Shown: piece by piece, positions 1-57,780 of the stretch
Layout of the letters: each line of letters begins with the position of its first letter
Position numbering within the stretch: position 1 is the first letter of the stretch
IMG/VR virus record: IMGVR_UViG_3300032308_000478
Location: 1 to 57,780 of that record
Length of the DNA stretch: 57,780 bases
Source of the DNA: a virus
Strand: one strand, 5' to 3'
The notes under the pieces: model-generated
Told to the model about the DNA's origin: nothing
What the model saw: only the letters and a program-made list of their open reading frames with translations
Database searches by the model: none
Made by a program: the position numbers and the translations under genes

Positions 1-123
1 CAATGAACTTTTCTTATTCATTAGTCTGGTGGCGTGCATCTTGACGCCATGAAGAATAGTTGTGTGATCCCATCCGCCTGTGTTCTGTGCGATCCATGGA
101 TAGCTCATCCCATGAGCCCTCAA
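1..123. repeat. Terminal redundancy, left copy (123 bp)
   Basis: Bases 1-123 are identical to bases 57658-57780. This shows that the sequence closes into a circle (unit length 57,657) or carries a short exact terminal repeat. Because a reading frame passes through the repeat without a break, the simplest reading is an assembly overlap of a circular or circularly permuted genome, not a functional end. Sequence alone cannot exclude a packaged direct terminal repeat. Confidence 0.95.
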
Positions 124-258
124 CATATACCACACATACTGTCGAGGAAGTGTGTATTGCTTCTGCCTTGATCTATTGGTTAGCATGTCTGCGTTGAAGT
201 AAGGGAAGAAAAGTCTGGCCCTATCAAGTATGCGTTTCAAGATAGGGCCAGACGACAT
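1..258 (-). CDS. DnaA domain IV-like DNA-binding protein, N-terminal part (gene crosses the circle junction)
   Basis: The ATG at 258-256 overlaps the stop of the upstream gene (TAATG). Translation runs to base 1 and continues in frame from 57657 to a stop at 57382, giving a whole protein of about 177 residues. This part holds the recognisable domain: a basic stretch followed by YTLPRQYVWYMLR and then GGWDHTTILHGV. The second motif is the DnaA domain IV signature (usually DHTTVLHA) that binds DnaA boxes. The AAA+ ATPase domain of true DnaA is absent. Stand-alone DnaA-IV-like proteins occur in several phages. A role in origin recognition or in blocking host DnaA is inferred. It ends the MoxR/VWA gene run and precedes the replication genes across the junction. 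Confidence 0.85.
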   Translation of the reverse strand, partial: MSSGPILKRILDRARLFFPYFNADMLTNRSRQKQYTLPRQYVWYMLRAHGMSYPWIAQNTGGWDHTTILHGVKMHATRLMNKKSSL

Positions 259-455
259 TAGTTATTTCCGTGGTGCTTATGCCATGCTTCTGCAATTAAT
301 CGGGACGAAGATCCACTGCGCAACCATGCATCGCATGCTGCGGTTTTCTCTGACGTCCTGATGCCTCTGAATATACAGGGTCCTTTCCACACCCTGTCAA
401 TGCCTTTCTTGTCGGCGCTGAAGAAAGTACACTCACCGCACCGTCTGTCGTTCAT
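258..455 (-). CDS. Small cysteine-containing protein (65 aa)
   Basis: Not recognised. It is a 65-residue protein with a CxxC pair near the N-terminus (CGEC) and further cysteines (PCIF, AACDAW), suggesting a small zinc-binding fold. Its ATG overlaps the stop of the upstream gene (ATGA) and its stop overlaps the ATG of the DnaA-like gene (TAATG). It is therefore translationally coupled on both sides, which supports it as a real gene. Confidence 0.65.
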   Translation of the reverse strand: MNDRRCGECTFFSADKKGIDRVWKGPCIFRGIRTSEKTAACDAWLRSGSSSRLIAEAWHKHHGNN

Positions 456-1159
456 ACCCGTGTGCCTGCTGCAGTCATGACAAGCTGAGCAAATGCGTCT
501 GTATCTAGGTTACTTACAACAGGCATAGTATCCCCAGTCGCTTTCGGCTCAGAAGGTGTACGCTTCTTACGCTCCACCACCTCGGCCAGCTTCGCTTTGT
601 ATTCGGGAGGGACAAACGCAGTCATCGAAGGCATGGCAATCAGCGCCTTGTTAAGCGATGGCTGTCCCTCCATGAATGTCCGAAGCGTCCGCTGCATGGT
701 GGTTGTTTCTGTTTTATACTTCTGTATTGCAAGTCCATAGGCCAGCACATTATCGTAGTCGTCATTGATGGCATCGTCCGTACACACTGCCCCAGCTATA
801 AATTGTATTGTATTCTGGCTCACGTTGAACGGACCGATCTTCTCTGGCTTCCACGATGAGTAAGCCATGGGATAGAGCTTCTTGTTGAAGCCGCTCTCCA
901 TGTCGGAGTCATACAGAACAGTGCTGTGTCCTGCGCTCTGTATCTGGAAGTTAATCGTCTTGAGCGGTTCAGGACGCAGTCTTGATGGCAAGTTCTCGAT
1001 TAGTTTAATGATGTCCTTAGGCATCACGTAGTCATAGATGCAGCGCATCGACAAGGCAGGACGCGCGTTGATCAGGCTGTCCTCCTCAGGTCTGCGGATA
1101 GTCCCAAGGCGGAAGATCATGCCCTTGATGAGGTCGTCGGTAATGCGAACGGTAGCCAT
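452..1159 (-). CDS. Hypothetical protein (235 aa) of the MoxR/VWA module
   Basis: The frame is open to 1270, but the ATG at 1159 is preceded by AAGGGGAC at a suitable distance, so the start is placed there and the protein begins MATVRITDDL. No known domain is recognised. It is soluble, with a mixed alpha/beta-looking N-terminal half and a charged, low-complexity C-terminal third (KAKLAEVVERKKR). It lies directly downstream of the metallopeptidase/VWA gene and overlaps the next small gene by four bases. It probably acts with the module, but that is inference from position only. Confidence 0.75.
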   Translation of the reverse strand: MATVRITDDLIKGMIFRLGTIRRPEEDSLINARPALSMRCIYDYVMPKDIIKLIENLPSRLRPEPLKTINFQIQSAGHSTVLYDSDMESGFNKKLYPMAYSSWKPEKIGPFNVSQNTIQFIAGAVCTDDAINDDYDNVLAYGLAIQKYKTETTTMQRTLRTFMEGQPSLNKALIAMPSMTAFVPPEYKAKLAEVVERKKRTPSEPKATGDTMPVVSNLDTDAFAQLVMTAAGTRV

Positions 1160-1173
1160 GTGTAGTCCCCTTA

Positions 1174-2319
1174 TTACTTGATGTGGATGGTCCGGCCCCA
1201 AGGGGCCTGTTGTGTAGTCGTCGAAGCCCACAGCACAGGATATGCTGGCTGTACGCCGTAGTCGTGGCACTCAAGGTCAGTCAGGACAACGCAGCAGACA
1301 GGGTCGAGACCCATGTCATCGATGCGCTTGAAGATCGGCGAGAACGCCGTGCCTCCCGTCTCGTTGATGCTGATGGAGATATCATCAGCGTTATCGTAAG
1401 TGTCCACCCGGAAGACAGTCGTGTGGAAGTATGCAAGATGTATAAGCTTAGGCTGTACGTCACGGCACAACTCAGTCACGTGTGCCATGAACATGTTAAG
1501 TGTCTCAGGGTTGATGGATCCTGAACAGTCAACAGCGATGACAATCTCACCCACAATCTGAGAGTAGGTAGATGGCCTGTACATACCAGCTGCAGCCATA
1601 CGCCGGGAAGGGCGCGACCATGTACGCTGGTCACCCGTTGTAGTCCGTGTCATCCAGTCAGTCATAAGTGTACGCCAGTCAGGCGGTGTCACCACTGCCT
1701 GCTCGACAAGGCGCTGCATTGTGTCAGACATCTTGCCTGCTTGCTTAGCCGCATTGAGAGCCTGTGTCAGCAACGGCTTCCACTTACTCTCCATCGCGCC
1801 GTCAGTCACATCATCAGCTGGCTCCATCGAGTCCATCTGCTCATGCCCACCGCCACCGCAACTGCCATCGTCTGGCGGTAACAGGTCGTAGATCTGCTCG
1901 ACTACGCCACCGCCCTTACGAAACAAGTCAGGGTCAATGACGCCACCGTCAGGCATACGTCCGATCTTGTCCTTGGTCAGGTAGTCGTTGACCACGATGT
2001 CACATGCAATGTTCCACCGCTCAGGCTCACGTCCCTGCAGCCTGCCGATATGGTCAAGCATAGGGTGCATGCACTCATGGGCTACTAGGAACAGCATCTC
2101 GTCCTTAGTGAGGGACGCGACGAACTCAGGGTGATACCGCACAATGAGACCGTTGACACACGCAGTAGGTGGGTCAATCCGGTCATCGAGTACGTGGTCC
2201 ATGCCAAAAGAAAGCACCCCAAAGAAGGGGTGCTCCAGTGTAAGTATACTACGTGTCCGACTGATAAGCTGATCGAAGTCAGCCTGTGTTATGCGCTTGG
2301 TCTTGGTCTGGCCTCTCAT
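1174..2319 (-). CDS. VWA-like metallopeptidase protein (DUF2201-type)
   Basis: About 381 residues. The N-terminal half carries a zincin-type motif, AHECMH (H82, E83 and H86 counting from the first of two adjacent ATGs), typical of the putative metallopeptidase domain found N-terminal to VWA-like domains. The C-terminal half contains a MIDAS-like metal site, VDCSGS (D265, S267, S269), marking a von Willebrand A-type fold. Such proteins pair with MoxR-type AAA+ ATPases, here encoded upstream at 3433-4530, and probably remodel or insert metal into target proteins. GGAGG favours the second ATG (2319), giving a TGATG overlap with the upstream stop. The phage substrate is unknown. Confidence 0.88.
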   Translation of the reverse strand: MRGQTKTKRITQADFDQLISRTRSILTLEHPFFGVLSFGMDHVLDDRIDPPTACVNGLIVRYHPEFVASLTKDEMLFLVAHECMHPMLDHIGRLQGREPERWNIACDIVVNDYLTKDKIGRMPDGGVIDPDLFRKGGGVVEQIYDLLPPDDGSCGGGGHEQMDSMEPADDVTDGAMESKWKPLLTQALNAAKQAGKMSDTMQRLVEQAVVTPPDWRTLMTDWMTRTTTGDQRTWSRPSRRMAAAGMYRPSTYSQIVGEIVIAVDCSGSINPETLNMFMAHVTELCRDVQPKLIHLAYFHTTVFRVDTYDNADDISISINETGGTAFSPIFKRIDDMGLDPVCCVVLTDLECHDYGVQPAYPVLWASTTTQQAPWGRTIHIK

Positions 2320-3206
2320 CATACGCCTCCCATGAATGTAGCCATTGCGTCCAGTATGTTGTTAGCTTCCGCCTTCGTCCTGCCCCGGAAGTCAGGGTCG
2401 GCCTTGAGCGCCTCAGTCTCCAGTGTGCCAAGACTGTCAGCCACACGTTGTGTCATGGCCTCAAGGTCCGGGTCCCCTGTAATGTTAAGTCTAGGTAGCA
2501 GCTCACACAGCTCACGAATGTTATCGATAGTGCTCTCGTGAAGCCGTGCCTTAGTCTTGCCGTCCTGCTCGGCGCTGTCATCCAGTGCCTGCAACTTGTC
2601 GGCCATATGCTTGACCTTGTCATACAGCCTCTGCCACACCTCCCTCATGGCCTGCTGCATACTGGCCTCAGTACGTGAGACAACGTCAGCCTTGATCTGG
2701 GCTAGCTCATCGTCGCCAAGCTGCACCCTGAAGTCATCAGTCGGGATAGGTGACATCTCCACACTGCAAGCGAACTTACTGCGCAGTGCACCGACATCAG
2801 GGTAGTCCTCCTCCTTGTAGAGACCGTTAGGCAGGAACAGCTTGGCCTCCTCCCTGAGGCGAGGATAAGCCTGCAGGAACCGCTCAACCATGGCATCACG
2901 TTCTGCCATCAGTTTACGGAACTCAGTGGTGAACTTGAGATAGTTCCCCACCGGAAGCAGTCTCGTGCCATCGACTGTGCCCCATGCCATGGTGTTCTGG
3001 TAGACCATCTGGCGAAGGGTAGATGTCATGGCGTGGACATCTTCTAGGTAACCTGTAGCAGGCAGCAGTGCCTTGGTATAACGTCCGACACTGGCATCAG
3101 CGTGATGCTGACTGGCCACCTGCTTGGTCACCTGCTTATCGTGCTTACGTCCTGCCCACTGGCTGATCTTGAGCGTCAGCAGCAAGGCTCTGTCATTGAG
3201 TTTCAT
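2319..3206 (-). CDS. DUF3150-like protein (295 aa)
   Basis: A helical, charged protein that resembles the DUF3150 family, which often sits between MoxR ATPase and VWA genes in phages and mobile elements. Family assignment is by recall of sequence character and gene order. The frame can begin at a GTG at 3218, but GGAG lies inside that extension and is six bases before the ATG at 3206, so the ATG start is preferred (MKLNDRALLL). Likely a partner or adaptor of the ATPase/VWA pair. No catalytic residues are evident. Confidence 0.72.
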   Translation of the reverse strand: MKLNDRALLLTLKISQWAGRKHDKQVTKQVASQHHADASVGRYTKALLPATGYLEDVHAMTSTLRQMVYQNTMAWGTVDGTRLLPVGNYLKFTTEFRKLMAERDAMVERFLQAYPRLREEAKLFLPNGLYKEEDYPDVGALRSKFACSVEMSPIPTDDFRVQLGDDELAQIKADVVSRTEASMQQAMREVWQRLYDKVKHMADKLQALDDSAEQDGKTKARLHESTIDNIRELCELLPRLNITGDPDLEAMTQRVADSLGTLETEALKADPDFRGRTKAEANNILDAMATFMGGV

Positions 3207-3234
3207 CGTATTCTCCACTCTTGTGTGTGTTAAG

Positions 3235-3423
3235 TTAGTTTATAGTACCGCAGTCCGGACAGTCAGGGTCGCCGCAGCTGCCCTGTAGCAGTGAGTCAAT
3301 TGAATCACTGGCGTGAGTATCTGTACCGCATTCAGGGCATACATCGTCACAGGCACAGCACCATTCATCACGCCAGCTTTCACCACATACTGTGCAGTGA
3401 TAAGTAACTACCAGCCAAGTCAT
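3235..3423 (-). CDS. Zinc-ribbon-like small protein (62 aa)
   Basis: Very rich in cysteine for its length. CTVC, CCAC with CPEC, and a C-terminal CGDPDCPDCG cluster give several CxxC knuckles able to hold one or two zinc ions. It sits between the MoxR ATPase and the DUF3150-like gene with short gaps, so it belongs to the same transcript. Zinc binding is inferred from the cysteine pattern. It could be a nucleic-acid or protein-interaction module. Confidence 0.72.
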   Translation of the reverse strand: MTWLVVTYHCTVCGESWRDEWCCACDDVCPECGTDTHASDSIDSLLQGSCGDPDCPDCGTIN

Positions 3424-3432
3424 GAGCGCCCC

Positions 3433-4530
3433 CTAGAACATCATGGACTGGTTACGCATGAAGAACTCAGGCAGTCCCGGAAAGGATGCCGCCTTGAGGT
3501 CCTTACGCTTGAGCATGCTGGATACAGTGATGACACCGAACTCAGCACGTCCGACACTGGCGAACCGGTTGACATACCGCAGTATCTGACCGGCCTTGAA
3601 CTGTGCATCCTGCAGTGTATCCGCCCTGACAACGATCGAACTCAGAGCGCCAGAGAGCGCATAGAGGGTCGCTGTGTCAGTCGGAATGTCTGCAGTGTCA
3701 GGCTTGAGGATAATATCTGCAGGGTTAGTCAGGCTCCTAGCAATACGCAGGAAGCCCACGAACTCAGCAGCAGCGCCTTCACCCACAGCACCACAGAACA
3801 ACTCATGCTCAGCCTCGGCAGGCACAACACCGATAAGCGGTGCGACACCTTCAGCCCATGAACGCGGGGTAGGTGAAGCTGGCTTGTCAGCATCGAAGGC
3901 ATGGAGCAACTCAGGCCTGTAACGCAGGAAACTCACCACATAAGGATGAATGTCCGACGCCTCGGCATAAGCGATCCAGTCCTTGAGGCTGGTCTCGAAC
4001 GCCACCACTGACTCACGGTTACGCAAGTGACTGAGCACCCTGCCAGCGCCAGCCTTGTCCTGCTGACGGTTACCCGTCGAGACAACCTGCCAGCCCGGCT
4101 TGAGCATGACACCGTGAAGCGTCCTTGCTTGGATGATATTGGCCAGAACCTTCTGAATGTCGGCGCTGGCTTGGTTACGGTCGTCGAAGCACAGTATGCC
4201 CTGCTCAGGGATATCGGTCCTGTGTATGGCAGGGAACCACTCGAACAGGCGGTAAGCGATAGTCTCGCCACCGGTCAGCATGTCAGGTATGCCGAAGTCA
4301 TCGACAGTCTTGGTAGGCAGGTGCACCTCGCTGTAACCAATGGCGTTAGTCTGCCCTGTGTATACAACAATGGATCCTACCATGTGCTCGACAGGGTCTA
4401 ACCCTGCCATAGTACGGGCAGTCTGTCTCACGACAGAAGTCTTACCCCCACCGGGAGCGCCTTCGATGCACAGTGACCGCTTGATCTTGTGCAAGGCAAT
4501 AAGGGTCGTTGCCAGCAATGAAGCTTGCAT
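3433..4530 (-). CDS. MoxR-family AAA+ ATPase
   Basis: 365 residues. Walker A is GAPGGGKTS (about residues 24-32). Walker B is ILCFDDRNQ (about 112-120), where MoxR proteins usually have FDEINR, so the second acidic residue is Asp and the Arg position is Gln. MoxR ATPases act as chaperones with VWA-domain partners, for example CbbQ/CbbO, NorQ/NorD and CobS/CobT, and the partner is encoded three genes downstream. The start is well supported: AAGGAG lies just before the ATG at 4530. The gene is downstream of the hammerhead ribozyme on the same strand. Confidence 0.9.
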   Translation of the reverse strand: MQASLLATTLIALHKIKRSLCIEGAPGGGKTSVVRQTARTMAGLDPVEHMVGSIVVYTGQTNAIGYSEVHLPTKTVDDFGIPDMLTGGETIAYRLFEWFPAIHRTDIPEQGILCFDDRNQASADIQKVLANIIQARTLHGVMLKPGWQVVSTGNRQQDKAGAGRVLSHLRNRESVVAFETSLKDWIAYAEASDIHPYVVSFLRYRPELLHAFDADKPASPTPRSWAEGVAPLIGVVPAEAEHELFCGAVGEGAAAEFVGFLRIARSLTNPADIILKPDTADIPTDTATLYALSGALSSIVVRADTLQDAQFKAGQILRYVNRFASVGRAEFGVITVSSMLKRKDLKAASFPGLPEFFMRNQSMMF

Positions 4531-4600
4531 AGGTATCTCCTTCAGTTTTCCAGAGTTTGATGTGTGTAGTTAGTTAGGCCGTAGTCCCGGGTACACGCTG

Positions 4601-4822
4601 CTATGCAGTTGTACCTGTCCGATACCGCTTGTGGTCCGGGCCGATACTTACCACGAGGGTCTCTCCTGCACTCAGTGCGTTGAGAGTATCACGCTTACGC
4701 TTGGCCTTCTCCTTGGTGGAGAAGTAGAGCGCCGTGGGTGTGTCGCTCTGTGTGGTGTTGATCCTGTACAGCCTGCCAGAAGCGTAGCGAAGCATGTACA
4801 GACGTTTCTCGTTCTCTTTCAT
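4601..4822 (-). CDS. Hypothetical basic protein (73 aa), first gene after the ribozyme
   Basis: Not recognised. It is a 73-residue, lysine- and arginine-rich protein (STKEKAKRKRDTLNAL) with a short beta-rich N-terminal half. GGAG lies at good spacing before the ATG at 4822. It is the first coding sequence after the hammerhead cleavage site, so the 3' cleavage product would begin at 4879 and carry this gene with the MoxR/VWA module. Confidence 0.7.
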   Translation of the reverse strand: MKENEKRLYMLRYASGRLYRINTTQSDTPTALYFSTKEKAKRKRDTLNALSAGETLVVSIGPDHKRYRTGTTA

Positions 4823-4845
4823 GATATACTCCAGAGGTGTTATAC

Positions 4846-4912
4846 ACTGATGGACTCATCAGATGGCGCATAACGCCATGAGCGTCTCACGACGCTTTCG
4901 TCCTGTGTCAGT
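4846..4912 (-). ncRNA. Type II hammerhead ribozyme
   Basis: Read on the minus strand, this 67-base segment folds into a complete circularly permuted (type II) hammerhead. In order it has: an outer helix ACTGA (4912-4908) pairing with TCAGT (4850-4846); stem II GGAC (4903-4900) pairing with GTCC (4855-4852); core GAA (4899-4897); stem III closed by the A15.1-U16.1 pair, with GCGTC / GACGC around a GTGA tetraloop (4895-4882); C17 at 4880; stem I ATGGCG / CGCCAT with a five-base loop (4879-4863); and core CTGATGA (4862-4856). All invariant hammerhead core bases are present and stem II closes with the usual G10.1-C11.1 pair. Cleavage is predicted between 4880 and 4879. It lies between the 34-residue gene and the gene starting at 4822. 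Confidence 0.93.
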
Positions 4913-5016
4913 TATGGCTTATCCCATACCGCAATCACCACCGTCACGAAGACGATGATGAACACTGCCGCAATGGACAGCCAGAAGGATTCGTGCTCTT
5001 CACTTTCCATGGTCAT
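4912..5016 (-). CDS. Small single-pass membrane protein (34 aa)
   Basis: A 34-residue frame: a short acidic N-terminus (MTMESEEHES), then one strongly hydrophobic helix of about 20 residues, ending WDKP. Its ATG overlaps the stop of the upstream gene (ATGA), and a second ATG at 5010 lies eight bases after GGAG and could be the true start. The stop codon directly abuts the hammerhead ribozyme. A tiny membrane peptide of an early phage operon; function unknown. Confidence 0.65.
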   Translation of the reverse strand: MTMESEEHESFWLSIAAVFIIVFVTVVIAVWDKP

Positions 5017-5210
5017 GACTCCCCTACGCAGTAAACGACTTCCTCAGGTGTCATCGTTGAAACCAGCTTATCCAGTTGCTCTTCAGCTTGGTCAATGAGC
5101 ATCCGATACAGGTCCACAAGAGGTTCACTGTCTTCAAGGCTGTATACCTCCCATAAGCAGTCGATCTTATCGTGCAGTTTCTTGTACTTCTCTATGCTAT
5201 CCATGTTCAT
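5013..5210 (-). CDS. Hypothetical helical protein (65 aa)
   Basis: The frame is open to 5234, but the ATG at 5210 overlaps the upstream stop (ATGA) and follows AAGGAAAGG, so the start is placed there (MNMDSIEKYK). It is acidic and helical. Its C-terminal half (MLIDQAEEQLDKLVSTMTPEEVVY) resembles the same region of the neighbouring gene at 5207-5428, suggesting tandem duplication. Function unknown. Confidence 0.62.
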   Translation of the reverse strand: MNMDSIEKYKKLHDKIDCLWEVYSLEDSEPLVDLYRMLIDQAEEQLDKLVSTMTPEEVVYCVGES

Positions 5211-5428
5211 AGGCCTTTCCTTTCTTCGTCCCACAGTTCACACAGGATCTCACTGTATTCGACTTCTTCCTGCGTAAAGCTTTCGATCAGGTCCCAGTTA
5301 GTGTCCATCATGTAGTTGAAATGGTCGAGAACCATGACGTTCTTGGTCCTGTTATAGATACCAATAAGCTTCTCTGCCCTCTCGAAGTTGGCGATGAAGG
5401 TGGTGATCTTGCTGTAATCAATGCTCAT
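5207..5428 (-). CDS. Hypothetical helical protein (73 aa), likely paralogue of its neighbour
   Basis: A 73-residue acidic helical protein starting MSIDYSKITT, with AGGGAGGA just upstream of the ATG. The segment YMMDTNWDLIESFTQEEVEY lines up with the matching segment of the next gene downstream, so the two look like diverged copies. It is coupled to that gene by an ATGA overlap. No domain recognised. Confidence 0.65.
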   Translation of the reverse strand: MSIDYSKITTFIANFERAEKLIGIYNRTKNVMVLDHFNYMMDTNWDLIESFTQEEVEYSEILCELWDEERKGL

Positions 5429-5440
5429 AGTCTGTCCTCC

Positions 5441-5710
5441 CTAAATGGCCTGATAGAACTTACGGCCATAGGAACGTGGTTTCCTGCGGCCTTGCCGTAC
5501 GCTCTGCTCAACTTGCTGGTTATAGATACGAAGGCTGTACTCCAGCTGCTTGGCTAGGGTAACAGCGGCCTCAAGGGTGTATACATATTCAGGGGGAGCA
5601 AGCGATATACAGCCATCAGGTGGTATATACTCGACGTTATAGCCGCCATCAGCGACAGGTGTAATCGACACATTGGCCGAATACTTTACAGCAAATGCTA
5701 AGTTAGACAT
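5441..5710 (-). CDS. Hypothetical protein (89 aa), first gene left of the AT-rich region
   Basis: The ATG at 5710 has a near-ideal AGGAGG five bases upstream, so the longer frame to 5737 is not used. The protein begins MSNLAFAVKY and has a beta-rich N-terminal part and a basic C-terminus (RQGRRKPRSYGRKF) suited to nucleic-acid contact. It is the first gene transcribed leftwards from the presumed origin region. No family recognised. Confidence 0.68.
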   Translation of the reverse strand: MSNLAFAVKYSANVSITPVADGGYNVEYIPPDGCISLAPPEYVYTLEAAVTLAKQLEYSLRIYNQQVEQSVRQGRRKPRSYGRKFYQAI

Positions 5711-5749
5711 AGGTTCCTCCTGCTTTACAGCATTCATTGGTACTTAAAT

Positions 5750-5812
5750 CGGGACGCAATTCGCCCCGACCCCAAGAGACTGCCACGGATCGGAGCCGCT
5801 GTCCATGTGGCA
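5750..5812 (-). promoter_or_regulatory. Structured leader upstream of the gene at 5710
   Basis: Two inverted repeats lie in the leader of the minus-strand gene at 5710. One is an imperfect hairpin at 5750-5768 (arms of seven bases with one wobble pair). The other has arms TGCCAC (5781-5786) and GTGGCA (5807-5812). No strong T-run follows either one, so an mRNA stability or attenuation role is more likely than plain termination. Function is inferred. Confidence 0.35.
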
Positions 5813-6420
5813 GATTGTCGCACCCCCGGCGAGACTTAACATTATTCACTGCATAAAACGCAGTTTATGTAATGACTTACATAAAACACGACGAAATATA
5901 GAGACAAAGGGTGAACATACGATATTAAATCGGATAACTTTACACATAATCCACGGGATGAGGCAGAAAAAGGGGCGCGAGGTAACTTAAATGTATCGGA
6001 GAACTGACGTAGAATCAATGGGTTAGCGCCAACAATCTAAATAAGGTAAGTTTTTCGAGGTAATGTGGGGGTAAACGGGTAGGGGGGTATAGTCCCTGCT
6101 GAGTGTAGGGTTATTCCGCAAACTGTAGTGAACCTGACTAAAAAAACGTACCTTTTTTACCTTATTTATATTAAAGTTATAACTTAACTATATATATAAC
6201 CCTTATTTTCCTGCATATCCCGTGGTTTTCCCGCTTTACACGCGTAAAGTTAGCGAGGCAAATTAAAGTTATTTGAAATAGGATTTTGATAGATTAAAGT
6301 TAGTCGAGATAGATTAAAGTTACCACCCTATACTTTACATTAGTAATGTTAAGTTATATCATTAAGTTAACGCGCGCGATTTATGCGAGCTATAACCCCC
6401 CGACGTATGGTCCTACTATA
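5813..6420. other. AT-rich repeat region, candidate replication origin / early control region
   Basis: About 600 bases with no credible gene. Six copies of the octamer TAAAGTTA are present, five on the plus strand (6172, 6245, 6264, 6295, 6315) and one inverted (5935-5942). The last two are spaced 20 bases apart within the repeat AGATTAAAGTTA. Perfect palindromes occur at 5864-5885 (TTTATGTAA, four-base spacer, TTACATAAA), 5849-5864 (ACTGC / GCAGT) and 6337-6349 (ACATTAGTAATGT). A, T and poly-T tracts surround 6140-6200. Iteron-like repeats in AT-rich DNA, in a genome encoding a DnaA domain IV-like protein, fit an origin. Leftward early promoters must also lie here or just upstream. Confidence 0.5.
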
Positions 6421-6464
6421 CAAAAACAAAAGGCAAAAAGAAAAGGCCCGGATTTCTCCGAGCC
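6421..6464 (-). terminator. Intrinsic terminator after the gene at 6476-6667
   Basis: Read on the minus strand, an eight-base stem (arms 6464-6457 and 6452-6445, one mismatch) with a four-base loop is followed by TTTTCTTTTTG. It lies directly after the stop codon of the minus-strand gene and separates it from the repeat region. Confidence 0.75.
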
Positions 6465-6475
6465 TCTCCAGTCTA

Positions 6476-6667
6476 TTAGTTTTTCCACCAAGCGATCATC
6501 AGCGCCGTGTCAGTCTTTGGTTCCTGTCGGACTACTCGCCAGACCGTTGGGTCGGGCATCTGAGCGAGGACCGCTAGCGCGTGGGCCTCTGTGGTGAAGT
6601 ACTCTGCGGTTCGCCATGCCTCTGGCTTGCCAGCGTCGGCGATGTTCGTCTGTAGTACGTAGGTCAT
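6476..6667 (-). CDS. Hypothetical early protein (63 aa)
   Basis: The ATG at 6667 follows AAGGGA at good spacing, while the longer frame to 6736 runs back through a hairpin. The protein begins MTYVLQTNIA and ends WWKN. Its plan (short beta strand, charged helix, then WRVVRQEPKT) resembles the 71-residue protein at 7350-7565 (RWWRVEERTK), so the two may be diverged duplicates. It is followed by a terminator. Function unknown; it may be an early host-takeover protein. Confidence 0.65.
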   Translation of the reverse strand: MTYVLQTNIADAGKPEAWRTAEYFTTEAHALAVLAQMPDPTVWRVVRQEPKTDTALMIAWWKN

Positions 6668-6693
6668 ATGTGTTCCCTTTTGTTGAGAGGAGT

Positions 6694-6717
6694 GGGCTCC
6701 CGGGAAACCGGGAGCCC
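6694..6717 (-). promoter_or_regulatory. Perfect 10-bp hairpin between two minus-strand genes
   Basis: Arms GGGCTCCCGG (6694-6703) and CCGGGAGCCC (6708-6717) pair perfectly around a four-base loop. There is no T-run downstream on either strand. It lies between the stop of the gene at 6730-7008 and the Shine-Dalgarno of the gene at 6667. This looks like an RNA stability or processing element or a weak terminator, not a full intrinsic terminator. Confidence 0.55.
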
Positions 6718-6729
6718 GTAGTCCTAGAC

Positions 6730-7008
6730 CTACCAAACGTTGCGAGGCTTGTTCGCAACTTGTTCGGATCTCGTGAAGCTGACGTTGTTACGCCGCACCT
6801 TGAGATTGACCGGGAAGCCTACACGCTTCTCGATTGCAGCCTTGAGCCTCTCATGCCCTTCCGTTGTCATCCGGAAGGCGGTCGAGGCTTCCTCGTTCTG
6901 GATATCGCCAGCGAAAAGAGTATACCAACCCTTCTCGTTCGGCACCCATCCTGATGAAGAACCTTCGTTCTTCTGGAAAGCCTGAGTCTGCTTTGTGGCT
7001 TTAGCCAT
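6730..7008 (-). CDS. Hypothetical early protein (92 aa)
   Basis: AAGGAGAA precedes the ATG at 7008 at ideal spacing. The protein begins MAKATKQTQAFQKNEGSSSG, a flexible basic tail, followed by a compact segment with WYTLFAGDI and a helix (HERLKAAIEKRVGF), and ends KPRNVW. No family recognised. It follows the best TTGACA-type promoter in the control region, so it is probably strongly expressed early. Confidence 0.7.
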   Translation of the reverse strand: MAKATKQTQAFQKNEGSSSGWVPNEKGWYTLFAGDIQNEEASTAFRMTTEGHERLKAAIEKRVGFPVNLKVRRNNVSFTRSEQVANKPRNVW

Positions 7009-7026
7009 GGTAGTTCTCCTTCACAG

Positions 7027-7077
7027 GGTCCGGCCCTCGCGGGGTCCGGCCCTCAGAATGCCGGGAAAGCGCCCGGC
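7027..7077 (-). promoter_or_regulatory. GC-rich structured leader of the gene at 7008
   Basis: The untranslated leader contains two direct copies of GGGTCCGGCCCT and a hairpin with arms GCCGGG (7060-7065) and CCCGGC (7072-7077). Strong secondary structure between the promoter and the Shine-Dalgarno suggests mRNA stabilisation or attenuation. There is no T-run, so it is not a standard terminator. Confidence 0.4.
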
Positions 7078-7133
7078 GCGCATCACAATGTCAAACATCT
7101 GTAGTCCGGTCGGGTTCGTTTCCGACCGTGAGT

Positions 7134-7162
7134 AGACTATGACAGACACAGGTTAATGTCAA
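7134..7162 (-). promoter_or_regulatory. Leftward promoter for the early gene at 7008
   Basis: On the minus strand, TTGACA (7162-7157, perfect -35) is followed by a 17-base spacer and TAGTCT (7139-7134, a weaker -10). Immediately upstream, at 7169-7185, lie the overlapping palindromes CGAACGATTGTTCG and GTTCGAAC, a possible operator. The arrangement fits a host sigma70-type early promoter. The transcription start is not proven. Confidence 0.55.
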
Positions 7163-7299
7163 GTTAATCGAACGATTGTTCGAACAAATGCGCAAGGCCT
7201 ATCCTCTTCTGCAGCGCGTGGGATCGCGGGCGTGCCGACCGATCCGAAGGCGTAGCGCTCTAACCCCCCGACTGGATAAGGTATTATACGAGAAAAAAA

Positions 7300-7339
7300 T
7301 AAGACAAAAAAAGAAGCTCCGAGTTTCCCCGGAGCTTCT
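7300..7339 (-). terminator. Intrinsic terminator after the gene at 7350-7565
   Basis: On the minus strand, a perfect ten-base stem (7339-7330 with 7321-7312) and an eight-base loop are followed by TTTTTTT. It lies 10 bases after the stop of the minus-strand gene. This gene therefore forms its own short transcript, separate from the gene at 7008. Confidence 0.85.
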
Positions 7340-7349
7340 CAGTCCTAGT

Positions 7350-7565
7350 CTAGGGCGTCAGTGTGTTCCGCTCCTTGACCAACCAGTCCGTCATGCCTGC
7401 CTTGGTGCGTTCCTCTACTCTCCACCATCTCTTCGGCCTGCTACCGAGTGCGAGATCCTTGGCGATCTGGGTCTGTCTTATGCGTTCTGCCGTTTCCGGC
7501 GAGTCAGCGTAGGACCACACAACCCAAGACCAATCCGCATCGATGTAACCAACGACGTAACCCAT
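7350..7565 (-). CDS. Hypothetical early protein (71 aa)
   Basis: Of the possible starts, the ATG at 7565 is preceded by GGAAGG at seven bases and is chosen (MGYVVGYIDADW). The upstream frame to 7778 reads through regulatory DNA and is rejected. The protein is tryptophan-rich (WSWVVWSYA, RWWRVEE) with a charged C-terminus. It shares its layout with the 63-residue product of 6476-6667. It is a monocistronic gene with its own terminator, at the right edge of the leftward early set. Function unknown. Confidence 0.65.
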   Translation of the reverse strand: MGYVVGYIDADWSWVVWSYADSPETAERIRQTQIAKDLALGSRPKRWWRVEERTKAGMTDWLVKERNTLTP

Positions 7566-7635
7566 CGTGTAACCTTCCATGTCAAACAACTGCGGAGGGG
7601 GGGTCCCCAACCGCAAAAACAGATTGGCACATCTA

Positions 7636-7666
7636 ATCGAACAAGTCAAGCGCGTGTTTGTTCGAT
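7636..7666. promoter_or_regulatory. Inverted repeat, candidate operator
   Basis: Arms ATCGAACAA (7636-7644) and TTGTTCGAT (7658-7666) pair perfectly across a 13-base spacer. The same core, ATCGAAC / GTTCGA, occurs at 7167-7185 upstream of the other early gene. A leftward TTGACT (7649-7644) overlaps the left arm. A shared regulator of both early genes is inferred. From about 7670 to 7835 I see only GC- and pyrimidine-rich DNA without a gene. Confidence 0.45.
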
Positions 7667-7836
7667 CAAACGAGCGAAAGGCATAACCTGCGCGGCAGTG
7701 CGGCCCCGTAGGGGGAGGGGGGCAGTCGGACCGGTCGCGCGCACCACCCCCCATGATGGTAAACCGCACAAAGCACACCCCAAAAATCCAAAATGTAAAG
7801 TTTCATACCCTTTTCCTACCCCTTCCCCCCACCCCC

Positions 7837-7865
7837 TTGATTTGTTCTTAACTGCCGCGTATCAT
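7837..7865 (+). promoter_or_regulatory. Promoter for small terminase gene, probably leaderless
   Basis: TTGATT (7837-7842), a 17-base spacer and TATCAT (7860-7865, five of six matches to TATAAT) form a good sigma70-type promoter. The expected start of transcription, about seven bases after the -10, falls at the ATG at 7872. No Shine-Dalgarno sequence is visible before that ATG, so a leaderless message is predicted. Confidence 0.6.
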
Positions 7866-7871
7866 CCACAT

Positions 7872-8366
7872 ATGGACAGATCCGCTATCCTGCACACAAG
7901 ATGGTCCGACCGACTGGCGTTTGACCTAGCCCTCTGTCTGGAAGGCAGTGGCGAACCTATCAATGATATACTTAGCAGGCACAACCTGTCCCCATCCGAC
8001 CTCATGGGGTTCAACGCCGACCCGGTATTCCTCAAGCGGGTGGAGAGCTACCGGGAAGAGATCATCAGCAAGGGCATGACGTTCCGCCTCAAGGCGAGGG
8101 CGCAGGCTGAAGAACTCCTGACAACATCGTGGTTGCTGATACACGACCCGTCCGTATCGCCTGCCGTCAAGGCCGACCTGATCAAGTCAACGGTCAAGTG
8201 GGGCGGGCTGGAGCCCAAGGGCGATAGTGGCGAGGCGGGCTCTGGTGGCGTCAGGATAAGCATCAACCTTGGAGGACAGGACCTCCCCATGACGATCATC
8301 GATCACGATCCTGCCCGTATCCCTGCCTCGGCAAGCGCATCAGGGTGGGCGCTGGATGAAAGCTAA
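7872..8366 (+). CDS. Terminase small subunit
   Basis: 164 residues from the ATG at 7872 (MDRSAILHTR). The upstream open frame from 7176 passes through promoter DNA and is not used. The N-terminal helical segment (LCLEGSGEPINDILSRHNLSPSDL) looks like the DNA-binding part of phage small terminases, followed by a helical oligomerisation region and a flexible C-terminal tail. The assignment rests on this layout and on its place just before the large terminase. It would recognise phage DNA and regulate the packaging motor. No Shine-Dalgarno is seen. Confidence 0.75.
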   Translation: MDRSAILHTRWSDRLAFDLALCLEGSGEPINDILSRHNLSPSDLMGFNADPVFLKRVESYREEIISKGMTFRLKARAQAEELLTTSWLLIHDPSVSPAVKADLIKSTVKWGGLEPKGDSGEAGSGGVRISINLGGQDLPMTIIDHDPARIPASASASGWALDES

Positions 8367-8547
8367 GCTGGACCCCGACGTAGTAGACTTCCTGTGGATC
8401 AGCGACTATGAAGCCTATGTCAGACAACTTATCGAACTAAAGGAATCTTATCAGACTAAAGTTATAAAGGGTAACCGCAAATCCCCCAGACGTATAAGGG
8501 TCATACGGCTTAGCCAGAAAGAAGCCCCTGACCATGGAACCGATTGA
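8356..8547 (+). CDS. Hypothetical basic protein (63 aa) between terminase genes
   Basis: A small frame overlapping the end of the small terminase gene and the start of the large terminase gene. The N-terminal half is acidic (DPDVVDFLWISDYEAYV) and the C-terminal half very basic (KGNRKSPRRIRVIRL). The overlapping positions suggest translational coupling, but the ribosome site is weak. No family recognised. Confidence 0.5.
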   Translation: MKAKLDPDVVDFLWISDYEAYVRQLIELKESYQTKVIKGNRKSPRRIRVIRLSQKEAPDHGTD

Positions 8548-9916
8548 ATTTACACCGCCGCCAACTGGCAGGAAGTTCATGTTGTCGGACGCCAAGATGC
8601 GCGTTCTCATGGGACCGGTGGGGTCTGGCAAGAGCGTGACGTGCTGCTTTGAGATCCTGCGTCGGGCCAGCATGCAGCAGCCAGACTCCAAGGGTAAAAG
8701 GCGTACACGCTGTGCGGTTGTTCGTGAGACCGTGCGTCAGTTGACAGACACGACAATCAAGACGTTCCTCGACTGGTTCCCCGATGGGGTGTGCGGCACG
8801 TTCATGCGGACCACCAAGACGTACTATCTGAAGCTGGGGGACGTCGAGTGTGAGATCATGTTCAGGGCGCTGGATGACGCCGACGACGTGGCTAACCTGA
8901 ACTCGCTGGAATTGACATTTGCTTGGTTCAACGAGTGCCGGGACATCCACCCGGACATTGTCGATGCAATGTCTAAACGTATCGGGAGGTTCCCGTCAAA
9001 GAAGGACGGGGGGCCGACTTGGCATGGCATGTGGGCAGATACCAACCCTCCCACCATGGAGACGTGGTGGTACTACCAGATGGAGCATCTGGATCCCAAG
9101 GACGGCGTCTCGGCTAACAACAACAAGTGGGAGTTGTTCAGGCAACCGTCAGGGCGGTCGCCCTTGGCGGAGAACGTGGAGAACCTGCCGGAAGGGTACT
9201 ACGACACAACCGGGCGGTCGGATGAGTATGTCAGGGTTTACATTGATGGAGACTACGGCCTAAGCTCTGCGGGCAAGCCGGTCTACAAGTACTTCCGGCC
9301 AGACTACCACATGGCGAAAGGTAGCCTGCGACACATATCAAACGGCGTCAGGCCGCTTGTGGTGGGGATGGACCTTGGTCTGACGCCTGCGGCTGTGCTG
9401 GGGCAGATGGATCCTAGGGGCAGGGCGCTGGTGCTTGCCGAGGCGGTGAGCTTCGACATGGGGGTGCAGAGGTTCGTAAGGACGGTGCTGAAGCCCCTGC
9501 TCTATGAGAGGTTTCCCGGCATGTCGGTGCTTATCGTCACGGATCCGGCAGGCATACAGAGGGCGCAGACGGACGAGCGCAGTGCGGTGGACATCATCAA
9601 GGCAGAGGGCTTCAAGGTCATACCTGCCAAGACCAACAACATCTCTGCACGGGTTAACGCGGTCGATGACTATCTCATGCGGCAGGTTGACGGGGACGCT
9701 GCGTTCTTGGTTGACCCAAGATGTACACAGCTTAAAGCGGCCATGATGGGTGGGTACCGTTACCACAAGAAGAACGAGACCATAGACAAGAACAAGCACT
9801 CCCACATCGCCGAAGCCCTGCAGTACTTCATGCTGCACGTCATGTCGGCCAGTGACGGGGGGCTGGTTACCAAGGCGCGGGAGATCAAGACAGTTTCTGC
9901 GGCGGGCTGGACATAG
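8534..9916 (+). CDS. terL: Terminase large subunit
   Basis: 460 residues. The ATPase domain has Walker A GPVGSGKS (27-34) and a Walker B-type strand LTFAWFNE with catalytic E134. A TNPP motif follows (around residue 174), as in many terminases. The C-terminal RNase H-like nuclease begins near residue 280 with VVGMDLGLTP, followed by VLIVTDPAG and a final HIAEALQYF helix, giving the acidic residues that bind two metals. It drives ATP-dependent packaging into proheads and cuts the concatemer. The gene is followed by an intrinsic terminator, which separates packaging from structural transcription. Confidence 0.95.
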   Translation: MEPIEFTPPPTGRKFMLSDAKMRVLMGPVGSGKSVTCCFEILRRASMQQPDSKGKRRTRCAVVRETVRQLTDTTIKTFLDWFPDGVCGTFMRTTKTYYLKLGDVECEIMFRALDDADDVANLNSLELTFAWFNECRDIHPDIVDAMSKRIGRFPSKKDGGPTWHGMWADTNPPTMETWWYYQMEHLDPKDGVSANNNKWELFRQPSGRSPLAENVENLPEGYYDTTGRSDEYVRVYIDGDYGLSSAGKPVYKYFRPDYHMAKGSLRHISNGVRPLVVGMDLGLTPAAVLGQMDPRGRALVLAEAVSFDMGVQRFVRTVLKPLLYERFPGMSVLIVTDPAGIQRAQTDERSAVDIIKAEGFKVIPAKTNNISARVNAVDDYLMRQVDGDAAFLVDPRCTQLKAAMMGGYRYHKKNETIDKNKHSHIAEALQYFMLHVMSASDGGLVTKAREIKTVSAAGWT

Positions 9917-9992
9917 CCCCTGTGGCGTGTTAGGCAGGTGGTCTGGCCGAGGTCCCCCCCCCTTCTCGGTCAGGTGGGTCCGTGTGTCCCTG

Positions 9993-10023
9993 TCCCCTCG
10001 CCTAATCAGCGGGGGGATTTTTT
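9993..10023 (+). terminator. Intrinsic terminator after terL
   Basis: A nine-base stem (TCCCCTCGC with GCGGGGGGA, one wobble) and a seven-base loop at 9993-10017 are followed by TTTTTT (10018-10023). A weaker hairpin lies at 9945-9971. It ends the terminase transcript before the next promoter. Confidence 0.85.
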
Positions 10024-10026
10024 CGC

Positions 10027-10068
10027 TTGCATAGCGAATAACAAGTGTGTACTATGCGAACGCATAGT
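10027..10068 (+). promoter_or_regulatory. Late promoter with palindromic operator
   Basis: TTGCAT (10027-10032), a 17-base spacer and TACTAT (10050-10055) form a recognisable promoter just after the terL terminator. The -10 overlaps a perfect inverted repeat, ACTATGCG AA CGCATAGT (10051-10068). Part of the same sequence, GCATAGCG, also appears at 10029-10036. Overlap of the palindrome with the promoter suggests control by a DNA-binding protein. This would be the entry point for structural-gene transcription. Confidence 0.6.
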
Positions 10069-10082
10069 AGCGGGAGACACGC

Positions 10083-10454
10083 ATGACGCTGGGCACGTAT
10101 GACGCGAAGCCGGTTGGCTCCCAGATGGTTGAGACCACGACTGTCACTATCGCCAACGGAGCGAGCCTGTCCGGAGCGGTGGACCTCAAGGGGCGTAAGC
10201 TTGTGGCCATTATCATGCCAGCATCGTGGACTGCGGCCAGCCTCACATTCCAAGGCAGTGTCAACGACACGGACTACTTCAATGTCTACGACGGTGCGAC
10301 GGAGCGGGCACTTACTGTAGCGGCGTCCTACTATAGCTCACTGGCCATTGGCGACTGGGTTGGGTTCAGGCACCTCAAGATCCGCTCCGGCACGGCAGCG
10401 TCGGCGGTCAACCAAGGCGGAGCGAGGGTGATCACTCTGGTGGTGCAGCCTTGA
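10083..10454 (+). CDS. Putative virion protein (123 aa)
   Basis: Starts at an ATG after GGGAGA. The sequence is beta-rich with the pattern of phage decoration or fibre-adaptor proteins: TVTIANGASLSGAVDLKG, then LTFQGSVNDTDYFNVYDG and RHLKIRSGTAA. It is the first gene of the structural operon and overlaps the glycine-rich fibre gene by four bases. No family is assigned with certainty; it may form a jelly-roll or adhesin-linker domain. Confidence 0.65.
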   Translation: MTLGTYDAKPVGSQMVETTTVTIANGASLSGAVDLKGRKLVAIIMPASWTAASLTFQGSVNDTDYFNVYDGATERALTVAASYYSSLAIGDWVGFRHLKIRSGTAASAVNQGGARVITLVVQP

Positions 10455-11233
10455 GTATTCTTGCGCTTTGGCTGAAGCGTGGGTTCTTGGGCGGGGCGGC
10501 TCCTCCGGTCCCCATCGCGATTGAATACCTGATGATCGGTGGCTCGGGCAGCGGCGTTGTGGGGGCGGGCGGCGGCGGCGCAGGCGGATATCTCACAGGC
10601 TCATCTACGCTGACAAACAACACATATCCTGTCGTTGTAGGTGCCGGTGCTGGTATTGGCGGCAATGGAAACGACACAACTTTTAATTCGTTGACCGCTT
10701 ACAAAGGCGGCGCAGGTTATCAATATCAAAACGCACCTGCCGGTAATTTCGGGTCAACAGGCGGCAACAGCACTGGTACGCGAGCCACACCTTCGCAGGG
10801 TTTTATCGGCGGATCAGGTGTGGAAATTATTCCGCCCGGCAATCTTTGTTGCGGCGGCGGTGGGGGGGCTGGTGGGGCTGGTACGAATGGCACAAATTCT
10901 GGTGCCACGGCAACTCCCGGGAACGGCGGTGCTGGCCTTGCATCGTCTATTACAGGCTCTTCTGTTTATCGCGGTGGCGGCGGTCCCGGAAGCGGGTATG
11001 ACGGCGATCCGGGCCAAGCCTATCGTGCAGGTTCGTTTGCCTCTCCGTATGCTAGCGGAGAAAATACTGGGGGCGGAAACGCAGCCGGGCAACCGGGCAA
11101 TAGCGGTGTTTTCATTATCCGTTATCTGACCGCAGACGCCACTGGAAGAACGATTACTGGCGGCACGAAGACGACAAGCGGCAGTTATCAGGTGCACAGT
11201 TTTACAAGCTCTGGCAATTTCGTGGTGGCATGA
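10451..11233 (+). CDS. Glycine-rich tail fibre / adhesin protein
   Basis: 260 residues with long glycine runs (GAGGGGAGGYL, CCGGGGGAGGAG, YRGGGGPGSGYDGDPG) between short beta strands, ending in FIIRYLTADATGRTITGG and VHSFTSSGNFVVA. Glycine-rich domains of this kind form polyglycine-type receptor-binding tips in phage fibres. It probably sits at the virion surface and determines host recognition. Coupled to genes on both sides by short overlaps. Confidence 0.8.
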   Translation: MSILALWLKRGFLGGAAPPVPIAIEYLMIGGSGSGVVGAGGGGAGGYLTGSSTLTNNTYPVVVGAGAGIGGNGNDTTFNSLTAYKGGAGYQYQNAPAGNFGSTGGNSTGTRATPSQGFIGGSGVEIIPPGNLCCGGGGGAGGAGTNGTNSGATATPGNGGAGLASSITGSSVYRGGGGPGSGYDGDPGQAYRAGSFASPYASGENTGGGNAAGQPGNSGVFIIRYLTADATGRTITGGTKTTSGSYQVHSFTSSGNFVVA

Positions 11234-11580
11234 TGGCACACTTTGCAAAACTCGATGAGAACGACATCGTCACCGCTGTGATCGTGGTGAACAATGACTG
11301 GCTGCTCTTGGACGGCGTCGAAGACGAGGCGACCGGCATCGCCGCGCTGCAAGCGTGGAGCAGCTGGCAGCATTGGGCGCAGACCAGCTACAACAACAAC
11401 ATCCGTTTCAGGTACGCCGGTACTGGCTACACATTTGACCGCGTCCGCGATGCATTCATTGCGCCCCAGCCTTATCCCTCATGGGTACTGGACGAGGCGA
11501 CAACCGACTGGACCGCACCTGTACCAATGCCAGAAGAAGGTTTCTGGCGCTGGGATGAAGAGACATTGAGTTGGGTTTAA
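11230..11580 (+). CDS. Conserved phage protein with WDEETLSW C-terminus (116 aa)
   Basis: Begins MMAHFAKLDENDIVTAVIVV and ends GFWRWDEETLSWV. Proteins with this opening and tryptophan-rich closing are widespread next to fibre genes in environmental phages, including cyanophages. Their role is not established; a fibre-associated structural or assembly function is usual. The middle carries a WSSWQHWAQTSYNNN segment. The gene is coupled to the glycine-rich fibre gene. Confidence 0.7.
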   Translation: MMAHFAKLDENDIVTAVIVVNNDWLLLDGVEDEATGIAALQAWSSWQHWAQTSYNNNIRFRYAGTGYTFDRVRDAFIAPQPYPSWVLDEATTDWTAPVPMPEEGFWRWDEETLSWV

Positions 11581-11614
11581 ATCCAGTCGATGATCGTAGG
11601 AAGGTGACGCTACT

Positions 11615-12421
11615 ATGACTACTATGAATATCTACGATATGACTGATACGTGGAACGTGGGAGGCACCACGTTTAGCGCGATTAAAATGAACATCACCGA
11701 CACCGCCTCCGCTGCGGCCAGCCTGCTGATCGATCTCCAGACCGGTGGCGTCAGCCGGTTCAGCATCCGCAAGGACGGCGCGTTGATCACCGGTTCGGTT
11801 GCTCTTAGCAGCGTGACGGGTCTGGGCACGGGTGTCGCAACGGCGCTTGCCATTGCGGTAGGCTCTGCGGGGGCTCCCGTAGTCAACGGCGGCGCGCTGG
11901 GTACGCCTTCGAGCGGCACACTCACCAACGCCACGGGGCTACCTGAAACTGGTATTACACTAGCAGCCAACAGCGTGCCTGCGCGGGCAGCGGGAACAAG
12001 CGGAGCTGCGAGTGCGGTAGCCTTGACCGCATCGCAACTACTTGGTCGTGGTTCAACCGGGGACGTAGCGGCAATTGGTTTGGGCTCAGGTCTATCAATG
12101 TCGGGTACGACGCTGTCGGCATCTAGTACGGGAATAAGTGTCGCTGCAAGACAAACGGCCAATTTCAACGCAGTAGCATCAACTTTGTATCCTGTCGACA
12201 CAACAAGTGGAGCGATTACGGCCACACTTCCTGCAAGTCCTGCACAAGGTGACCGGATTGGGTTCTACGACGCAGCAGGAACGTGGGACACGAACAACCT
12301 GACCATTGGTCGCAACGGCAAAAACATCGTTGGCGCTGCGCTTGATCTGGTCGCAAACGTTGAGTGGGTCGGCTTTACGCTGGCTTGGGACGCAACAAGA
12401 GGATGGGCGATAGCACAATGA
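11615..12421 (+). CDS. Tail fibre-like protein (268 aa)
   Basis: The N-terminal part (FSIRKDGALITGSVALSSV) matches the strand-turn repeats of phage fibres. The centre has the common fibre segment GGALGTPSSGTLTNATGLP, and an alanine/glycine/serine-rich stalk follows. The C-terminal globular part (TATLPASPAQGDRIGFYDAA to WDATRGWAIAQ) resembles the end domains of many fibre proteins. It probably forms a trimeric surface fibre. Its stop overlaps the next ATG. Confidence 0.8.
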   Translation: MTTMNIYDMTDTWNVGGTTFSAIKMNITDTASAAASLLIDLQTGGVSRFSIRKDGALITGSVALSSVTGLGTGVATALAIAVGSAGAPVVNGGALGTPSSGTLTNATGLPETGITLAANSVPARAAGTSGAASAVALTASQLLGRGSTGDVAAIGLGSGLSMSGTTLSASSTGISVAARQTANFNAVASTLYPVDTTSGAITATLPASPAQGDRIGFYDAAGTWDTNNLTIGRNGKNIVGAALDLVANVEWVGFTLAWDATRGWAIAQ

Positions 12422-12693
12422 CAACTTTAAGTTCTCTGAGAAGCGGGATCAAATCCATACAGACCGGATCATTTACGGTCGGCTCCACTCTTAGTACAAA
12501 CACGGCGACAATTTCGTCAGTAAGCACCACAAAGTCGGTTGTGCTCTGGAACGGCCAAAGTACAAACTCCAATTTAGATTCAGCTTCTATTCAAATGCGC
12601 GTTGAGTTAACTAACGCAACAACGGTAACCGCAACTCGCGGCGGCACTTCTGGAAATACCACCGTGTCCTATACAGTCGTGGAGTTCAATTGA
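12418..12693 (+). CDS. Small beta-rich virion protein (91 aa)
   Basis: The ATG at 12418 overlaps the stop of the fibre gene (ATGA), so it is preferred to the longer frame from 12364. The protein is threonine- and serine-rich with alternating hydrophobic residues (SIQTGSFTVGSTLSTNTATI, TTVTATRGGTSGNTTVSYTV), typical of a beta-sandwich or fibre-tip domain. It is probably a fibre accessory or a separate tip. No named family. Confidence 0.7.
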   Translation: MTTLSSLRSGIKSIQTGSFTVGSTLSTNTATISSVSTTKSVVLWNGQSTNSNLDSASIQMRVELTNATTVTATRGGTSGNTTVSYTVVEFN

Positions 12694-12866
12694 TGCGCTA
12701 CGCACAAATTAACTCAGCTGGAATCTGCGAAGGCATTCTCAACACACCAAACGCCATCGACGCCGCGCATATGATCCTCCTACCCGAGGGTTCTAAAGCT
12801 ACCCTTTTCTGGAGCTATGACGGGACCACATGGACAGCTCCGCAGCCTGAACCTGAACAAGAGTAA
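12693..12866 (+). CDS. Small fibre-associated protein (57 aa)
   Basis: A 57-residue frame beginning MRYAQINSAGICEGILNTPN and ending WTAPQPEPEQE. Its ATG overlaps the upstream stop (TGATG) and its stop is two bases before the portal ATG. The opening and the SYDGTTWTAP end resemble small proteins that follow fibre genes in many phages. Possibly a fibre assembly factor or tip; function unproven. Confidence 0.7.
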   Translation: MRYAQINSAGICEGILNTPNAIDAAHMILLPEGSKATLFWSYDGTTWTAPQPEPEQE

Positions 12867-12868
12867 TC

Positions 12869-14914
12869 ATGGTCGATACCTCATTGCTCCGGGTTATGAG
12901 CAACGTAGCCCTTACGGCTGCGGAGAAGGAGGCCATCGAGCGAGACCTGTCAGATAGGCAGAACAGCCCTGTTATTCTTGGGTTATCTGCTTATCTGCGC
13001 AGGTGCTGGGACGCAGCTAAAGAAGCCAAGAAGCCTATCGAGTACATCATGCTCGATAGTATGAGGCAGCGTAACGGCGAGTATGACGCATCAAAACGCA
13101 AGCAGATTTCATCTGTAGGTGGGTCGGACATCTTCATGATGCTGACGGAGGTCAAGTGCCGGGCAGCAGAAAGCTGGCTCCGCGACATCCTCATGGATAC
13201 CGGCACACCTCCGTGGGATCTCAGGCCTACACCTATCCCCGCGATTGACCCTAACCGGGAAGCGGCTATTCAGGAGGCGCTTGCACAGGAGATCCTCAAG
13301 ACTATCCAGATGGAGGGCATGGCCCCAACGCCTGAGCAGATGGAACAGCTGAAGGAAGTTCTGGCGCAGGACTTCAGGTTCAAACTGCTGCAAGAAGCAC
13401 AAAATCGCTCCGACCAGATGAAGATCAAGATCGATGACCAGTTCGCGCAAGGCGGCTGGGCCGATGCGTTCAACGACTTTATCACAGACCTCGTTACGTT
13501 CCCGTGCGCTTTTGTTAAAGGTCCGGTTGTCCGTCGCCAACGCGTACTGGGGTGGACGACCGCAGCAGATGGAACGACGGTTGCTGAGCCTACCGAGCGG
13601 CTGGCCCCTGAGTTTGAGCGCGTCGATCCGTTCAGGATCTACCCGGAACCCAAGATTACCAAAATCAACGAGGGGTATCTGTTCGAACATCATCCGCTGT
13701 CGCGCATGTCCCTTGCAGATTTGATCGGCGTACCCGGATACGACGATGAAGCTATACGTAAAGTACTTGAAATCGGCAACGTATCCAGCTGGATTAACGA
13801 GGACGTAGAGCTGGTTAAGAATGATCTGGAGCGAAAGTTCTATTCATACCGGTCTCCGACCGAAACTTTCGACGTTCTTGAGTTCTGGGGTAAGGTCAGC
13901 GGCAAAATGCTTCGCGAGTGGGGCCTGCCGGAGACAGAAGTACCCGATGAAGCGCAGGAATACGACGCAAATGTATGGATGTCGGGTAACTACGTACTGA
14001 AAGCGGTGCTGAATTACGACCCGCTAGGCGAAAAACCCTACGCAAAGACCTCTTTTATCAAGGTTCCGGGTGCTTTTTGGGGTAAATCTATCCCGGAAAT
14101 CCTGAAAGACGTGCAATCTGTGTGTAATGCGGCGGCTAGAGCCCTCGTAAACAACATGGGTATCGCTTCCGGACCCCAAGTTGAGGTGAATCTGGAGCGT
14201 ATTCCGCCAAATGAGGACATTACGCAGATCCATCCGTGGAAAATCTGGCAGGTAACCAACGATCCACTGGGATCCAACGCTCCTGCGGTCCGATTTAACC
14301 AGCCAAACGACAATGCGCAGACCTTGATGGCGGTTTACGAGCGTTTTAGCAGGCTAGCGGACGATCATTCCGGTATTCCGGCGTATGTTTACGGCGATAT
14401 GAACGTTCAGGGCGCAGGACGCACGGCTTCCGGACTGTCAATGCTCATGGGGTCTGCGGGTAAAGGTATCCGACAGATCGTGATGCATATTGACAACGAT
14501 ATTGTAAAGAATATGGTGCAACGGCAGTTTATATATAACATGCGGTACGATGAAGACGAGGCAATCAAGGGTGATGCCGAGATTGTACCGATGGGCGCAG
14601 TCAATCTAGCCGTCAAAGAGACGGTTATGGTGAGGAGAATCGAGTTCTTGAACGCCACGGCCAACCAGTTCGACATGGAGATTGTCGGTAAGGAAGGACG
14701 CGCTGCTATTCTGCGCGAAGTGGCCAAGTCCCTGCAGATGCCGGTGGATGAGATCATTCCGTCTAGGGAGAAGGCGGCGCACAATACACGAAACGCAGCT
14801 GCTATGGCCGCGCAACAGCCTGCGGCGTCTGCCCCTACCCAGCCGGGAGGGCAACCCAAGGGCGGTATGGACGGGAACATAGTCAGCAACCGGGATAGCG
14901 GGGCAGCTGGATGA
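12869..14914 (+). CDS. Portal protein
   Basis: 681 residues, in the size range of large portals of short-tailed phages. It has a helical N-terminal region with an early acidic coiled segment (EALAQEILKTIQMEGM) and central wing/stem segments (FIKVPGAFWGKSIPEILKDVQ). A following helical region (NVQGAGRTASGLSMLMGSAGKGIRQIV) matches conserved portal sequences of T7- and P22-like phages. The C-terminus is Ala/Gln/Gly-rich, as in many portals. It forms the dodecameric DNA gate at the capsid vertex and the docking site for the terminase and head-tail adaptor. Located directly before the scaffold and capsid genes. Confidence 0.92.
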   Translation: MVDTSLLRVMSNVALTAAEKEAIERDLSDRQNSPVILGLSAYLRRCWDAAKEAKKPIEYIMLDSMRQRNGEYDASKRKQISSVGGSDIFMMLTEVKCRAAESWLRDILMDTGTPPWDLRPTPIPAIDPNREAAIQEALAQEILKTIQMEGMAPTPEQMEQLKEVLAQDFRFKLLQEAQNRSDQMKIKIDDQFAQGGWADAFNDFITDLVTFPCAFVKGPVVRRQRVLGWTTAADGTTVAEPTERLAPEFERVDPFRIYPEPKITKINEGYLFEHHPLSRMSLADLIGVPGYDDEAIRKVLEIGNVSSWINEDVELVKNDLERKFYSYRSPTETFDVLEFWGKVSGKMLREWGLPETEVPDEAQEYDANVWMSGNYVLKAVLNYDPLGEKPYAKTSFIKVPGAFWGKSIPEILKDVQSVCNAAARALVNNMGIASGPQVEVNLERIPPNEDITQIHPWKIWQVTNDPLGSNAPAVRFNQPNDNAQTLMAVYERFSRLADDHSGIPAYVYGDMNVQGAGRTASGLSMLMGSAGKGIRQIVMHIDNDIVKNMVQRQFIYNMRYDEDEAIKGDAEIVPMGAVNLAVKETVMVRRIEFLNATANQFDMEIVGKEGRAAILREVAKSLQMPVDEIIPSREKAAHNTRNAAAMAAQQPAASAPTQPGGQPKGGMDGNIVSNRDSGAAG

Positions 14915-15150
14915 AACGCCCCGACACAGAGGTTGTAAAAGCGCTGGCGACCGTAGTTCGCCAGCATCCGGGGCTGCTTACTTGGGTAGGCGACTGGCGG
15001 AAGCACGAACAGGAGTCGCTACCTTACGTTGTTAATAACATGGCAGTAGCACAGGGGCGCTGCCAAGTTCTTACGGAGCTTCATAAGCTCATGTTAGATG
15101 CCCCTGATCTTGCGGCACAACCCATCAGGGTAGCGGCAGGTAACTTTTAA
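14911..15150 (+). CDS. Hypothetical protein (79 aa) between portal and scaffold
   Basis: A 79-residue helical protein (MKRPDTEVVKALATVVRQHP, then GRCQVLTELHKLML) coupled to the portal stop by ATGA. Small helical proteins at this position are common in short-tailed phages, but none is named here. A role in head assembly is inferred from location. Confidence 0.7.
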   Translation: MKRPDTEVVKALATVVRQHPGLLTWVGDWRKHEQESLPYVVNNMAVAQGRCQVLTELHKLMLDAPDLAAQPIRVAAGNF

Positions 15151-15177
15151 TTACGCACACCGATAGGAGCGTTCAAC

Positions 15178-16179
15178 GTGGCACTACCAGAGCAGGTTCG
15201 GAAACAGTCTGAGGCAGTTCAGCAGTTGTATATGGAACTCAACCAAGAAGTGACGGGTAACAACCCGGAAGCCTCTTCGGGAGAGGGAGCAACTGTTGCC
15301 GACAGTGGTACGGACACTGCGCAACCGCGCGCCCAAAACGAGCAAAACCGGGCGAGCAACCAACAAGGAGAATCGTTCGAACAGAAGTACCGTACATTGC
15401 AGGGTATGTACAACGCAGAAGTACCTCGTATGCACGCTCAGAACAGAGAGTTGCAGAGCAGGGTTTCTGAGTTGGAAAAGCTACTCGCTTCTTTTTCCAC
15501 GCAGCAGCAATCAGCGCCATCGCCTCAACCCGTAGTTGGTAACCTCGTTACCGACAAGGACATTGAAGAGTACGGCGATTCTATTGATGTTATGCGTAAA
15601 GTAAGCAGGGAAGAAGCGGCAGCTGCGCAAACCCGCGTAGCAGAACTGGAAATGGCTATCAGGCAACTGCAGACCTCCATGGTCCCCCGTGTGGAGCAAC
15701 TTGCCGCTAATCACGCCCAGTCTCGCGAGCAGCAGTTTTGGACGGAACTTGGTTCGCATGTACCTCAGTGGGCGTCTATCAACGAAGATCCGGATTTCCG
15801 GGCTTGGTTGCTGGAAGTTGACCCCCTGACAGGGCTTACACGGCAGGTATATCTGGAAGACGCTCAGCGTAATATGGATGCACGCCGCGTGGCTAATTTC
15901 TTCAATAGTTGGTCTGGTTCATCTGGAGCAGTAAGTGCACAAGTTGCTCAAACCAGTCGGAAGGTTCAGACTTCTGAGTTAGATATGCAAATTGCTCCCG
16001 GACGTGGAAGGACGGCAGCGCCTGTAAATTCTAACACTGTTACCTATACACCAATGGACATCAGGAAGTTCTTCGATGATGTCCGTTCTGGTAAGTACAG
16101 AGGTAAAGAAGCTGAACGCGACCGTCTTGAACGAGACATTTTCGCTGCACAGCGAGAAGGTCGAATAGTCGCTGCATAA
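15178..16179 (+). CDS. Scaffolding protein
   Basis: 333 residues from a GTG start with AGGAG upstream. It is highly charged, glutamine-rich and predicted coiled coil: AEVPRMHAQNRELQSRVSEL, then AAAAQTRVAELEMAIRQLQ. A basic C-terminal helical part (KYRGKEAERDRLERD) probably binds the capsid protein. Sequence character, size and position between portal and major capsid genes fit a scaffold that shapes the procapsid and leaves before DNA filling. No protease motif is seen. Confidence 0.85.
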   Translation: MALPEQVRKQSEAVQQLYMELNQEVTGNNPEASSGEGATVADSGTDTAQPRAQNEQNRASNQQGESFEQKYRTLQGMYNAEVPRMHAQNRELQSRVSELEKLLASFSTQQQSAPSPQPVVGNLVTDKDIEEYGDSIDVMRKVSREEAAAAQTRVAELEMAIRQLQTSMVPRVEQLAANHAQSREQQFWTELGSHVPQWASINEDPDFRAWLLEVDPLTGLTRQVYLEDAQRNMDARRVANFFNSWSGSSGAVSAQVAQTSRKVQTSELDMQIAPGRGRTAAPVNSNTVTYTPMDIRKFFDDVRSGKYRGKEAERDRLERDIFAAQREGRIVAA

Positions 16180-16198
16180 TTAACCAAGGAAATCAAAA

Positions 16199-17128
16199 AT
16201 GGCATATCCAAATTCAGTAGGCCGCCCGCAATACTCGGGCAATTTCATTCCCGAAATCTGGTCGGGCAAACTCATCGAAAACTTCTACGACGCTACGGTT
16301 CTCTCGGCTATCTCGAACACCGATTACGAGGGCGAAATCCGTCGTATGGGTGATGCCGTGAACATCCGCACTACGCCGGAAATCACGATCCGTGACTACG
16401 TCAAAGGCCAAACGCTTACGGTCGAGAACCCCGACAAGCCGAAGATCCAGCTTCTCATCGACAAGGGCGAGTACTTTGCCTGCGTCGAGGACGACGTTGA
16501 TCGCATCCAGTCGGATATCAAACTCATGGACACTTGGTCGAAGGACGCTTCCGAGCGCCTCAAGATCAAGATCGACCAGCGCGTTCTGACCGACCTCCTG
16601 CCCGATATCGCCGCGACCAACAAGGGCGCGACGGCGGGCGAGCAGACGGCGTCCTTCAACCTCGGCACGACTGCGTCACCGCGCGCAGTGACCAAGGACG
16701 GCGCTGGCGGTACGGTTCCGGTTATCGACCTCATCGTCGATATGGGCACTGTGCTTGACGAAGCTAACAGCCCCGAAGCAGGACGTTTCCTTGTCATCCC
16801 GGCTAAAATGGCTGGCCTGATCAAGAAGTCCGAACTCAAGGACGCTTCGCTCTCCGGCGATAGCATGACTCCGCTTCGCAACGGACGTCTCGGCATGATT
16901 GACCGCTTCACGCTCTACGTGTCCCACAACCTCAAAGTGGACACTGGCGGTAAGTTCAACCTCATCGCTGGTCACAAGATGGGCTTCACCTTCGCCTCTC
17001 AGATGACGGAGATGGAGACCATCCGTTCCGAGTCCACTTTCGGTAACATTGTCCGTGGCCTTCAGGTCTACGGCTACAAGGTTGTCAAGGGCGAGGCGCT
17101 TGCGCAAGCAGTCGTCACGCTGGCTTAA
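16199..17128 (+). CDS. Major capsid protein
   Basis: 309 residues, the usual size of an HK97-fold capsid protein in short-tailed phages. The sequence includes an N-terminal arm (FIPEIWSGKLIENFYDATVL) and an extended-loop/spine region (VNIRTTPEITIRDYVKGQTL). Conserved A- and P-domain segments follow (RFLVIPAKMAGLIKKSEL, TLYVSHNLKVDTGGKFNLIA, GLQVYGYKVVKGEAL). Codon use here favours C-ending codons more than in neighbouring fibre genes, as expected for a highly expressed gene. Follows scaffold with a good ribosome site. Confidence 0.92.
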   Translation: MAYPNSVGRPQYSGNFIPEIWSGKLIENFYDATVLSAISNTDYEGEIRRMGDAVNIRTTPEITIRDYVKGQTLTVENPDKPKIQLLIDKGEYFACVEDDVDRIQSDIKLMDTWSKDASERLKIKIDQRVLTDLLPDIAATNKGATAGEQTASFNLGTTASPRAVTKDGAGGTVPVIDLIVDMGTVLDEANSPEAGRFLVIPAKMAGLIKKSELKDASLSGDSMTPLRNGRLGMIDRFTLYVSHNLKVDTGGKFNLIAGHKMGFTFASQMTEMETIRSESTFGNIVRGLQVYGYKVVKGEALAQAVVTLA

Positions 17129-17166
17129 TGATCTTGCTGCATACATAGATTTGAAAGGATACTGAC

Positions 17167-17622
17167 ATGGCTGCTTATACCGACACGCTGGGCTTCAACA
17201 AAGGCACGGCTGCGTACCCTGACGGCAACGGCATTTCCAAGTTCACTGTTGAGCTTGACTTCGCCAAGATCGTCGCTGCCCGTTCTGCTGCTGGCGCTAC
17301 GGCGCTGGCTGCTGCGGACACCCTGCAGGTTATCTCGCTTCCTGCCGGATCCATCGTTCTGGCTGCTGGACTTGTCGTGACGAAGGTCGAATCGACCAAC
17401 ACCACGGCTACGTTTGACTTCGGCTTCACTGGTGGTTCGCCCTACGCGGCGAACGTGTACGTTGATAACGACGCGTCAAACGCACTTGGTCTGAGCGCGG
17501 CTGACCTTGCTAACCCCTCGGTTGTTCCGACTGCTGACACCATTGACCTTCTGATCAACACTGCGGTCCCGACCGACTGTGTGGTGGAAGCGTTTGCTGT
17601 TGTCGTTAACGCTAACGCATAG
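17167..17622 (+). CDS. Putative capsid decoration / head-associated protein (151 aa)
   Basis: Begins MAAYTDTLGFNKGTAAYPDG and is alanine-, valine- and threonine-rich with regular beta strands (QVISLPAGSIVLAAGLVVTK, TATFDFGFTGGSPYAANVYV). It comes directly after the capsid gene and is closed by an intrinsic terminator, suggesting abundant expression with the capsid. Position and composition fit a decoration or stabilising protein on the head surface. No named family. Confidence 0.7.
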   Translation: MAAYTDTLGFNKGTAAYPDGNGISKFTVELDFAKIVAARSAAGATALAAADTLQVISLPAGSIVLAAGLVVTKVESTNTTATFDFGFTGGSPYAANVYVDNDASNALGLSAADLANPSVVPTADTIDLLINTAVPTDCVVEAFAVVVNANA

Positions 17623-17627
17623 CATTA

Positions 17628-17651
17628 ATGGGGGCTCCGGCCCCCATTTTT
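17628..17651 (+). terminator. Intrinsic terminator after the capsid gene cluster
   Basis: An eight-base GC-rich stem (ATGGGGGC with its complement) around a TCCG tetraloop is followed by TTTTT. It lies just after the stop of the 151-residue gene and probably limits read-through from the highly expressed capsid region into the fibre genes. Confidence 0.88.
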
Positions 17652-17663
17652 CAGGAGGTTTAA

Positions 17664-18083
17664 ATGGGTGTCTATACGGGCATTGCCCAAGACAACGTCA
17701 CTATTACTAGCGGAACCGCAGCGCTTACTACTCTTTCTGTAAGTGGAGCGACTACTTTTTCAGGCGCGCTTTCGGTTGCTGGGGCTTTGACTTCTACTGC
17801 TCCGGTTACCAAGACTGCGGACTTCACTGTTGCTGATACGGAAACGTTCCTGATCAACAACAAGACCGGCTCTGCTTGCGTGGTTACGCTGCCTGCTGCA
17901 GCCTCGTGGACCGGGCGCATTCTTGTTCTCAAGACCACTCAGGCGCAGGCGATTACTTCTGCCTCGTCTAACGTGGTTGCTGCTGCGGGCGGTTCAGCGG
18001 GTACGGCTGTCGTATCTGGCACGGCTGGAAACTGGGCACTTCTCGTGTCCAACGGTACAGCATGGGTCATTATGGCATCGTAG
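17664..18083 (+). CDS. Small fibre-like virion protein (139 aa)
   Basis: Begins MGVYTGIAQDNVTITSGTAA after AGGAGG. The N-terminal half is made of short beta repeats (TTLSVSGATTFSGALSVAGAL), a fibre-stalk pattern. The C-terminal half (CVVTLPAAASWTGRILVLKT, ending WALLVSNGTAWVIMAS) is a common distal domain of phage fibres and head spikes. It probably forms a short capsid-bound or tail-bound fibre. Confidence 0.75.
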   Translation: MGVYTGIAQDNVTITSGTAALTTLSVSGATTFSGALSVAGALTSTAPVTKTADFTVADTETFLINNKTGSACVVTLPAAASWTGRILVLKTTQAQAITSASSNVVAAAGGSAGTAVVSGTAGNWALLVSNGTAWVIMAS

Positions 18084-18098
18084 TACCATATCTTACAG

Positions 18099-18120
18099 GT
18101 AGGGGGCTTCGGCCCCCTAC
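18099..18120 (+). terminator. Hairpin with TTCG loop after the small fibre gene
   Basis: A perfect nine-base stem, GTAGGGGGC with GCCCCCTAC, capped by an extra-stable TTCG tetraloop. Only a short TAACTTA follows, so termination would be weak. It may serve to protect or process the message. Confidence 0.6.
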
Positions 18121-18138
18121 TAACTTAGAGAGGCATCA

Positions 18139-19938
18139 GTGACACTTGTTTTGAGAAACAATGCCTATGGCATTACTGCAAATGCCATATCGAGCACTGA
18201 TACTACTATTACGTTGACTGCAGGCGAGGGTGCGCGATTCCCCACTATTGGTACGGGGGATTTCTTTTTTCTAACTATCCAAAGTGTAGTTGATAACTTC
18301 GAGATAGTTAAAGTTACTGCACGCGCGCAAGATACGTTCACAGTTGTACGCGGGCAAGAAGATACACTAGCTATTCCGTTTCCGGCTAATAGCAAGGTCG
18401 AACTTAGAGTTACGGTAGGAAACTTAGTATCTGGGTTTGCACCTACTTCAGTAGCCGGTATGGTTTATGTTACTACGGATGGTGATGATACTCGATCCGG
18501 AAGGACCCTAAACACAGCTGTAAAAACCATAGCGCGCGGACTTCAGATAGCTAATTCACTGGGCAGCGGTTACAATGTCAGCGTGTATCCCGGCAGTTAC
18601 GTTGAGCAGGGATCCATGGCTATAGGTCCCGGCAACAGTGTAGTTAGTGCTGCCGGGCAATACGTTACTAACGTTGTAGCAGCCCCCGGATATGAATCTG
18701 CAAACATGTTTCTCCTGAATAGCGGGAGCTACGTGCAGGGATTTGCTTTCCGCAATCAGTCTATCGATAGTCTTGATAACCCAACGGGCGGATTTGCTAT
18801 AGCGTTTGCGCCAAATGCTACAATACTTAGGTCTCCATATGTGCGTGATATATCTCAAGTATCGCAATATGTTGAGAAGCAGATTGTAGAACCGCTAGGT
18901 CCCGAGCTTGTCCCACCAAACCCGCAACTACCTATTGGCGGCGGGGTCATACTTGCAGACAGGGCGGTCCTCAACCAGAACAGCGTCTTCCCCTACATCC
19001 TCGCCTTCGGTGCTACGCCTCGCTCACCTAACGGCATTGGTTACTGTGCCAAGAACGGCGCGGGGATTAACGGTATCTCGTCACTCAGCATTTTTCAACG
19101 GGTGTCGTTTTACGCGCTTAACGGAGGACAGATTACACTAAACAATTCGGGTACGCAGTTTGGGGATATCTCCATGCGTGCAAACGGATCTATGCAAGTT
19201 GTTGCTCCTTTTGTAACTCCAGCTACGCTTGCCATAAGTAGTTCCGCTGCGGCGGCTATCCTTACCAACAAACAAGCAGTTATCGACTCTATGTGGAACG
19301 CATTGGTCGCAGGCGGATACGCGACAGGACAACCTGCTTCGTATGAAACATTCACTCGCAGGGACGCCGGAAATCTTCTTGATGCGTTGCGGTTTGATTT
19401 TCTGGACGGTGACCAGAAAGTTACGCAGTCTTTTGCGCTGGGGTTCTTTGACTATGCTGGACAGCTTGTCTTTAACTACGGTACGTTTGGATCCCATTTC
19501 CAGTTTGCGTGGAATGAAATTGAGCTTGCTCTTCAGGCGTACTCACCTTTTAACGTAGTCGGAACACCAAGGTCTATGTTGACCGGGTTGCTTAATGTAG
19601 TCAGAACTACGGTAAATCCGGCAACAACAACCAGAATTACGTTTGGTTCGCTTATCGAATCGCTTGCCCATCAGTTCAACAATGCAGGTGCAGGGGTCAA
19701 TGCAAACGCGCTACCGCTCAACTTCCGTAGACCGGGAGCTAACCAGCCTGTGCCGTATACTATTTTGCAGGAAAACGGCGGTCGTATAAGGTGGTCCGGG
19801 GCCGATGAGTTCAACAACCAGTATTTCTCTGGCGGAACACGAATTGACGGACGCACTGGTCGGTTTGAAGGAAGGCCGTTCAATGTAGCGGTCAGGCAGA
19901 TAGCAAGAAGAATTGCTAATAGCAAAGGGTCATATTGA
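18139..19938 (+). CDS. Tail fibre / head spike protein with conserved anchor domain (599 aa)
   Basis: GTG start with AGAGAGG upstream. The first 100 residues (MTLVLRNNAYGITANAISST to NSKVELRVTVGNLVSG) closely match the start of the tailspike at 22272, so they form a shared virion-anchor domain. Residues 100-250 resemble a pectate-lyase-type beta helix (TTDGDDTRSGRTLNTAVKTI, then YPGSYVEQG). The rest includes a helical domain (ALVAGGYATGQPASYETFTR) often seen in cyanophage-type structural fibre proteins. It probably displays a receptor-binding or depolymerising domain. Its stop overlaps the next ATG. Confidence 0.8.
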   Translation: MTLVLRNNAYGITANAISSTDTTITLTAGEGARFPTIGTGDFFFLTIQSVVDNFEIVKVTARAQDTFTVVRGQEDTLAIPFPANSKVELRVTVGNLVSGFAPTSVAGMVYVTTDGDDTRSGRTLNTAVKTIARGLQIANSLGSGYNVSVYPGSYVEQGSMAIGPGNSVVSAAGQYVTNVVAAPGYESANMFLLNSGSYVQGFAFRNQSIDSLDNPTGGFAIAFAPNATILRSPYVRDISQVSQYVEKQIVEPLGPELVPPNPQLPIGGGVILADRAVLNQNSVFPYILAFGATPRSPNGIGYCAKNGAGINGISSLSIFQRVSFYALNGGQITLNNSGTQFGDISMRANGSMQVVAPFVTPATLAISSSAAAAILTNKQAVIDSMWNALVAGGYATGQPASYETFTRRDAGNLLDALRFDFLDGDQKVTQSFALGFFDYAGQLVFNYGTFGSHFQFAWNEIELALQAYSPFNVVGTPRSMLTGLLNVVRTTVNPATTTRITFGSLIESLAHQFNNAGAGVNANALPLNFRRPGANQPVPYTILQENGGRIRWSGADEFNNQYFSGGTRIDGRTGRFEGRPFNVAVRQIARRIANSKGSY

Positions 19939-20375
19939 TGCCAGTCATTACAACAAGTCAGGCACCTGCTGCAAAGCCTTTGGCTGCAAATCTGACGCTT
20001 ACAACTTCGTATCAGACCTTGGTAGAAGCGCCAAGCTACGTAGTTCCGCTCGTGGGATTTAACGCGGGAACGCGGTCAGCGCGCGGGGTGGCCGAGTTTT
20101 CTTCACCGCTGCTGGTTACAAACATTGGTACTGTCTCTCGCACCTTCACAGCTAGAGTTACAAGAGTAAGCCCATCCGGGTCATTTGTTATTGCCAACCA
20201 AATGGTGGTCGAACCTAATGACGTTGTTATTTTCCCCCTGAATGGACAGTTTTTGTTGCGCGAACCTAATGCTGCAGCGGGAGATAAGATCGAACTTCTT
20301 GCTAGTGCAAACAGCCAAGTAGTTGTTACGATTAGTTATACAGAAGGACAGGCGGAAGAAGATGACGTCAGTTAA
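19938..20375 (+). CDS. Putative structural protein (145 aa)
   Basis: The ATG at 19938 overlaps the fibre stop. It is beta-rich and resembles a small immunoglobulin- or jelly-roll-like domain (LVTNIGTVSRTFTARVTRVS, MVVEPNDVVIFPLNGQFLLR, then SQVVVTISYTEGQ). It lies within the fibre cluster and is probably a connector or tip protein. Not assigned to a named family. Confidence 0.68.
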   Translation: MPVITTSQAPAAKPLAANLTLTTSYQTLVEAPSYVVPLVGFNAGTRSARGVAEFSSPLLVTNIGTVSRTFTARVTRVSPSGSFVIANQMVVEPNDVVIFPLNGQFLLREPNAAAGDKIELLASANSQVVVTISYTEGQAEEDDVS

Positions 20376-21543
20376 GTCTGTAAAAGGAAGAACTACTATC
20401 ATAGGACCTGCGCGTCAGTTCACTGACCCGCTTCTCCTAAATGCGCCAAGCTACCCCGGTGCATGGGCGTTTTCCAGCGGGAAAATGGCTTTTAGCGATG
20501 GATTTCAATGGCAAGAACTTATCTCAAACATAACTGTTCTGACTGAAAAAACAGTCGGCGCTGGCGGAGATTTTGCTACGCTTGGTGAGGCGCTTGCATA
20601 TTTCTCAGGGTTTTCTCCATCTGCGGCTCAGTTCACGTTTCTAGGTAAAATTAAAATACTTAATGGGACGGTGATCTCTGATCAAGTACGGATGAGTAGC
20701 CAGAACGTAGGATGGGTTATTATAGAAAGCGAAACGCCCAACGTAGATGTTTCAGTTGACGTTTCAGCATTTACCCTGCCGGATCTGTTTCTTCCGGCTA
20801 ACATGGCTTTTATGAGCTTTGTAAACGGAACGGCACCTATCATCAATTGTAGATTTCGTAAAACAGGTACGGCCCCGACTAATCCGGCGACAGGTAGTCC
20901 ATGGCCAGTTATTGGGCTGACACTTCGCACATGTGCTTTTAGCAGTATTGTTGATCCAGCAGTTCCAATAGGCCCACCACCACCGGTAGGACATACATTT
21001 AAATCCGGTATTTATGGATTTTCTTCTAACATACGAGTCGGAGCTAACGCTACAGCACGTATAACGCATATGGAATTTGCCGACGCAACTGAATTTAATA
21101 TAGCTTGCTCAGGATCAACTGCATCAATACTATCGTCGAGAGTTCGCAATTGCCTAGGAACATATAATATATTTGTGGCAGCGTCTTCTGTTGCAAATTT
21201 GTTTTTTAGCGATGCCCAAAATACAGTTGGTGTAAACGCAATAACCGATATTAGAATTGAAAGTGGTAGTATTTTTACAGTCGGAGACACAGCACTAGGC
21301 GGTACGTCAGAGACCGAAATCGTACCGACTGGTAAAGGTATTATCTTCGATGACCGGGTTACGTTGATCCCCACTTGGGAAGGCTTTATCAAGCCGCAGA
21401 GCTACACAGTAGCCACCCTACCTGCGGCAGCGTCGTATACGGGTAGCATGATTTACGTAAGTAACGAAACAGGCGGGGCGACCGTAGCCTTCTCTGACGG
21501 AACAAACTGGCGCAGGGTGCAGGATAGGAACATCGTATCATGA
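20362..21543 (+). CDS. Tail fibre protein with beta-helix domain (393 aa)
   Basis: The start is placed at the ATG at 20362 (MTSVKSVKGR) after GGAAGAAG, not at the earlier in-frame 20323. The N-terminal part (LLLNAPSYPGAWAFSSGKMA) and the end (YTVATLPAAASYTGSMIYVS to DGTNWRRVQ) are common fibre modules. The centre (GAGGDFATLGEALAYFSGF, then repeated short strands) fits a right-handed beta helix, with ATITHMEF-like turns. It probably binds or cleaves host surface polysaccharide. Codon use is more AT-rich than in the capsid genes. Confidence 0.75.
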   Translation: MTSVKSVKGRTTIIGPARQFTDPLLLNAPSYPGAWAFSSGKMAFSDGFQWQELISNITVLTEKTVGAGGDFATLGEALAYFSGFSPSAAQFTFLGKIKILNGTVISDQVRMSSQNVGWVIIESETPNVDVSVDVSAFTLPDLFLPANMAFMSFVNGTAPIINCRFRKTGTAPTNPATGSPWPVIGLTLRTCAFSSIVDPAVPIGPPPPVGHTFKSGIYGFSSNIRVGANATARITHMEFADATEFNIACSGSTASILSSRVRNCLGTYNIFVAASSVANLFFSDAQNTVGVNAITDIRIESGSIFTVGDTALGGTSETEIVPTGKGIIFDDRVTLIPTWEGFIKPQSYTVATLPAAASYTGSMIYVSNETGGATVAFSDGTNWRRVQDRNIVS

Positions 21544-21785
21544 TTACCAAGCAAACATACTTCTACGAACTTCTTGCGCGCATTGGCGTACCAGATGGTA
21601 ACATTTCTGGTTTTTCAGTCAGGTATCTCGACCGTATCACTGAGAACAATGTGGTTATCAGTGAAACTATTGGCATCTCGCAGCCAAGTAGTCCGTCTAA
21701 TCTTGCATCACTCCTGTCTACTTCGGATCTACAGACCCTTATAAATGCTTTCGAGGCGGAACTGAATGCCAGAGGCAACACTTAA
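21540..21785 (+). CDS. Hypothetical protein (81 aa) in fibre cluster
   Basis: Begins MITKQTYFYELLARIGVPDG, with an ATGA overlap with the fibre stop. It has a beta-rich N-terminal half (FSVRYLDRITENNVVISETI) and a helical end (LSTSDLQTLINAFEAELNAR). Its gene overlaps the heme oxygenase-like gene by 20 bases, so the two are probably translated together. Function unknown; a fibre chaperone is possible. Confidence 0.65.
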   Translation: MITKQTYFYELLARIGVPDGNISGFSVRYLDRITENNVVISETIGISQPSSPSNLASLLSTSDLQTLINAFEAELNARGNT

Positions 21786-22275
21786 GGACCTGACGCGACC
21801 TCTTCATCATGCTGCTGAGCAGCATGCTATAGGCGGAGCTATGGCAACAGGTGATATCAGTGCTACTCAGTGGGCCGCTTGGTGTGCGGCGCTTTTACCT
21901 ATTCATGCTGTACTTGATCTGAAATTACCTGTATCTCTGCATCGCACATCTGAACTTATAGAGGATCTAAACGCCGGTCCTGTTGCCCCAATGAACACCA
22001 AGGCACTGTCTTTCTGCACTACACTAAACAAACAAGAAGCTATTCTTGGGGCTACCTACGTGTTTACCGGAGCGCATCTGATGGGCGGTGCAGTCATCGA
22101 ACGCCGCATCAACGGACGGCTACCCTGCGCTCATCTGAGGTGGGTAGACAGGCGTCAGGCTATTACAGACTGGTCCCCGTTACGCCTTCAGGCAGAACTA
22201 AAACAGGCCGCTGATAATGCTTTTGCTGTAGTTATCAGCATAATGGATGAAATTTCTGAGAAAGTGCGCGCATGA
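21766..22275 (+). CDS. Heme oxygenase-like protein (169 aa)
   Basis: The N-terminus, LKDLTRPLHHAAEQ, lines up with the proximal-helix signature of heme oxygenases (LKEATKEVHTQAE), placing H14 at the heme-ligand position. The second signature, ATYVFTGAHLMGGAVI, matches the distal-helix region of bacterial heme oxygenases (YVLEGSxLGG). Length (169) is close to the shorter bacterial enzymes. Heme oxygenases open heme to biliverdin, CO and iron. Phage copies are known in cyanophages for pigment metabolism. Here the gene sits between fibre genes, coupled on both sides, so a structural use of the fold is possible. Catalytic activity is not proven by sequence. Confidence 0.75.
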   Translation: MPEATLKDLTRPLHHAAEQHAIGGAMATGDISATQWAAWCAALLPIHAVLDLKLPVSLHRTSELIEDLNAGPVAPMNTKALSFCTTLNKQEAILGATYVFTGAHLMGGAVIERRINGRLPCAHLRWVDRRQAITDWSPLRLQAELKQAADNAFAVVISIMDEISEKVRA

Positions 22276-25196
22276 CCGTGATCGTACAGAATAACACGGC
22301 AGCTTTTCTATCGACTGCCGTATCTGCGTCTGACACAGGACTGGCAGTTCAAGTCGGTTCTGGCGCGTTGTTTCCAACGTTGCAAAGCGGGGACTACTTC
22401 TACGCTACGCTGTCGGCAACAAACGGCGAATACGAAATCGTAAAAGCTACAGCTAGAGCAGGTGATAACTTCACTGTTGTTCGTGCGCAAGAGGGTACTT
22501 CAGCCCGTTCATTTGTTGCCGGGTCACGTATAGAAATACGTGTTACTGCAAGATCTGTAATCGAACTTGTGGGACCCGGAGTTGTAGGACCCGCTGGACC
22601 CGCTGGACCCGCTGGACCTATTGGACCCGCTGGACCTTCCGGACCCGAAATCATAGCGAACATTACGGCGCTTCGAGCGTTAAATGCTTTGGGTTCTGTG
22701 CCTGCGCAAGTCCAACTAACCAACACCCATGTGGCGGGTGATGGTGGCGGGGCGTTTCGCTACGATGCCAGCGATACTACAACCGCAGACAACGCCGGGA
22801 CGGTGATCGTTGACGCTGCCGGTCGCCGCTGGAAGCGGCAGTACTCGGGGGCGATCAATGTGCGCTGGTTTGGCGCGACCGGTCTTGATGCGACTGCGGA
22901 CCAATCAACGGCAATTTTTGCAGCGGTTGCAGCGTGTGAAGCGGCAGGACGCGGCACGGTTTACTTTCCTGACGGAACATACAGGTTTAAAAACCTGCGG
23001 TCATTGGGACGTATTAATTTTGAAGGGCAAACAGCCGGAAACGTAGTTTGGGCGCTCCCCCTTAGCGCGGTAAACGGCGATTATCTCTATTATAATACCA
23101 ACATCTCTACTTACGCCGACTTTGATATCGAGATGAAAAACATCTTCATCGACGGCGAGTACCGGTTCAATGCAGCGGCGCAGGTCTGTTTTACCCCTCT
23201 ACTAAACTTTTCCAAAGTTACCCGTTTGAAGCTAGAAAAAGTCAGAGCTTACCGGTCGATCTACATTGCTATTGCCATGGCAGGCTGCAAAGACGTCATT
23301 GTTCGAGACTGCGCGGCAATAGCGTGTGGATTTCTTGGGGCAACGCTTTCGCCCGTCACTTTGTCGATTGCTTCGCCTTGCGTCGTCACTTCGGCGGGTC
23401 ATGGACTGACAGTTAACAGCGCGTTTCGTTTTTCGACAACCGGTGCGCTGCCGACAGGCGTTGACGCTTATACGTCTTACTACGTCAAAACAGCTACCAC
23501 GGACACATTTACTTTTTCGGCGACCGGGGGATACCTCCCAATTGGCGCAGCAGTTAATACGACAGGTTCGCAATCAGGGGTCCAAAGCATCACTACTCAT
23601 TCGAGTAATGGCGGGCCGTCTATCTGGGTCTCAAACAGCGGTGCCGATCAGTCTGAGCGCGTCCTAATTGACAACTACAACGCGCAAGATTGCAACTGGA
23701 CGGCTATACATACAAACGGGTACGACATCACAATCAACGGGGGGAACATTAAAAACTGTAAAGAAGCGGGGGTCTTTTCGCCCAACGCGGTTGGTACAGA
23801 CATTCTGACTAAAAGCTTGCTTATTAACGGCCTTACGATTGACGGCATCACCGAGAATGACATCTCCGGGTCAGGCTTAGAGATAGGCGGCGAAAACATT
23901 ACGGTCACTAACTGCAACATTACTAACACTGATCACAACAGTATGGCTTTTTTGGACGCGCAATATGTAGTGGTTGCAAATAACAATTTAAGCAACTTCT
24001 GCATCGACTCCCTACTATCATACCCACAAGCTTCAGGCGTTGCGATGCTTAGTACCGCAACGCCCCAGATTTGCGGAAGCGCCGTTATTTCCGGCAACTG
24101 CATAATGGACACGCAAGTAGTAAAAACCGGCTATGCAGCAGTTACGTTAGCGGCAATAGGAGGCGCAACAATATCAGACGTGCTTGTGACTGGAAACACA
24201 TTCGATGATATAACGTGGGTTTCGGGTTCCACATATATTCTTACGTCTGTTGGCGGCGACATTGTTTTTGCGGACAACCTAAACGCGGCAAACTATCCCT
24301 ACGCAACAGTGCCAGCAGGCGGGCGATTAACGCTTACAACTGCGGTTCCCGTGACAACAACGGACGTAACCGGGGCCACAACCATCTACTACACGCCGTA
24401 CATAAACAACATCATCCCAATCTATAACGGGCAGGGCTACGTCAACAGGACTTTTACAGAGCTTTCCAACATCACAACCAATAGCGCAACGGGCAAGGCT
24501 GGGCCTGCTACCGTCACGACTGCCAGCAATTACGATTTGTTTGTTTGGAACGATGCCGGAACGCTTCGGCTTACTCGCGGTCCGCTGTGGACTTCTAGCA
24601 CGGCGCGCGGGACGGGAGCAGGCACCACCGAGCTTGTATCTGTGCTAGGAACATATCTCAACGCTGTTGCAATATCGAATGGCCCCGCAGCGCAGCGCGG
24701 TACCTATGTTGGTACGGTTCGCTCAGATGGGTCAAGCCAAATAAATGATAGTCTTTTGCTGCGGCACGTATGGAACCAGTTTAACCGTACCTCGCGAAGA
24801 CTTAGCGTAACGGACGCCACGGCTACATGGACCTACTCAACAGCTGCGTACAGGCAAGCCAACGGCAGCACGGCCAATCAAGTGTCAATTGTTTGCGGAC
24901 AAAACGAAGACATTGTGTCGTTGAAGTGCGTGTCCCGCGTAGGTAATAGCACAGGTACCGAACGGGTTGTTCTTTCATCAATCGGCCTTGACACGACAAC
25001 AACGCCGGGAGCTGTACCGCTGACAGGGTTTGGCGTTTGTACCGCTGGTCTTACGCAAAATTTGCTGTCTAGCATCGATACTTATCCCGGTCTTGGATTT
25101 CACTATTTTGCGTGGTTGGAGCGCGGTGCAGGAACAGATACTCAGACATGGGAGTCAGGCGGGAGCAACGGCATTCGCGGGTTTTGTAATGCCTGA
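22272..25196 (+). CDS. Tailspike with collagen-like linker and pectate-lyase-type beta helix (974 aa)
   Basis: Domains in order: a virion-anchor domain of about 100 residues shared with the protein at 18139; a collagen-like linker of GPA/GPI/GPS triplets (about residues 102-120) encoded by tandem nine-base repeats; then a pectate-lyase-type segment (VRWFGATGLDATADQSTAIF, RGTVYFPDGTYRFKNL). A long right-handed beta helix with stacked VTNCNITN-type turns and a C-terminal beta domain follow. It is the most likely receptor-binding depolymerase of the phage. Its ATG overlaps the stop of the heme oxygenase-like gene. Confidence 0.88.
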   Translation: MTVIVQNNTAAFLSTAVSASDTGLAVQVGSGALFPTLQSGDYFYATLSATNGEYEIVKATARAGDNFTVVRAQEGTSARSFVAGSRIEIRVTARSVIELVGPGVVGPAGPAGPAGPIGPAGPSGPEIIANITALRALNALGSVPAQVQLTNTHVAGDGGGAFRYDASDTTTADNAGTVIVDAAGRRWKRQYSGAINVRWFGATGLDATADQSTAIFAAVAACEAAGRGTVYFPDGTYRFKNLRSLGRINFEGQTAGNVVWALPLSAVNGDYLYYNTNISTYADFDIEMKNIFIDGEYRFNAAAQVCFTPLLNFSKVTRLKLEKVRAYRSIYIAIAMAGCKDVIVRDCAAIACGFLGATLSPVTLSIASPCVVTSAGHGLTVNSAFRFSTTGALPTGVDAYTSYYVKTATTDTFTFSATGGYLPIGAAVNTTGSQSGVQSITTHSSNGGPSIWVSNSGADQSERVLIDNYNAQDCNWTAIHTNGYDITINGGNIKNCKEAGVFSPNAVGTDILTKSLLINGLTIDGITENDISGSGLEIGGENITVTNCNITNTDHNSMAFLDAQYVVVANNNLSNFCIDSLLSYPQASGVAMLSTATPQICGSAVISGNCIMDTQVVKTGYAAVTLAAIGGATISDVLVTGNTFDDITWVSGSTYILTSVGGDIVFADNLNAANYPYATVPAGGRLTLTTAVPVTTTDVTGATTIYYTPYINNIIPIYNGQGYVNRTFTELSNITTNSATGKAGPATVTTASNYDLFVWNDAGTLRLTRGPLWTSSTARGTGAGTTELVSVLGTYLNAVAISNGPAAQRGTYVGTVRSDGSSQINDSLLLRHVWNQFNRTSRRLSVTDATATWTYSTAAYRQANGSTANQVSIVCGQNEDIVSLKCVSRVGNSTGTERVVLSSIGLDTTTTPGAVPLTGFGVCTAGLTQNLLSSIDTYPGLGFHYFAWLERGAGTDTQTWESGGSNGIRGFCNA

Positions 25197-25266
25197 CGCA
25201 AGTAAATATACAAACTGACAACTTTTTGCAGCAACAAGACCAATATTCTGATAAAGGAATTTGTGT

Positions 25267-25506
25267 ATGCCACACGAACCAAACATGCTTGAGTGGCTCG
25301 ACTGGCTTGGTATCAGCGGCCTCGTGACAGCTATTGGCGCAGCTATCGGGTTTGGCAAACTGCACGGTAAGATAGCAAACCACGACGTTGAAATCGCCAA
25401 GCTTCAGCAAAACAGTGATACCTTGACCCGCCTTGATGAGCGGGTTATGCATATCAAAGCTGACCTTTCCGAGATAAAAGAACAGTTGAGAGTGTTCAGT
25501 AAATGA
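25267..25506 (+). CDS. Small membrane / coiled-coil protein (79 aa)
   Basis: The ATG at 25267 follows AAAGGAA. An N-terminal amphipathic part (MPHEPNMLEWLDWLG) leads into one membrane helix (ISGLVTAIGAAIGFG), then a coiled coil (HDVEIAKLQQNSDTLTRLDE). This resembles XhlA-like or spanin-like small membrane proteins, but it lies in the fibre cluster away from the lysis genes. Role uncertain: it could be a second holin-type protein or a tail-associated membrane protein. Confidence 0.6.
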   Translation: MPHEPNMLEWLDWLGISGLVTAIGAAIGFGKLHGKIANHDVEIAKLQQNSDTLTRLDERVMHIKADLSEIKEQLRVFSK

Positions 25507-26534
25507 CAACGAACCTAACTGGTCAGACTATCTCGTCCACATACGGCCAACTGCTTCATGTGGATGAAGGCCCAACGGCAACGGCTAAGAACGTATTCAG
25601 TGGCTCAGGTGTCGCTACGGCGCTCAAGCTCTCTACGGAACACGTAGAAGTCGATAACATCCGACTGGATGTCAACACTATCTCTACGCTGAATACGAAT
25701 GGCAACCTTGTCCTTGCGCCAAACGGGACAGGTTCTGTAGCTATCGCAAAGGCGGCGATCACTGGCGGAACTATCTCCGGCATCACGGATCTTGCTCTTG
25801 CCGATGGCGGCACCGGAGCGTCTGATGCGTCGGGTGCGCGTACCAACCTTGGTCTTGGGACTATCGCAACCCAGAACTCAAACAACGTAGCGATTACTGG
25901 TGGTTCCGTATCGGGGGTGACGTTTGCCGGGACGTTCTCCGGCATTACGGCTATTACGTCTGATTCATTTTTTACTTCTGCTGTTGCGGCAGGGTTGACG
26001 CTTACCGCTAACGATCTTCTCGCGGATGGTACGGATACCAACATCGATATCGATCTGATCCCCAAGGGGACAGGTGAGGTAAACATATCTAAAGTAGATA
26101 TCGATGCCGGAACCATTGACGGCACGACGATTGGGTCGTCTTCTGTATCAACTATAAAAGGTTCGACGGTACTCGCCACTCAGGAGGTAGGTTATACTAC
26201 CGGCGCAGGCGGAACTGTTACGCAGCTTACGAGCCGCACAACTGGGGTCACACTAAACCAACCTTGCGGGGCAATTACACTGGTCGCCTCTGGTATATCG
26301 GTCCATGACGCCGACGAGTTTACACTGACTAACAGCACCATTGGCGCTAATGACGTGGTTGTTGTGTGTATAAAATCAGGGGCTGGGGGAGCAACACGTA
26401 AGTACTATCATACGCAGGTTGTCGCCGTATCTGCCGGATCGTGTGTTATATCTGTAGGAAACATTGACAATAACTCTATTGGCTCTGAAACTCCGGTACT
26501 TTCGTTTGTAGTCATTAAAGGAGTAGTCGCGTAA
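25503..26534 (+). CDS. Tail fibre protein with repeat stalk (343 aa)
   Basis: The N-terminal and middle parts contain classic fibre repeats: LALADGGTGASDASGARTNL, ITGGTISGITD, ITGGSVSGVTFAG and IDLIPKGTGEVNISKVD. The C-terminal part (LTSRTTGVTLNQPCGAITLV to VLSFVVIKGVVA) is a common phage fibre end domain. It is one of at least six fibre or adhesin genes in this genome. Coupled at both ends by short overlaps. Confidence 0.82.
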   Translation: MTTNLTGQTISSTYGQLLHVDEGPTATAKNVFSGSGVATALKLSTEHVEVDNIRLDVNTISTLNTNGNLVLAPNGTGSVAIAKAAITGGTISGITDLALADGGTGASDASGARTNLGLGTIATQNSNNVAITGGSVSGVTFAGTFSGITAITSDSFFTSAVAAGLTLTANDLLADGTDTNIDIDLIPKGTGEVNISKVDIDAGTIDGTTIGSSSVSTIKGSTVLATQEVGYTTGAGGTVTQLTSRTTGVTLNQPCGAITLVASGISVHDADEFTLTNSTIGANDVVVVCIKSGAGGATRKYYHTQVVAVSAGSCVISVGNIDNNSIGSETPVLSFVVIKGVVA

Positions 26535-26788
26535 TGGCCAAGACACCTGCATGGCAGCGCAAAGAAGGTAAAGACCCTGACGGCGGGCTGAACGCCAAGG
26601 GTCGAGCCAGCTACAACCGCGCCAATCCGGGCAAGCCGGGCCTTAAGGCTCCGCAGCCTGAGGGCGGGCCGCGCCGTGATGCCTTCTGCGCCCGAATGAA
26701 GGGTATGAAGAAGAAGCTCACATCGGCTGAAACCGCGAACGATCCAAACTCCCGTATCAACAAAAGCTTGCGCGCGTGGAAGTGCTGA
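26534..26788 (+). CDS. Conserved small basic phage protein (84 aa)
   Basis: Starts MAKTPAWQRKEGKDPDGGLN and ends INKSLRAWKC. Short proteins with the GGLNAKGRASYNR and KSLRAWKC segments are common in marine and freshwater phages next to virion genes; their function is unknown. Highly basic, glycine- and proline-rich, probably disordered until bound, so a virion-interior DNA-binding role is possible. TAATG overlap with the upstream gene. Confidence 0.72.
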   Translation: MAKTPAWQRKEGKDPDGGLNAKGRASYNRANPGKPGLKAPQPEGGPRRDAFCARMKGMKKKLTSAETANDPNSRINKSLRAWKC

Positions 26789-26964
26789 TGAGTAAGTCTA
26801 CACCGGACAATGCAAGGCTCTGGAGCAGCGTAATCGCCCAAGCCAAGAAGAAGTTCGACGTCTACCCATCTGCATATGCCAATGCATGGGCGGCTAAGGA
26901 ATACAAGAGCCGGGGTGGTACGTGGTCTGGCGCAGATAACAGGGTGAGCAAACGTGGCAAGTAA
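26788..26964 (+). CDS. Small basic phage protein (58 aa, DUF5872-like)
   Basis: Starts at the ATG at 26788 overlapping the upstream stop (TGATG), with GGAAG upstream. MSKSTPDNARLWSSVIAQAK leads to KFDVYPSAYANAWAAKEYKS and an RGGTWSG end. The YPSAYANAWAAKEYK pattern recurs in small proteins of many phages and is often grouped as DUF5872-like. Function unknown. Part of a run of five small, basic genes. Confidence 0.7.
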   Translation: MSKSTPDNARLWSSVIAQAKKKFDVYPSAYANAWAAKEYKSRGGTWSGADNRVSKRGK

Positions 26965-27187
26965 GGGCGGTCTCGGCAAGTGGTTTGGCGAAGAATGGGT
27001 TGACGTAAAAACAGGCAAAGCCTGTGGCCGCTCTGGGTCCGAGAAGTCTACGCGCGCATACCCCGCTTGCCGACCCAAGGCCGCTGCTGCTAGGATGTCT
27101 ACATCAGAGAAACAAACGATGGCAGGCAAGAAGACAAGTTCCACGCGACAGTCGTGGCCGGTATCCCCTAGCGGGAAAAGGAAATAG
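26954..27187 (+). CDS. Small basic phage protein (77 aa, DUF5872-like)
   Basis: GTG start (MASKGGLGKWFGEEWVDVKT) with AGGGTGAG upstream, overlapping the previous gene by 11 bases. It has the well-conserved KWFGEEWVDVKTGKACGRSG segment, with CRP further on. This is widely found as a short phage protein or as a domain in longer ones. It carries two cysteines and a basic tail (SWPVSPSGKRK). Function unknown; possible DNA-condensing or virion-interior protein. Confidence 0.72.
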   Translation: MASKGGLGKWFGEEWVDVKTGKACGRSGSEKSTRAYPACRPKAAAARMSTSEKQTMAGKKTSSTRQSWPVSPSGKRK

Positions 27188-27188
27188 C

Positions 27189-27359
27189 ATGGACGCCCGT
27201 CAGAAAAAAGTAGCCAAGGTTATGCGGGAGTTCAAATCTGGAACTCTGCATGGCGGCATTGACCCCAAGGGTCCGAAGAAAGCTCCTGTGGTGAAAGACA
27301 GGAAGCAGGCGATTGCAATCGCGCTTAGCAAAGCCGGAATGTCCAAGGGGGGAAAATGA
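27189..27359 (+). CDS. Small basic phage protein (56 aa, DUF6496-like)
   Basis: The true start is the ATG at 27189 after AAGGAAA; the upstream extension overlaps the previous gene in another frame. MDARQKKVAKVMREFKSGTL is followed by GPKVK-like and KQAIAIALSKAGMSK segments, matching the DUF6496 pattern. It probably binds DNA or protein in the virion; function unknown. Confidence 0.75.
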   Translation: MDARQKKVAKVMREFKSGTLHGGIDPKGPKKAPVVKDRKQAIAIALSKAGMSKGGK

Positions 27360-27610
27360 CCCGATATCTTAAAAGTCGCAAGGACGGGTGGATCTTTGAG
27401 TGGGACGAGATCCTTGCCAAGAACCCGCTGTGCTACGAAGTGACGGAAGAGCAAGCCTACCCAGAACGGTTTATCCCGCAAGCAATTCTGCAGGTTGCTA
27501 CGACCAAACGTAGGGGTAGGAAGGCTATCGATATCTCTGTGCCGGATGAAGAGACGCCTCCGACGTCTCCTGAACTCGCAGCTGATGCGGCACGAGGATG
27601 GCCTAAGTGA
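27356..27610 (+). CDS. Hypothetical protein (84 aa)
   Basis: Begins MTRYLKSRKDGWIFEWDEIL, with a basic centre (TTKRRGRKAID) and an acidic, proline-rich tail. Its ATG overlaps the upstream stop and its stop overlaps the GTG start of the next gene, so it is tightly coupled to the head-tail adaptor gene. Small proteins with this opening are often found here in related phages. Function unknown. Confidence 0.68.
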   Translation: MTRYLKSRKDGWIFEWDEILAKNPLCYEVTEEQAYPERFIPQAILQVATTKRRGRKAIDISVPDEETPPTSPELAADAARGWPK

Positions 27611-28245
27611 CACCAGCGGGAGTCATAGCAGAGGTAAGGAACCTCATATCGGATACACGTGTACCGTATCGCTACAGCGATACGACTCTGCTCGGCTTCG
27701 TAAACCAGACCATCAAACGTATCGTGGCGTACCGGCCAGATGTGTTCTCTTATATAGGCAATTTCACCACTACGGCTGATAGCATTATCCAGACGCTTCC
27801 GGGAGATGCCGTGCGGTTGGTAGAAGTTTTCCAAGTCATCAACGGCAATGCTGTAACCGAGGTTAATCGGGAGACGCTTGACCAGATGTACCCCGCGTGG
27901 GTAGCAGAAACAGCTGCGGCACCGGTCAATTTCATGCGCCACCAGAGAAGCCCGACACGGTTCTTCCTTTACCCCAAACCCGCCGCTGGTACCCAGCTTC
28001 TTGTAGAATACATACAAGCTCCACCCGACTATCTACTTAGCCAGACTATATCCCTACTTCCAACCTCGTTCTTCCCCATACTCGTGGACGGCACAGTATT
28101 CTTGGCAGAGTCAATCGACAACGAGCATGTCGTTGCGGAACGGGCCAAGCTGTTCTACGAAACGTTTATTGCCGGTATTAACGCATCTTTGGCTACCAGA
28201 GTTATACCTGATGTAGAGAGTGCCGCCGTTCAGATGCCGGGATAA
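27607..28245 (+). CDS. Head-tail adaptor protein (212 aa)
   Basis: GTG start in a GTGA overlap. A helical N-terminal part (VIAEVRNLISDTRVPYRYSD, then LLGFVNQTIKRIV) resembles portal-binding adaptor proteins such as P22 gp4-like and lambda gpW/gp6-like helical adaptors. The middle is beta-rich (SIIQTLPGDAVRLVEVFQVI) and the end helical again. Such proteins extend the portal channel and form the platform for the tail tube. Assignment is by sequence character and by place before the 257-residue tail gene. Confidence 0.72.
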   Translation: MTPAGVIAEVRNLISDTRVPYRYSDTTLLGFVNQTIKRIVAYRPDVFSYIGNFTTTADSIIQTLPGDAVRLVEVFQVINGNAVTEVNRETLDQMYPAWVAETAAAPVNFMRHQRSPTRFFLYPKPAAGTQLLVEYIQAPPDYLLSQTISLLPTSFFPILVDGTVFLAESIDNEHVVAERAKLFYETFIAGINASLATRVIPDVESAAVQMPG

Positions 28246-28248
28246 ATC

Positions 28249-29022
28249 ATGGCTGACCGTCTTTTTTCCACACTTGTCCCCAGACTGAACCCAAGCGTAC
28301 CGGGGTGCCCCCAGCGTACCCTGCAGGATGCTGTCAGGGACTCAGCTATACGCACCTGCGAGCGCACACTAGCGTGGAGATACCTGCACCCAAACTTCAA
28401 CTTGCTACCCGGAGTACATGAGTACGCTTACAACAAGCCGATTAACGCCGATGTGCATGCGGTGTTTGAAGCGGTTATGAATGATGAGCCGCTGGAGCGA
28501 CTGCCGCTCGAAGAAGCTATCGCGAGATACCCTCAGTGGGCGGATCTGTATAGCGGCCAAGACCCTTCAGTTGTGTGGAGTCTAACTACAAGTAATACGT
28601 TTAACAGTAATCAGTACAACACTAGCTTGTTCAATAACAACTCAACGTATGCACTACCAGAGTCCATCGTTGCGGACGGCGGCGAACCACGGCTCATAAC
28701 GCAGATCACGCCGGACAAATACATAGTCCTACCCCTACCAGACGACAACAAGACATACACGATGCGTATGTTCATGGCGCTTAAGCCTAAGCGTTCTGCT
28801 GTTGGTATGGATGAAGTAGCTTTCAACGATCTTGAAGACGCTATTATGCACGGTGCCTTGCAGGACCTTCTTGTTCTCCCAAACGTCCCTTGGACGGATA
28901 GGGACTTGGCATCGTTCCACGCAAAACAGTACATATTTTTTACAACTGAACGCAGGGCGCGGGCTAACCTAGGCAATGCACGCGGATCTTTTCGCGCCAG
29001 AATGCAACCTTTTGGGAATTGA
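28249..29022 (+). CDS. Tail tubular protein A-like / head-tail connector (257 aa)
   Basis: Begins MADRLFSTLVPRLNPSVPGC, with a helical opening (TLQDAVRDSAIRTCERTLAW) and a central beta domain (PDKYIVLPLPDDNKTYTMRM, LKPKRSAVGMDEVAFNDL). A C-terminal helical part contains HGALQDLLVLPNVPW. This is the plan of T7 gp11-like gatekeeper proteins that join the portal to the nozzle. Together with the adaptor before it and the nozzle at 30684 it would build the short tail. Confidence 0.75.
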   Translation: MADRLFSTLVPRLNPSVPGCPQRTLQDAVRDSAIRTCERTLAWRYLHPNFNLLPGVHEYAYNKPINADVHAVFEAVMNDEPLERLPLEEAIARYPQWADLYSGQDPSVVWSLTTSNTFNSNQYNTSLFNNNSTYALPESIVADGGEPRLITQITPDKYIVLPLPDDNKTYTMRMFMALKPKRSAVGMDEVAFNDLEDAIMHGALQDLLVLPNVPWTDRDLASFHAKQYIFFTTERRARANLGNARGSFRARMQPFGN

Positions 29023-29025
29023 CAT

Positions 29026-29523
29026 ATGACTTTTACGGTAGTCGTATTATGCACTATTGTTGGAGCGGTGTTAAACCGCTTCTCTGGCTTTACGAACATC
29101 GACTGGCTCCCCGGAAGGAACGTGTACTACGCGCTTCTTGCCGTACTCGGTCTTTCTTGGACATTCTTCGGACCGTTCTGGGCGTTCCTGATTACGCTAT
29201 CTGCAGGATTATACAGGGTACCCGGATGGTATAAGTCCTTGGATATGGGAGTTAACGAAGGGAACCTTGTTACTGACGCGACAATCATGTTTGCGCGCGG
29301 GTTGTTCTTCGCCCCGTTATTTGTATACGCCTTCTTTTTTAATGGTGTGCAGTACGCTCTGGCATACCTCGTATTTGCATCTGTAGCCGCCACGCTTGCA
29401 TATATTGCAGGAAATTATCTTCTGCGGAACAAGGTAAAAGACCCTTTCATCTACATCGAAGCACTGGCGGGCGCTGCCTTTGGCGCGGCGGTGGGCGGGG
29501 TCATGATGGCAGTAACTGGATAG
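29026..29523 (+). CDS. Multi-pass membrane protein (165 aa)
   Basis: Five or so hydrophobic helices (TVVVLCTIVGAVL, YALLAVLGLSWTFFGPFWAF, GLFFAPLFVYAFFF, YLVFASVAATLAYIAG, GAAFGAAVGGVMMAV) joined by short loops. Located just before the endolysin gene. Membrane proteins at this place recur in related environmental phages without known function. It could be a holin-like or superinfection-related protein, but the smaller protein at 29924 fits a holin better. Confidence 0.65.
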   Translation: MTFTVVVLCTIVGAVLNRFSGFTNIDWLPGRNVYYALLAVLGLSWTFFGPFWAFLITLSAGLYRVPGWYKSLDMGVNEGNLVTDATIMFARGLFFAPLFVYAFFFNGVQYALAYLVFASVAATLAYIAGNYLLRNKVKDPFIYIEALAGAAFGAAVGGVMMAVTG

Positions 29524-29530
29524 GTAACAT

Positions 29531-29914
29531 ATGACTTTTATGTTCAGCGCAAAAAGCATACACAAGCTCGCGGGGGTGCATCCCGCTCTTTACTCTGTCA
29601 TGCAGCGCGCCATCACCATGACGCCGGTAGACTTCATGATCACAGAGGGGCTACGCACCAAGGAGAGACAAGAGCAGTTGGTCAAAGCTGGCGCATCCAA
29701 GACCATGAATTCCCGCCACCTGACCGGGCACGCGGTGGACATTGCCCCTATTGTTGCAGGGGAAGTTCGTTGGGACTGGGAGTTGTTCAGGAAGATAGCT
29801 CCTGTTATAAAGGAGGCGGCTACAGGGCTGTCTATCCCTATTGTATGGGGCGGTGACTGGCGGACTTTCAAAGACGGTCCGCATTTTGAACTAGATCGTA
29901 AACGATATCCGTAG
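29531..29914 (+). CDS. Endolysin, M15-type L-Ala-D-Glu / VanY-like peptidase
   Basis: 127 residues. It has the M15 signature SRHLTGHAVDI (SxHxxGxAxD, zinc ligands His and Asp) and the distal GPHFEL with the third zinc-binding His. ITEGLRTKERQEQLVKAG precedes the motif, as in phage L-alanyl-D-glutamate peptidases. It cuts the peptide stem of peptidoglycan at the end of infection. There is no signal peptide, so release depends on the holin. Directly followed by holin and spanin genes. Confidence 0.92.
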   Translation: MTFMFSAKSIHKLAGVHPALYSVMQRAITMTPVDFMITEGLRTKERQEQLVKAGASKTMNSRHLTGHAVDIAPIVAGEVRWDWELFRKIAPVIKEAATGLSIPIVWGGDWRTFKDGPHFELDRKRYP

Positions 29915-29923
29915 GAGGATAAT

Positions 29924-30142
29924 ATGAGCGAAGCTGTTTCCAAGTACGTCAAGCCGAAGTCCCTCACGTGGTGGGCATCGGTTATCCCGCTGGTCGCCGG
30001 TCTTGTTCTTGCCGTCGCTTCTGCGGTCCCCGGTCTCGAAAGCGTTGGCGCTTTCATCAATGGGTTCTTCCCTGAGATGGGTGCCGTGGCCCTGATCAAT
30101 CTTGGACTGGTTGGCATTGGTCTTCGCGGGGCGGTCAAATGA
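29924..30142 (+). CDS. Holin-like protein (72 aa)
   Basis: AGGAGGA precedes the ATG at 29924. Two hydrophobic helices (WWASVIPLVAGLVLAVASAV; MGAVALINLGLVGIGL) are separated by a short polar turn, and the N-terminal tail is basic (KYVKPKSLT). Size, topology and place between endolysin and spanin genes fit a holin that opens the inner membrane at lysis time. Assigned by context, not family. Confidence 0.75.
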   Translation: MSEAVSKYVKPKSLTWWASVIPLVAGLVLAVASAVPGLESVGAFINGFFPEMGAVALINLGLVGIGLRGAVK

Positions 30143-30408
30143 CCTTCCCCGCAGATGTCGTAGGTCTTCTTGTTACGGCAGTGCTAGGTCTGCTTGGTGC
30201 TATCTTTGTCTTCAAAAAGGGCAAGGACACCGCCAAGAAAGAAGTAGAACTGAAGGCTGTGGAGGAACATAATGAAGCTGTTCGCGTGGTTAACGAAGTC
30301 AAAGAGGAAGTCGCTGCAGAGATTGGCAGTGCTCCTGATGACCATCTCGTCGCTGTTGCTCGCAACTGGTTGCGCCCATCCACGACCCCCGATTCCAAGC
30401 CCAATTAG
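30139..30408 (+). CDS. Inner-membrane spanin (Rz-like)
   Basis: 89 residues with an N-terminal membrane helix (VVGLLVTAVLGLLGAIFVF), then a charged coiled coil (KKGKDTAKKEVELKAVEEHN to EVKEEVAAEI) and a flexible tail. This is the i-spanin plan: one membrane anchor with a periplasmic coiled coil that meets the outer-membrane partner. The partner gene begins inside this one in another frame. ATGA overlap with the holin gene. Confidence 0.82.
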   Translation: MTFPADVVGLLVTAVLGLLGAIFVFKKGKDTAKKEVELKAVEEHNEAVRVVNEVKEEVAAEIGSAPDDHLVAVARNWLRPSTTPDSKPN

Positions 30409-30562
30409 TTTCTGCGAAGTATTTGTCCCTGTGTATTTCAATAACGAAGCTGCAATCAATTGGTTAGTAGCTAACGACAATCAGTTCCTGAAGGACGTTT
30501 TGTCGATGAACGAGACCTATGCCAAGCTGTGCGGGGATGACACGAAGGTACCTCGACAATGA
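30272..30562 (+). CDS. Outer-membrane spanin lipoprotein (Rz1-like), embedded start
   Basis: 96 residues. A basic N-terminus (MKLFAWLTKSKRKS), a hydrophobic signal (LAVLLMTISSLLLA) and a lipobox ending TGC form a type II signal peptide, with the lipid cysteine followed by a proline-rich stretch (AHPRPPIPSP). It starts 134 bases inside the i-spanin gene in another frame, the overlap arrangement typical of Rz/Rz1 pairs. It is longer than classic Rz1. The pair fuses inner and outer membranes, supporting a Gram-negative host. Confidence 0.85.
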   Translation: MKLFAWLTKSKRKSLQRLAVLLMTISSLLLATGCAHPRPPIPSPISFCEVFVPVYFNNEAAINWLVANDNQFLKDVLSMNETYAKLCGDDTKVPRQ

Positions 30563-30684
30563 AAAACAAACCAATGATGTATAAAAAAGGCGGCATGGTA
30601 TTCAAACCGTGCGCCGGATGTCCCAACCCTGCTAAATGCAAGACCATGGGCAGCTGCATGGCGAAATCCAAAAAAGGTAAGTAG
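30559..30684 (+). CDS. Tiny cysteine-rich basic protein (41 aa)
   Basis: A 41-residue frame with ATGA overlap upstream and TAGTG overlap with the nozzle gene. It is lysine-rich with four cysteines (KPCAGCPNPAKCKT, GSCMAK), suggesting one zinc site. Similar short KKGG and cysteine-rich peptides occur near tail genes in environmental phages. Coupling on both sides supports expression. Confidence 0.6.
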   Translation: MKNKPMMYKKGGMVFKPCAGCPNPAKCKTMGSCMAKSKKGK

Positions 30685-33233
30685 TGGCAGATCCTCTGAA
30701 AATAACCGGCTTTTTCGGTACTGTACCGAAGGTGACACCTGAACTGCTCCCCGCTACCGGGGCACAGGTTGCCAACAATTGCAAGTTGTATTCAGGGGAT
30801 CTCATCCCGTACCCAACTCCTGTTGCAGTTGACTCGACAAGACGCGGAGCTAATACTACCAAGACATTATATGCAGTGCGCAACCCGAGTACGGGCGCGC
30901 TACGCTGGCTGTCTTGGACGACAGACGTCGATATTGTTTCGCTTCCTGATGCCAGATTTGACGACCAGCGGTTCTACTACACAGGAGATGGTGCGCCTAA
31001 GGTCAGTAACTACACACTGGCTACGACAGGCGCAGAGCCTTTCCCGGTAGGGTACTACGACCTCGGCCTACCGCTACCAACGACCAAGGTCACGGCGGTC
31101 AAGTCTGCATATGCAGAAAAGACAATCACGACAATCTCACGCGATTCAAGCAATATCGTTACGGTAACTACTTCAGCTAATCACAATCTCCGTACCGGAA
31201 ACATAGTCAATATAACCGGTTATGGCGAACTTACCGGTACTTACAGCCAAGATTTTGCTGGCCTTATTACTATATCGATTACAGCACACGGCCTTTCAAC
31301 AGGTGACATTGTTGACGTAAACATCCTGAGCGGAGGGGCTTCGTCTAACTCATTTTATATCACCGTCATCAACGCAAACTCGTTTAGTGTGTTCTCGGGC
31401 GACACCTCTATTGAAGTCGGCACCTGCTCAATCAGCAGCGTGGATCTCAACGCGACGGGCGTAACCATTACCCGTACCGGCAACACTACGTTTACATACT
31501 TCAGTACAGGTCCGACTGTAACGTCTACGGCTGCAACTGGTCGGGCTACTTTGAGCGGCTCGCAGGAACTGAGGACGTATGTCTATACGTGGATCACACC
31601 GTGGGATGAAGAGTCGATTGGCTCTGACCCGTCAGCAGATGTATATGTCATCGAAGGCGAAGAGGTTGCTGTAACAAACATCCCTACTGCAAAACCTGCA
31701 GGCACCAACTTTGTGCGCGGGGTCAATCTCTATCGCACCATAGCCACGTCTACGGGTGCGGAATACTTCAAACTGACTACGCTCTGGTTTCCTACTCGCG
31801 GGGTTACGGTCTCGCGCGCGAGCAACGTATCGACAGTTACAACTGAGTTCCCGCACAACCTCTATGTTGGGGCCAAGTTCAGGATAACGGGTTCAGTCCC
31901 GGCGACAGCGCCAGTAGGTACGTTCAATATCTCTACAGGTACGGTTACTGCTACTGTTGACGACTATACGTTTAGCTATGCGCAGGCCGGTACAGACTAT
32001 GCGTCACAGGCAGACAGCGGGGCAACCGTGTTTCACGACGTGTCCCAGACACCGGGTACGTCCACGCCCCAGTACTGGGGTGACGGCGGCTACACATTCA
32101 CGGATAACTTTGACTACGCTCTGTTGCTGACACCGCTACTTACTGACGATAATGACGCGCCCCCGGCAGGCCTGCAGGGACTGAAGCTGTTTAACAACGC
32201 CATACTTGTGGGGTTCGTGGGCAAGACACTCTACTTCTCGCAGCCGAGTAAGCCATACGCATGGCCTATCAAATACTCCAGAACTGTTGAGCACAATATC
32301 ATTGGACTGGAACTGTTGAGCGGACGCATGATCGTCCTGACCGATGCGTTCCCGTATATCATCGACGGCACCGACCCGGCGATCCTCGGCATCAACCGCA
32401 TGGATGTGCTGTATCCCTGTCTTAACTCCCGCAGCATCGTCAATATGGGGTATGGAGTTGTCTACTCTACCAATGACGGTCTGGCCGTATTCTCTGGTGG
32501 CGGGTTAACCCTTGCTTCCAAACAAGTGCATTCGCAGGATACATGGTACACGGCGGGAAATCCGGCAACCATACGCGCCGTGTTTTACGGCGATGCTTAC
32601 TTTGCGTCTTATTCTAAAAGCACGTATGGTTTTACCGTTCTTACGTCGGTACCTATTACAGCCAGAAATACATCGGAAATTGTTGCTCGCAACGGGTCAA
32701 CAATTATAGCTAGAAATTTACAAACAAATGAAGATAGAGGTTTTATCTTCCAGATCGATGACAAGAGCAGCTTCCTTGTAAATACAAACTATTCTTTTAC
32801 ATCTGCATGGTATGACGCTACTACCGGCAGGTTATATTACACAGAAGCAGTTAATTCCACGATCTACGAATGGGACAACCTGCTGCAGCCCGCATCCGCT
32901 ATGGAGTGGAAGTCCAAGGTTATCAAGACACCCGACTATACTAACTATGGCGCGGCGCGTGTGATCGCGGACTACAGTAATCTTACATCAGTGTGGGATA
33001 ACACATCGACATTATGGGAGAATACTACCCAGCTATGGAACAACTCTGACCAGATTACATTCAGGATGTGGGTAGACAAGTCCCTCATATTTACAACGAC
33101 GTTAAACGACAACTCCATCTTCCGCCTCCCTACGGGGTACCGTAGCGATACGTTCGAGTTAAGTGTGGCGGGTAACGTGCGGGTCAGGGCAATCCATCTT
33201 GGCCCTACTCCCACTAGTCTCATGAGGGTCTGA
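30684..33233 (+). CDS. Tail nozzle / tail tubular protein B-like (849 aa)
   Basis: GTG start. The opening (MADPLKITGFFGTVPKVTPE, then LLPATGAQVANNCKLYSGDL) is characteristic of nozzle proteins (T7 gp12-like) of environmental short-tailed phages. The sequence is beta-rich with repeated modules (TISRDSSNIVTVTTSANHNL, TVSRASNVSTVTTEFPHNLY, ITISITAHGLS) that look like inserted beta-sandwich copies. The C-terminal part has repeated YSNLTSVWDNTSTLWENTTQ strands. Length 849 is close to T7 gp12 (794). It would form the hexameric tail tube through which ejection proteins and DNA pass. Confidence 0.85.
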   Translation: MADPLKITGFFGTVPKVTPELLPATGAQVANNCKLYSGDLIPYPTPVAVDSTRRGANTTKTLYAVRNPSTGALRWLSWTTDVDIVSLPDARFDDQRFYYTGDGAPKVSNYTLATTGAEPFPVGYYDLGLPLPTTKVTAVKSAYAEKTITTISRDSSNIVTVTTSANHNLRTGNIVNITGYGELTGTYSQDFAGLITISITAHGLSTGDIVDVNILSGGASSNSFYITVINANSFSVFSGDTSIEVGTCSISSVDLNATGVTITRTGNTTFTYFSTGPTVTSTAATGRATLSGSQELRTYVYTWITPWDEESIGSDPSADVYVIEGEEVAVTNIPTAKPAGTNFVRGVNLYRTIATSTGAEYFKLTTLWFPTRGVTVSRASNVSTVTTEFPHNLYVGAKFRITGSVPATAPVGTFNISTGTVTATVDDYTFSYAQAGTDYASQADSGATVFHDVSQTPGTSTPQYWGDGGYTFTDNFDYALLLTPLLTDDNDAPPAGLQGLKLFNNAILVGFVGKTLYFSQPSKPYAWPIKYSRTVEHNIIGLELLSGRMIVLTDAFPYIIDGTDPAILGINRMDVLYPCLNSRSIVNMGYGVVYSTNDGLAVFSGGGLTLASKQVHSQDTWYTAGNPATIRAVFYGDAYFASYSKSTYGFTVLTSVPITARNTSEIVARNGSTIIARNLQTNEDRGFIFQIDDKSSFLVNTNYSFTSAWYDATTGRLYYTEAVNSTIYEWDNLLQPASAMEWKSKVIKTPDYTNYGAARVIADYSNLTSVWDNTSTLWENTTQLWNNSDQITFRMWVDKSLIFTTTLNDNSIFRLPTGYRSDTFELSVAGNVRVRAIHLGPTPTSLMRV

Positions 33234-33580
33234 TGGCACGTTTCTCTGCCATACCTGCACTTCCGCAGGCTAACATCACCCCGACTGAGGTGGCGATACT
33301 TGGTGCTCTCAAGGAGAACGTGGAGCTTTTGATCGGCACTCGCGGCGAACCAGACGGCACCAGCCGTGCGCTTATCAAGGGACAGGTTGTCGTAGGCGTT
33401 GCGCCTGAACAAACCATGACACAGGTGAGTGCGACGGGGTCCGGGTTTACTATCAGCGGCACGCAGGTAGCGGGTCTGGAAGACTTCGGCAGGCTGATAT
33501 CCGATGTACAAAACCTTGCAAATGATGTAGCACGTATGCGTGCTACACTCAACGCACTTATCCAGCAACTTAAGGTCTAG
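33233..33580 (+). CDS. Small coiled-coil virion protein (115 aa)
   Basis: Begins MARFSAIPALPQANITPTEV with a helical N-terminus, a short beta centre (VSATGSGFTISGTQVA) and a C-terminal coiled coil (LISDVQNLANDVARMRATLN). TGATG overlap with the nozzle gene. It is likely a tail accessory or nozzle-associated protein. No named family. Confidence 0.68.
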   Translation: MARFSAIPALPQANITPTEVAILGALKENVELLIGTRGEPDGTSRALIKGQVVVGVAPEQTMTQVSATGSGFTISGTQVAGLEDFGRLISDVQNLANDVARMRATLNALIQQLKV

Positions 33581-33589
33581 GGGTATAGA

Positions 33590-35452
33590 GTGAAGGTTCC
33601 CCCCGCATCAGTACCGCCTCGGGTCGGCCTCTCTACGCCTGCTGTACCGTCAACCGGCAGGCGACAAGCAGAAGCGCCGCAACCGCAGAAAGTTACGTTT
33701 GTCGCGCGCGGCATAGACCCTAAAATGCTTGAGCGCGCAAAGAAAATGAAAAAGGATGGCGCTCCCTTTGGTGGTGATGGTAGGACAAGCTATGGTAAAG
33801 ACCGCTTAGCCGAAGAAATCTGGAAAGAAACGGGGTTGTGGGAATACCAGCCTAACGTCTGGGTAAAAGAAATTCCAGACAACACCGCGTCAGTTAACGC
33901 GCCGCTTCCGGGGCCAGAGGTTCTTGGCAACAGGCGGCTTAATCGAATACCGGGACCGGGCGAACCATACACCACTGGAAGAACGCTTGCAAAAGGCCCG
34001 ATGTCGCAAATTATACCGCGAGGGCCTTACGACGAGCTATACCAACTTTATCCTGAACTAAAAAACATACCTGTAGAAGTGTTTGACGACTACATATACG
34101 GCGGCGGTAGTTTGATCGGGGGCTATTTACAACGGGGAACCGGCAACGTCTACCTTGGTAAAGCCCGCAACACTCAGAGTAACTACGATGGCTCGTCAGC
34201 TGCAACTGATACCGATCAACAAATACGCAACGCGCTTGCAGCAACAGGGGTTCACGAAACGCAACATATAGTAAACATACTGGACCGTATTCGGGCTGCA
34301 AAGTCAAATGTTGCTTACGGCGATAGAGGGTCTGAAGTTCTTGCCACCGTAGCAGAGAAAAGACGAAATCTTACGCCGCAACAACGGCGTGAAACACCCC
34401 CTATGTTCAACCCGGACGTGTTTAATTTTGAAGGTTACAGAGAACCAAAACCGCCGAATTTACAAAGTCCTAAGCGGTGGGATAAAGAAGATGTGCAGTC
34501 GGCTCCGCTTTTATATGGCCCGTACGGCGTAACTGAACCAAAGCGTTCAGTTAAAGAACTGGACCCTACTCTTAATCGGCAGTACAAAGAAGGCGGTATG
34601 GTAGGTCCCGGTGGCAAACGTATTGCCCCTAATACAGAGAGTTCTAATATGAGAAACGAATCACTGGACCTCCCGCCAGTACTGCAGAGCCTCATGTCCA
34701 TGCCGGTTGCAGGCGGTCAGGCCGCAATGCAGAGCGGGATGCAGGAACTCAGGCAGCTTGGTATCCTGCCTACGTATCAGGAGGGCGGCATGGTCGGTCC
34801 CGGTGGTATGCCTATCCGCCCGCAGGGAGGGCTCGCACCAGCTGGCCAGCCAGCAGAACCGCTGTCTGCGCAGGCCATGGAACTGGAAATTCAGAAGTTC
34901 GTGCAACAGAACCCACAACAGGTTCAACAGATGCAGCAGGCAATTATGTCGGGCCTCCAGTCTGGTGAGATCACCATGCAGGAGCTTAACATGATGACGC
35001 AGCTGGCCAAGGTGGCAGCGCAGAACCCGCAGATGTATCCGCAGATCCGACAGTTTGCTATCCAGCAGGGCATCGCTACGGAGCAGGACCTCCCGCAAGA
35101 GTACGATCAAGGTCTTGTATTTGCCATCCTTCTTGCCGCGAAGGCAGCGCAGACGCAGTCACAGGGCGGGGCAATGCAGCCCCAGCAGGGAGCGCCTCCG
35201 GTCCCGGCTCCGCAAGGTGGTATGCCCATGGGTGGTATGCCTCAGGCCGCGATGCAGGCTCCGGTCGCCTCGATGCGTATGGGAGGATCCCTCCCCACCA
35301 ACAGCAAGAACAGGGACGGCAGCGTTCCGATTATTGCACATGAAGGGGAATATGTTATCCCATCAGACGTGGTCCGTAGAAAAGGCACGGACTTCTTTGA
35401 CAAGATGATTGGGAAAGATGGGTCGAATGGAACTGGTTCTTCTAACAGCTGA
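33590..35452 (+). CDS. Virion-associated protein with HExxH motif (620 aa)
   Basis: GTG start after AGGGG. The first 300 residues contain VHETQH, a zincin-type HExxH with H222, E223 and H226, preceded by a beta/turn region (YIYGGGSLIGGYLQR), so a metallopeptidase fold is likely. The second half has repeated EGGMVGPGG segments, a glutamine/methionine-rich helical region (QQNPQQVQQMQQAIMSG) and a C-terminal VPIIAHEGEYVIPSDVV module. That last module is common in tail or internal proteins of environmental phages. It may be ejected or act during virion maturation. It overlaps the next gene by 26 bases. Confidence 0.72.
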   Translation: MKVPPASVPPRVGLSTPAVPSTGRRQAEAPQPQKVTFVARGIDPKMLERAKKMKKDGAPFGGDGRTSYGKDRLAEEIWKETGLWEYQPNVWVKEIPDNTASVNAPLPGPEVLGNRRLNRIPGPGEPYTTGRTLAKGPMSQIIPRGPYDELYQLYPELKNIPVEVFDDYIYGGGSLIGGYLQRGTGNVYLGKARNTQSNYDGSSAATDTDQQIRNALAATGVHETQHIVNILDRIRAAKSNVAYGDRGSEVLATVAEKRRNLTPQQRRETPPMFNPDVFNFEGYREPKPPNLQSPKRWDKEDVQSAPLLYGPYGVTEPKRSVKELDPTLNRQYKEGGMVGPGGKRIAPNTESSNMRNESLDLPPVLQSLMSMPVAGGQAAMQSGMQELRQLGILPTYQEGGMVGPGGMPIRPQGGLAPAGQPAEPLSAQAMELEIQKFVQQNPQQVQQMQQAIMSGLQSGEITMQELNMMTQLAKVAAQNPQMYPQIRQFAIQQGIATEQDLPQEYDQGLVFAILLAAKAAQTQSQGGAMQPQQGAPPVPAPQGGMPMGGMPQAAMQAPVASMRMGGSLPTNSKNRDGSVPIIAHEGEYVIPSDVVRRKGTDFFDKMIGKDGSNGTGSSNS

Positions 35453-35852
35453 GCAAACTACGGAGTACTGGCCACAACTCGAACCGCTCTATGAAGAATC
35501 CTGCAAGAGCAACGAGATCGTTGTAGACGAGATTACTGCTACGGATATCTATCTACTAGCGCAAACAGGGATGTGTGGTATATTCGCTGCGCTGGAAAGT
35601 AATCAGGTTATCTGTACAGTTGCGGTTCGGTTCTGCGAATCTACGAACGGGAAGAAGGGAGCGGACGTGGTTGGGATGGGCGGACGTAACCTTATGACAG
35701 TAAAAGCGTATTTCTGGAAACCCATCATCGAATGGCTTCAGGCCAATGGCGCTACGTTTATTGACACGTATGCTAACTCCCGCCTTGCCGCAATCTATCT
35801 CAAAAAGTTTGGGTTCAACAAGTCCTGTTCATACCTCCGGATGGTTTTGTAG
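35427..35852 (+). CDS. GNAT-fold-like internal virion protein (141 aa)
   Basis: Start set at the ATG at 35427 (MELVLLTAEQTTEYWPQLEP). It resembles small acetyltransferase-like proteins placed before the ejection proteins in T7-type phages (T7 gp13 position). It has an N-terminal strand-helix, a central MCGIFAALESNQVICTVAV and a C-terminal FIDTYANSRLAAIYLKKFGF that looks like the GNAT acetyl-CoA fold end. No clear acetyl-CoA P-loop (Q/RxxGxG/A) is seen, so it may be inactive and act in core assembly. Confidence 0.68.
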   Translation: MELVLLTAEQTTEYWPQLEPLYEESCKSNEIVVDEITATDIYLLAQTGMCGIFAALESNQVICTVAVRFCESTNGKKGADVVGMGGRNLMTVKAYFWKPIIEWLQANGATFIDTYANSRLAAIYLKKFGFNKSCSYLRMVL

Positions 35853-35859
35853 GTGATCA

Positions 35860-36990
35860 ATGTCTAAAGGCGTCAAGAAAGTCCTTGGGTTTGTAGTTGC
35901 GATTGCTATTCCGTTTGTGGCGGTGCCTCTTGCCGGGATGCTGGCAGCAAGCACCGGGATCGCCGCATTTGGCGGGTTTCTTGGATCAGCTGCTGTAGGC
36001 GCTGGACTTGGTGCGGCCAACGCTGCACTTACCGGAGGCAACGTAGGACAAGGCGCACTATTCGGAGGGATAGGCGGAGGGCTTGCAGGGGCTGCTGGAG
36101 GAGCGTCAGCGTTTGCAGGTGCGCCAACGGCGGGAACAGCAGGAGCGGCGGGAACAGCAGGAGCGGCGGGAACAGCAGGGACAGCAACCTCCGTACCGAC
36201 GACTTCGTCAGCTGTTGCAGATTCGCTTCAGTATGGTTTTAACGCGGCGGGTAACGTAGCAACCCCAGTAGCAACTACTTTCATGGAAGCACTTGGACAG
36301 GTACCAAGTACGCTTGCAGCGCAGTTCACAGACCCAACTAAACTGGCGGAGCTTACACTCAAGGCCGGTTCTATGCTTGCGTCCGGTATGATGACATCAG
36401 ATCCAATGGCGGGGGTCCCTGAAGAAGAGCGTCAGGCTGTTGAGTTGCTCAAACAAGACCTTTTGAGAAAACAAGCAACAGATCAAAACCTGTTCAACAA
36501 ACAGATAGCACTCGCCGATGATGTTATAAATGAAGCCAAGCAGTTTAATCCTGAGTACTTTGCACAGCAAAAGGCCAAGGAGCAACAGCTTCTAGGCGCT
36601 GCCGTGGAGAAACAAACAACAGAGGATTACAGCAAGGGTCTCGGGCAAACAGGTAGGGAAGCCGCTCTTGCGGCAGACCGGCAAAGACGCCGCCTTGATA
36701 CCGGGCGTAATGCAAGTACTGCGTTCGCGTCAGGACTTGCAACCGGAAGTGATATTAGAAATCAAAAGATTGCTTACGGCGCAGGGCTGATGCCTAGGTC
36801 CGCACCTGAGGGTGCTTACGGAAGTATGCTGGATATCTATAGAGGCTATTCGGATCGTTCAAGAACTGACCAGCTAGGAATCCAACAATCGCTTGGTGAT
36901 ATTACTACCACGCTGTTCCCGCCCAAGGCAAAACCTAAAACTAAACCACGGGTTGGTTTAAACACGCCGTCTTCTATTGGATCCGCGTAA
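35860..36990 (+). CDS. Ejection protein with hydrophobic N-terminus (T7 gp14-like position)
   Basis: 376 residues. The first 110 are strongly hydrophobic and Gly/Ala-rich (VVAIAIPFVAVPLAGMLAAS, LFGGIGGGLAGAAGGA) and end in a GTAGAA tandem repeat. The rest is helical and charged (LLKQDLLRKQATDQNLFNKQ, YFAQQKAKEQQLLGAAVEKQ). This is the plan of T7 gp14-like proteins, which leave the virion first and form a pore in the outer membrane. The following lysozyme-bearing and giant proteins would be gp15/gp16 analogues. Confidence 0.75.
   Translation: MSKGVKKVLGFVVAIAIPFVAVPLAGMLAASTGIAAFGGFLGSAAVGAGLGAANAALTGGNVGQGALFGGIGGGLAGAAGGASAFAGAPTAGTAGAAGTAGAAGTAGTATSVPTTSSAVADSLQYGFNAAGNVATPVATTFMEALGQVPSTLAAQFTDPTKLAELTLKAGSMLASGMMTSDPMAGVPEEERQAVELLKQDLLRKQATDQNLFNKQIALADDVINEAKQFNPEYFAQQKAKEQQLLGAAVEKQTTEDYSKGLGQTGREAALAADRQRRRLDTGRNASTAFASGLATGSDIRNQKIAYGAGLMPRSAPEGAYGSMLDIYRGYSDRSRTDQLGIQQSLGDITTTLFPPKAKPKTKPRVGLNTPSSIGSA
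36130..36182 (+). repeat. Tandem 18-bp repeat inside the ejection protein gene
   Basis: Units begin at 36131, 36149 and 36167 (last one partial), each close to CGGGAACAGCAGGAGCGG. They encode a GTAGAA hexapeptide repeated in the flexible hinge after the hydrophobic region. Such in-frame repeats may vary in copy number between isolates. Confidence 0.85.
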
Positions 36991-37002
36991 GGTAGGTAAA
37001 CC

Positions 37003-38985
37003 ATGAACATCGGCGGTCTTCTGACACGTAGCTTTGGTACTGGTACGACGGCCTTCAATCAAGGTGAGCGGGACGCGCTCACGCGCATGCGCGACCGTCA
37101 GGCGTTCGTTGACGAAGAAGAAGCGCGGCGGCGTAGGGCGGTGGCTGAACAAGCTGCATATGCAGATTCGCTAGGCCCAGAAACTCCTTTTGCGGGTGTG
37201 CAGGGAGCGCTATCGGGTGTTCCCGGAGCCATGACATCCATGGCATTCAAAATGGGCACTCCTCCCCCCGCTGCTACTGGTGTTGGTGTTGCTGCTTCTG
37301 CTCCCGCCGCTGCCCCCACCGCCCCTGCTGGTGTTGCTCCTGCCGCTGCCCCTACTGCTGGTGTTACTGCTCCTGTTGCGCCTCTTCAGATAAAAGGCAG
37401 GACTGCCGGAAAACCGAAGTCAACCGCTGAACAGTATTATGATAAAGAAATTCTATCTACGCTAAATGTACTAGCCGATCATATGGCTAAGAAACCGCTG
37501 CGGATAGCCACCAAGTCGGAAGTACCGGGTGCCGGTCCTTCTATCGAATATAAAACATGGGACACAAAACGTCAGCAGTTGGAGGATAGGGTAAAGTCTC
37601 TGGAAGCTGGGAGGATCTCCGCTGCTCCTACCCCAGTAACGCGGGATACCACCGTTAGAACTGGGGAGCAGTTCAAAGAACTAGCTAGAGTTAATAGCCA
37701 AACTCCCGCAGCAAGGGTTTCTGCAGCTACGCAGCGTGCTTTTGCGACTACCTCCGAAGAGGCCATCAAGAATGTGCTGGGTCGCGAAGGTGGGTACGCT
37801 AACAACCCCGCTGACCGAGGCGGAGAGACCAAGTACGGCATCAGTAAAAGATCGTATCCAAATCTGGATATAGCCAACCTGACTAAGGAAGAAGCGGCTG
37901 CGATCTACAAGCGTGATTACTGGGACGGGATGAACATCGACCAACTCCCGCCTGAGATGCGCGAAGTGGTGTTTGATGCTGCGGTTAACCAAGGAAAAGG
38001 TTTCGCTAGTAAAGCTTTGCAACAATCCGGTATGGATCCGGCAAAATTCTTGGCGCTAAGAGAGCAACGCTACCGCGACATTGTTGCAAGAGACCCTAGC
38101 CAAGCGCAATTTACTGGCTGGTTTAATCGCGTTAATGAGTTCAAGGGAGTTACTACCCAACTCGGAGCTACTCCGTCTGCTGCATCCAATGCATATGTAC
38201 CTCCGGTCGAACAGGCAAAACCTGCCGATTACCGTAACGCTGTGCCAGTAGTAGATGCTGAATATAACCAGACGCTAGCGCTTAGGCAGGCTGCATACCA
38301 GAGGGCCGTACTAGCACGAGATGAGCAGGTACCCGAATTGTATGCGCAGTCGGTAGCAGAACTTCGACAGCTTGATATGAAGCTGGTGCACCTGCAAGGC
38401 ATGGTTGGTCTTGGAGATATTGTAGATGACCCGATGGCAACGCAAAGACTTTCGCAGGTGATATCCCACTATCGCGGGAAAGAACCGGGGTACTACATAC
38501 TCCAGCCGCGACCTGACGGTAAGTACAACGAGATCGTGAACGGAAGACTTTCCCAGCAGGGAATTACGCTTCAGGAAGTTATCGACAAAACTCGCATGAT
38601 GTTTGACCAATCCTACGCAGCGGCAGTGAACGCGACCCGTGCGGCGCAAAGCGAAGCTGCGATTAAGACTTTCTCTGAACTTCAGATACTGGCCGCTAAA
38701 TCTGGGTTCACTATCAACGAGAAACTGGCAGATAGACAAGCAGAAGCTTACATAGAAACACTAAAAGGAAACAATGCATACAGGCAGGCCGTTGAGGTTG
38801 CCCGTATAAACAACCAAGGTAAGACGGTTGATCCTAAGTTCTTCAATACCGCAGAAGGCGTCACGCTCATGAGCGTGGGTAATCAGTTGTTCAAAGTCCT
38901 TCTACAGGAAGACGGTAAGGGCGGTCAGGTTCCGGGCTCAGAATATCTAGCGCCTGTAACTGGCGGGCTCATGCCGACACAATAG
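37003..38985 (+). CDS. Internal virion protein with GH108 lysozyme domain (660 aa)
   Basis: After a charged N-terminus and an Ala/Pro-rich linker (about residues 85-130), a glycoside hydrolase 108 domain lies at about residues 255-380. It opens with GREGGYANNPADRGGETKYG; E262 in EGGY is the catalytic glutamate of the family. YWDGMNIDQLP and VFDAAVNQGKG follow, as in GH108 proteins. The C-terminal 280 residues are helical (YAQSVAELRQLDMKLVHLQG). Carried in the virion, it would open peptidoglycan during DNA entry, as the transglycosylase of T7 gp16 does. It is separate from the M15 endolysin, which acts at lysis. Confidence 0.9.
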   Translation: MNIGGLLTRSFGTGTTAFNQGERDALTRMRDRQAFVDEEEARRRRAVAEQAAYADSLGPETPFAGVQGALSGVPGAMTSMAFKMGTPPPAATGVGVAASAPAAAPTAPAGVAPAAAPTAGVTAPVAPLQIKGRTAGKPKSTAEQYYDKEILSTLNVLADHMAKKPLRIATKSEVPGAGPSIEYKTWDTKRQQLEDRVKSLEAGRISAAPTPVTRDTTVRTGEQFKELARVNSQTPAARVSAATQRAFATTSEEAIKNVLGREGGYANNPADRGGETKYGISKRSYPNLDIANLTKEEAAAIYKRDYWDGMNIDQLPPEMREVVFDAAVNQGKGFASKALQQSGMDPAKFLALREQRYRDIVARDPSQAQFTGWFNRVNEFKGVTTQLGATPSAASNAYVPPVEQAKPADYRNAVPVVDAEYNQTLALRQAAYQRAVLARDEQVPELYAQSVAELRQLDMKLVHLQGMVGLGDIVDDPMATQRLSQVISHYRGKEPGYYILQPRPDGKYNEIVNGRLSQQGITLQEVIDKTRMMFDQSYAAAVNATRAAQSEAAIKTFSELQILAAKSGFTINEKLADRQAEAYIETLKGNNAYRQAVEVARINNQGKTVDPKFFNTAEGVTLMSVGNQLFKVLLQEDGKGGQVPGSEYLAPVTGGLMPTQ

Positions 38986-38994
38986 GAGGGGCTG

Positions 38995-41900
38995 TTGCCA
39001 CCTAATACGCCTACGCTCCCGTCTCTCGACCAGACACTGCTGGATATCCGTGTACCGGGGCGCGTGCAAACGCCCACCGCAGGCGTTGGCTTGCAGAACC
39101 TTGCGCCGTCTTCTGCTGACCCAATGATCAACCTTCGTCGCATGGCGGAGGAGTCAACTAGATCTCTGGAAAGCCTGCGCGCTGCCCCAGCGCAGACGGA
39201 AAAGCAACCGTTCCAAGTTCAGTATGGTCCGCAAATTGGGTACAGTCCGTCTACTGGTAAGATCGGCGTCAACGGGTTTGTCTTCAACAAAGACGACTAC
39301 GCCAACGCTCTTGAGTCAGAGAAATACTTAGGCGGCGCACCGCAGGCACTTCCGCGTAACGAAGTAGCAGACTGGGTTCCGCTCAGCCAGAACGCTTACA
39401 GCGCCCTGCTCAAGAACATAAGAGAGCCCGGCATCGGCGATCTGTTCATGCGCAACGTGGACATTGGGTTCGCGGGATCTCAGCAGCTGCTGGGGTCTGG
39501 CCTGCAACTGGTTGGCGCGGAGAAGCTTGGGTCTGATATCGCAGGCGGTGCGCAGCAGAGACTGGACCAGCTGTCTCCCTTCCAGCGTGAGTTCACTAGC
39601 ATCCAAGACGCTGGTGATGTAGGCGAGTTCCTTATCGCTACGTTTGGACAGTTCACGCCGTCTGTGCTTGAAGCAGTTGTGACCGGTGGCGTAGGCTCTA
39701 TCGCTGGCAAGACTATTGCAAAACAACTCCTGTCCAAGGAAGCCAAAAAGCAGTTCTCCAAGGACGTGCTGGCATACCAAGCCGCCAAGAAGGCTAAAGA
39801 TACTGCAACGATGAAGGCGCTTGGGCCTGCCGTCAGGGAGAAGGCCGGGTACTATGGAGCGCTAGTCCTTAACGGACTCAACAGCTACCGTATGGGTGCG
39901 TCGGATGTGTACGGCGAACTGCGCCAGCAGGGTGTCGATCCCAACGACGTGAACGCCAAGATGGCGGCACTGGCATACGGCCTGCCCTATGGTGCGCTTG
40001 AAGCACTACCTGAGTTCTTCGCATTCAATAAGATACTCAACCCAAAATATGCGGTTACTACTCCTTCACTGGCGCGACGTGTTGCGTCAGGTACTGCCAT
40101 CGGTGGACTGGGTGGCGGTGCGACCGAAGCAGGCCAAGAAGCCATCCTCATGGCAGCTGGCGAACAGGTCGCTGACGCTGACTACTCTGACGAGTATGCC
40201 AAACGTCTGGTAAATTCGTTTGCTGCAGGCGCTGCCTTCGGTGGCCCTGTCGGCGGAGCGATCAATGCTCTTGCTCCTGTCAACCTTCTCAAGACGCCGC
40301 CTGCGCCTGCGGCTGCTGCACCGCCAAGACTAGCAGAAAACGCGCCCGTAGGTACGCAGGGGGAATTGTTTGGCGGTACAGAACTTGGCAAGGCTCCGGG
40401 TCAGATGGAGCTTTTCCCCGGTGCGGATCTAGGTACCGCGCCTGCGCCTGTTGGCCCTACACAACTGGATCTGTTCGCACCCTCGCCCGCTGTCCCAACA
40501 GCCGGGCTTACTGCTCCATTTGTAGACTACACTGCGCAACGTGAACTGGATCTTGGGCCTCCCTTCGGTCCCGATAGTTTCCCTCGTCCCTCAGGTATGC
40601 CACGTGAAGCTGGTGCCGGGTTCGACGCTGCCGCTGTTCCTGTTGCCCCGCCTGTTGCTGCCGCTGCGCCTGTTGTCGCGCCTGTTGGTACGCAGATGGA
40701 GATGTTTGCGCCTGAGGGTCTCGGCCAGACTACTGCTCTGCCTCCTGCTCCGCAGCCGGTCGTATCTCCTATTCCTAGCTCGGCGTTGGGCGGGCAGCGG
40801 GAGATGTTCAGCTATCAGCCATCATCCGGTACAATCAGGCGCAACAGGTTGCAGCAGCGACCGCCCATAAGCTTCCCCAACGATCCTTATCGAGTTAGCC
40901 CTAATATCCTGAGCCGTCCGCAGCGGCAACAAGAGCCGCCCCCGGCCCCTGTCGTACCCCCCACTGCGCCCGCTGGTCCCACTGGTCCTGCACGCGGAGC
41001 CGCCAAGATTAAAACAGCTGGGAAAAAGTCCGCTGCTGCTTCTAAACCTGCCGCTGCGCCTAAGCCTGCTGCGTCTGAGGCTACGGCACTAGACGATGCG
41101 CGTGCCATGGTAAAAGACGTTACTGCCCCTGGTAAGCTACCAAACAGAGAGCGGCTGAAGAACTTGGCTGCTAAACTGAAAATCAAAACCACTAAGAGAG
41201 ACACAAGAGAAGATATATACCGCCGTATAGAAGAGGCGGTTGCTTCTTTCGAACCCGCTCCGCCGCCTACGCCGCCCACCGGTAAAAAACCCGTACCCAA
41301 AAACTTGAAGCAAGGTTCGGCAAAAGCGAAAGCTGCTGCGTCTAAACCTGCTGCGTCCAAAAAAGAAACACTGCAGAAAGGACCTAAAGGTGCCGCAGTA
41401 GATGAAAACGATGGCGCTGTTAGAGTCGAGCGAGACAAAGGGCTGCGTTATGTAGAATACCAAACTTCAGTAGCAGATATAAACGAGCGTCTGCAATTTG
41501 CTATTGCAGATTCTGATAACGCTGTCCGCCTGTTTGCTAAGAACCCTGCGGCTGCTATCCGTAGCATTTCGCAACATATCACAGCGGCTGTCGGTGAAAA
41601 AAAATACGCAGTTTCCAATACGCTTAAAAAACTCAAAACAGATTTTGAAAATCTTGAAGCTCGTGCCCGCGAAGCTCGTGCCCGCACTGGTGAAACCACT
41701 AACGTATTGAAACAAGAATTTGAAAAACTTGTTGAGCAAGTAAAAACTGAATACGCTGCGTTTAGAGAGAGAGAGGCAGACCTTGTCCCTAAAGAGCCAA
41801 GCCCAACGACGGTGGCTGGAACAAAACAACCCGCAGCTGCTGGAGCAACTGCTGGCAGAGGGCGAGCAGCTGAGCCTGCCGGAGCGAGCACCGCCAAAGA

Positions 41901-44900
41901 AGGACCTGCAGAGGATAAAGGGGTTTCCAAAAAGCCGACTGTTCGGGAAATCAAAACTGTAGAACAAGCGCAAGCTGTCTTCAAAGAACTTGTCGCCACG
42001 GACTTCCCTAAGACAGACGTGACTAAGATTGAGGAGTTTAAGGCTGCGGCCAAGAAACTTATCGAGTTTGTTTTCTTGGCTTCTACGCTGGAAACAAACT
42101 CAGGCAAACGCAAAGCAATAAAGGAAAAGCAGGAAGAAATTTCTGCAGCATTTAGGGTTATGGATGCCAGCAACAGGCAGGCGTTCAACGAAGTATTTGC
42201 GGATGTTATAAACAACCAAGACAAAAAATCCGTAGACGCAATTTATAAAACCGGTGCTCAAACTGGACAGGTTCGTCCGTGGTACGCCTATGCAGTTTCA
42301 CACGATATAAAGCTAACTATCCGTATCAATATGCAGGACAGGGCGAACGCAGCCCTTGCTTCTACTATTAATAAGTTCAACACGGAAGCGTCTGCGGTAG
42401 ATCCTGCCACCCCTAAGACTGCGCCTGCGGCAGTTGCCGAGTCTGTCGATGAACCTGCGCCCGCAAAGAACGCCAAGTACATCGAAGCCGTAGGTGCCCT
42501 ACCCGACACCGATAGACCGGGCCTTGTTAAACTGGCGCAAAATTATGTAAGAAACGGAGTCATAACCAAAGAGCAGTTTGACAAGCTCATAAAAGAAAGC
42601 GAGGGTCTAAAAGACGCTCTACTGGAGGTACTAGGTACCGCCCGGTTCATCCGCAATGACGGCACAGCACTCCCTATTAACAAGGGCGTTGATTTCCTCA
42701 AGGCCAAGGCCACGGTCACCAAGATCGTCAACGGGTTCAAGGTCAAGCCCAAGGTCCACGTATACATAAACATCCAGAACCTGAAGCTCAGCAACCCGGA
42801 ACTCTATGAGCGGGCGCGGCGGGCGCGTAGCGCACCGGAGGAGTTCGAGTCCGGTAACTTTGATGGGTATGCGTTTGGTAATGATATCATCATCCTTACC
42901 AGCAAGATACAGACTGATACGCATCTCAAGACAGTTCTGGCACACGAGACGCTGGGTCACTTCGGCCTGCGCTCTATCTTCTCTGATGCTGACCTGACCA
43001 CCCTGCTGACTGAAGTACTTGCGACTGACCGCAGGCTTCGGAGCAAGGCGCGGGAGAAGGCCTTTCTATACAAGATAGATGAGATTGAGGCGGCTGAAGA
43101 AGCACTCAGTGACATTGCTGCGCAGCTTGAGAACAACACACTACTCAAAGTGTGGAACGCCATCAAGGACGCACTCAACCTGATTGGCATCAAGTTCGGC
43201 GACGAGATGGCACGCTACCTCATCCGGCTCGCAGGGCGTTACGTCAAGAAGGGCGAAGAAGCCCCGGCCACTGTGTTCAACGTAGCTACGATACGCGCCA
43301 ACATGAGTGATTTGGCAATTGAAGGTGCCATCGGGCGCTTCTCTGCCAGCCCGCTTCCGGCTGTCAGTCCTACGCTTGCGTACAGTGCAGCGTTTGACGC
43401 CGCCGTTGCTGGTGCGGTGGATCTGCAGAAAAAGTATAGCCAAGGCAAAACACTGCTCCCGCGTTCCACGGCAGCGGCTGTTAAAGGCAGTCGTAACATA
43501 TGGCGGAAAGTGCAGTCACGTACTGCGAAAGTCTCGGAAGCTATCCAGTCACTGGATAGTAAGGGCGATCTCAGTGAGGGTCTAGCCAAGCTGTATAAGC
43601 TATTCCAAGACCAAGCAAATAACACGCAACGTCTTATCCAGAAGTACATGGACATGCTGAAGTTCAGCGTGACAGATTCATATGCTACGGAGGAAGAACG
43701 TCTTCAAGCTGGTAAGATGGCGTCCCATTACACGCTATACCGGCAGAACCTTCTGCGTAAGACAGTCAGCATAGACGAACTTGCCAAGGGGGTGCGCAAG
43801 GCGGTTGCGGATGAGGCAGGCAAGCCTGTCACTGAAGACATGCAGAAGACGCTTGATACTGCTAAGATTGTACTGAAGGCGCTGAATGCTAACGAAGAGT
43901 TCGTCAATCTGGATGGCGATGGACTGCCTGTTGCCGACACTGATCTGGACAGCGACAAAAAACAGAAAGGCATCAAGAATACCACGCTCCTCAGAAGGGT
44001 AGCTCGCGAGCTTGGTGTTGAAGTTCGTACAGTGCAGGGCGATCTCGCCAAAATCGGTCCGCTTGGAAACATGGACAGCGGCATCTTCGTCTTTAATACG
44101 GACAACTTGAACAAGATTACCAGCTTTGTCGAACCTGACATCAATCTGTTTAGGAAAGGGTTCGACGCACTGGTAACTGAAGATGCAATGGCAGCAAACA
44201 TCAAGCCGGTAACGCTGAAGTTTGAGGCTATGCCTGACCTTACGAAGGACAGTAAGGAATGGATTATGTTCAAGGAACTGCTCACGGTTGAGCAGGAGAA
44301 AGCCAAGGACCTTCTGCAATCCAAGTACGAAAGATACATTGAATATCTTGACGAGATGAAACGAAAACTTGGTCTTATCAAGTCAACGGTTCCGATTGGC
44401 CAGCGCGAAATCGATTTCTTCTTTGATGTCAAAAACAAGTATCTCGAAATCATTCACCTGTCGCAGGCTAAGGACGGCACTGTCACACGCATAGATACGC
44501 CAACCGCCAGAACACTTAGGAATGGCGATCAGTTTTTTGTCGAAGTTCTTAAGGCGCTACACAGCAAGCCCAAGCTCAATGACTGGAAAGGCATCAAACG
44601 CGATGCTGCAGGCGACCAAATAGAAATCGCAGAAAAGTATATTACAGGTCCGCTTAAAACTGCGGTTGGTATTGATGATAAGTTCATAGCAGAACTTGAA
44701 CACATGAACACGCTTGGCATCAGCCAAGAGACCCAGATAAAGTACATCAATCCGTTGTATGCGGATCATGCTGTTCTTAGTACGGCTATATATAATGCAG
44801 AAGAACGGGCAAAGAACACGATTGCCATGGGCTATGTCCCGCTCATGCGCCGTGGGAACTGGGAAGTCAGGCTTGAAGCATACGACCCCAGTACGGATAG

Positions 44901-47337
44901 AGCAATTGAAACAGGCAAAGGGATCAAATCCCTGCTTCCCTATTTCATGGTGGCTGATGAAGCCGCAGCCAACGACATGGCCTATCTTCTCAAAGAGCCT
45001 TTCGAAAATCAGGAGTTCCTGTTCGAAACGGGAGAGCCTCCGCTGGCAGGAGAGCCAGCGCCCACAACTAAAATCAAGTTCCGCGTAGTAACTTCAGAGA
45101 AAGGCAAGCTTCCGCCGCTCGGTAGCTCCGTGGATTTCGGCGACTTCCTGCGAACGCTTCTGCGCATGAACATTGATCTTAACCCTGATCAGAAAGAAGC
45201 TATCATCCAAGCCATGACGGCGCAGGAATCTGCTGCCCGCCGCAACATGCTGCGTTCTGGTACGGTTGGTTGGAACCCGGATATCGTACAGAGCGTAACT
45301 ACTGACGTGCAGACGGGCGCGCATGTAGCCAGCGGTGATCGGTACTCTCATCGCACCGACGAGATCATGTCGAACCGCGACAACTGGTACGGCAGTGAGA
45401 AGCAACTTAGAGATCTGCGTACTGCATGGGAATCAGCCAAGGCCAGCGGCAATGCAGCTTTGGCCCATATAGCGCACGAGAACTACTCTAGATATGCATA
45501 CCGCTTTGTCCACATGGCGGGCAAACGCCCTAACTCTCCTAACAAAATCAAGTTCTGGAAGGCTGACGGTACAACGATAGACATAGAGACGTTGGGTGAA
45601 GGTGAACGCTTCAGAGACGATGGCAAGAAACTGCTCAACTACTACCAGCGGTCGGATAACATCATTGACCCGACTGAAGGCATCCTGACTGAACAGGGCG
45701 GCGCGTTGAAGAACGCAGCTGTCTTTCTGCAACTGAGTTTGAACGTGTCTTCCGGTCTGGTTCAGGCCATTACGCTTCCGTTCAACGTCATCCCGTATCT
45801 CTCCTTCTATAATCCGAAGCGCGGTTATGGCGGCGGGTTCGGCCTTGTCGCGTCAACGTTGGAGATATTCAGCGCAATTGGGAATGTAGCAAACCCGCTC
45901 AAGCAAGAAGCATTGCAAGACGCTGCAGCTCTTCGCAGTATGATAGAGAACAACGAGTATGGAAGTTACGGCCTTACGCTCGACGAAGCGTTCATGTTTC
46001 TCGGACAGGCTGAGAGTGGCAACCTTCTTCCGGCACAGACCAACACCCTGCTGCATACGTCCCGCAGCGGTGTCAGCCGAGGACTTCCCGCCCAGATACT
46101 CAAGGTGTCGATGTCGTTCTTCAGCTGGATGGAGCGGACCGTCCGTATGGTAACTGCTCTTGCAGCTTACAGGCTCTACAAGCAGCGAGCGATTGCAGCA
46201 AAGATTGACGGCGGTATCTTTAATACAAAGAACATAAACGAACTCAATACCAGCCAAGTATATAAGGATGTCTACGAAAGCACCGGCCAAGCGGTCATCA
46301 AGACCAACGGTGACTACAACCAATACAACAGACCAGAACTTTTCCGTAACCACTTCACCCAGTACATCTTTATGTACCGGATGCCGCAAGTTGTGACGAT
46401 GCAGATGGCTGCTGCTCTTCCGATAAAAGGACAGATAACTTTTGCCGCTACTATCATTATACTGGCCGGTATAGCGGCTCTCCCCGGAGCCGAAGACCTG
46501 TTCGACATCGCGGATACAATTATCCAGTTCTTTAAGCTCCCGATCCCAAGTGTTGAAGCTGAGATTGCTAATCTCCTGAACAACGTCACGGGTGGGCACG
46601 GCAGGATACTTATGAACGGCATCCTTAACGAAGCCGGGTTCAACGTGTCGAGCAAGATATCAATGGGAGATATCCTGCCGGGTTCAGGAATGTTCCGCGC
46701 AGGGGCTGATCCGGGTCGAGAGCTGATGCAGCTGGCGGGGCCGGTGTTCTCGGCTATGCACGGTACGTTGAATACAGGTTTCCAGTTGGCGCACTGGGGC
46801 GTGGCCAGCACTGGACTTACTGACAAGACCATGACGCTGCCTGAGATCCTGAGGAACTCGCCGTCCTCTGCCGTCAAAGGTTGGGTTGACAGCCTGACTT
46901 ACCTGAACGATGGCAGGATCACCGACGCCAAGGGTAAGGTTATCTCCGAGGATGTCTCAACGGAAGTTATACTTGCGCGTATGCTCGGGTTCTTCCCGGC
47001 AGAATCTGCACAAACTAACCGGGTCATCCGTCTCAGTCAGTATACAGCAGACTATGCCAAGGCAATCGCTGGAGGTTACCGCTCTGCCTATGTCCAAGCA
47101 TATGTACGCAAGGATTTCGCCCGCATGCGGGAGATCGCCAATGATGTGCGGGAATGGAACAAGAGCGCTAAAGACACGCCGTTCTTCATCAAGGACTTCG
47201 AAGAGCGGGCGAGGAAGGCCGGTAAAGAAGCGTCCATCCCCGCCGCTGCACGTTACCTCAAGGTTGCACCGGATTCGTCCGAGGCTATGGTCAATGATCT
47301 GATCAGCATCTATGGGCTGGAAGATGGCACAGGTTGA
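38995..47337 (+). CDS. Giant polyvalent ejection protein (2,780 aa)
   Basis: TTG start with AGGAGG five bases upstream. In order: a helical and membrane-prone N-terminal region (residues 1-440, with Gly/Ala helices such as AIGGLGGGATEAGQEAILMA); a Pro/Ala-rich stretch with five QxxxF motifs (Q455, Q470, Q490, Q567, Q601); and a basic Lys/Ala/Pro linker (670-800) with an SAP/Rho-N-like helix pair. Helical domains follow, then a VLAHETLGHFGL motif at H1317, the HExxGH signature of phage polyvalent proteins. The C-terminal region resembles large polyvalent protein domain 38, with an IAALPGAEDLFDIADTI helix near residue 2490. It is probably packed in the capsid and injected with the DNA, taking the place of T7 gp16. 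Confidence 0.85.
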   Translation: MPPNTPTLPSLDQTLLDIRVPGRVQTPTAGVGLQNLAPSSADPMINLRRMAEESTRSLESLRAAPAQTEKQPFQVQYGPQIGYSPSTGKIGVNGFVFNKDDYANALESEKYLGGAPQALPRNEVADWVPLSQNAYSALLKNIREPGIGDLFMRNVDIGFAGSQQLLGSGLQLVGAEKLGSDIAGGAQQRLDQLSPFQREFTSIQDAGDVGEFLIATFGQFTPSVLEAVVTGGVGSIAGKTIAKQLLSKEAKKQFSKDVLAYQAAKKAKDTATMKALGPAVREKAGYYGALVLNGLNSYRMGASDVYGELRQQGVDPNDVNAKMAALAYGLPYGALEALPEFFAFNKILNPKYAVTTPSLARRVASGTAIGGLGGGATEAGQEAILMAAGEQVADADYSDEYAKRLVNSFAAGAAFGGPVGGAINALAPVNLLKTPPAPAAAAPPRLAENAPVGTQGELFGGTELGKAPGQMELFPGADLGTAPAPVGPTQLDLFAPSPAVPTAGLTAPFVDYTAQRELDLGPPFGPDSFPRPSGMPREAGAGFDAAAVPVAPPVAAAAPVVAPVGTQMEMFAPEGLGQTTALPPAPQPVVSPIPSSALGGQREMFSYQPSSGTIRRNRLQQRPPISFPNDPYRVSPNILSRPQRQQEPPPAPVVPPTAPAGPTGPARGAAKIKTAGKKSAAASKPAAAPKPAASEATALDDARAMVKDVTAPGKLPNRERLKNLAAKLKIKTTKRDTREDIYRRIEEAVASFEPAPPPTPPTGKKPVPKNLKQGSAKAKAAASKPAASKKETLQKGPKGAAVDENDGAVRVERDKGLRYVEYQTSVADINERLQFAIADSDNAVRLFAKNPAAAIRSISQHITAAVGEKKYAVSNTLKKLKTDFENLEARAREARARTGETTNVLKQEFEKLVEQVKTEYAAFREREADLVPKEPSPTTVAGTKQPAAAGATAGRGRAAEPAGASTAKEGPAEDKGVSKKPTVREIKTVEQAQAVFKELVATDFPKTDVTKIEEFKAAAKKLIEFVFLASTLETNSGKRKAIKEKQEEISAAFRVMDASNRQAFNEVFADVINNQDKKSVDAIYKTGAQTGQVRPWYAYAVSHDIKLTIRINMQDRANAALASTINKFNTEASAVDPATPKTAPAAVAESVDEPAPAKNAKYIEAVGALPDTDRPGLVKLAQNYVRNGVITKEQFDKLIKESEGLKDALLEVLGTARFIRNDGTALPINKGVDFLKAKATVTKIVNGFKVKPKVHVYINIQNLKLSNPELYERARRARSAPEEFESGNFDGYAFGNDIIILTSKIQTDTHLKTVLAHETLGHFGLRSIFSDADLTTLLTEVLATDRRLRSKAREKAFLYKIDEIEAAEEALSDIAAQLENNTLLKVWNAIKDALNLIGIKFGDEMARYLIRLAGRYVKKGEEAPATVFNVATIRANMSDLAIEGAIGRFSASPLPAVSPTLAYSAAFDAAVAGAVDLQKKYSQGKTLLPRSTAAAVKGSRNIWRKVQSRTAKVSEAIQSLDSKGDLSEGLAKLYKLFQDQANNTQRLIQKYMDMLKFSVTDSYATEEERLQAGKMASHYTLYRQNLLRKTVSIDELAKGVRKAVADEAGKPVTEDMQKTLDTAKIVLKALNANEEFVNLDGDGLPVADTDLDSDKKQKGIKNTTLLRRVARELGVEVRTVQGDLAKIGPLGNMDSGIFVFNTDNLNKITSFVEPDINLFRKGFDALVTEDAMAANIKPVTLKFEAMPDLTKDSKEWIMFKELLTVEQEKAKDLLQSKYERYIEYLDEMKRKLGLIKSTVPIGQREIDFFFDVKNKYLEIIHLSQAKDGTVTRIDTPTARTLRNGDQFFVEVLKALHSKPKLNDWKGIKRDAAGDQIEIAEKYITGPLKTAVGIDDKFIAELEHMNTLGISQETQIKYINPLYADHAVLSTAIYNAEERAKNTIAMGYVPLMRRGNWEVRLEAYDPSTDRAIETGKGIKSLLPYFMVADEAAANDMAYLLKEPFENQEFLFETGEPPLAGEPAPTTKIKFRVVTSEKGKLPPLGSSVDFGDFLRTLLRMNIDLNPDQKEAIIQAMTAQESAARRNMLRSGTVGWNPDIVQSVTTDVQTGAHVASGDRYSHRTDEIMSNRDNWYGSEKQLRDLRTAWESAKASGNAALAHIAHENYSRYAYRFVHMAGKRPNSPNKIKFWKADGTTIDIETLGEGERFRDDGKKLLNYYQRSDNIIDPTEGILTEQGGALKNAAVFLQLSLNVSSGLVQAITLPFNVIPYLSFYNPKRGYGGGFGLVASTLEIFSAIGNVANPLKQEALQDAAALRSMIENNEYGSYGLTLDEAFMFLGQAESGNLLPAQTNTLLHTSRSGVSRGLPAQILKVSMSFFSWMERTVRMVTALAAYRLYKQRAIAAKIDGGIFNTKNINELNTSQVYKDVYESTGQAVIKTNGDYNQYNRPELFRNHFTQYIFMYRMPQVVTMQMAAALPIKGQITFAATIIILAGIAALPGAEDLFDIADTIIQFFKLPIPSVEAEIANLLNNVTGGHGRILMNGILNEAGFNVSSKISMGDILPGSGMFRAGADPGRELMQLAGPVFSAMHGTLNTGFQLAHWGVASTGLTDKTMTLPEILRNSPSSAVKGWVDSLTYLNDGRITDAKGKVISEDVSTEVILARMLGFFPAESAQTNRVIRLSQYTADYAKAIAGGYRSAYVQAYVRKDFARMREIANDVREWNKSAKDTPFFIKDFEERARKAGKEASIPAAARYLKVAPDSSEAMVNDLISIYGLEDGTG

Positions 47338-50177
47338 AGCTGGCCTAGGGTAAGGTTCATCAGTGCGTTTTCGGTATCGTCTATGATCCCCACCAGTCTG
47401 GGGTGACTGAGATTGATACCGACTACGTAGGTCTGTGCTGTCTTGGCTGTAGTATCCTTGCCTAGGTACGCCTTGTTGCTCTTGGGTGTGGCCAGTACGT
47501 TTTCCGCAGTGAGATCCTGCAGTACGGTACGGTAGTCGTATCGCTTCTCTGCAAGCCAGCGACGGAAATGCACCCGGTCTACAAGCATTGTGCCCCTGTC
47601 AAACTTGTCGTTGAGTGACTTCCTGTAGAGGTCCAGTCTGATGCGTATGTCTTCACGGGGCATGCGGTGGTGGTCAGGTTGCGGCTTCATCCCTGATGTA
47701 TGCATGACGGTCACAAGCACGGCTGCATGATCGTTGACGTACTCAGAGACGAGGTCGAAGGTGTCGCGCTTGATGTCTGCCACAGAGCGGCGGATGGCTC
47801 CCAGCTGCGCAAGCATCCACTCAATGGAGCGTTCGTACTTGAAGGGTATCAGTCCCCAGCTGTGCGCTAGGTGGAAGCTGAGATCCGCAAGCACAACCGC
47901 TGCCTCCCAGTACCGTTCCTGCCCGCCAAAGCTGGCCTTGTACTTGGTGCGGAAGGCTTCGTAGTGACGGGAGATCATGGCCTTGAGAGCCTGCGGCCCT
48001 AGCTCCAGCAGCTTGGATACAAACTCCCGACCAATGAACCCATAGTTACTATGGATATGATCGTAGATCATCTTGCCTGCGGTGCTGTCCCTAGAGAACA
48101 GTGGATGCGACGGCACGTTGATCTCAAGAAGTCTGGCCAGCTGGGCTTCTGTCTCTGTCCCGGCTGCGATCAGCATGGATGCGATGCTGGTGTTGGTACT
48201 GAGTACAACAGGTATGAAGTAAGGCTTGCTGTCGCGCTCCTCCGTGTTGCGGTTGAGACGTATCTTGTCCGCGCCCTGTGTCACTGAGTAGAGAAAGTCC
48301 CCAATGTCCTTGGAGTTCATCATGGTCGCTTCGTCTACAGTCATGGGCATGTTGCGGTAGAGAGACATGCGGTTGAACAGAGCGTTGACTGTGAACTTAC
48401 TCGTGAAGTGCAGCTTGTCCGGGTTACCCCAGAGGCTCTGTCCCCACAGCTGGGTCAGTGTCTTGCCGCCGCCAGTGGGTCCGTTGAGAGATACGGTCAG
48501 GCCCTTGAGTCCTGTAAACTCGTAGAGCGGAGCCGATAGCATGACGCCCATGGCGAACATGTGCCACGGCATGTCTGCCCGTTCGAGTACCTTGAGCCCA
48601 TCCACCTGCGCCTGAAGGGAGCCTTTAGATTCCCATAGCTCCCCGCCCTGCCGCTGCATCGGAGCGGACAAGGTGATATGCTCCTCGTGTGCGGAGCCAC
48701 TGTCGTCAAGACGTATTACAGAGTCGCCCATGACGAACTGCGAGAACTCTTCCTTCCACCCCATGGAGGAGTAGAGGTTAGTCATGCGGGTCGTCTTCTT
48801 CAGGCTGTCTACATATGAGCGCAACATGTACTGAAAGCTTTCTGTCAGCTTCTTGTATTGGAATATGATGCCCTGATCTGCCAGTGCAGTGGCGAACTCA
48901 CGATGGCCGTCAGTCAGCAGAGCCTGACGCAAGACAAGCGGTTGCCACCCTACGTGAGACCTGTCCCACATAAAGCGAACGACTTCGTATCCCAGTGTCT
49001 CGTCCTTGCCATAGCTTGTAGGATAGATGTCGAACGCACACACATCCGTATCGACGCCGTCGATAACCATCTTGATGCCCTGTGCTGTGCGCTTGAATGG
49101 CTTGGGCAGGGGCACTGCCTGTGCTATGGGGTCTGCTGCTGAACTCTGCGCAACTTCTTTATAGGACTGTCCTGTGTGGACAGGTGATGCGATCCTGCCC
49201 TTGAGCTTGCAGGTTTTGCAGCCGTCAGGGTTCTCGCTTTCGAACTTGGTGCAGAGTGTAGGACCAGTGGCGTTCTTCTTCCACTGCTCCAGCTTCCTGA
49301 CAGTCTCATGCTCCGAGAACTGAGGGTGCCCCTTGCTCCACTCAACAGCCGTCTGTTCGGGGTTCTCGCAGAATGCAGCCACCCCTAGCAGCGCATACCA
49401 AAGCGGCTCAGGCACGCTGTCAGGCTTGTTGATGGCATCCCTGATCTGCTGGCACTTGCTTACAATAACTCCCGGCACGCCAAGCGGGTGATCGCTCTTT
49501 ACTGCTAGGTTATCCAGCAGTGTGGTCTTGCGCACCGGTTGTGCCTGCAGTGGGGCTTTGAAGACGCCTGCCCCGCCAAGGACACGCGCGAACTCCAGTG
49601 GATCCACGTCCGCTGCGTCACGAATAAGCTTAGCTTTTTTACCGCTGCCCCTATTAGTAATACCGACAGCCCTGAGAACGCGGGCGCTGTCTTCTGTTAC
49701 CGAGGGGTCGATGATGACATGCCTTGCGGCCAGTACCTTTAGCGCAGAGGCCAGAGGTTGCCACTCTTCGGGCGTCAGGTCCCGTGTCATTACCCAATAC
49801 ATGTGCAGTCCATTGCCGCTGAAGACCATCAGCGGGTCGGGCAGTCCTGTCTTGGATATGAACTCTGCTACTGCGCGGCCTGCGTCCTGCAACGTGGCAT
49901 AACTATTGCGTAGCTCACCGGATGCGTCGTACTTACCGACGTCTACGTCGAGTGCGATGACCTTGGTTCTATTGACATTAGCCTGTTTCCTCCCCTTGTT
50001 TTCTACGAACGAAGATATAGCGTAGTATATGTTTCTCCCCATCTCATCCATGCGGACAGAGATGCTGGCTAGTTCTTCTATCGTGGCAAAAAAACCGTGC
50101 TGTCTGTTATCTACGTTGAACGCACAGTAGTACCCGGATGACGGAAGAACTCGCCGGAGAAACTCCAGCGTGTCCAT
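47310..50177 (-). CDS. Primase-helicase (AEP primase plus DUF927-type helicase)
   Basis: About 955 residues from the ATG at 50177, preceded by AAAGGG. The N-terminal domain is an archaeo-eukaryotic type primase: VIALDVDVG gives the metal-binding aspartates (around residues 72-80), FSGNGLHMYW the catalytic His region (around 117-126), and a later DSARVLRAVGITNRGSGKK the basic motif. A CKTCKLKG-type cysteine pair follows. The C-terminal half is a superfamily-3-like helicase: Walker A GPTGGGKT near residue 565, then TVDEATMMNSKDIGDFLY. It would prime and unwind at the fork. Its 3' end overlaps the giant gene on the other strand by 28 bases. Confidence 0.9.
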   Translation of the reverse strand: MDTLEFLRRVLPSSGYYCAFNVDNRQHGFFATIEELASISVRMDEMGRNIYYAISSFVENKGRKQANVNRTKVIALDVDVGKYDASGELRNSYATLQDAGRAVAEFISKTGLPDPLMVFSGNGLHMYWVMTRDLTPEEWQPLASALKVLAARHVIIDPSVTEDSARVLRAVGITNRGSGKKAKLIRDAADVDPLEFARVLGGAGVFKAPLQAQPVRKTTLLDNLAVKSDHPLGVPGVIVSKCQQIRDAINKPDSVPEPLWYALLGVAAFCENPEQTAVEWSKGHPQFSEHETVRKLEQWKKNATGPTLCTKFESENPDGCKTCKLKGRIASPVHTGQSYKEVAQSSAADPIAQAVPLPKPFKRTAQGIKMVIDGVDTDVCAFDIYPTSYGKDETLGYEVVRFMWDRSHVGWQPLVLRQALLTDGHREFATALADQGIIFQYKKLTESFQYMLRSYVDSLKKTTRMTNLYSSMGWKEEFSQFVMGDSVIRLDDSGSAHEEHITLSAPMQRQGGELWESKGSLQAQVDGLKVLERADMPWHMFAMGVMLSAPLYEFTGLKGLTVSLNGPTGGGKTLTQLWGQSLWGNPDKLHFTSKFTVNALFNRMSLYRNMPMTVDEATMMNSKDIGDFLYSVTQGADKIRLNRNTEERDSKPYFIPVVLSTNTSIASMLIAAGTETEAQLARLLEINVPSHPLFSRDSTAGKMIYDHIHSNYGFIGREFVSKLLELGPQALKAMISRHYEAFRTKYKASFGGQERYWEAAVVLADLSFHLAHSWGLIPFKYERSIEWMLAQLGAIRRSVADIKRDTFDLVSEYVNDHAAVLVTVMHTSGMKPQPDHHRMPREDIRIRLDLYRKSLNDKFDRGTMLVDRVHFRRWLAEKRYDYRTVLQDLTAENVLATPKSNKAYLGKDTTAKTAQTYVVGINLSHPRLVGIIDDTENALMNLTLGQLQPVPSSSP

Positions 50178-50227
50178 AAGCGAGCCCTTTCGTGCGAGGG
50201 GTGATGCCCCTCGCACAGTAAGCGAAA

Positions 50228-50503
50228 CTATTTAAGAACCTCAAGCAGCTTCTCTAGTCTTTGTTTGGGATCCATGGCGATGACGTTAGGCGGGGGCCAG
50301 CTGTGCACCGTCATGACATTCAATAAACCCCTGAGTTTATGCTTCACTGTTATGACGTTGCTTTTCCTGACCGGCCTGCCCTTGACCCAGTTATAGTAGG
50401 TCACGCGGCTTACTCCCAACAACTGTGCCATATCTGCAGTGTTGAGAAGCATATGCCGTCGCAAGCTTTCTACTTTCTGAAAGTCTATGTCAGTGCTAGT
50501 CAT
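50228..50503 (-). CDS. Helix-turn-helix DNA-binding protein (91 aa)
   Basis: The segment MLLNTADMAQLLGVSRVTYY followed by NWVKGRPVRKSNV is a clear XRE/Cro-type helix-turn-helix. The C-terminus ends in a short helix (QRLEKLLEVLK). It could regulate the replication operon or the palindromic operators in the control region. It is not proof of lysogeny, since no integrase is present. Short overlap with the upstream gene. Confidence 0.8.
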   Translation of the reverse strand: MTSTDIDFQKVESLRRHMLLNTADMAQLLGVSRVTYYNWVKGRPVRKSNVITVKHKLRGLLNVMTVHSWPPPNVIAMDPKQRLEKLLEVLK

Positions 50504-51524
50504 CTGATCCCATCCCCGCCAGCAGAGATGCGATGTCGTCTACGAGTGACGAACCCGGAGGGGTTTCGGCTACAGCCTGCTTGGCAGGACGGCCACGCTT
50601 CACAGCAGCGAGACTAGCCACGCCAGCATTGCCATTATCGTTAGGCATAACGTTATTAACACCGCCCACAGGAACAGCGGGAGCAACACCCACGCTACCA
50701 GCTTGAGCAGCAAATCCTCTCTTAGCCGTAGCGGCGGGTGGGGGCGGGGGCGGAGGGGGCGGGGGAGGAGGCGGAGGAGGAGGGGGCGGGGCGGGAAGGG
50801 CCGCGTCCTGATGTGTGGATCCTTCTGATTGTCCTGTAACATGCATGATCTCGTCGCTATCGAGGAGGGGGGATGTCAGCTGCTGCGCTTCTTCCGAAAT
50901 GAAGCCGCCGAACTTGAAGGTAAGCTTGGGGAAACTGGCGTCTGTGTCGAAGCCAATCACTGTACGCACGATCTCTACTGGAATACCACGGGATGACAGT
51001 TCCTTTTGGTACTTGCCAAGTCCCTGCAGCGCAGCCGGAGTAACCTGCAGCAGGTAGACCGGGCCACCGGGATCGTCAGCCGCCACCACAGCCAGTCGTT
51101 TGTGGTCAGAGCAGGCTTTGATCTCCTTACCCTGCGTCGTTACCTTGGAGCCCCATGCGTTCTGCGGGCAACCCTGACACATGTCGTACTGCTTGTGCTG
51201 CGAGTCGTTGTGCGGGCGAACGCCGTCCATGGAGAAGCAGTCGGGCGCACCCGGCTCGTTGTCAGGCGTCCACTGTCCTGCATAAAACGTCTTGGACAGA
51301 CGCGGGTTTGCACCGACAACGATGACATCAAGGGTAACCGTGTTGAGTACAGTCTCGGTCTTGCCTTCCACGATGCGGAATCGCGAGCCCTTGATGGAGA
51401 TACGGGGGATGGACTCGCCGCCACCGATGCCGCCACCGAGCGCCTTGCTCAGGGATGAGCTAGCGCCAATTCGACCGGCCAAGTGCGCCGGTACAGTCAT
51501 GTTAGCTGGAATAAGATTAGTCAT
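50496..51524 (-). CDS. Candidate ssDNA-binding protein with zinc motif and polyproline run (342 aa)
   Basis: Residues 35-240 form a beta-rich domain (SIKGSRFRIVEGKTETVLNT, TLDVIVVGANPRLSKTFYAG) with an inserted zinc-type motif (MCQGCPQNAWGSK then IKACSDHKRL). A run of 18 consecutive prolines (codons at 50789-50736) leads to a flexible, acidic C-terminal tail (SLVDDIASLLAGMGSDD). A beta domain, a flexible linker and an acidic tip is the plan of SSB proteins, and the gene lies in the replication cluster, so an ssDNA-binding role is inferred. The proline run would need EF-P for smooth translation. Confidence 0.68.
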   Translation of the reverse strand: MTNLIPANMTVPAHLAGRIGASSSLSKALGGGIGGGESIPRISIKGSRFRIVEGKTETVLNTVTLDVIVVGANPRLSKTFYAGQWTPDNEPGAPDCFSMDGVRPHNDSQHKQYDMCQGCPQNAWGSKVTTQGKEIKACSDHKRLAVVAADDPGGPVYLLQVTPAALQGLGKYQKELSSRGIPVEIVRTVIGFDTDASFPKLTFKFGGFISEEAQQLTSPLLDSDEIMHVTGQSEGSTHQDAALPAPPPPPPPPPPPPPPPPPPAATAKRGFAAQAGSVGVAPAVPVGGVNNVMPNDNGNAGVASLAAVKRGRPAKQAVAETPPGSSLVDDIASLLAGMGSDD

Positions 51525-51535
51525 ATGCTTCCTTT

Positions 51536-51934
51536 CTATGCCGACGCCGCAGGCTTGCGGACGTTGATCTCAAGTTTCGTACCGTAGTTGATACCCGGAG
51601 GAACAGTGCGATGCATCTCGATGAAGGCGCGTACCGCAGTCTTGCTGACGCGTTTCTCCAGCATGTCGTATGCATCCGTTGTCTTGATGTGGTTCAGTAC
51701 AGCGTCCCAATCCGCCACGTTGGCGAAGTCAACCGTAGTCAGGAACGCTGTCCCGTGGTCTGTCTTGAAACTGGTAACCCCTGTCTCTTCTGCCTTAAGC
51801 TTTAGCCATGCTTCCAGCTTGTCCATGTTGGCATCGATGGCAGCGGTCTTTTGTTTGGTCTCAGCTTCTATCTCTTGCTTCTGCGCACGCAACCGCAGAT
51901 ACCCTGCGATCACGCTGTCTATCGTGATTGTCAT
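51536..51934 (-). CDS. Conserved replication-cluster protein (132 aa), coiled coil plus alpha/beta domain
   Basis: An N-terminal coiled coil (YLRLRAQKQEIEAETKQKTA) is followed by WLKLKAEETGVTSFKTDHGT, then VDFANVADWDAVLNHI, MLEKRVSKTAVRAFI and PPGINYGTKLEINVRKP. This pattern recurs in many phages beside primase and SSB-like genes, and is sometimes compared with Gam-like or Gp157-like proteins. Function not established. Good ribosome site (AGAGGG). Confidence 0.75.
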   Translation of the reverse strand: MTITIDSVIAGYLRLRAQKQEIEAETKQKTAAIDANMDKLEAWLKLKAEETGVTSFKTDHGTAFLTTVDFANVADWDAVLNHIKTTDAYDMLEKRVSKTAVRAFIEMHRTVPPGINYGTKLEINVRKPAASA

Positions 51935-51935
51935 G

Positions 51936-53483
51936 TCACACCCTCTGTTGTTGGATCAGGTCCAGCAGAACACCTTGCACGTTTTGTTTGTTCTTGAGTC
52001 TCTCGTACATCCGGTGTTCTAGTTCTGTGGATTCTATGTGTATTATGTTTGATGTATACTTCTTGCCTATCCTTTCTATCCGTCCGCATGCCTGTACGTA
52101 AGTCTCGTTGGAGTTGATCGGTCCGTACCAGATGATTGTCCGCGCTGCTGTCAGCGTCAGGCCGTGAGCCATGGTTGCAGGGTGCGCGATAAGTATGTGC
52201 GGGTCCTTGGTATTCTGGAAGTTGTGGAAGATCACGTCCCGCTTTGAAGACGATACCTCCCCGTTAACTACACCAACTGTATAGTCCTTGCTTAGCTCCT
52301 CCTCCAACATGCGCAGTGTACCGGTCAACGGTACGAAAATAATAACCTTGTCGCCGATCTCTTCGATCACCTCCCGCACAGCCCTGATGCGTGGCGAGCA
52401 GTCCAGATGTATGTTCTTGCCGTCCTCCCCATACGCCACGCCGCAGCAAATCTGTATAAGCTTCAATGCTTTAACTGCGTCGTTGGCTGCAGTGATCTGC
52501 CCTCCTGCCAAGTCTGCGATCAGCGTCTTCATCATGCTCTTATAGTGCGTCTCCTGCTCGGCAGTCAACACAACTTTACGGGTTTGTACAACTGTTTCCG
52601 GCAGGTCGAAACATTCATCCCGTGTAAACCTGACGCTTGGTTGCAGCATCTTGCTGGCAATCTCCGTGGCGTCTGGCCTAGGCACAAGGCGGTAGGGGCC
52701 CACCCTCTGCATAACCTTCTCGCGGAAGGCTGTGAAAGGCATCGTGCACATGGGGCTATCGATAAGTCTGGCCAGCGCCCATGCGTCTGTCGGTTCGTTA
52801 GGTGTAGGTGTCCCAGTCATGAGCCACGCGCGTGTTGCAGGGTTCTCCTGTAGCCAGCGTCGAAGGATCCTGAACTTCTTTGTGCCGGGGTTACGCAGCA
52901 CAGCTGCTTCATCAACAATGATCAGGTCGAACATGCCGTGTGTAGCGTCAGCTATGATTCCAAAACCGTCGTGGTTTACAATGAAGAAGTCTGCATCTGT
53001 TTTGAGTAGTTTCATGCGACGTTCCGAAGTGCCGTGAAGTGTCACTGCCTTGCGGTGTACAAGTTCAGAGAAGATCGCATCACCCCACACCCGCTCCAGC
53101 GTGGACAAAGGCGACACGATCAAGACTTTCTTTATGTCGCCGCGTTCCATGAGGTAGTCAGCTGCCCACAGCGCACTGATGGACTTGCCTGTGCCGATCT
53201 CGTTCAGCACAAGACCGCGCTTGTGGAATGTCAGGAACTCAGCCGTCTTGCGCTGGTGCTCGTAAGGTTTGAACCGTCCGGGCCAGTCGTAATAGTAAAG
53301 TATGGGCGACGGAGCCTTGATGCCAAGGTTACGTAAGACCTTAACTTCGTCCAGTTTGTGCGGCACAATTGTCAGATCTATGCCGTCTCTGTGTAACATC
53401 CTAGCTGTAGGTATTGTAGACAGTACCCGTTCAGGGTTGTTAAGCTTGAGCGCGAGCGCCCTCGCTTGCTCGACGACAATCAT
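51936..53483 (-). CDS. SNF2-type DNA helicase / translocase
   Basis: 515 residues. Motif I is NEIGTGKS (around residues 94-101), preceded by a Q-motif-like FKPYEHQRKTAEFL. Motif II is DEAA (IIVDEAAVLRN) and motif III LMTGTPTPNEPTD. C-terminal motifs are VIIFVPLTGTL, HGLTLTAARTIIWYGP and QACGRIERIGKK (motif VI arginines). SNF2-like enzymes of this size are common in phage replication modules with a family A polymerase and a VRR-NUC nuclease. It probably moves on duplex or branched DNA. It overlaps the nuclease gene by 44 bases. Confidence 0.92.
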   Translation of the reverse strand: MIVVEQARALALKLNNPERVLSTIPTARMLHRDGIDLTIVPHKLDEVKVLRNLGIKAPSPILYYYDWPGRFKPYEHQRKTAEFLTFHKRGLVLNEIGTGKSISALWAADYLMERGDIKKVLIVSPLSTLERVWGDAIFSELVHRKAVTLHGTSERRMKLLKTDADFFIVNHDGFGIIADATHGMFDLIIVDEAAVLRNPGTKKFRILRRWLQENPATRAWLMTGTPTPNEPTDAWALARLIDSPMCTMPFTAFREKVMQRVGPYRLVPRPDATEIASKMLQPSVRFTRDECFDLPETVVQTRKVVLTAEQETHYKSMMKTLIADLAGGQITAANDAVKALKLIQICCGVAYGEDGKNIHLDCSPRIRAVREVIEEIGDKVIIFVPLTGTLRMLEEELSKDYTVGVVNGEVSSSKRDVIFHNFQNTKDPHILIAHPATMAHGLTLTAARTIIWYGPINSNETYVQACGRIERIGKKYTSNIIHIESTELEHRMYERLKNKQNVQGVLLDLIQQQRV

Positions 53484-53772
53484 GGATATGTTCCCGCACT
53501 TTTTCTATGGTGTCTGTGTCATAGACGAGGAACCACGCCCCGCCTGCTGTGCGTATCCTGTCCGCACATAGTTCCTGCAAGGCAGTCGGCTTCTTGCTCG
53601 CATCTGCCTTGCATTCTATCCCTATAAACCTCCCGAAAACACACGCCACCCGATCCGGGATACCAGCGTGGCCGTAAGGTCCTGACTGCGGTGAAAAGAA
53701 CCACACCCGCTCTTGCTTGAGCATGGTGTCCAGCATCTTCTTGACGCGGTTCTCGGGGGTTGCCCTGCTCAT
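53440..53772 (-). CDS. VRR-NUC domain nuclease
   Basis: 110 residues, the minimal VRR-NUC size. GHAGIPDRVACVFGRFIGIECKA contains the PD-(D/E)xK core (PD, then E-x-K), followed by KPTALQELCADRIRTAGGAW, where the family has its conserved Gln and turn. Stand-alone phage VRR-NUC proteins cut branched or flapped DNA structures. ATGA overlap with the upstream GcrA-like gene. Confidence 0.92.
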   Translation of the reverse strand: MSRATPENRVKKMLDTMLKQERVWFFSPQSGPYGHAGIPDRVACVFGRFIGIECKADASKKPTALQELCADRIRTAGGAWFLVYDTDTIEKVREHIHDCRRASEGARAQA

Positions 53773-54119
53773 GCAGCGTTCTGTTTAGTTCGCGGCCTGC
53801 GGCTCAGACCGAGCCTGACGATACGTGAGTTAACGCTGGCGGGGTTCTTACCGAGGGTGTCGCCGATCTCACGAGCGGTAACGCCTTGACCCCACAGATC
53901 ACGAAGCTTGTTATCCTCGTCTTCTGTGTAGACAATCTTGGTTGCCTTGGTGTTGTTGCCTACAGATACGCCCGTAAGCTTAGCCAATTGTGCAACAAGA
54001 TCCCTGATTTTCTTTTCGTATACAGCAACCTGTTTTGCTGCGGCGGCTGCTTGCAACCGGGCAAATTCCAGTTCCTGATTAGTGCTTTTGATCTGTTCGT
54101 AGATAGCTTCGATAGTCAT
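53769..54119 (-). CDS. GcrA-like DNA-binding protein (116 aa)
   Basis: The start is set at the ATG at 54119, after AGAGG. The N-terminal half is a coiled coil (YEQIKSTNQELEFARLQAAA). The C-terminal half, YTEDEDNKLRDLWGQGVTAR then EIGDTLGKNPASVNSRIVRL, matches the GcrA/Myb-like helix-turn-helix (W/YTxExxxxLxxLWxxGxSxxxIAxxLG). GcrA is a cell-cycle transcription regulator of alphaproteobacteria that works on CcrM-methylated GANTC sites. Here only the DNA-binding part is retained. It could steer host or phage transcription. Confidence 0.75.
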   Translation of the reverse strand: MTIEAIYEQIKSTNQELEFARLQAAAAAKQVAVYEKKIRDLVAQLAKLTGVSVGNNTKATKIVYTEDEDNKLRDLWGQGVTAREIGDTLGKNPASVNSRIVRLGLSRRPRTKQNAA

Positions 54120-54121
54120 TG

Positions 54122-54784
54122 TTACCTCTTTGCATACAGGCAGGAAGATTTGCACGGGCAGTAATTGCATAGGCCGCTTGGTTTTGCTGGCCATACATCA
54201 TGCGTTAGTGCTTCTTCTACTCTGTTGATTTTACCTAGTGTGGTGTTAAGTAGACGGTCGTACATACCCCGTGTATATTTATACGGGTCTAGCTTCTTAT
54301 CCTGTAACCATAAAAATCCCGCGTCCACCTTTGTAACCTCTGGCTGATGGGTGAATACCATCATCGCCGAAAGCTCAAGTTGATATGCGTCGGGTCTACG
54401 CTTACCGGTCTTCCAGTCTAGAACAGTAGCTGTGTCACCGTCAACAATTAAAACGTCAATCTGTGCACGAATCCACGTGTCACTATCCCACCAGCCTGAC
54501 GGTTTAAGGCTAGTGCTAAGTGCAAGTTTCTTCTCTGGGGCAAGTTCTCCTTTGCTTGCGCTAAGTGTATCACATACTGCAGTCACTGCCTGCAGTTCTG
54601 TAGGTAGTTCTTCTTCTCCTAGAAGCTTCTTCTCCAGCGCCTTGTGCACCCGCTCTCCGTGCTTGGACGCCTCGCCACCCTCGTCCTTTGCATCACGTGC
54701 AATACGTTGGTGGTAGTATCTCTTCGGGCAGTTCTCGAACAACTTGAGTGCAGAGTACGAGTGCGTTAGCTGGACATCGGTCAT
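54122..54784 (-). CDS. Cas4/RecB-type PD-(D/E)XK exonuclease
   Basis: 220 residues. SYSALKLFENCPKRYYHQRI carries the first cysteine. HGERVHKALE gives the GxxxH-type His. AQIDVLIVDGDTATVLDWKT gives the D...DxK catalytic core, and DAYQLELSAMM the Q-x-x-x-Y-like motif. The C-terminal CNYCPCKSSC completes a four-cysteine iron-sulfur cluster, as in Cas4 and AddB-like nucleases. It likely makes 3' tails for recombination or degrades host DNA. ATGA coupling with the preceding gene. Confidence 0.92.
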   Translation of the reverse strand: MTDVQLTHSYSALKLFENCPKRYYHQRIARDAKDEGGEASKHGERVHKALEKKLLGEEELPTELQAVTAVCDTLSASKGELAPEKKLALSTSLKPSGWWDSDTWIRAQIDVLIVDGDTATVLDWKTGKRRPDAYQLELSAMMVFTHQPEVTKVDAGFLWLQDKKLDPYKYTRGMYDRLLNTTLGKINRVEEALTHDVWPAKPSGLCNYCPCKSSCLYAKR

Positions 54785-55068
54785 GGTTCTTCCTTTATAA
54801 AAACTGCACCGATATAAATCAACACGCTCTTCGGATCATACCATACGTCAGCCGGATCCTCTGCCGCATACATTAGTATGTTGGCTCCGCGTTCTGCTTC
54901 AGCTTCAGATGTATAACGTTCGCTTAGTATGCAGGTGTTCTTGTCGATGTGTATCGCACCGGGATCGCACAATGTCCACCCGTCAGCCGACCAAAATTTA
55001 TTTCGCCAATGCCCCTGCGGAGGCGCTGTCGTTTTAACTATTGTGTCTTCGGCTAGGTCAGAACTCAT
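54781..55068 (-). CDS. Hypothetical protein (95 aa)
   Basis: Starts at the ATG at 55068 (the GTG at 55071 is less likely). Two tryptophan-containing segments (HWRNKFWSADGWTLCDPGAI; DPADVWYDPKSVLIYIGAV) surround a helix (SEAEAERGANILMYA). No family recognised. Overlaps genes on both sides in the replication operon. Confidence 0.65.
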   Translation of the reverse strand: MSSDLAEDTIVKTTAPPQGHWRNKFWSADGWTLCDPGAIHIDKNTCILSERYTSEAEAERGANILMYAAEDPADVWYDPKSVLIYIGAVFIKEEP

Positions 55069-55303
55069 CACGCAATGTCCTGTACTTAAGTAAGTCCAGC
55101 AGTCCTAGGAAAACAAACGGATCTTGCAGTGCTGTCTTGTATGTAGCCACGCTGTCCTTTGAACTCAGTACAAGTACTGCTTCGGTTACAGCTGGGTTGG
55201 CGTGTACATATTCAAACGCTTGGGTAAGTAGCTCTTTGACCGCCTTCTGTTTGTTGGATTGCAGAGCGAACAAGTCGATTACGTTGTCATGTCCATCGCT
55301 CAC
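55058..55303 (-). CDS. Hypothetical helical protein (81 aa)
   Basis: GTG start overlapping the polymerase stop (GTGA). Acidic and helical throughout (NKQKAVKELLTQAFEYVHAN, DPFVFLGLLDLLKYRTL). Its coupling to the polymerase gene suggests an accessory role, but nothing in the sequence proves it. Confidence 0.65.
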   Translation of the reverse strand: MSDGHDNVIDLFALQSNKQKAVKELLTQAFEYVHANPAVTEAVLVLSSKDSVATYKTALQDPFVFLGLLDLLKYRTLRDEF

Positions 55304-57171
55304 TTGGCATCTCCATAAAACTTGGCCGCGCTACCTTCGCAGGCAATAGGTAGATCCTTCGCCCACTCTGGTGGTGTGGACATGACATCCATCATGTAGG
55401 CTAGTCCCTCTTCTGCTTTGTCCCTCGGTACAAGCGCAGCCAGTTCGTCGTGTACCTGCAGTACAACTTTATACTTGTTACTTGCATTAACACGAAGCCA
55501 TTGTTCTTTGATGATGCACGTGGCCAGTGCCTGTACGAGGTTCTCGATAACCTTGCCTCCGTAGATGTACGTCCACGGGAGATCGTCCATATTGTCACCG
55601 GCCAGACGTCCGGTCATGATAGACTTATATGCAGGGGCGGATGAGCAGTACCTGTACTGGTTGTTGCCCGACACGTTGAGCATAGGGTACTGCAGTGACA
55701 TCCCGTTAGGCAGTTCTATCTTGTTGTCATGACACCTGAACCTGTTGGCCAGTACGTATTCCTGACCCCGTGCCATGGCTCCCAGTGCGTGGCCTGCCTC
55801 CGCCCACAGCCCCTTGATACGGTGGTTAGTGTCACGGTATTTGAGCACAGTACTGACCGCTTCGTCCATGGACATGTTGACCTTCATGCCCATCGCCCCT
55901 GACTGCAGAACTAGCTGCAGCTTGGCGTGTCCAAGGCCGTAGCCCAGCCCCAGAATACACACCTTACCAACAAACCGCTCGCGCGTGTCAGCCTTGGTGA
56001 TCGGCTTGTCGTAGAGCTTGGAGGCGAACTCGCTGTACACATCCCGCTTGTTACGGAACGCATCGAGGAGGTGGTCTTCTCCTGCCAGCCACGCCAGCAC
56101 ACGGGCTTCGATCTGCGCACTGTCCACTACACAGAACACGTATCCATCAGGCGCACTCATGGCCTTGCGTATGGCCCCCCCGCGAGGGAGGTTCTGCATG
56201 TTGAGTTTGTCACCCCCCGAGAAGCGCCCCGTATGTGCGCCATAGTAGTTAAGCATGACAGGCAGGGGGCCGCGCTCCTGCACCCCGATCAGCGCCTCGG
56301 TTCTGGTCTCGTCCAGCGTGCTCTTAACCCCAAGCCTTGCAGCCACGATGTTCTGGATAGTTGTGTCTTCGTGGTTGAGTAGGTCAGTAAACTCCTTGTC
56401 TGTCTTGGAGAACGCGAACGCCATCTCGCCAGTGGTGGGGCTCTGCTTGGTAGGTGGTGGTACGCCGTACTTGAGGAGCACATGTGCCAGCTTGTTGTTA
56501 CTCATCAGATCTTCAGTGCTGATACCCTCCTCGGCAAGGCGCTGCATAAGCACAGCCTTCTGGTCTTTCACGTAAGCCAGATGTGTGGCCAGCTTGTCCG
56601 GGTCCAGTTCAATCATCGGCTCCGTGTAGAGCCGTAACGTTGCATCAATGATGGCAAGCTCTTTGGATGGGTATGCCTTAGCCATTACCTTGAACAGCTT
56701 GTACGTAAGCTCGACATCGTTGATGCAGTAGTCACCGTAAGTGGCGAGCTTGTCAGGTGTGAAGTCCCTGCGCCTCATGCCGAGAGCATGGACTACCTCC
56801 TTGCCCTTCTCCCCCAGCCCATAGGCCATGCACAGGTTAGCGAGTGACACGCTCTGTGTCTGTCCGACCTTAGCCTTGGCCATGGACAGGGTGTCCAGCC
56901 ACAGCTTGGGCTTTATGCCATACTTCCATGCCAGAATGGCACCATCGAACGCCGTGTGGTGTGCAAGTATAGCCTTGTCTGAGTAGTCCAGTCCCTTGAG
57001 GAACGCTCCGACATTAGACCCGCTGTACCAGTCAGTCGGGTTGTTGTTGATCTTGAGTCCTACACCTATGACTTCGAACCTAGGGTCCCTGATGTATTGT
57101 TCAGTCGTCATCTTGGACAGGCTGAACTCTTTATCGTAGTACGTCTCGAAGTCTATTGTAACTATGTCCAC
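55300..57171 (-). CDS. DNA polymerase, family A, with 3'-5' exonuclease
   Basis: 623 residues from a GTG start with AAGGAGG upstream. Exonuclease motifs: DFET (D7, E9), HTAFD and YCINDVELT. Polymerase motif A is VVDSAQIEAR (D350), the O-helix is RFVGKVCILGLGYG (R399, K403, Y411), and motif C is HDE (574-576). There is no 5'-3' exonuclease domain. The O-helix residue equivalent to E. coli Phe762 is L407, a variant known in environmental phage polymerases. It is the main replicative enzyme, expressed with the nuclease and helicase genes. Confidence 0.95.
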   Translation of the reverse strand: MDIVTIDFETYYDKEFSLSKMTTEQYIRDPRFEVIGVGLKINNNPTDWYSGSNVGAFLKGLDYSDKAILAHHTAFDGAILAWKYGIKPKLWLDTLSMAKAKVGQTQSVSLANLCMAYGLGEKGKEVVHALGMRRRDFTPDKLATYGDYCINDVELTYKLFKVMAKAYPSKELAIIDATLRLYTEPMIELDPDKLATHLAYVKDQKAVLMQRLAEEGISTEDLMSNNKLAHVLLKYGVPPPTKQSPTTGEMAFAFSKTDKEFTDLLNHEDTTIQNIVAARLGVKSTLDETRTEALIGVQERGPLPVMLNYYGAHTGRFSGGDKLNMQNLPRGGAIRKAMSAPDGYVFCVVDSAQIEARVLAWLAGEDHLLDAFRNKRDVYSEFASKLYDKPITKADTRERFVGKVCILGLGYGLGHAKLQLVLQSGAMGMKVNMSMDEAVSTVLKYRDTNHRIKGLWAEAGHALGAMARGQEYVLANRFRCHDNKIELPNGMSLQYPMLNVSGNNQYRYCSSAPAYKSIMTGRLAGDNMDDLPWTYIYGGKVIENLVQALATCIIKEQWLRVNASNKYKVVLQVHDELAALVPRDKAEEGLAYMMDVMSTPPEWAKDLPIACEGSAAKFYGDAK

Positions 57172-57185
57172 AGTTAGTCCCCTCC

Positions 57186-57470
57186 TTATGCGTATACTGA
57201 AACGTTCGGCTTCCTCTGCCCAAAGCGAGCCTTTGCGTACATGGCCATCTCATAGTGTGCGTACCGGGTGCTGTTACACTTCCGGCATGGACCCCCCGCA
57301 TGGTGTACCGGTTCCTCTGCAGTAAAGAACTCGACCACACCTTCTATAAAGCGGGCCACCCATGTGAAGCGCGGTTGCCTGTCAAGTAGCGAGAGCTTCT
57401 CTTCGTACCCCGTTACACTCCAGATCCTGTACGCAAGGGTTGTCCTGTTCTTCTGGTGCTTCTTCTGCAT
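57186..57470 (-). CDS. Small zinc-knuckle protein (94 aa)
   Basis: GGAG lies seven bases before the ATG at 57470. The protein has a basic N-terminus (MQKKHQKNRTTLAYRIWSVT) and a CRKC knuckle with nearby histidines (PVHHAGGPCRKCNSTRYAHY), suggesting one zinc site. It overlaps the end of the DnaA-like gene by 89 bases in another frame, unusually long for this genome, but the ribosome site is good. Function unknown. Confidence 0.65.
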   Translation of the reverse strand: MQKKHQKNRTTLAYRIWSVTGYEEKLSLLDRQPRFTWVARFIEGVVEFFTAEEPVHHAGGPCRKCNSTRYAHYEMAMYAKARFGQRKPNVSVYA

Positions 57471-57780
57471 GTAACATCTCCATGTTTTCTGTGCTGCGAT
57501 ACATTAATTCCACGAGATCGTTTATTCTATATGTATGTTGTCGCTTATGAACACTCAGTTCATTCAGCTGTTTATCAATCTGCACAAGTTGTTCTCTCAG
57601 ACTAGCGATCTCGTTATATATTTTCGATGTGTCATTCATTTCTGAAGCAGTCTTGTGCAATGAACTTTTCTTATTCATTAGTCTGGTGGCGTGCATCTTG
57701 ACGCCATGAAGAATAGTTGTGTGATCCCATCCGCCTGTGTTCTGTGCGATCCATGGATAGCTCATCCCATGAGCCCTCAA
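57382..57780 (-). CDS. DnaA domain IV-like protein, C-terminal part (continues from base 1)
   Basis: This is the continuation of the gene that starts at 258. Bases 57780-57658 repeat 123-1, and the unique part is 57657-57382. After the DHTTILHGV signature the protein has a flexible link, then a coiled coil (NEIASLREQLVQIDKQLNEL) and a C-terminal acidic tail. The coiled coil suggests a dimer that would place two DnaA-box readers side by side. The apparent start at 57780 is an artefact of the cut. Confidence 0.85.
   Translation of the reverse strand: MRAHGMSYPWIAQNTGGWDHTTILHGVKMHATRLMNKKSSLHKTASEMNDTSKIYNEIASLREQLVQIDKQLNELSVHKRQHTYRINDLVELMYRSTENMEMLHAEEAPEEQDNPCVQDLECNGVRREALAT
57658..57780. 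repeat. Terminal redundancy, right copy (123 bp)
   Basis: Exact copy of bases 1-123. Removing one copy gives a closed unit of 57,657 bases with the minus-strand DnaA-like gene intact. Confidence 0.95.

Follow-up and report, generated by a model that had tools for sequence, protein, structure and literature searches.

A predicted self-cleaving type II hammerhead at a gene junction of a viral operon and its relatives in other phages

The window, a 57,780-nt stretch of viral DNA (IMG/VR record IMGVR_UViG_3300032308_000478, positions 1–57,780), carries on its minus strand, at 4903–4852, an element that is almost certainly a true type II hammerhead. It occupies the junction between a 34-aa ORF and the ribosome-binding site of the next gene, in an operon containing a MoxR/VWA module. 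The best explanation, in which we place considerable confidence, is a cis-acting self-cleaving hammerhead, the likely use of which is to separate neighbouring genes into mRNAs of independent stability.

The role of hammerhead ribozymes in bacteria and phages has been an open question since 2011. In that year phage hammerheads were proposed to process long transcripts into operon- or gene-length mRNAs, and type II hammerheads, together with clusters flanking genes, were described in prophages (PMC3088659); the first-pass annotation of the window was mistaken in regarding a role as operon divider as new. Another study repeats that the association is unexplained and links it to Mu-like phages (PMC10085705). 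If the explanation given above is true, some phages separate co-transcribed genes by RNA catalysis and not by promoters, terminators or host RNases.

Sequence, fold and statistical support of the element

The minus strand from 4904 to 4851 consists of the hammerhead segments listed below with an A at either end. The segments and the ribosome-binding site were read from the sequence, the G12–A14 strand also from the covariance-model alignment, and the cut is predicted from hammerhead numbering.

4912–5016, minus strand: 34-aa ORF upstream of the ribozyme, not conserved in the closest relative, L006
4903–4900, minus strand: stem II, 5′ strand GGAC, preceded by the conserved A at 4904
4899–4897, minus strand: core G12-A13-A14
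4896–4881, minus strand: stem III hairpin, AGCGUC (4896–4891), loop GUGA, GACGCU (4886–4881), with the A15.1-U16.1 pair
4880, minus strand: C17, with predicted cleavage between 4880 and 4879 (C17/A1.1)
4879–4863, minus strand: stem I hairpin, AUGGCG (4879–4874), UNANG-type loop UUAUG, CGCCAU (4868–4863)
4862–4856, minus strand: core C3–A9, CUGAUGA; position 7 is U here and C in L006
4855–4852, minus strand: stem II, 3′ strand GUCC, starting with G10.1; the G10.1-C11.1 pair is 4855–4900
4832–4829, minus strand: ribosome-binding site GGAG of the next gene
4601–4822, minus strand: 73-aa gene directly downstream (ATG at 4822), conserved in L006 and partly in L004/L005
3433–4530, minus strand: MoxR-like AAA ATPase (PF07728, phrog_1297)
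1174–2322, minus strand: DUF2201 metallopeptidase/VWA partner

Every invariant position of the type II core (C3-U4-G5-A6-N7-G8-A9, G12-A13-A14, A15.1-U16.1 and H17) is present, with no core mismatch. Stems I and III (6 bp each) are closed by loops and stem II (4 bp) is open, which is the type II order. Excised RNAs of 54–59 nt are predicted to fold into the hammerhead as the minimum-energy structure (−22.6 kcal/mol), the folding program closing an additional U-G pair at the top of stem I. The first-pass annotation had called a type II hammerhead free of core mismatches, and its coordinates, predicted cut site and flanking features agree with our reading; its range (4846–4912) encloses the element, although about 8 nt of it are spacer on the 5′ side.

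A covariance model, R1, was built from 44 other viral sequences with the window excluded. It scored the window element at 70 bits (E 2e-17), the sole match in 57.8 kb; the member sequences of R1 had been picked by pattern and descriptor, so that its pair counts lean towards the structure. A structural descriptor with the true core gave 165 matches in 1.89 Mb of viral loci versus 0, 2, 0, 0 and 1 for five scrambled cores. The pattern GCGTTATGCGCN{1,4}CTGANGAG covers part of stem I and one core strand, leaving stems II and III and the GAAA unselected; GAAA, U16.1, stem III and stem II were nevertheless correctly placed in 24 of its 28 distinct viral matches, whereas none of 29 matches in one-per-species bacterial genomes was a complete hammerhead. 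Mutual information across the subfamily described below recovers the stem I pairs, whose columns covary. Given the scrambled-core counts, the E value and a homologous copy in L006, assembly of three hairpins by chance has a negligible probability and may be regarded as already refuted, as the first-pass annotation had supposed. Two further CTGATGAG sites in the window (26785, plus strand; 56501, minus strand) are not hammerheads according to the covariance model. A bacterial origin was also considered and set aside: two pattern matches were found in about 800 genomes, and both lack the hammerhead fold as judged by eye. We give no weight to a covariance-model search of whole bacterial genomes, which scored only 150 candidates per genome.

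The closest relative, contig L006, encodes a MoxR protein 84% identical to that of the window and possesses a diverged hammerhead at the same gene junction (GAAC GAA ACC...GGU C GUGGCG UUAUG CGCCAC CUGACGA GUUC). The two elements, each the single copy of its contig, differ at the variable core position 7, in the loops, in the whole of stem III and at paired bases of stems I and II. In the latter two stems the paired bases change together (stem II being GUUC/GAAC in L006), so that the covariation proposed as a check in the first-pass annotation is seen between these relatives as well as in the family. The small genes have been gained or lost right up to the ribozyme while the ribozyme itself was kept, since L006 lacks both the 34-aa ORF and another 73-aa gene of the window at 5207–5428.

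Comparison with Rfam gave a different outcome. The first-pass annotation had proposed scoring against the type II model, with a score below threshold counting against its call, and the window indeed has no match at the gathering threshold or at E ≤ 10. At the gathering threshold (37 bits for RF02276), scans of 37 distinct sources, among them the window, reported no hammerhead; even a canonical member, L096, reaches 28.8 bits against RF02276, and L006 reaches 15.1 bits. We attribute the failed check to a gap in Rfam's model. RF02276 (Hammerhead_II) belongs to the same clan and has the same permutation, but its consensus combines a 2-bp stem II with a longer loop I, whereas stem II is 4 bp long in the subfamily. 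The element is a hammerhead by fold that lies outside Hammerhead_II as the model now stands.

BLASTN of the window region against cultured phages gave no match. The same search with the hammerhead consensus retrieved chance pieces only, because the stems vary too much.

A phage subfamily and its placement between genes

A second pattern, GGTCGAAAN{12,40}THN{13,23}CTGANGAGACC, which leaves stem I free, matched in at least 120 viral contigs. At least 202 type II hammerheads (180 distinct) were found across the viral loci examined, and none in bacterial control loci. Stem II has an A immediately before it in 174 of 178 relatives, the stem I hairpin is 17 nt long in 163 of 178, and position 17 is C in 161 of 178; among the members with a 17-nt stem I, the loop starts with U in 161/163 and ends with G in 134/163. 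The window element has all the traits of the subfamily: stem II is 4 bp long with an A at its flank, the stem I hairpin measures 17 nt and carries a UNANG loop, and the site is intercistronic. Mutual information also connects the U that opens loop I with the A in front of stem II (157 U/A, one A/U and one A/C), a signal that can be taken as a hint only, since these columns barely vary.

The type II hammerheads described in 2011 (PMC3088659) share with this subfamily the core CUGANGA/GAAA/UH, the arrangement of closed stems I and III with an open stem II, and a phage or metagenome setting with clustered copies flanking genes. The subfamily differs from them in the UNANG pentaloop on a hairpin of fixed 17-nt length, the 4-bp stem II and the A on its shoulder, and it occurs in free viral contigs and cultured phages rather than in prophages. 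It also displays no signal of a pseudoknot between loop I and the tail, a contact present in the majority, though not all, of the type II examples, while many hammerheads do not rely on it (PMC3088659). Subfamily-wide, 14 matches of 4 bp between loop and tail were observed versus 12.5 after shuffling, with no excess within 40 nt. This tertiary contact was dropped for lack of enrichment across the family; the window does have a UUAU/AUAA match of uncertain weight located 8 nt beyond stem II. Loop I of the window element can likewise pair upstream, with CAUAAC around the stop; this is not a family feature. The HDV-like theta ribozymes of gut phages also self-cleave in phage genomes but, in the part of their description drawn on here (PMC10879173), form another ribozyme class, tied to tRNAs and recoding.

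Cultured Streptomyces phages are among the carriers, Dryad (MT498037) with six copies and Lizz (MZ648036) with eight, several of them in annotated gene gaps upstream of a helicase gene; one of the Lizz copies lies at 52781–52841. Both grow on a laboratory Streptomyces strain, and the question of function is therefore directly testable. A homologous pair of copies in Lizz and Dryad (L289 2199–2269 and L288 1946–2016) reads CCGANGA instead of CUGANGA, the U4C change being kept in both. Gordonia phage Buggaboo has no significant match, and no copy was found in the nearest TerL relatives, Rollin and RHph_TM3_14A. Three subfamily copies lie at 5862–8698 of L192 (positions 43862–46698 of G018, the 406-kb contig of L077); the subfamily is not limited to small phages, since a viral contig of that size carries it.

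Counting ORFs of 50 aa or more, a stop codon falls between −10 and +15 nt from stem II in 78% of copies versus 9% at random positions of the same loci, and a Shine–Dalgarno (SD) sequence with a start codon follows within 60 nt in 87% versus 24%. The stop usually ends within 5 nt of stem II (−1 to +4 nt in 105 of 158 copies), and a TAG stop often has its G in common with the stem. In the window this distance is 8 nt, the last base of the stop of the 34-aa ORF being 4912. The location between this stop and the ribosome site of the next gene, pointed out in the first-pass annotation, thus proves to be the rule across the family. In multi-copy loci the copies are always on one strand, with a median spacing of 497 nt; on contig G002, 11 of them are interspersed among the genes of one operon over 4.8 kb, and on G003 eight. 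We are dealing with a large and uniform phage subfamily missed by Rfam thresholds, in which nearly every gene junction of some operons has its own ribozyme.

The two longest arrays (11 and eight copies) have similar first proteins (L190 4010–4426 and L191 2784–3224; TG.GRHFH.F.DCR), which have no match in cultured phages, and both arrays end at a helicase. Another locus, L025, contains three successive hammerheads (7452–7499, 7884–7943 and 8183–8243) and is among the four viral matches of the stem I/core pattern that did not prove to be complete type II hammerheads. By eye, its first copy has the type III permutation, with GAAA downstream and stem II closed, and the same GCGUUAUGCGC stem I; the next two are type II. 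This series suggests that circular permutation may have taken place inside one operon.

The literature searched contains no report of the UNANG-loop subfamily or of arrays this dense, nor of hammerheads in Dryad and Lizz or the MoxR link. The subfamily, the stop–ribozyme–SD geometry and the cultured carriers appear to be unreported there.

Proposed role and alternatives

We propose that the type II hammerhead is transcribed in cis within the minus-strand operon, folds during transcription and would cut the RNA at the C17/A1.1 bond (4880/4879). Of the two products, the upstream one would retain its stop codon and have the stem III hairpin, bearing a 2′,3′-cyclic phosphate, at its 3′ end. The downstream one would have a 5′-OH and open with the stem I hairpin; the ribosome site of the 73-aa gene would come next, and then the MoxR/VWA module. 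Neighbouring genes could in this way be split into mRNAs of independent stability with protected ends, because a 5′-OH avoids 5′-monophosphate-dependent decay and both new ends are hairpins. Such end protection would be expected from what is generally known of bacterial mRNA turnover.

Judged by the class to which it belongs, the window element very likely self-cleaves; for clusters of prophage hammerheads in comparable positions, cleavage has been measured both in vitro and in E. coli (PMC3088659). We also expect, with somewhat less assurance, that the ribozyme cuts the operon during infection. Ribozymes of this kind probably cut long phage messages into shorter ones. That the selected function consists in stability and gene separation is the reading towards which we lean, by a more modest degree of belief.

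With the stop codon so close to stem II, a ribosome terminating there would be expected to prevent folding. It could be imagined that this ribosome, on finishing the upstream gene, occupies stem II together with part of stem III, that cleavage takes place mainly when this gene is little translated, and that the fate of the downstream message is tied to upstream translation. Stops that abut or overlap stem II, often by a shared G, fit such a switch, and the spacing is much tighter than mere gene separation needs; however, compact phage genomes also favour tight packing, and the spacing varies, with 8 nt in the window. We consider this option rather unlikely. Less probable again is that the RNA cleaves without any role in expression, as a neutral or selfish element or as paired ribozymes giving small circular or spliced RNAs in the manner of retrozymes. 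The patchy distribution would agree with this, and tandem copies on the same strand could release unit RNAs, but what lies between the copies is a protein gene, the position relative to stop and SD is strictly kept, only one copy is present in the window and in L006, and spliced or circular products were sought and none found in the 2011 study (PMC3088659).

We give still less weight to a hammerhead look-alike, a hairpin for processing or stability that has lost cleavage in this phage because its 3′ flank causes it to misfold. In longer predicted transcripts a competing fold that involves the 3′ tail with its AUAAC indeed has the lower energy (−28.7 versus −21.4 kcal/mol), and pair 2 of stem III, which is G-C in the window, departs from the C-G of 44/44 model sequences. 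Against this, all catalytic positions are intact, compensatory changes separate the element from that of L006, and the RNA is predicted to fold as the hammerhead when stem II is completed, transcripts ending at 4852–4840 preferring it. The timing of cleavage may matter for the self-cleaving hammerhead that we favour, because the ribozyme is the predicted fold at these ends while later sequence can form the competing one.

As a tentative extension, many phages might use a standard cassette (stop fused to stem II, ribozyme, SD, start) at successive junctions. The transcript would then dice itself into single-gene mRNAs with 5′-OH hairpin starts and hairpin/cyclic-phosphate ends, and a ribosome at the stop codon would sense cleavage or set its timing.

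The MoxR/VWA neighbourhood

R1 was also applied to 80 viral loci around relatives of the VWA protein (37–72% identical). It detected hammerheads in six of them, all on the VWA strand, and in 6/6 the element is at the MoxR gene:

Directly before MoxR: L239, L279 and L287
One small gene before MoxR: L006/L208 and L242
Directly after the MoxR stop: L222

The elements of L222, L239, L242, L279 and L287 resemble that of the window in being type II, on the same strand and at MoxR. They differ from the subfamily in a shorter stem II and a longer stem I, and in most of them loop I can pair with the tail (by eye), as in the 2011 type II consensus. These five are more remote instances of the same arrangement. 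Over all MoxR loci a hammerhead is near the gene in 6/71 and absent near it in 65/71. The connection with the MoxR/VWA module drawn by the first-pass annotation gains support from the six further loci; its description as an early operon rests on gene order only.

The 73-aa gene between ribozyme and MoxR has no relative in cultured phages. The family of the protein encoded at 1174–2322 (minus strand) is named HNH endonuclease in PHROG (phrog_1314); the name looks wrong in view of its Pfam domains, a DUF2201 metallopeptidase and a VWA domain. A promoter and terminator scan of 200–6900 gave no excess over shuffled sequences, and neither signal was found between the ribozyme and MoxR. Upstream, the first gene of the minus-strand operon is preceded by a strongly conserved non-coding leader (5742–5831, minus strand), which has no Rfam match and is a possible cis-regulatory RNA. 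It comprises a CTGCCACA...GTGGCAG hairpin followed by TCTTGGGGTCGGGGCGAATTGCGTCC and is nearly identical in L006.
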